Virus record (IMG/VR): IMGVR_UViG_3300023184_000568
Location: 1 to 22,074 of that record
Strand: one strand, 5' to 3'
Source: a virus
DNA length: 22,074 bases
Part shown: piece after piece, positions 1 through 22,074 of the stretch
How positions within the stretch are numbered: position 1 is the stretch's first letter
Layout: each line of letters starts with the position of its first letter
Position numbers and translations under genes: made by a program
Notes under the pieces: model-generated
Told to the model about the DNA's origin: nothing
Databases searched by the model: none
Seen by the model: only the letters and a program-made list of their open reading frames with translations

Positions 1-606
1 GTAATAACGGACCATCTCAATTGTTGCATTAAGGTCTTGCTTGTAACCATCTGAACCAAGTAGTTGTCTGTCATACTCAGGAAACTGAGATACCAGTTCA
101 CCAAGTGTCATAGAGTATCTCTTAGCAAATGCTACACAACGTCCATAGCGGTCAAACTCTGGGTAGGCCCCAATAGGATTTTCTATGCGAATACGTGGCA
201 GTTTTGCTTCATCGTCTAATTCAATAATGAATGGGACAAATCCATATGTTAGATACCAGTCAGCACCTGAGTACATATGTACTGCTAAGTCTGAGTGTTG
301 GAAATAGTTAGAGGCAATACGGGTACGCTTATCAGCAAAGGTACGTGCTCTATCAGATACTTGATTGGCTGCAGAACAGTTAACGGCAGGAAGCGGAGCC
401 ATAACTTCAGATAGGTCACGAGCAACAATGTCAATAAAGTTTGCTACTACGTTTGCATCAACGCCCTCTGGAAAGAAGTTAGGATAAACTTCAGCAATCT
501 TTCCTTTACGGACGGCAAGTACGTCAAGGTTACGCGCATCACGTTCGTGACTACGGTAACGCAGGGATTCAACCCGCGCCGTTACCTGCTCTATTGATAA
601 TGCCAT
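1..606 (-). CDS. Portal protein, N-terminal part (runs off the window)
   Basis: An open frame reads from an ATG at 606 to the window edge, giving 202 residues without a stop. Portal proteins form the dodecameric ring at the capsid vertex through which the terminase pumps DNA. The call rests on position directly downstream of the large terminase and one small gene, on the acidic/aromatic N-terminal character, and on the segment around residues 160-178 (ENPIGAYPEFDRYGR), which resembles the conserved central core of phage portals. The start begins MALSIEQVTARVESLRYRSH. The C-terminal half lies outside the window. It could be another head-vertex protein, but portal is clearly the best fit. Confidence 0.7.
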   Translation of the reverse strand, partial: MALSIEQVTARVESLRYRSHERDARNLDVLAVRKGKIAEVYPNFFPEGVDANVVANFIDIVARDLSEVMAPLPAVNCSAANQVSDRARTFADKRTRIASNYFQHSDLAVHMYSGADWYLTYGFVPFIIELDDEAKLPRIRIENPIGAYPEFDRYGRCVAFAKRYSMTLGELVSQFPEYDRQLLGSDGYKQDLNATIEMVRYY

Positions 607-631
607 TATTGTCCTAACGTAGATTTAAAAA

Positions 632-832
632 TTATTTAGAAGGGCGATTAAACATTGGGTCTAATTTATTCTTAGGTTTAATTGGATTATATTTTCCACC
701 TGGACGTAAGTCTGGTTCAGGTATTGTTGGTTTCCAATTTTTAGAAGAAGAAGGAGGAAATGATTGGTTAAACAAAGGGTCAACATTTGCTCCACCAGAA
801 CCAGTAATGCCAGCATTTTTTCTAGTAGCCAT
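632..832 (-). CDS. Small basic protein between terminase and portal genes, unknown function
   Basis: A 66-residue protein starting MATRKNAGITGSGG. I chose the ATG at 832 because AAGGA lies just upstream; a start at 865 would overlap the terminase end and add residues with no better ribosome site. It is rich in Pro, Lys, Asn and Gly, with two similar segments (VDPLFNQSFPPSS and LDPMFNRPSK), so it contains an imperfect internal repeat of a D-P-(L/M)-F-N motif. No domain is recognised. Its position suggests a head-assembly accessory or a virion component, but that is inference. It probably belongs to one transcription unit with terminase and portal. Confidence 0.7.
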   Translation of the reverse strand: MATRKNAGITGSGGANVDPLFNQSFPPSSSKNWKPTIPEPDLRPGGKYNPIKPKNKLDPMFNRPSK

Positions 833-843
833 ATGTATTATCC

Positions 844-2709
844 TTAACTGTATTGGTTTGACCATTGGTCTGCGAACGCTTCATCCAAGTTAATGGATTG
901 GCGTTGGTTAATTTGTGATTGAGTTGCCCAACGATTCTGGGCAAACTGTCCTACCTTTGAAGAACGTTGCATTAGTTCGCGTACACGAATAACTGCAAAC
1001 CATAGCGCCATAACACAGTCAGTTGGATTCTTGGTGTCAGGCTTCCAAGTAATGAGTTCTTGCACTAGAGTCTTTAAACCCTCAGAGCCTTCATTGCTTG
1101 GTAGTTCCATTAAGTTGTTATCTTGGAAACGCCCGTCACGGGTATTGCCAAAGAGGGTTGCCATAGAGGCAACACCAAATGATGTGTCCCATTTGTTTTT
1201 GCCAGTAAAGTGTGAGTTCAGTTGGCAACCGTGAGATGCTAAATAGTTTCTTAAGACATCATCTAGGGCATAAGCCTTCTGATGGGCATTGATTTCAATT
1301 CTTAACTCTTGTGGCTTGTATCGCTCTACCCAGTCTTCAATCAAATTCTGAATCTTGGCTGGAGTAGGCTCAACCATATTGACACAATCTAGGATATAAA
1401 TTCGTCCGTCTTGGCGATTGTATGAAACAACGACAGCACCAGTAGCGCCAGACATAGCGGGGTCAAGACCAATAACAGTATAAAGGCTGTCAGTATTTTT
1501 CGGATGTCCAGGTGTACCCGCCTTTAGCGGTCCTCTCTTTCGCATTCCGTTGACTGAGCCAGCCACACAGGTGGGTGAGAATATTGAGTCTTCTTGGACA
1601 TCTTCCTGTTGGTAGACCATAGCCCAGACAGATGGTGCAACTTCAGAGCGGCGTGTAAAGAGCGAGGGTCCATCCCACTTAGGGTAGAGACCGTCTTCTC
1701 CGATTTCATCTATTTCGCCTTCTTGTTTGTCAGTCTTGGGCCAGAGTGTTTTCCAGTTCTCAGGCTTTTCATCAAATTCTAAAACTGCTGGTTGTGAGAA
1801 GTAAGTGAAGGGGGATTTGCCACCCGTCCATTGCCCACCATCTCGAATCATTTTATAAAGGTCAATGGGCGCGACACGGGTTCCTACGATAATTAGTTTT
1901 CCGTGCCGCCCCAGGCGTGTGATAACTTCCTTCTGAAGCCATTCAATTTGCTTCTCCCACTCGTGGGCATTTGAGTTCATCACAACATCGTCTAGGATAA
2001 TCAGGTCGGCGCGAGCACCGTAAATCTGTGAGCCAAATCCTAAGGCTTGTACGGTTGGGTCTTTCTCGCCAGAGTCACGGCCCGTACCTAGGTAAATCAT
2101 ATCTGCAGACCATTGAGTTGCATCTGCCTTAAAGCCACCATTAGGGCCAAAGGCCACCTGTAGTTTAATATAGGCTGGGTGGGAAAGTCTTGTCTTAATT
2201 GCCCCAAGAAACTTACGAGCCATACCCTGCGTCTTAGAGACAATGATTACTCTAGCGTTAGGGTTGGTAACAATCTTGTGAACCACGTAGTTGGTCGTAA
2301 TGACTGTGGACTTGGCGTGCTCAGGAGGTACGTTAATCAAGATACGGTTGAGAGCGTTTTGCTCGTAATTCATAGAGGGGTGTAACCAGCGGGGCTCTCG
2401 GCCCTCAATCAGGTCATACCAGTCGTAGTGATGCTCAAACATCTTGGTGTCAAGGAATTGCTCACAAAAGTCAGGGAAGGCTATATCCTTGAGTTCTGCT
2501 AAGTCAGCCTTGATGCCTTTGCCCTCTAATCGGGCCTCATCTGCCCTTTGTTTAAAGTCAGGGTTTTGCATTGACCATTGCCTAAAGGTTACATCGTTTC
2601 GACCTACAGATGCCATAGCAGCGGTAATTGTTGAACCCTGCTGTAATTGGATGAGGACTCGCTCTTGAGCCTCGCCCTTTGGAATATTGTGTGTGCCTGT
2701 TTTACTCAT
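844..2709 (-). CDS. terL: Terminase large subunit with N-terminal DNA-binding-like extension
   Basis: 621 residues; the ATP-driven packaging motor and headful/cohesive-end nuclease. The ATPase domain shows a deviant Walker A at about 128-135 (PPEHAKST), Walker B LIILDD at 236-241, and a coupling motif VGTR near 275. The RNase H-fold nuclease domain follows, with acidic IGLDPAMSG near 413-421 and a late aspartate in the TDCVMALW segment (about 563-570). Residues 10-60 (repeated calls of QGSTITAAMASVGR and FRQWSMQNPDFKQRADEAR) look like the helix-turn-helix of small terminases, so this subunit may carry its own DNA-recognition segment. No separate small terminase is seen in the window. The ATG at 2709 has AAGGGAC eight bases upstream. 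It faces a hairpin-rich divergent intergenic region. Confidence 0.93.
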   Translation of the reverse strand: MSKTGTHNIPKGEAQERVLIQLQQGSTITAAMASVGRNDVTFRQWSMQNPDFKQRADEARLEGKGIKADLAELKDIAFPDFCEQFLDTKMFEHHYDWYDLIEGREPRWLHPSMNYEQNALNRILINVPPEHAKSTVITTNYVVHKIVTNPNARVIIVSKTQGMARKFLGAIKTRLSHPAYIKLQVAFGPNGGFKADATQWSADMIYLGTGRDSGEKDPTVQALGFGSQIYGARADLIILDDVVMNSNAHEWEKQIEWLQKEVITRLGRHGKLIIVGTRVAPIDLYKMIRDGGQWTGGKSPFTYFSQPAVLEFDEKPENWKTLWPKTDKQEGEIDEIGEDGLYPKWDGPSLFTRRSEVAPSVWAMVYQQEDVQEDSIFSPTCVAGSVNGMRKRGPLKAGTPGHPKNTDSLYTVIGLDPAMSGATGAVVVSYNRQDGRIYILDCVNMVEPTPAKIQNLIEDWVERYKPQELRIEINAHQKAYALDDVLRNYLASHGCQLNSHFTGKNKWDTSFGVASMATLFGNTRDGRFQDNNLMELPSNEGSEGLKTLVQELITWKPDTKNPTDCVMALWFAVIRVRELMQRSSKVGQFAQNRWATQSQINQRQSINLDEAFADQWSNQYS

Positions 2710-2816
2710 TAATTGTCCCTTACATCGGTCTTATAACGCCCTCTGTAAAACGGCATAACTGTGGTCGTCTAGGACATTCTGTCCTATATATTTATATATT
2801 ATATATAAGACTTGCG

Positions 2817-2848
2817 GAATTAAAGGGAGCAAGTCTGCTCTTTAATTC
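2817..2848. repeat. Hairpin: 12-bp stem with two-base bulge
   Basis: GAATTAAA pairs with TTTAATTC, then a GG bulge, then GAGC/GCTC around a six-base loop AAGTCT. No U-run follows on either strand, so it does not look like an intrinsic terminator. Confidence 0.7.
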
Positions 2849-2870
2849 GTAGTAATTATTTTATTACTAC
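2849..2870. repeat. Perfect 8-bp hairpin
   Basis: GTAGTAAT (2849-2856) is perfectly complementary to ATTACTAC (2863-2870) around a TATTTT loop. It abuts the previous hairpin with no gap. Confidence 0.75.
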
Positions 2871-2924
2871 ATATATAGATAACCCGTTGGAACGGGTAAA
2901 ACCGAACACTCTGTAGAGATATAT

Positions 2925-2953
2925 TTTTATATATAGCCCCCTTATATATAAAA
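2925..2953. repeat. Perfect 11-bp AT-rich hairpin with C-rich loop
   Basis: TTTTATATATA (2925-2935) pairs perfectly with TATATATAAAA (2943-2953) around the loop GCCCCCT. It is immediately followed by another hairpin at 2953-2968. A cruciform or DNA-unwinding function would fit such an AT-rich perfect palindrome, but this is inference. Confidence 0.75.
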
Positions 2954-3280
2954 GCCCTGGTCAGGGCTATATAACAGAAAATTTATGATTGATAGTACAG
3001 TGATGAACTGACGGTTCATTAAACATCCTGGGGTCAAATGCCTGACCCTAAACCTATACCTGAGCCTTAGACATCCTACGGCTATGTGTCTATGTGTATA
3101 TGTGACCCTAACGGTCACGGTCTGTAAGTATTTAATCCCTGAGGGGATGTAAAAATTACTTTACATAATGTAGATGTAGACTTATGGCGTGTGACTGTCC
3201 CCCCTGATGGGTATCCATTCCCCCGCATATAATATAAATGGAATCCTGAGCAATTATAAGACTTAAACAGGTTCCCAAAA

Positions 3281-3335
3281 TGTGACGCAAATCACACCAA
3301 ATAGCCTTGACTTACGCCTTGAGGCGTGAGAGTCT
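3281..3335 (+). promoter_or_regulatory. Regulatory module 1: CRP/GlxR-type palindrome plus promoter-like boxes
   Basis: A perfect TGTGA-N6-TCACA palindrome (3281-3296), the consensus bound by CRP-family regulators including actinobacterial GlxR/Cmr, is followed by TTGACT (3307-3312), and GGCGTGAGAG at 3323-3332. The same elements at nearly the same spacing recur at 4093 and 4639. With a 17-base spacer the -10 position reads GAGTCT, a weak match to the actinobacterial TANNNT. It ends 85 bases before the SprT-like gene start, counted from the palindrome. Confidence 0.65.
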
Positions 3336-3345
3336 TAAGACATAA

Positions 3346-3380
3346 GGGGAACAAGCCCCGATAAGATAGGAGAAAATCAA
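3346..3380 (+). promoter_or_regulatory. Leader module with variant SAS-like word before the SprT-like gene
   Basis: A small hairpin GGGG/CCCC (3346-3359) is followed by AAGATAGGAGAAAATC (3363-3378), a variant of CTTAAGACAGGAG-A-rich, and then by the GTG start at 3381. A fuller copy of the word start, CTTAAGACA, also lies upstream at 3334-3342. Confidence 0.6.
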
Positions 3381-4037
3381 GTGAACACAACAACAAGCAA
3401 GAAGAAAGCAACAAGCGCGGCGGACATATTCGCCAAGCCTGCCAAATCGGAGAACCTCTCAACCATCACTAAGGCACTAGAAGAGGCTCACGCCATTATC
3501 GCCAAGGAGAACAACGCCCCCCGCGCTACAATCGTTACAGGCCGCTCATCTACGGTTCACGGACATTTCACACCTTGGACACCTTGGGCATCTGGTGAGG
3601 AGACATTTCACGAGATATTCATCACGATAAGCAAGAGAACCGCCCGTGAACTATTGGGAACATTGTTACACGAGACCGCCCATTCGATAGACAATAAAGA
3701 GGGCGTACGCGGTACAAGCGGGGACGGGTATCACAACAAGAACTTTAAAGCGCGGGCAGAATCCCTAGGCCTCACAATCACCCAAGCCCCGCGAATCGGG
3801 TTTAGCGTAACCACCGTGAGCGACGATTGCGCGGCGCGATGGGCAGAACCTTTACGCCTAATCGAGGAGGCACTACGCCTAACAGCCGATAATGACGGGG
3901 GAACCGCCAAGCCTAAGGGCAGAAATAAGAACCTCTTGAAAGCAGTCTGCAAATGTTCAACGATACGCGCAAGCGCGTCGGTTATTGCGGCGGGTGTCAC
4001 TTGCGATAGTTGCGGGGCGGGATTCGTCAAGGCTTAA
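3381..4037 (+). CDS. SprT-like zinc metalloprotease with C-terminal zinc ribbon
   Basis: 218 residues from a GTG start with AGGAG ten bases upstream. The metalloprotease signature HETAH is at residues 97-101, with a probable third zinc ligand at H118 in GDGYHNKNF. The C-terminus carries a zinc-ribbon-like pair, C190-x-C192 and C208-x2-C211. This order matches SprT-like domain proteins found in many actinophage early regions; cellular relatives (SPRTN/SprT) act on DNA-bound proteins. A role in removing DNA-protein crosslinks or degrading a host factor is inference. It is the first gene of the rightward operon, under regulatory module 1, and is more GC-rich than the late genes. The stop codon overlaps a CTTAAGACA word. 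Confidence 0.85.
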   Translation: MNTTTSKKKATSAADIFAKPAKSENLSTITKALEEAHAIIAKENNAPRATIVTGRSSTVHGHFTPWTPWASGEETFHEIFITISKRTARELLGTLLHETAHSIDNKEGVRGTSGDGYHNKNFKARAESLGLTITQAPRIGFSVTTVSDDCAARWAEPLRLIEEALRLTADNDGGTAKPKGRNKNLLKAVCKCSTIRASASVIAAGVTCDSCGAGFVKA

Positions 4038-4046
4038 GACATAACA

Positions 4047-4088
4047 GCCCCCGCGCTACGGGCTACGGGTTCACAATCCGACGGGGGC
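4047..4088 (+). terminator. GC-rich hairpin after the SprT-like gene (attenuator or processing site)
   Basis: GCCCCCG (4047-4053) pairs perfectly with CGGGGGC (4082-4088), leaving a 28-base loop that holds two tandem copies of CTACGGG. There is no U-run, so it is not a classical intrinsic terminator. The loop also contains GGGTTCACAATCC, reminiscent of a tRNA T-arm, see findings. Confidence 0.4.
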
Positions 4089-4092
4089 ACGA

Positions 4093-4147
4093 TGTGACCA
4101 ACATCACACCGCAAACGCTAGACAAGCGGCGGCAGGCGTGAGAGGGT
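4093..4147 (+). promoter_or_regulatory. Regulatory module 2: CRP/GlxR-type palindrome plus promoter-like boxes
   Basis: A perfect TGTGA-N6-TCACA palindrome (4093-4108), TAGACA (4119-4124) 18.5 bases from its centre, and GGCGTGAGAG (4135-4144). The last block is identical over ten bases to that of module 1 and is at exactly the same offset (16) from the -35-like box. The palindrome ends 94 bases before the ATG at 4202. Confidence 0.65.
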
Positions 4148-4160
4148 TACAACAAGGAAG

Positions 4161-4201
4161 CGGGAAGATGTCCCGTTACCACTTAAGACAGGAGAAAGAA
4201 A
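4161..4201 (+). promoter_or_regulatory. Complete leader module: hairpin plus CTTAAGACAGGAG
   Basis: CGGGA/TCCCG hairpin (4161-4175), five bases TTACC, then ACTTAAGACAGGAG (4181-4194), then AAAGAAA and the ATG at 4202. This is the best non-coding copy of the module and can be taken as its reference. Confidence 0.75.
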
Positions 4202-4549
4202 ATGGAACAACCAACAGCACGGGCGCAATTCGTGGCAGATTACACCCTAATAACCGACAACGACCAAGAAGCCTACCGCGAGGCCTTAGACATCGCACGC
4301 CAAGCGAGAGGGTCAGTCGTACAAGCAAGCGAGAAATTTAAAGAGCAGTTTGAAGACTACATCTCGCAAGTTGTAGAGAGAGAGCGCGAACAGGGCAACA
4401 CAACGGGCGCGGACTTAATCGGGCAAATGCTTATCGGGTTCGGTTCTGATTCCTTTGACGACATCGCCCGCCATTACATAGACACAGACTTGGAACAGCG
4501 AGTCTATGAGATGTTTAACCGCTCACTACTTAAGACAGGAGAAAAATAA
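4202..4549 (+). CDS. Conserved-looking acidic phage protein, unknown function
   Basis: 115 residues, mostly helical and acidic (MEQPTARAQFVADYTLITDN at the start). Blocks such as DNDQEAYREALDIAR and NTTGADLIGQMLIG look like a conserved early actinophage family, but I cannot name a function. The start is fixed by the CTTAAGACAGGAG leader ending eight bases upstream. The last seven residues LLKTGEK are encoded by the next copy of that same leader word, so the downstream gene's ribosome site is embedded in this coding region. Confidence 0.8.
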   Translation: MEQPTARAQFVADYTLITDNDQEAYREALDIARQARGSVVQASEKFKEQFEDYISQVVEREREQGNTTGADLIGQMLIGFGSDSFDDIARHYIDTDLEQRVYEMFNRSLLKTGEK

Positions 4550-4550
4550 A
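4528..4550 (+). promoter_or_regulatory. Leader word ACTTAAGACAGGAG embedded in a gene end
   Basis: The exact 14-base word at 4528-4541 followed by an A-rich stretch and ATG at 4551. It doubles as the C-terminal codons of the upstream gene. No convincing hairpin precedes this copy. Confidence 0.75.
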
Positions 4551-4643
4551 ATGACGCAGAGAATTAAGCAGGGCGGATATTGTTCAGATTGCAAACGCGA
4601 ATGGAAGACAGACGACGGCTATTTCAACCATAAATGCAAGTGA
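4551..4643 (+). CDS. 30-residue putative zinc-finger micro-protein
   Basis: Reads MTQRIKQGGYCSDCKREWKT and ends NHKCK. C11-x2-C14 and a later H-x-C give four potential zinc ligands. It starts one base after the previous stop, directly behind a full leader word, which is the main argument that this very short frame is a real gene. Function unknown. The stop TGA at 4641-4643 lies inside the palindrome of regulatory module 3. Confidence 0.65.
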   Translation: MTQRIKQGGYCSDCKREWKTDDGYFNHKCK

Positions 4644-4694
4644 CGTAAGTCACAGCCCGCCACTCTTGACAGAGGGCACAGGGAGCGAGACCCT
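4639..4694 (+). promoter_or_regulatory. Regulatory module 3: CRP/GlxR-like palindrome plus promoter-like boxes
   Basis: AGTGA-N6-TCACA (4639-4654; one mismatch to the CRP consensus), TTGACA (4666-4671) 19.5 bases from its centre, and GCGAGA (4685-4690) at offset 19 from the -35-like box, exactly as in modules 1 and 2 (GTGAGA). With a 17-base spacer the -10 position reads GACCCT. The palindrome ends 93 bases before the ATG at 4747. Confidence 0.6.
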
Positions 4695-4705
4695 AGGCGG
4701 GCACG

Positions 4706-4746
4706 GGTAGGAATCTACCAGAACGACAAACGACAGGAGAAAAGAA
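4706..4746 (+). promoter_or_regulatory. Leader module: hairpin plus partial word GACAGGAG
   Basis: GGTAG/CTACC hairpin with a GAAT tetraloop (4706-4719), then CGACAGGAG (4731-4739), A-rich spacer and ATG at 4747. The CTTAA half of the word is replaced by ACAAAC. Confidence 0.6.
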
Positions 4747-4914
4747 ATGAACACAGAAGAGTTCTTGAATTTCGGATTCGATAACTACAGCCTACAACTC
4801 ACGACATATTTCGGGGATATGTTTATCCCTTGGAGGACGGTCATCCTTGCGGTGTTAATCTTTGCAGGGCTAAAGGTTCGCAAGGTAATCAAGGCACGCA
4901 AGGCAGGCAACTAA
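4747..4914 (+). CDS. Small membrane protein, unknown function
   Basis: 55 residues starting MNTEEFLNFGFDNYS. A single hydrophobic span around residues 31-42 (TVILAVLIFAGL) is followed by a strongly basic tail KVRKVIKARKAGN, so an N-out/C-in single-pass topology is likely. The stop overlaps the next start as TAATG. It sits behind a leader module and regulatory module 3. No family recognised. Confidence 0.7.
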   Translation: MNTEEFLNFGFDNYSLQLTTYFGDMFIPWRTVILAVLIFAGLKVRKVIKARKAGN

Positions 4915-5057
4915 TGGAGTCACTATTTATCGTGTGCTATTTAATAGTTTTTGCTGGAGTGATGGCAATAATTGGAAACGCAGTAGACAAACTATGGGCA
5001 GCACACAAACGAGGGCTCGCTAGGGTGCGGGCTTATGACTTAAGACAGGGGAAATAA
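4914..5057 (+). CDS. Small membrane protein, unknown function
   Basis: 47 residues. The ATG at 4914 is chosen because it overlaps the previous stop (TAATG); an upstream in-frame ATG at 4830 lies inside the previous gene. A hydrophobic span at about 3-20 (SLFIVCYLIVFAGVMAII) is followed by a basic tail. It may partner with the preceding small membrane protein. The last residues DLRQGK are encoded by the next leader word. Confidence 0.65.
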   Translation: MESLFIVCYLIVFAGVMAIIGNAVDKLWAAHKRGLARVRAYDLRQGK

Positions 5058-5058
5058 A
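5015..5058 (+). promoter_or_regulatory. Leader module overlapping a gene end: hairpin plus CTTAAGACAGGGG
   Basis: GCTCGC/GCGGGC (one G-U pair; 5015-5032), five bases TTATG, then ACTTAAGACAGGGG (5038-5051), A-rich spacer and ATG at 5059. The geometry matches the copy at 4161-4201 (five-base gap beginning TTA). Confidence 0.65.
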
Positions 5059-5397
5059 ATGGGTTCACGGACGAACTTTACATTCATTACAGCAGACGGA
5101 GCACTCACTCTTTACAGCCATTGGGGAGGCGAATCTAAGTTCCAAGACCTAGCACACGCACTAGAGAAGGCACAAGCAAGGCGAGGTGATACATCTTACG
5201 AGTTACGAATCATTATCTCTCAACTTATCGGACAGGATTGGGACAGCGAGACAGGGTTCGGGTTATTCGTAGGCACAGAAGGGGGCGAGGAATCTTACGA
5301 GACCTGCACCGTCTTTTTGGAAAGAGATATAGTAATGCGAGACACACACTCTCTTTCGATTCAAGATTTCATTGACTCACAGAAGGTAAAAGTCTAA
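5059..5397 (+). CDS. Conserved-type phage early protein with YSHWGG motif, unknown function
   Basis: 112 residues. The N-terminus TNFTFITADGALTLYSHWGG has the look of a small phage family in which a Y-S-H-W-G-G strand is conserved. The rest is acidic with mixed alpha/beta character (YELRIIISQLIGQDW, GFGLFVGTEGGEESYETCTV). I cannot assign a biochemical role. The start is set by the leader word ending about nine bases upstream, and the stop is directly followed by the ATG of the next gene. Confidence 0.8.
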   Translation: MGSRTNFTFITADGALTLYSHWGGESKFQDLAHALEKAQARRGDTSYELRIIISQLIGQDWDSETGFGLFVGTEGGEESYETCTVFLERDIVMRDTHSLSIQDFIDSQKVKV

Positions 5398-5550
5398 ATG
5401 AAATCAAGTAAGTTGAAAGCGATTGCTCACCTCGCCCGCCAAGCGAGGGAGCAACGCAACGCCACCAAAACGAACGATGATTTCGACTATTGGCACAACA
5501 TACTCAACGAGTGTGAGTTACAACTTAAGACACAGGAGAATAAAAAATGA
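5398..5550 (+). CDS. Small helical protein, unknown function
   Basis: 50 residues starting MKSSKLKAIAHLARQAREQR, basic at the N-terminus and acidic in the middle; likely a short helical protein. It starts immediately after the previous stop and ends with an ATGA overlap to the next gene. Its C-terminal codons LKTQEN are formed by a leader word with a two-base insertion (CTTAAGACACAGGAG). Confidence 0.65.
   Translation: MKSSKLKAIAHLARQAREQRNATKTNDDFDYWHNILNECELQLKTQENKK
5499..5546 (+). promoter_or_regulatory. Leader module overlapping a gene end: hairpin plus CTTAAGACACAGGAG
   Basis: A seven-pair hairpin (5499-5505 with 5509-5515, one G-U pair, loop AAC), seven bases containing TTA, then ACTTAAGACACAGGAG (5523-5538) and ATG at 5547. 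Confidence 0.6.
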
Positions 5551-5690
5551 GCGTTAGAACTACCAAGTGTGACAATTGCGGTGATGTATATTTCGCAGAA
5601 GATGTGATTTGGATTTTAGTAACAGGCAAAGCGGGCTCAACAGCGTTGTGCCAAGATTGTTTTAATGTCAGTCAGAAGGGCAAATTATGA
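5547..5690 (+). CDS. Zinc-ribbon-like micro-protein (CxxC...CxxC)
   Basis: 47 residues with C8-x2-C11 (KCDNCGD) and C35-x2-C38 (LCQDCFN), spaced as in small treble-clef or zinc-ribbon folds. Behind a leader word; ATGA overlap with both neighbours. Function unknown; such proteins can bind nucleic acid or host RNA polymerase, which is only a possibility here. Confidence 0.7.
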   Translation: MSVRTTKCDNCGDVYFAEDVIWILVTGKAGSTALCQDCFNVSQKGKL

Positions 5691-5764
5691 GCGACACAGT
5701 TGTAATATGTGGCGATTGCCTATACCCTATCAACCAATGCGAACACAAAGAGACAGGAGAATAA
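5687..5764 (+). CDS. 25-residue cysteine-rich micro-protein
   Basis: Reads MSDTVVICGDCLYPINQCEH and ends KETGE. C8-x2-C11 and C18-x-H20 can form one zinc knuckle. Coupled to the previous gene by ATGA. The terminal codons ETGE are the GACAGGAG part of the next leader word, the same arrangement as in three other genes of this operon, which supports translation of this tiny frame. Confidence 0.55.
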   Translation: MSDTVVICGDCLYPINQCEHKETGE

Positions 5765-5765
5765 G
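5749..5765 (+). promoter_or_regulatory. Partial leader word AGACAGGAG before a GTG start
   Basis: GAGACAGGAGAATAAG precedes GTG at 5766. The 3' half of the word is intact and the CTTA part is lost. No hairpin seen upstream. Confidence 0.55.
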
Positions 5766-5906
5766 GTGAGCATAGAACAACTAAGTTGGAGTGAACTAGC
5801 AGAGTTGACACACAAAACACAGGTGGCTAGGTTTAACTGGTGTTGGTGTGAAGACAATGAAGGAAATGAAAACCCATACGATGATTGCCCAAAGACAGGA
5901 GCATAA
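5766..5906 (+). CDS. Small cysteine-containing protein, unknown function
   Basis: 46 residues from the GTG at 5766, beginning SIEQLSWSELAELTHKTQ. The GTG is preferred over an in-frame ATG at 5709 because the latter lies within the previous gene and the leader word points to 5766. A WCWC motif and a later cysteine (YDDCPKTGA) may bind metal. Function unknown. Confidence 0.6.
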   Translation: MSIEQLSWSELAELTHKTQVARFNWCWCEDNEGNENPYDDCPKTGA

Positions 5907-5907
5907 G
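5890..5907 (+). promoter_or_regulatory. Partial leader word AAAGACAGGAG
   Basis: CAAAGACAGGAGCATAAG precedes ATG at 5908 and encodes the C-terminal PKTGA of the previous gene. Confidence 0.55.
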
Positions 5908-11086: not shown

Positions 11087-11871
11087 TATCCGCCATTCTC
11101 TGGTATATCTTCCATATACATAAACTCAGGGTTAAATGATAGCCAACAAGTCAGGTTTGCGTTGGCATCGGCACGCCCATATCTGTTCTTTACTGGAGCA
11201 ACCGCCATAGAAGTACCAACGACACCAAGAGTGCAGATAAGAGCAGGTAGTTGAGCAACCTTACCCTGAAGGGCAGACCTAGGCTGGCACGGAGTTCCCA
11301 TAACACCCTCACTTGTATGATGAAGAACAATAATTGCAGCATTAGTAGCACGAGCAAGATACTTCAACTCCTTCATAATGGCACGCATTGAGGCAAACTC
11401 CTCACCACCATCGGTGGCTACATCCATTAGGTTATCTACAAAGACAGCAACTGGAGGACAACCCCAGAGTTCTTCAAAGGCTTGGACTTCCTCATCAATG
11501 TCTTGCAATGTGGGACTGGATTCAAAAGACCAGACAATATGGTTGCCCCTAGCAAGGGTAGCCTTGGTCCAGCCAAGGTCACTCTCCATTAACTGCTCTA
11601 CATCTGTCTGATTCTTACCTGAAATCATTGAGGCCAGACGCATAGCCATTGTGTGAGCATTGGTATCTGCTGAGATGTAAAGACTAGGCACCTTCATCTT
11701 AAGTGCCAACGCCAAGGCTAAAGTAGATTTACCAACACCTGGAGTTCCTGCCAACATAGAGACTTCTGCTCTACGAAATATAATTTTGTTACTTTCAAAA
11801 GAACGAAAGACAGAGGGCAATGGTTCCCCGCCTATGTCTGACCTGCCAACACTTCTTACTAGGGTTCTCAC
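11086..11871 (-). CDS. RecA/DnaB-fold ATPase, probable replicative helicase (RepA/AAA_25-like)
   Basis: 261 residues. Walker A GTPGVGKST at 42-50, Walker B VAVFVDN at 141-147, and a following AAIIVLHHTSEG strand (178-189) as in hexameric RecA-fold helicases. The length is right for RepA-type helicases and too short for DnaB with its N-terminal domain. It likely unwinds the fork for the split primase downstream. Translation starts at GTG 11871, preceded by CTTAAGACAGGATAAAA and a hairpin: the leader module in minus orientation. A RecA-like recombinase is the alternative. Confidence 0.8.
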   Translation of the reverse strand: MRTLVRSVGRSDIGGEPLPSVFRSFESNKIIFRRAEVSMLAGTPGVGKSTLALALALKMKVPSLYISADTNAHTMAMRLASMISGKNQTDVEQLMESDLGWTKATLARGNHIVWSFESSPTLQDIDEEVQAFEELWGCPPVAVFVDNLMDVATDGGEEFASMRAIMKELKYLARATNAAIIVLHHTSEGVMGTPCQPRSALQGKVAQLPALICTLGVVGTSMAVAPVKNRYGRADANANLTCWLSFNPEFMYMEDIPENGG

Positions 11872-11937
11872 TTTTATCCTGTCTTAAGTTGGAAAGAGAG
11901 TTACCAATCATCCAATGCCCCCGACAATCGGTAACTC
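11872..11937 (-). promoter_or_regulatory. Leader module before the helicase-like gene: hairpin plus CTTAAGACAGGAT
   Basis: Read on the minus strand, GAGTTACC pairs perfectly with GGTAACTC (11898-11937, 24-base loop). Eight bases later comes ACTTAAGACAGGATAAAA, directly before the GTG at 11871. It shows the module is not confined to the plus-strand operon. Confidence 0.7.
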
Positions 11938-11969
11938 CCTAACCAATCCTTATTCGATTATGCCCTGTA

Positions 11970-12359
11970 TTAGTTTACTGGCTTGCACTGGTCTGCGCCC
12001 ATCGGCTGCGGGCAGACCCACATCGCGTAAGGCTTGCCCGTTGCTTTGGCTAACCCCGTCTTGTAAGTGCGTGCTCCGTGAACGCAGGTCGGTGTACTTG
12101 ACGGAGCCTGCTGCGGGGCTGTTACGAAAGTAGGAGTTGCTTGAGTGACGGGAGTTGAAGAGGTGGTTGCCAAAGGGGAGACAACGTATGCACCTGTAAT
12201 CATCTTTGCTGTTGCTGCTATTTGTGTTGAGTAATCAGAGATTCCCTCTAGCAATATGCTGAGTTCTTCTACCGTGTTAGCACGGATGTTAATCATATCT
12301 GAATTCGATGCCATAGTGGAACGAATAGAGACCTGTAACTTATAGTCATCTGTTGCCAT
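11970..12359 (-). CDS. Zinc-ribbon-tailed protein of the replication module, possibly ssDNA-binding
   Basis: 129 residues. The N-terminal 60 residues are a regular alpha/beta segment, a Ser/Thr/Pro-rich linker follows (about 60-90), and the C-terminus has CVHGARTYKTGLAKATGKPY then WVCPQPMGADQCKP, a conserved actinophage C-H ... C ... C arrangement resembling topoisomerase-type zinc ribbons. Nucleic-acid binding is plausible; function not proven. The ATG at 12359 has AAAGGAAAAATAA upstream. A 98-base gap with a leader module follows. Confidence 0.65.
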   Translation of the reverse strand: MATDDYKLQVSIRSTMASNSDMINIRANTVEELSILLEGISDYSTQIAATAKMITGAYVVSPLATTSSTPVTQATPTFVTAPQQAPSSTPTCVHGARTYKTGLAKATGKPYAMWVCPQPMGADQCKPVN

Positions 12360-12959
12360 TTATTTTTCCTTTGCGAATTGGCAGTGTGCTGTGAGTCCAC
12401 AGAAACTGCACGATTGTAGGTTCGGTAGAAATATACCAGCCTTTCGGGCTTTGTCAAAGCCATCAACAAAATATTCCAGCGTGTCTTGCGTATATCTACT
12501 CAGGTCAATCATTGTCCCTGTCCCAGAGTCCCTGGACATCCAGTAGTTGCCTAGATTAACTTTTACTCCCAGCATCATCTCAACTCCTACTTTGTAGAAG
12601 CCTAGTTGAAGGTCGGATACGGGTAAGCGTGATGAAGTCTTGAGGTCAACTATAACTAACTGACCATCAACCTCAAATATTCTGTCAATAAACATCTTTA
12701 CTGTTACACCAGTGATGACAGGATTGAGTTCTAGTTCGATAGCCCTGGCACCTTGAGGTGTGGTCCAGAGTTTCCAACTAGGATTGTTCTTGCGCCAAAG
12801 GATATAGTTATCTACCCATTTGGAACCATTGGTATTCCACCAAACTTCATCTTCTTTGTTTGGGTTAGCAATCGTTTCACGCCCAGCCCTTCGGGCAGTG
12901 GCAAAGTCAAGTCCTTCTGTTTCTTTTTTCCACGCAGTATCCCAGAATGTATTACTCAT
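12360..12959 (-). CDS. Cas4/RecB-like Fe-S nuclease, catalytic part
   Basis: 199 residues. The PD-(D/E)XK core is visible: E75/E77 in AIELELNP, D92 in KMFIDRIF, D105-x-K107 in VIVDLKTSS and the motif-III-like Q118...Y122 (LQLGFYKVG). Three cysteines at C184, C187 and C193 (SCSFCGLTAHC) are the C-terminal ligands of a [4Fe-4S] cluster as in Cas4 and AddB. The fourth cysteine is in the separate upstream gene. ATG 12959 lies within the end of that gene (eight-base overlap). It probably works as an exonuclease in recombination and repair. Confidence 0.8.
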   Translation of the reverse strand: MSNTFWDTAWKKETEGLDFATARRAGRETIANPNKEDEVWWNTNGSKWVDNYILWRKNNPSWKLWTTPQGARAIELELNPVITGVTVKMFIDRIFEVDGQLVIVDLKTSSRLPVSDLQLGFYKVGVEMMLGVKVNLGNYWMSRDSGTGTMIDLSRYTQDTLEYFVDGFDKARKAGIFLPNLQSCSFCGLTAHCQFAKEK

Positions 12960-13140
12960 TTTCTAAATCCCACATTTCTGCTGCTAAGTGGAATGCTCTG
13001 CCTCCAGCAGACCAGATAGATGGTTCCTCTGGTACTTGTAGCAATCTACCTAAGTAATATTGGTAGCCACAAGTTAAGTAAGTTGTAAATGCAGAGTAAG
13101 AAATATGTGCTGGTAATTCATAGTCATCTAATTTAATCAT
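12952..13140 (-). CDS. Cas4/RecB-like Fe-S nuclease, N-terminal part as separate gene
   Basis: 62 residues containing HISYSAFTTYLTCGYQYYLG, the exact N-terminal signature of phage RecB/Cas4-like nucleases including the first cluster cysteine C24, then SAGGRAFHLAAEMWD. In known relatives this continues directly into the catalytic part. Here a TAA ends it and the remainder restarts in the +1 frame at an overlapping ATG. First gene of the minus-strand replication operon, preceded by a leader module with variant word TTTAAGACGGGGG. Confidence 0.75.
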   Translation of the reverse strand: MIKLDDYELPAHISYSAFTTYLTCGYQYYLGRLLQVPEEPSIWSAGGRAFHLAAEMWDLENE

Positions 13141-13217
13141 CGTATCCCCCGTCTTAAATTGTTACATAGTCCTCTCCTAGAGGACAGGAGTGAACTCGAT
13201 AGGAGAGAACTATGTAA
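13141..13217 (-). promoter_or_regulatory. Leader module with long hairpin before the replication operon
   Basis: An 18-base inverted repeat with a single mismatch (13162-13179 with 13200-13217, 20-base loop), then after three bases the variant word TTTAAGACGGGGG, and the ATG at 13140. The loop itself can form GAGG/CCTC alternatives and holds another GACAGGAG (13183-13190, plus strand). Confidence 0.7.
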
Positions 13218-13380
13218 TTCTATTTAGTTGTTAATCAGGTTACCCTCGGCAACCTGATTTAGGAAATGCCCCCCTACCCCCCAAGAAAAAAATCTTGGTT
13301 GGTAGAAGAGATGCTTCCCTCGTGTAACCTTCATTGAGGTTTCGCCCCCACTCTTGCGAGTAGGAAAAGTGTAGCATAGA
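13218..13380. other. Spacer between late terminator and replication operon with further hairpins
   Basis: No gene. It contains an AATCAGGTT/AACCTGATT hairpin (13233-13259), a CCAAGA/TCTTGG hairpin with A6 loop (13281-13298), two C6-type tracts at 13269-13282, an AACCT/AGGTT hairpin (13328-13343) and an ACTC/GAGT hairpin near 13351-13362. On the minus strand TATGCT near 13372-13377 could be the -10 box of the replication promoter, just behind the late terminator, but no clear -35 is seen. Confidence 0.5.
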
Positions 13381-13427
13381 AACAAAAAAGAACCCCACCA
13401 CCTCGGCGTGTTGCCAAGATGATGGGG
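13381..13427 (-). terminator. Intrinsic terminator of the late operon
   Basis: Read on the minus strand, a 15-pair stem (13427-13413 with 13407-13393, loop of five) followed by TTCTTTTTTG. Three of the stem pairs are G-U and form only in minus-strand RNA; in plus-strand RNA they would be C-A mismatches. So it is strand-specific and closes the tail/lysis transcript 22 bases after the last gene. Confidence 0.85.
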
Positions 13428-13449
13428 CCTTTATGTCTTAATACTTAGG

Positions 13450-13641
13450 TTACTTAGAACCCTTACCGAACTCAGTTGCCTTAGGGTCAAGTGCTTTTAG
13501 GACTGGACCAGCAACTGCTGCTACTGCTGCAGAAAGCAAAGCCTTAGGACTTGACTCCCCTGCAAGGTAGAGTGCTAGACAGGCAGCAAAGGCTGCACGG
13601 AAGTATGTCGAAGCGATTGCTACGAGTTTATCTTTATTCAT
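13450..13641 (-). CDS. Small membrane protein, candidate holin
   Basis: 63 residues starting MNKDKLVAIASTYFRAAFAA. Two hydrophobic stretches (about 14-26 and 33-49, ALLSAAVAAVAGPVL) and a short basic tail. It is the last gene of the late operon, next to the CHAP endolysin, and resembles proteins usually annotated as holins in actinophages. AAGGAG lies seven bases upstream of the ATG. Two other membrane proteins in the cassette are rival candidates. Confidence 0.65.
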   Translation of the reverse strand: MNKDKLVAIASTYFRAAFAACLALYLAGESSPKALLSAAVAAVAGPVLKALDPKATEFGKGSK

Positions 13642-13650
13642 TGGTTCTCC

Positions 13651-14160
13651 TTAGGATTTAAAGACTGGCTTACCAAAGCCCACGATAGTCACGGCTTGTG
13701 ACTTGCGTAGTTTGGAACCGTTCTTCTTCTTGTAGGCACGCACCTTCAGGCAGACTTGCCCTCCGTTGCGCTGGTCACCCTTTTTGTCGGGGGCAGTGTT
13801 GCCCTCAACAGTGGTGACTGTACCATCTGCGTTGTCCTTGATGACAATTCCAACGTGGCTGATACGGTCAACTCCATCATTAGGGAAGTCAAAGAATACG
13901 ACATCTCCTGGCAGTGGTACGGCATCTTCTGCCTTTTCCCACTGGTCTTTCTTTATGAATGCATTGGCACCGCCAGGGGTGTAGACACAGTTAGGGACCT
14001 TGAGCCCTACCTGATTGGCGCACCACATAACAAAGGAGCCACACCAGGGGGCAAAATTCGCCTTGGTGAAAGCCCCATATTTAGTTTCATTATCCTTTGG
14101 TCCCTCGACTACTCCAAGTTCACCTTTGGCTACTGCAATGAAATCATTCCTTTGTCCCAT
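13651..14160 (-). CDS. CHAP-domain endolysin
   Basis: 169 residues; one CHAP amidase/endopeptidase domain covers most of the protein. Catalytic C40 is in PWCGSFVMWCANQ, H102 in ISHVGIV, and E119/N121 in VEGNT provide the third position; PLPGDVVFFD at 82-91 is the usual CHAP strand. It cleaves peptidoglycan cross-links or the glycan-peptide bond at lysis. No separate cell-wall-binding domain is obvious; the basic C-terminus (KKKNGSKLRKSQAV) may serve. No signal peptide, so release through a holin is expected. The start overlaps the preceding stop. Confidence 0.85.
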   Translation of the reverse strand: MGQRNDFIAVAKGELGVVEGPKDNETKYGAFTKANFAPWCGSFVMWCANQVGLKVPNCVYTPGGANAFIKKDQWEKAEDAVPLPGDVVFFDFPNDGVDRISHVGIVIKDNADGTVTTVEGNTAPDKKGDQRNGGQVCLKVRAYKKKNGSKLRKSQAVTIVGFGKPVFKS

Positions 14161-14405
14161 TAATCACTCGCTCTCTTGTCAACCTTCGTAAAGGCTGCAT
14201 TGATTTCTGTTATAGTTAATTTACCATCATCGAGGAAGCCCCTTGCAAGGCGTTCAACAACAGTTGCAACTCCCAGAGTACCCGCAAGTACCACAGCCTT
14301 GGCTGTTGAGATTCCCACAACCGCACCCGCACCTATCACCGATAGGCCCGATGCTGCAAAGACTGCAATTATCCGAGCAAGTATGTTCCATATCCTGCTG
14401 ACCAT
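14160..14405 (-). CDS. Small membrane protein with C-terminal EF-hand-like loop
   Basis: 81 residues. Hydrophobic over about 5-46 (IIAVFAASGLSVIGAGAVVG, AVVLAGTLGVATV), followed by a soluble tail FLDDGKLTITEINAAFTKVD that has the D-x-G-x-(I/L)-x-x-x-E look of an EF-hand-type calcium loop. Similar lysis-cassette proteins occur in actinophages as holins or holin partners. The ATG overlaps the upstream stop (TAATG). Confidence 0.65.
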   Translation of the reverse strand: MVSRIWNILARIIAVFAASGLSVIGAGAVVGISTAKAVVLAGTLGVATVVERLARGFLDDGKLTITEINAAFTKVDKRASD

Positions 14406-14572
14406 TACTCATCCTTTGGATTGCGTAGTGGATAAGTGACAGCCCAAACAACAAGGGTACCAACAATGGCATAGCCCACTACTGTCTTGGCTGAGCCGTC
14501 AAGGACGACCCAAGCAATACCCATACCCAACAGGGTCCAGCACTGCTCTAACATATCTCTAAAAAAGTTCAC
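14405..14572 (-). CDS. Small two-pass membrane protein of the lysis cassette
   Basis: 55 residues from GTG 14572, which overlaps the upstream stop (GTGA), ending at TAA 14405-14407. Sequence begins NFFRDMLEQCWTLLGMGIAW after the start; two hydrophobic spans (about 11-25 and 30-46, VVGYAIVGTLVVWAV) and a polar tail RNPKDE. Possible holin or antiholin; exact role unknown. Confidence 0.65.
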   Translation of the reverse strand: MNFFRDMLEQCWTLLGMGIAWVVLDGSAKTVVGYAIVGTLVVWAVTYPLRNPKDE

Positions 14573-16548
14573 GGTTTGCGTCTCCTTACGGTTTTAGATT
14601 CTCTACTGGCAGCACCGCCGCCAGAGGAGGAGCCACCACTAGAGGGGGTTCTAGTAGTGGTTGTAGATGCCGCCATAGTTGCTGCACTTACAGCAATCTG
14701 TCCAACAATAACGGAGGCAACAATAATTTTTTCTGACTCAGTGCGCTCTTGCTCTGACATATCAGCACCAATACTGGCTACTGCAAGTAGGGCATTGGCT
14801 GGGTCACTAAAGATTTCTGCAAGTAATTCTGCTGGATTCTCAAGGAGAACCAGAGCAATTGCTACCTCTGCAGTAATAACAACTTCATTGCCTGCCTCAT
14901 CTGTACGCACCTCAATAGGTGTATCAGGTGGCAAGTCTTGAAGGGTAATACCAGCATCTTGAATTGCTTGTGCAGTTACTGGTGCGCCTTGCGCTGCTTC
15001 TATAACTGCTTCTGCTACTATCTGTCTCTCCTGTGCAGTTGCATTAGGAGGAGCGATAGGAGGCTCGGTATGAGGTTCCGCTGGTTGAGGATTAGGTTCT
15101 GGCGTGGGTGGTACAGGCTCAGGGGCAGGCTCTAATGGAGGTTCAACCACAGGTGGTTCCTCTACTGGAACAGGAGGTTCTTCCGCTGGAGGCTGACCAA
15201 TTGAACCCTCAGGGTCAGGGATTGCAACGGGCGGTTCAGGCTCAACTGCAGGAGGCTCTGGCTCAACAAGAATTGGCTCGGGTTCAATTACAGGTGGTAC
15301 TGAGCCAATAGGTGGCTCAACTGGTATAGGTGTTGGTTCTGCAACAGGAATTGGTTCTGGCGTAGGTACTGGTACTGGCACTGGTACTGGTTGTGGCACG
15401 GGTTGTGGACTTGGCTCTGGCTGTGGGGTTACCACAGGTGGCTCAGGAACAGGCTCAGGACGAACAGGCTCAGGCGTTGGAACTGGTACAGGAATTGGTA
15501 CGGGTTCGGGCGTTGGCACTGGTTGAGGAACGGGAGTAGGTAATGGCTCTGGGGTTGGCTGTGGCGTTGGCTGTACTGGCACTGGCGTATTGGTATCTAC
15601 AGGGGTTGGAGTAGGCGATGGTTCAAGAGTGGGTTGTGGTGTTGGGATTGGGGTTGGCTCTGGGGTTGGTGTTGGGCTACTGCTCGGCGATGCCTCGGGT
15701 GTGGCGGTTGGAGAAGGAGTTGGCACAGGTGTTACAGATGGCACGGGAGATGCGCTTGGAGAAGTCGAAGGTTGAGGGGTTACGACGGGAGTGGCAGAAG
15801 CAGAAGGTGTTGGAGTCGGAGTGGGAGTAACAATTGCTACGGCTGTTACAACAGGAGCAATATAAACTTGAGTAAGCCCTGCTTGTTCTAAGGAAACAAC
15901 ACTTCCACTTGAAAGACGGACACCAGTTCGTGTATTAAGATTAGGTTGAATATTTGAAAGATAAGTAATAGTTAATGTGTTGTCAGGATTAATAGCAGCA
16001 GTTACCACAATTGTAGACAAAGGATTGGCACTTGCGTTTTGCCCATAAGGACGAACTGCTAGGTCAACTTGAAATCCTGCTTGACTAGAAGTAATAATCA
16101 AATGCTCATCTGGTGCTTGCCACCCCGCTGGGTATGAGTTAGATGGATTGGAATTATTAGGGTCAAGAACTACCCAGTCATATGCATTAACTGAGATTGA
16201 TGGTGCATTTGGGAAAGTACTATAGTTATTATCTTGTGTGCCAAATACAATAGTTGAGTTAGTTGTTGCATAAACTGCTGTGTAGTTAATACCTTGAAAA
16301 TTGATAGCAGTAGGCAAGGCTACTTGGTAAGAGACATCATCTCCACCACAAGTATCCTGTACTAAGACTGGTGTTGAGGTTGCTGTAGTAGAACCTGCTG
16401 TTAAAGTTTCTGTATTAAGAACTGTTGCAGCCGTTGATGCTGTTGCTATTGATTGTGCTGTTGTTATACAAGTTGCTTGTGCAGGTGGTGCATAAAAAGA
16501 TGTGCCTACTACTATGAAGAAAGCAGCAAGTGCTTTATTTTTTCTCAC
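14569..16548 (-). CDS. Secreted proline-rich protein, unknown function
   Basis: 659 residues from the GTG at 16548, chosen because it gives a textbook signal peptide (RKNKALAAFFIVVG, cleavage after APPAQA); a TTG at 16572 is possible. Then comes a beta-rich domain of about 200 residues with VSYQVALPTAINFQGINYTA, reminiscent of nidogen-like or adhesive folds; then roughly 260 residues dominated by P-x-P, PTP and PEP; then a helical segment ending in a hydrophobic stretch (IIVASVIVGQIAVSAATMAA) and a Gly/Ser-rich basic tail KTVRRRKP. It would be exported and could span the cell wall. Placed between tail-side and lysis genes. Confidence 0.7.
   Translation of the reverse strand: MRKNKALAAFFIVVGTSFYAPPAQATCITTAQSIATASTAATVLNTETLTAGSTTATSTPVLVQDTCGGDDVSYQVALPTAINFQGINYTAVYATTNSTIVFGTQDNNYSTFPNAPSISVNAYDWVVLDPNNSNPSNSYPAGWQAPDEHLIITSSQAGFQVDLAVRPYGQNASANPLSTIVVTAAINPDNTLTITYLSNIQPNLNTRTGVRLSSGSVVSLEQAGLTQVYIAPVVTAVAIVTPTPTPTPSASATPVVTPQPSTSPSASPVPSVTPVPTPSPTATPEASPSSSPTPTPEPTPIPTPQPTLEPSPTPTPVDTNTPVPVQPTPQPTPEPLPTPVPQPVPTPEPVPIPVPVPTPEPVRPEPVPEPPVVTPQPEPSPQPVPQPVPVPVPVPTPEPIPVAEPTPIPVEPPIGSVPPVIEPEPILVEPEPPAVEPEPPVAIPDPEGSIGQPPAEEPPVPVEEPPVVEPPLEPAPEPVPPTPEPNPQPAEPHTEPPIAPPNATAQERQIVAEAVIEAAQGAPVTAQAIQDAGITLQDLPPDTPIEVRTDEAGNEVVITAEVAIALVLLENPAELLAEIFSDPANALLAVASIGADMSEQERTESEKIIVASVIVGQIAVSAATMAASTTTTRTPSSGGSSSGGGAASRESKTVRRRKP
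15045..15830 (-). repeat. Proline/threonine-glutamate repeat coding region
   Basis: Irregular tandem units of P-T-P, P-E-P and P-x-P codons, about 260 residues. The DNA is a repetitive mix of GGT/TGG/AGG triplets on the plus strand and may vary in length by slippage. Confidence 0.8.
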
Positions 16549-16732
16549 ATAATAAGAGATAAATCTGGTCAACTCGGGCCTCTAATCTATTGACTTGGTC
16601 TTTGACTGAACTGCCCCCGTTTGTTTTTAATTCAAATAAGTAATGCTTAACCATCCATCGAACTGCTCCAGCAAATGCTGCGCCGATGGCGGATATGGAT
16701 ACTATTAATGCTGCCCAATCTACCGCGCTCAT
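16535..16732 (-). CDS. Small membrane-anchored coiled-coil protein
   Basis: 65 residues starting MSAVDWAALIVSISAIGAAF. One transmembrane span (about 5-24) and a C-terminal amphipathic helix VKDQVNRLEARVDQIYLLL likely to form a coiled coil. This type is common between tail and lysis genes of actinophages and is sometimes called a holin-like or spanin-like accessory. The start overlaps the preceding stop and its end overlaps the proline-rich gene. Confidence 0.7.
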   Translation of the reverse strand: MSAVDWAALIVSISAIGAAFAGAVRWMVKHYLFELKTNGGSSVKDQVNRLEARVDQIYLLLCEKK

Positions 16733-18687
16733 TATACTGTCCTTACGATTATCTCTATGATGCCACCAAAACCATCAAAGCGTTTATCGGGCGGTGTCAT
16801 ACGGGTGAATGTAACTTGTTCGATTACTGCTTGTCGTGATTCTCCTGTTGTCAAGTCCTGCCAAGTCAGAACATCGCCTGTCTTTTCAATCTCTTCTAGC
16901 AATTGGATACGAGCATATGCTCTACCCTCATAGCCAACTACGGTATTAAACCTATCTGTTTCAATATCAAAACAATAGACAGGAAAACGAATGACTCTAT
17001 TGCGGGGAGATGCAATGGTTGCTTTGGCTTGGTATCCCTTAAAGGTAGGGCCAGCAGTTGTAGTAGTTGTATCACGGCTAAGTGTAAACTTGTATGCTAG
17101 GAACTCTTGTGCTACTTCAGGCTGAGATGTAGTTACTTCTACTGCATCTACACCTACATTGTAGGTAATGTGGTCATACTGTGTCTCAGTACCACTTGCT
17201 TCTGTTGCAAGAGATGACAATGTAAAGTCACCAGATGTAAATGAACCACGTGCAATAAGACGCTTGTAATTCTTGGGCTCTAGGGTAGAAAATCTAATCT
17301 TACCTGTAGTTATAGAACCAGTTGTTGCTAAAGTTGTAGTTGATTGAATGGCTATGCCGTTGCTGCCTGATGTAGTAAAGGCTAGTTGGTTGGTGTTACC
17401 TATAAAGTCTACGCTAGTAGCGTATCCAGTAGCAGTACTGAGGTAGGTATCTTTAGCATAGGCAAAGCGTAGAGATTCAATTTCTGTGCCTAGGTCAATA
17501 CGATATAGCCCAGGAGATGTCCCAATTGTACCAGTTGCCCAGACATATTTATCACGGAATGCAAAGTCACGAACACCATTAGTGTCTTCAAATATCAACG
17601 GACCATAAGACAAGTCACCAGTTGTATCTGAGATACTAGCCACACGCATACCTTTATTAGTACCAATCATCAAGTAACCAAGGTACGACTCAATCTTAAG
17701 AACTATCTCCCCAATTGGCAGTTGCGCTGCTACAATCCCTGATGTCAGGGTAGGCATAACACCAGCAGTAGATAGAACAAACTTGTAGATGGCAGAGTTA
17801 CCGCCAAGGTAACCAGCAGCATAGATGGCAGAGCCACCTTCGGAGATAGATGACCAAGTCCAGTCAGTATTTGGATGAGTATATGTAGCAGTTGGTAGGG
17901 CGTAAGAAGAACCCTTAGCATTAGTTAATTCATAAACAGATGCACCAATGCAAGCAACAAGACGTTGTTTAACCCAGCCTAGTACTACTTTTTCGCTATC
18001 AGTATTGTAATACGCTGAGTATCCAGCAGCAGGTGTAGCAATCTCACCTGAATAAATATGGTCATTGTCAGCAACAAATAGATGCGCACCATCAGTTGTA
18101 ATTGCAAGCGTAGCAGTATCTAATCCAGCAGTTACAACACTAGAATAAGTAACAGCAGTACCAGTAGCAGTATAGTTTTTAATAGTTGTATCTGCTGGTG
18201 TCCAAGCAACAATTTTATCGGTTGCCCCATCTACTACAGAGATAAGTTTATATACACCAGTAGTAACACCAGTCATATTGGCTGTCTCTTTGAGCAGAGT
18301 AACCTGTCCCTTAGTCCACACATCTACATTGTCTGAGTCAGCAAAACGATAGTTAACTGTTTCACCTGCGGAAGGGTCATAGAACTTAATGCCTGTGCCA
18401 TTATGGAAAGAAGACTGGCTTCTTAGCCAGAAACCAGTGAGTGACTGCTCACCTGGTTCTGCACCAATGTCTGACTGTTCCTTACGAAACGGTGCAGTCT
18501 GGCGGATATATGGACGAGCATCACTGATAGCGTAGAAGAAGGGAAGTCCACCTACTGCCACATCATATGACTCATTAGTGTTCTGCCAAGTAGAACTAGA
18601 TGAAACAATACCTAAGTCAACAGCAATAGCACGACCAATGCTGGCAGTTGCAGAGCCTCTACCTTCGGTTATATCTCTTGTTGCCAC
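16732..18687 (-). CDS. Minor tail protein with beta-propeller-like repeats
   Basis: 651 residues from a GTG at 18687 with AGGAG five to nine bases upstream. The middle (about 180-420) contains several related beta segments (LAITTDGAHLFVADNDHIYS; GYLMIGTNKGMRVAS; KYVWATGTIGTSPGLYRIDL) as in beta-propeller blades. The C-terminus (TRMTPPDKRFDGFGGIIEII) is a compact beta domain. Such proteins sit at the tail tip and bind the host surface. Assignment is by fold character and position; no catalytic motif. Confidence 0.65.
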   Translation of the reverse strand: MATRDITEGRGSATASIGRAIAVDLGIVSSSSTWQNTNESYDVAVGGLPFFYAISDARPYIRQTAPFRKEQSDIGAEPGEQSLTGFWLRSQSSFHNGTGIKFYDPSAGETVNYRFADSDNVDVWTKGQVTLLKETANMTGVTTGVYKLISVVDGATDKIVAWTPADTTIKNYTATGTAVTYSSVVTAGLDTATLAITTDGAHLFVADNDHIYSGEIATPAAGYSAYYNTDSEKVVLGWVKQRLVACIGASVYELTNAKGSSYALPTATYTHPNTDWTWSSISEGGSAIYAAGYLGGNSAIYKFVLSTAGVMPTLTSGIVAAQLPIGEIVLKIESYLGYLMIGTNKGMRVASISDTTGDLSYGPLIFEDTNGVRDFAFRDKYVWATGTIGTSPGLYRIDLGTEIESLRFAYAKDTYLSTATGYATSVDFIGNTNQLAFTTSGSNGIAIQSTTTLATTGSITTGKIRFSTLEPKNYKRLIARGSFTSGDFTLSSLATEASGTETQYDHITYNVGVDAVEVTTSQPEVAQEFLAYKFTLSRDTTTTTAGPTFKGYQAKATIASPRNRVIRFPVYCFDIETDRFNTVVGYEGRAYARIQLLEEIEKTGDVLTWQDLTTGESRQAVIEQVTFTRMTPPDKRFDGFGGIIEIIVRTV

Positions 18688-18712
18688 GTTGCTCCTTAGT
18701 TAGAAAATTAAA

Positions 18713-19054
18713 TTATACAGGAAGTTCTACTTCAACCCAAGACAAGGTTGGTTCATCCCATTGATAATGCTTGTCATCTGTAGGCATAGGAGTTGGAGCG
18801 TTCCACATATAAGTATCAGCATCTAATGTCCAAGATGCGTATGGCTGAGGAGCAGCAAAGCCAGTACCATCAAAGGTGTAACCAATGCCAGCATAGTTCT
18901 TGTGCAGTGCTCGTCCTTCTGGGTGCTGATTAGCGTGAGTGTTATAGGAAGTCTGTACCCAAGTACCGCCAAGATTTGCTTGGCACCACTCCTTGTTGTC
19001 GGCAACGATTACCTGCTCAACAACTCCATCTACAACTTTGGCAAAATGTGACAT
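18713..19054 (-). CDS. Tail-associated small protein (MSHFAKV family)
   Basis: 113 residues starting MSHFAKVVDGVVEQVIVADN. The sequence order (WVQTSYNTHANQHPEGRALHK, NYAGIGYTFD, PYASWTLD, HYQWDEPTLSWVEV) is shared with a widespread family in marine and freshwater phages, usually encoded next to tail fibres and treated as virion or fibre accessory. The function is not established. The start overlaps the preceding stop. Confidence 0.7.
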   Translation of the reverse strand: MSHFAKVVDGVVEQVIVADNKEWCQANLGGTWVQTSYNTHANQHPEGRALHKNYAGIGYTFDGTGFAAPQPYASWTLDADTYMWNAPTPMPTDDKHYQWDEPTLSWVEVELPV

Positions 19055-19248
19055 TACTTATCCTTATCTTCGCCATAGAGTATGGCTGTGTTGAGTAGTT
19101 TTACTTCGCGCTTGGTGACAATGCCACCTTTTTCATCTAACTGGGACTTAGCAGTTGCCTCATCATCAGCAATTATGTGAACCAACATTGTTACTTCATA
19201 GGTGAAGCACTGTGTTGGTTTTGTTTCTTTTATCTTTGTTACGCTCAT
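19054..19248 (-). CDS. Small protein, unknown function
   Basis: 64 residues starting MSVTKIKETKPTQCFTYEVT. Basic N-terminus, acidic tail (YGEDKDK), a beta-alpha-beta feel (EVTMLVHIIADDEATAKSQL). GGGGGAAAA precedes the ATG. It lies between the glycine-rich adhesin and the MSHFAKV-type gene. No family recognised. Confidence 0.6.
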   Translation of the reverse strand: MSVTKIKETKPTQCFTYEVTMLVHIIADDEATAKSQLDEKGGIVTKREVKLLNTAILYGEDKDK

Positions 19249-19265
19249 TTTTCCCCCATATTTAG

Positions 19266-21842
19266 TTAGACTGCATATCTTACAATTACTAAACCTTGAT
19301 AACCTGCTGTGCCGTATGTAGTGCCCAGGAATCCGCCACCGCCGCCTGAACCAAATGATGTAGGAGAAGTAAGACCACCAACTTCAGAGTCACCGTGTCC
19401 AGCACCTGTTCCACCTGCTCCACCTGCTCCAGAGGCTCCTCCACCATTATTAAGTGCACCACCGCCACCGCCAGAGGCAATAACCGTCATACCCGTAAAA
19501 ACTGACATATTAGCAGCCGTAAAATTAGAATCTATGCTTGTTAATGTATAACCCTGACCACCAGCACCGCCAAAAGCATCAGTGCCATTATTAGAACCAC
19601 CTGCTCCAACGGCTGTAGCACCACCACCGCCACCTGCACAATACTTTTGATTATTTATAAAACCATTACCACCAGCAAAAGTATTAGAACCAGATGGTGA
19701 AGAGCCACCAAGAATAGTTGCATTTGACCCTGCACCGTTACCACCAGCACCACCGCCGCTAGAGCCACCATCATTTCCTTGTTTAACATTTGTAGTTCCA
19801 CTATCTGTACCACCACCGCCACCGCCTAAAGAAGTAATAGTTGATACTCCTGCAAATGTTGTGGTTCCACCATTTCCAGCACGAACGCCTGTTGTTCCTT
19901 GAGCACCACCAGCGCCAATAGTCACTGTGTAACCAGTAGCGGATAAAGATTGAGTGCTGTACAAATCTAATTCTCCAGCACCACCTCCACCGCCTCGGGC
20001 AGCGCCACCGCCACCGCCAGCGCCAACTGAAACAATACTTGCAGTTAATGATTGAGTCGGAGTAAATGTTCCTGAACTTGTAAATGTGTGATACCAATAA
20101 CTACCATCAGTAGTAACTGTTCCGCCATAGGCTTTGGCTAGTGTGTATCGAACGATGACGATACCTGAACCGCCTGCTGCACCATTAACAGAACTTGCCC
20201 CAGACCAACCGCCACCTCCGCCACCACCACCAGTATTGGCTGTACCTGCTACGGAATCAGATGTATATGCACCTGCGCCTCCTCCACCTGTTCCACCAGG
20301 TGCTACTGCGTTTGTGGTTGGGATATATCCACTACCACCACCACCACCAGCATAAGTTACCGATGAGCCTGTAATTGATGTGGCAACACCGTTACCACCA
20401 CTACCGCAAGGGCCTGGATTACTAGCAGAACCAGCGCCACCAACTGCTCCTGCACCACCACCGCCGCCACCGTGTGCTTTACCACCACCAGTTACACCAG
20501 CACCACCTGCATAACCTTGATTGGCTGTTCCTGCACCACCAGCGCCGCCTAGTTCACCACCACCACCGCCGCCTGAGCCGCCTGAGTTACCATCTTTAAT
20601 TGCTGAATCAAATCCACCACCAGCACCACCACCTGTTGAAGTTATGGTACTAAAAACTGAGTTACTACCATTTGTGCCTCTTGTTCCTGTACCAGGACCA
20701 GTACCAGCAGTACCACCAGCGCCAACGGTTACTGTGTAAGCAGATGCTGCTAAAGATAATGCGGATTCTAAACTTCCTCCACCGCCTGTTGCTGTAACTG
20801 TTGAACGAAGTCCACCACCGCCTGCACCAGCACCGTATGCACCACCGCCACCCCCACCAGCAACTGTTAGATAATCACAAACCAAAGTTGATGCAGGAGT
20901 AAATGTTCCAGATGAAGTAAATGTGTGAGTAAAGACAGGATAATCAAATGCAATTGTTCCACCAGTTGCAGGAACAGCAGTATAGAAACTACCTGAAGAA
21001 TTAAATGTGTGGATTGTGTTACCACCTGATGTGGTTACAGTTCCACCAGATGCTTTTTGTGTAGTGCCTGAGTAGCGTGCTATAACAATCCCTGAGCCGC
21101 CTGTACCGCCAATACCTGAACCTGATGTATAACCAGCACCACCACCGCCACCGCCAGTATTGGCAGTTCCGTTGCTTCCATTACCAGCATCAGATGTATT
21201 TCCAGCACCGCCACCACCTGAACCGCCTGTTGCAGATACAGTTGGGGCATAAGAACCTGCACCACCACCGCCAGCATAAGTAACAGATGAACCTGTGATG
21301 GAAGTTGCTATACCTGCACCACCATTCCCAGCATTTCCTGTTCCTTGACCAACTGCGCCAGCACCGCCGCCGCCACCGCCAACATTGTTGCCGTCTGTGT
21401 TTCCACCTGCAAAACCTTGAACGGGAGATGCCGTTCTAGCACCACCTGTGGAACTTCTAGCACCTGCACCGCCACCTGAACCGCCTGTACCGCCAACAGT
21501 TCCAGCACCTGATGAAGTTGGGAAATAACCACCATAACCGCCACCAGTAGATGTAATAGTAGAAAATACAGAGTTAGAACCTGCGGTTCCATTTGCATTG
21601 CCAGTACCACCAGTACCACCTGCACCAACAGTGACTGTATAGTTAGTTGATAAAGATAAAGCCAAAGCAGTTTCTAAAGAACCACCGCCGCCTGTAGCCG
21701 TGACTGTTGAACGCAAGCCACCAGCACCGCCACCACCTGCAATATATCCACCCGCACCGCCACCACCTGCTACTACAAGGTAGTCAACGGATAGACCAAG
21801 ATTGCCTGAGATGGCAGATGCCATAATTCCTAGAATTGGCAT
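19266..21842 (-). CDS. Glycine-rich tail fibre/adhesin with three homologous modules
   Basis: 858 residues. The ATG at 21842 overlaps the upstream stop (TAATG), so it is preferred over a TTG at 21869. Three Gly-rich modules (about 20-260, 320-575, 600-858) each open with a strand such as VDYLVVAGGGGAGG, carry YTVTVGAGG and S-T-I-T-S-x-GGG, and close with SGIVIxRY or GLVIVRY. Linkers contain HTFTSSGTFTP. Gly runs of this kind form polyglycine-II sandwiches in some phage adhesins (known for S16 gp38). It is therefore a likely receptor-binding or tail-tip protein. The internal repeats make length variation by recombination likely. Confidence 0.75.
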   Translation of the reverse strand: MPILGIMASAISGNLGLSVDYLVVAGGGGAGGYIAGGGGAGGLRSTVTATGGGGSLETALALSLSTNYTVTVGAGGTGGTGNANGTAGSNSVFSTITSTGGGYGGYFPTSSGAGTVGGTGGSGGGAGARSSTGGARTASPVQGFAGGNTDGNNVGGGGGGAGAVGQGTGNAGNGGAGIATSITGSSVTYAGGGGAGSYAPTVSATGGSGGGGAGNTSDAGNGSNGTANTGGGGGGAGYTSGSGIGGTGGSGIVIARYSGTTQKASGGTVTTSGGNTIHTFNSSGSFYTAVPATGGTIAFDYPVFTHTFTSSGTFTPASTLVCDYLTVAGGGGGGAYGAGAGGGGLRSTVTATGGGGSLESALSLAASAYTVTVGAGGTAGTGPGTGTRGTNGSNSVFSTITSTGGGAGGGFDSAIKDGNSGGSGGGGGGELGGAGGAGTANQGYAGGAGVTGGGKAHGGGGGGAGAVGGAGSASNPGPCGSGGNGVATSITGSSVTYAGGGGGSGYIPTTNAVAPGGTGGGGAGAYTSDSVAGTANTGGGGGGGGWSGASSVNGAAGGSGIVIVRYTLAKAYGGTVTTDGSYWYHTFTSSGTFTPTQSLTASIVSVGAGGGGGAARGGGGGAGELDLYSTQSLSATGYTVTIGAGGAQGTTGVRAGNGGTTTFAGVSTITSLGGGGGGTDSGTTNVKQGNDGGSSGGGAGGNGAGSNATILGGSSPSGSNTFAGGNGFINNQKYCAGGGGGATAVGAGGSNNGTDAFGGAGGQGYTLTSIDSNFTAANMSVFTGMTVIASGGGGGALNNGGGASGAGGAGGTGAGHGDSEVGGLTSPTSFGSGGGGGFLGTTYGTAGYQGLVIVRYAV

Positions 21843-22074
21843 TAGGAAATATCTCCAATCACTATCCAAGAGTTAGCAGCAATCTTCAAACAAGTTGCCA
21901 TTGAGTTAGCCACACGAAGTTTAGGTGTAGCAGATGTTGCACCTGTTGAAATAACTGTTGTAGTACCAGGAGTAACAGCACCAATTGTAGGCTGACCTGC
22001 TCCAGTAAGCCAGAACACATTGAATTGTGTACCAACTGCAAAGTTAAATGTAGCATCTGTAGGGATATTAAATT
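21842..22074 (-). CDS. C-terminal end of a tail fibre-type protein (runs off the window)
   Basis: 76 residues of an open frame ending at TAA 21842-21844, reading FNIPTDATFNFAVGTQFNVF, then WLTGAGQPTIG ... KLRVANSMATCLKIAANSWI and ending VIGDIS. Beta-rich, and the final N-x-W-(I/V)-V-x-G-D-I-S is a common end of phage tail-fibre or base-plate C-termini. The start lies outside the window. Confidence 0.6.
   Translation of the reverse strand, partial: FNIPTDATFNFAVGTQFNVFWLTGAGQPTIGAVTPGTTTVISTGATSATPKLRVANSMATCLKIAANSWIVIGDIS

Follow-up and report, generated by a model that had tools for sequence, protein, structure and literature searches.

CRP/GlxR-type operators and an overlapping candidate RNA element in the rightward genes of a probable Nanopelagicales phage

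How a virus in whose sequenced DNA no CRP was found could use CRP/GlxR-type operators in front of its own genes is the question raised by the locus described here. The window, i.e., the whole stretch of DNA that was analysed, is a virus record of 22,074 bases with a GC content of 45.6%. The terminase, structural and replication genes are transcribed leftward, and small genes form a rightward block from 3381 to about 7950 (Table 1). The first gene of this block also matches the Pfam SprT-like family weakly, at E 0.006, under the cut-off. No tRNA was found within the window, and the window proteins that were scanned included no recognisable integrase or repressor. The best explanation, with a probability of roughly 0.7, is that three promoters of the rightward block would be activated by the CRP of a Nanopelagicales host and that the third of them is dual-coded with a three-way-junction RNA.

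Two further features of the layout can be mentioned. The motif TTAAGACA is repeated at 3335, 4034, 4183, 4530, 5040, 5525, 7082 and 7409, in most cases past a stop codon and ahead of the next ribosome-binding site or junction element; it is also found throughout the relatives. The region 2800-3000, between the terminase and the first operator, is AT-rich and contains several inverted repeats, e.g., ATTAAAGGGAGCAAGTCTGCTCTTTAAT.

Table 1. Coordinates of the features of the window
Feature	Position	Strand	Details
CRP/GlxR-type operator 1, TGTGACGCAAATCACA	3281..3296	+	0 mismatches to TGTGA-N6-TCACA; same place in relatives, 5' of SprT-like gene
Promoter 1, -35-like box TTGACT	3307..3312	+	gap 10 from operator 1
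Promoter 1, -10-like box GAGTCT	3330..3335	+	17-nt spacer; TGA just upstream
SprT-like gene, 218 aa	3381..4037	+	first of rightward block; PHROG 6361, E 3e-37
Junction RNA copy A, weaker form	4044..4090	+	3' of SprT-like stop, 5' of operator 2; model R1, 28.7 bits, E 5.5e-7 (window)
CRP/GlxR-type operator 2, TGTGACCAACATCACA	4093..4108	+	0 mismatches; kept in relatives
Promoter 2, -35-like box TAGACA	4119..4124	+	gap 10 from operator 2
Promoter 2, -10-like box GAGGGT	4142..4147	+	17-nt spacer
115-aa gene 3' of promoter 2	4202..4549	+	ORF; 30 relatives in viral contigs
30-aa ORF	4551-4643		stop codon within operator 3
CRP/GlxR-type operator 3, AGTGACGTAAGTCACA	4639..4654	+	1 mismatch; relatives here often exact
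Junction RNA copy B	4652..4704	+	model R1, 59 bits, E 2.6e-16
Promoter 3, -35-like box TTGACA	4666..4671	+	gap 11; within P2 of junction RNA
Promoter 3, -10-like box GACCCT	4689..4694	+	17-nt spacer; within P3 of junction RNA
55-aa gene 3' of promoter 3	4747..4914	+	ORF
WhiB-like protein gene	6537-6887		regulator carried by phage
Sigma-70-region-4-like protein gene	7932-8576		regulator carried by phage

Operators and promoter boxes of the rightward block

A preliminary description of this DNA had placed three CRP/GlxR-type palindromes at 3281, 4093 and 4639, 85-94 bases before start codons, each with identically spaced promoter-like boxes. Coordinates and letters of the palindromes proved correct (0, 0 and 1 mismatches), and the sites end 85, 94 and 93 bases from the starts at 3381, 4202 and 4747. 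The boxes TTGACT, TAGACA and TTGACA are likewise present, with GTGAGA or GCGAGA 19 bases past each box start; these hexamers consist of the four bases 5' of the -10 box and the first two letters of that box. The -10 boxes of the window follow the pattern nAnnnT and are poor matches to TAnnnT, while the promoter 1 position in relatives is occupied by GATAGT, GAGAGT or TAGAGT. Transcription would be predicted to start near 3342, 4154 and 4701, so that the centres of the palindromes would lie near -54, which is to our knowledge a non-standard position for the class I promoters of E. coli.

Exact TGTGA-N6-TCACA sites are far above chance, with two observed in the window against 0.05 expected, and two in each of the isolates LanE43AprE7 and F5 (hereafter E7 and F5) against 0.1 and 0.05, respectively. 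When up to two mismatches are allowed, the 11 sites of the window equal background (12.95 in shuffles) and are uninformative. Conservation in related phages had been named beforehand as a test of the operators, and it is borne out. Relatives were collected as 36 viral loci through the SprT-like protein and 30 through the next gene, and exact sites recur 5' of the same genes, typically two to four per locus. After removal of near-duplicates, 45 nonredundant exact sites were retained. A TTGACA-like box (at least 5/6 letters) at gap 10 or 11 is present downstream, towards the gene, at 17 of the 45 and upstream at none; compared with the frequency of such boxes at other gaps, the enrichment has a P of about 6e-21. 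The palindromes, their fixed spacing and their recurrence in relatives support CRP/GlxR-type operators 5' of what appear to be sigma-A-like promoters.

The spacing is not uniform everywhere. The gaps in the window are 10, 10 and 11, and at site 1 some relatives have no good TTGACA at gap 10. At first-gene sites a few TTGACA-like boxes are found at gaps of 21-22 and 30-31, i.e., one or two helical turns further; the first site of E7 lies 31 nt from its TTGACT. In F5 and in one other relative (L009), a weak -35 box at gap 10 is combined with a TAGAGT -10 box at the same spacing, which is the pattern of an activator-dependent promoter.

The position of the operators bears on the direction of control. 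CRP-family proteins are repressors as well as activators, and it can be asked whether host CRP acts here as a repressor, holds back expression of the block for a time or senses the state of the host, instead of simply activating. A precedent exists in E. coli, where induction of phage T1 is under the control of host CRP through the phage regulator pir (PMC6737242). Such a role is nevertheless improbable here, given the constant distance of 10-11 bp between palindrome and downstream -35 box, with a few boxes at 21-22 and 30-31, and the pairing of weak -35 with TAGAGT -10 boxes in some relatives, as in activated promoters. Activation most likely accounts for the operator position, which fits it and does not fit repression by overlap. 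According to the activation model, the single CRP/GlxR ortholog of the host would bind about 54 bases 5' of the start, with 10-11 bp separating it from the -35 box, and would activate host RNA polymerase carrying the primary sigma factor in a class-I-like manner; the rightward block would probably comprise early genes.

Other motifs are found near these promoters. In the relatives, the sequence AAATG directly precedes the -35 box, 4-5 nt past the palindrome, at 12 of the 33 exact sites that are not at a junction element; the phages encode a WhiB-like protein, to which this motif may conceivably be linked. A second inverted repeat, GTTGT..ACAAC, flanks the -10 box of some site-2 and later promoters (relatives L003, L005, L006, L008, L017, L018 and L026) and is possibly another operator. 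In the relative L034, a type II hammerhead ribozyme (4899-4963; 38.8 bits, above the Rfam threshold) ends just 5' of the SprT-like start, the place occupied by site 1 in other phages.

The probable host and its CRP

The terminase of the window is 83% identical to those of OX376640 and OX376641, the isolated Planktophila phages E7 and F5, which infect a strain of Ca. Planktophila in the order Nanopelagicales (GC 46.5%; PMC10202952). Both isolates also carry exact CRP sites and the junction RNA element. The host of the phage is very probably a member of the Nanopelagicales (acI), as judged by phage relationship only. An actinobacterial order of streamlined genomes of 1-2 Mb (about 1.4 Mb) was taken as Nanopelagicales on the basis of size and GC, and its members are referred to below as host-like.

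The preliminary description had noted that no CRP homologue is encoded and had proposed the use of a host cAMP-type regulator. The first point is upheld: no cNMP-binding domain was detected either in the window or in the records of 17 related phages, complete E7 and F5 included, nor was a CRP-type HTH domain detected in those 17 records. A match to actinobacterial CRP is found in 192 of 197 Actinomycetes genomes, and exactly one CRP ortholog in 59 of 61 genomes of the host-like order. In the 10 host-like CRP genes that were read directly, the recognition helix is GASRETVNKALADF, of GlxR type and identical to that of the higher-GC actinobacterial CRP proteins examined.

The sites themselves are scarce in the host-like genomes. 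Consensus sites show no excess there (exact, 2 vs 2 in the control; one mismatch, 199 vs 202). The host thus shows no apparent CRP regulon built on sites of this kind, which is the main weakness of the activation model. A composite promoter, GTGA-N6-TCAC followed by TTGAC, occurs twice in 121 host-like genomes vs 20 times for the reversed control, a rarity that perhaps corresponds to avoidance of chance CRP promoters. As a signature of acI this composite was rejected, with only 39 stretches in 84,980 bacterial genomes and mixed phyla.

Inspection of one host-like genome of 1.38 Mb gave five GTGA-N6-TCAC sites, three of which were initially scored as non-coding and one of which is clearly intergenic, 93 nt 5' of ctaE. 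Four host-like genomes have GTGACCC(G/T)TTTCACC at this place, 93-94 nt 5' of ctaE, and a fifth has a less good match. The ctaE-qcrCAB promoter is bound by GlxR in C. glutamicum (PMC7026483). It is therefore plausible that the host CRP has retained the specificity, and one of the targets, to be expected of it, through a site poorer than those of the phage. Tight CRP binding would be expected at the phage sites, because they are closer to the consensus than those of the host-like genome inspected. In C. glutamicum, improvement of the GlxR site of the ldhA promoter to the full consensus led to better binding and to higher expression and activity (PMC7999487).

The second point of the preliminary description is borne out in part. 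Use of the host CRP is favoured by the single-copy ortholog, its GlxR-type helix and the ctaE site; control by cAMP is not, class III adenylate cyclase (PF00211) having been found in 0 of 14 host-like genomes. Because binding of GlxR to its consensus is about 100-fold weaker without cAMP (PMC7026483) and no such cyclase was seen, the role of cAMP is uncertain. We infer independence from cAMP, and the perfect phage sites may compensate for weak cAMP-free binding.

The scarcity of sites in the inferred host genomes, as opposed to several per phage, would also be expected if the palindromes were operators of a phage-encoded protein of another fold with the same TGTGA-N6-TCACA specificity. The phage does carry other regulators, namely the WhiB-like and sigma-70-region-4-like proteins, and many of its genes are unassigned. 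This origin is unlikely, however, in view of the 17 relatives without a CRP domain, of the 20 window proteins among which Pfam gave no other HTH repressor-like match, of the operators lying 5' of the -35 box at activator distance and not over the promoter, and of the GlxR-type recognition helix of the host CRP.

The three-way-junction RNA and its overlap with promoter 3

The account of the site anatomy given in the preliminary description was accurate for the boxes but missed that those of site 3 lie inside a junction RNA, a second copy of which immediately precedes site 2. In copy B, directly 3' of site 3, GCCCGCC..GGCGGGC encloses two hairpins, and the fold z-score for 4639-4722 is -3.9. The same layout is found with different sequences across the relatives. 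A covariance model recovers 122 copies in 72 loci, copies A and B of the window among them, all sense to the rightward genes, including L037 and L038, whose records have the reversed orientation.

The junction is a strongly covarying structured RNA, with compensatory stem changes above both shuffled and slid controls. In 88 distinct sequences, P1 and P3 are paired in 92.9% of cells vs 70.9% after shuffling, and the stems contain 216 double-change cells vs 58. The covariation score is 0.541, compared with at most 0.081 for slid partners, and P2 reaches at least 4 bp in 100 of 163 vs 24 when shuffled. The idea that P3 is a T-arm, or otherwise tRNA-like, was dropped, as its loop is not a constant T-loop.

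With a narrow DNA pattern, 92 more stretches of viral DNA were retrieved, part of them from loci already known; among the matches, contigs of 63-69% GC have the element just 5' of the ribosome-binding site. One contig of 89 kb (L182, L203 and L209), with a GC content of about 67% and local similarity to Microbacterium and other actinophages, contains at least eight junction copies, mostly directly before a ribosome-binding site. The element was found in 0 of 121 genomes of the host-like order, where stricter filters were applied. An Rfam scan of the window and seven relatives gave nothing at threshold except the L034 hammerhead. The nearest family, the DUF2693-FD RNA (RF02926), shares the three-way junction, a 7-bp outer stem and two hairpins, and its P3 loop AGCGAGA is that of copy B. 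It differs in the junction linkers, and the other junction copies tested do not match it. As the score of 17.6 bits is below the gathering score of 44.5, the junction RNA was not filed under DUF2693-FD. It recurs in many actinophages and is a candidate new family.

In copy B the -35 box of promoter 3 lies in the P2 loop and the -10 box in the P3 arm. This adjacency of site 3 to the junction, together with the potential of many class-3 palindromes to form GUGAN-GNRA-NUCAC hairpins, could be taken to mean that the repeats are mere RNA hairpins of structured intergenic elements and that the promoter boxes are coincidental. Such a reading is very hard to sustain: the TGTGA and TCACA arms are invariant, whereas the stems of the element itself vary freely, and no junction lies next to site 1 or next to the last sites of the relatives. 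Moreover, of the junction copies that adjoin a CRP site, 17 of 26 contain TTGACA at gap 10 or 11, vs 5 of 57 of those that do not (p = 2e-7), so that chance occurrence within the RNA does not account for the boxes of site 3.

DNA and RNA functions therefore seem to be layered here, promoter and RNA overlapping by design. As the predicted start of promoter 3 coincides with the 3' edge of the element, transcripts from this promoter would lack it, and the conserved junction would form only in read-through transcripts that cross promoter 3. With even odds, it can be proposed that an actinophage RNA family with several intergenic copies per phage has been co-opted, such that its P2 loop and P3 arm double as the -35 and -10 boxes of a CRP-activated promoter. 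The rightward genes of a phage of streamlined Nanopelagicales would thereby be coupled to a host regulator for which the host genome itself shows hardly any consensus regulon.

Relation to known systems and significance

The GlxR regulon of C. glutamicum (ctaE-qcrCAB, ctaCF, ctaD and ldhA; PMC7026483, PMC7999487) has in common with the phage sites the TGTGA-N6-TCACA consensus, and the inferred host order has the GlxR-type helix and the conserved ctaE site. Unlike those of that regulon, the sites described here are phage-borne, perfect or nearly so, and fixed at 10-11 bp from the -35 box, and no class III cyclase was detected in the hosts considered. With T1 the phage shares host CRP as an input to gene control. 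In T1, however, it is a regulator gene in lysogeny control that depends on CRP, whereas here several consensus operators lie directly at the promoters of the rightward block. E7 and F5 are cultured and whole; a WhiB protein and a sigma factor have been reported for both, and their promoters are not described in the main text of the report (PMC10202952). The open-licence literature gave no paper that describes CRP operators in phages of acI, the junction RNA in actinophages or gene control in Nanopelagicales phages. The interpretation given in the preliminary description is partly supported, i.e., largely right and incomplete, the junction RNA being the less expected part.

The Nanopelagicales rank among the most abundant bacteria of fresh water, and their phages were first isolated in 2023. 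A rightward block driven by host CRP would be a concrete and testable entry point into their gene control, for which the cultured relatives E7 and F5 are usable (LanE-43), and it would link infection to the global respiration regulator of actinobacteria. If the proposed overlap is true, a single stretch of DNA would be both an RNA structure in read-through transcripts and a promoter controlled by host CRP.
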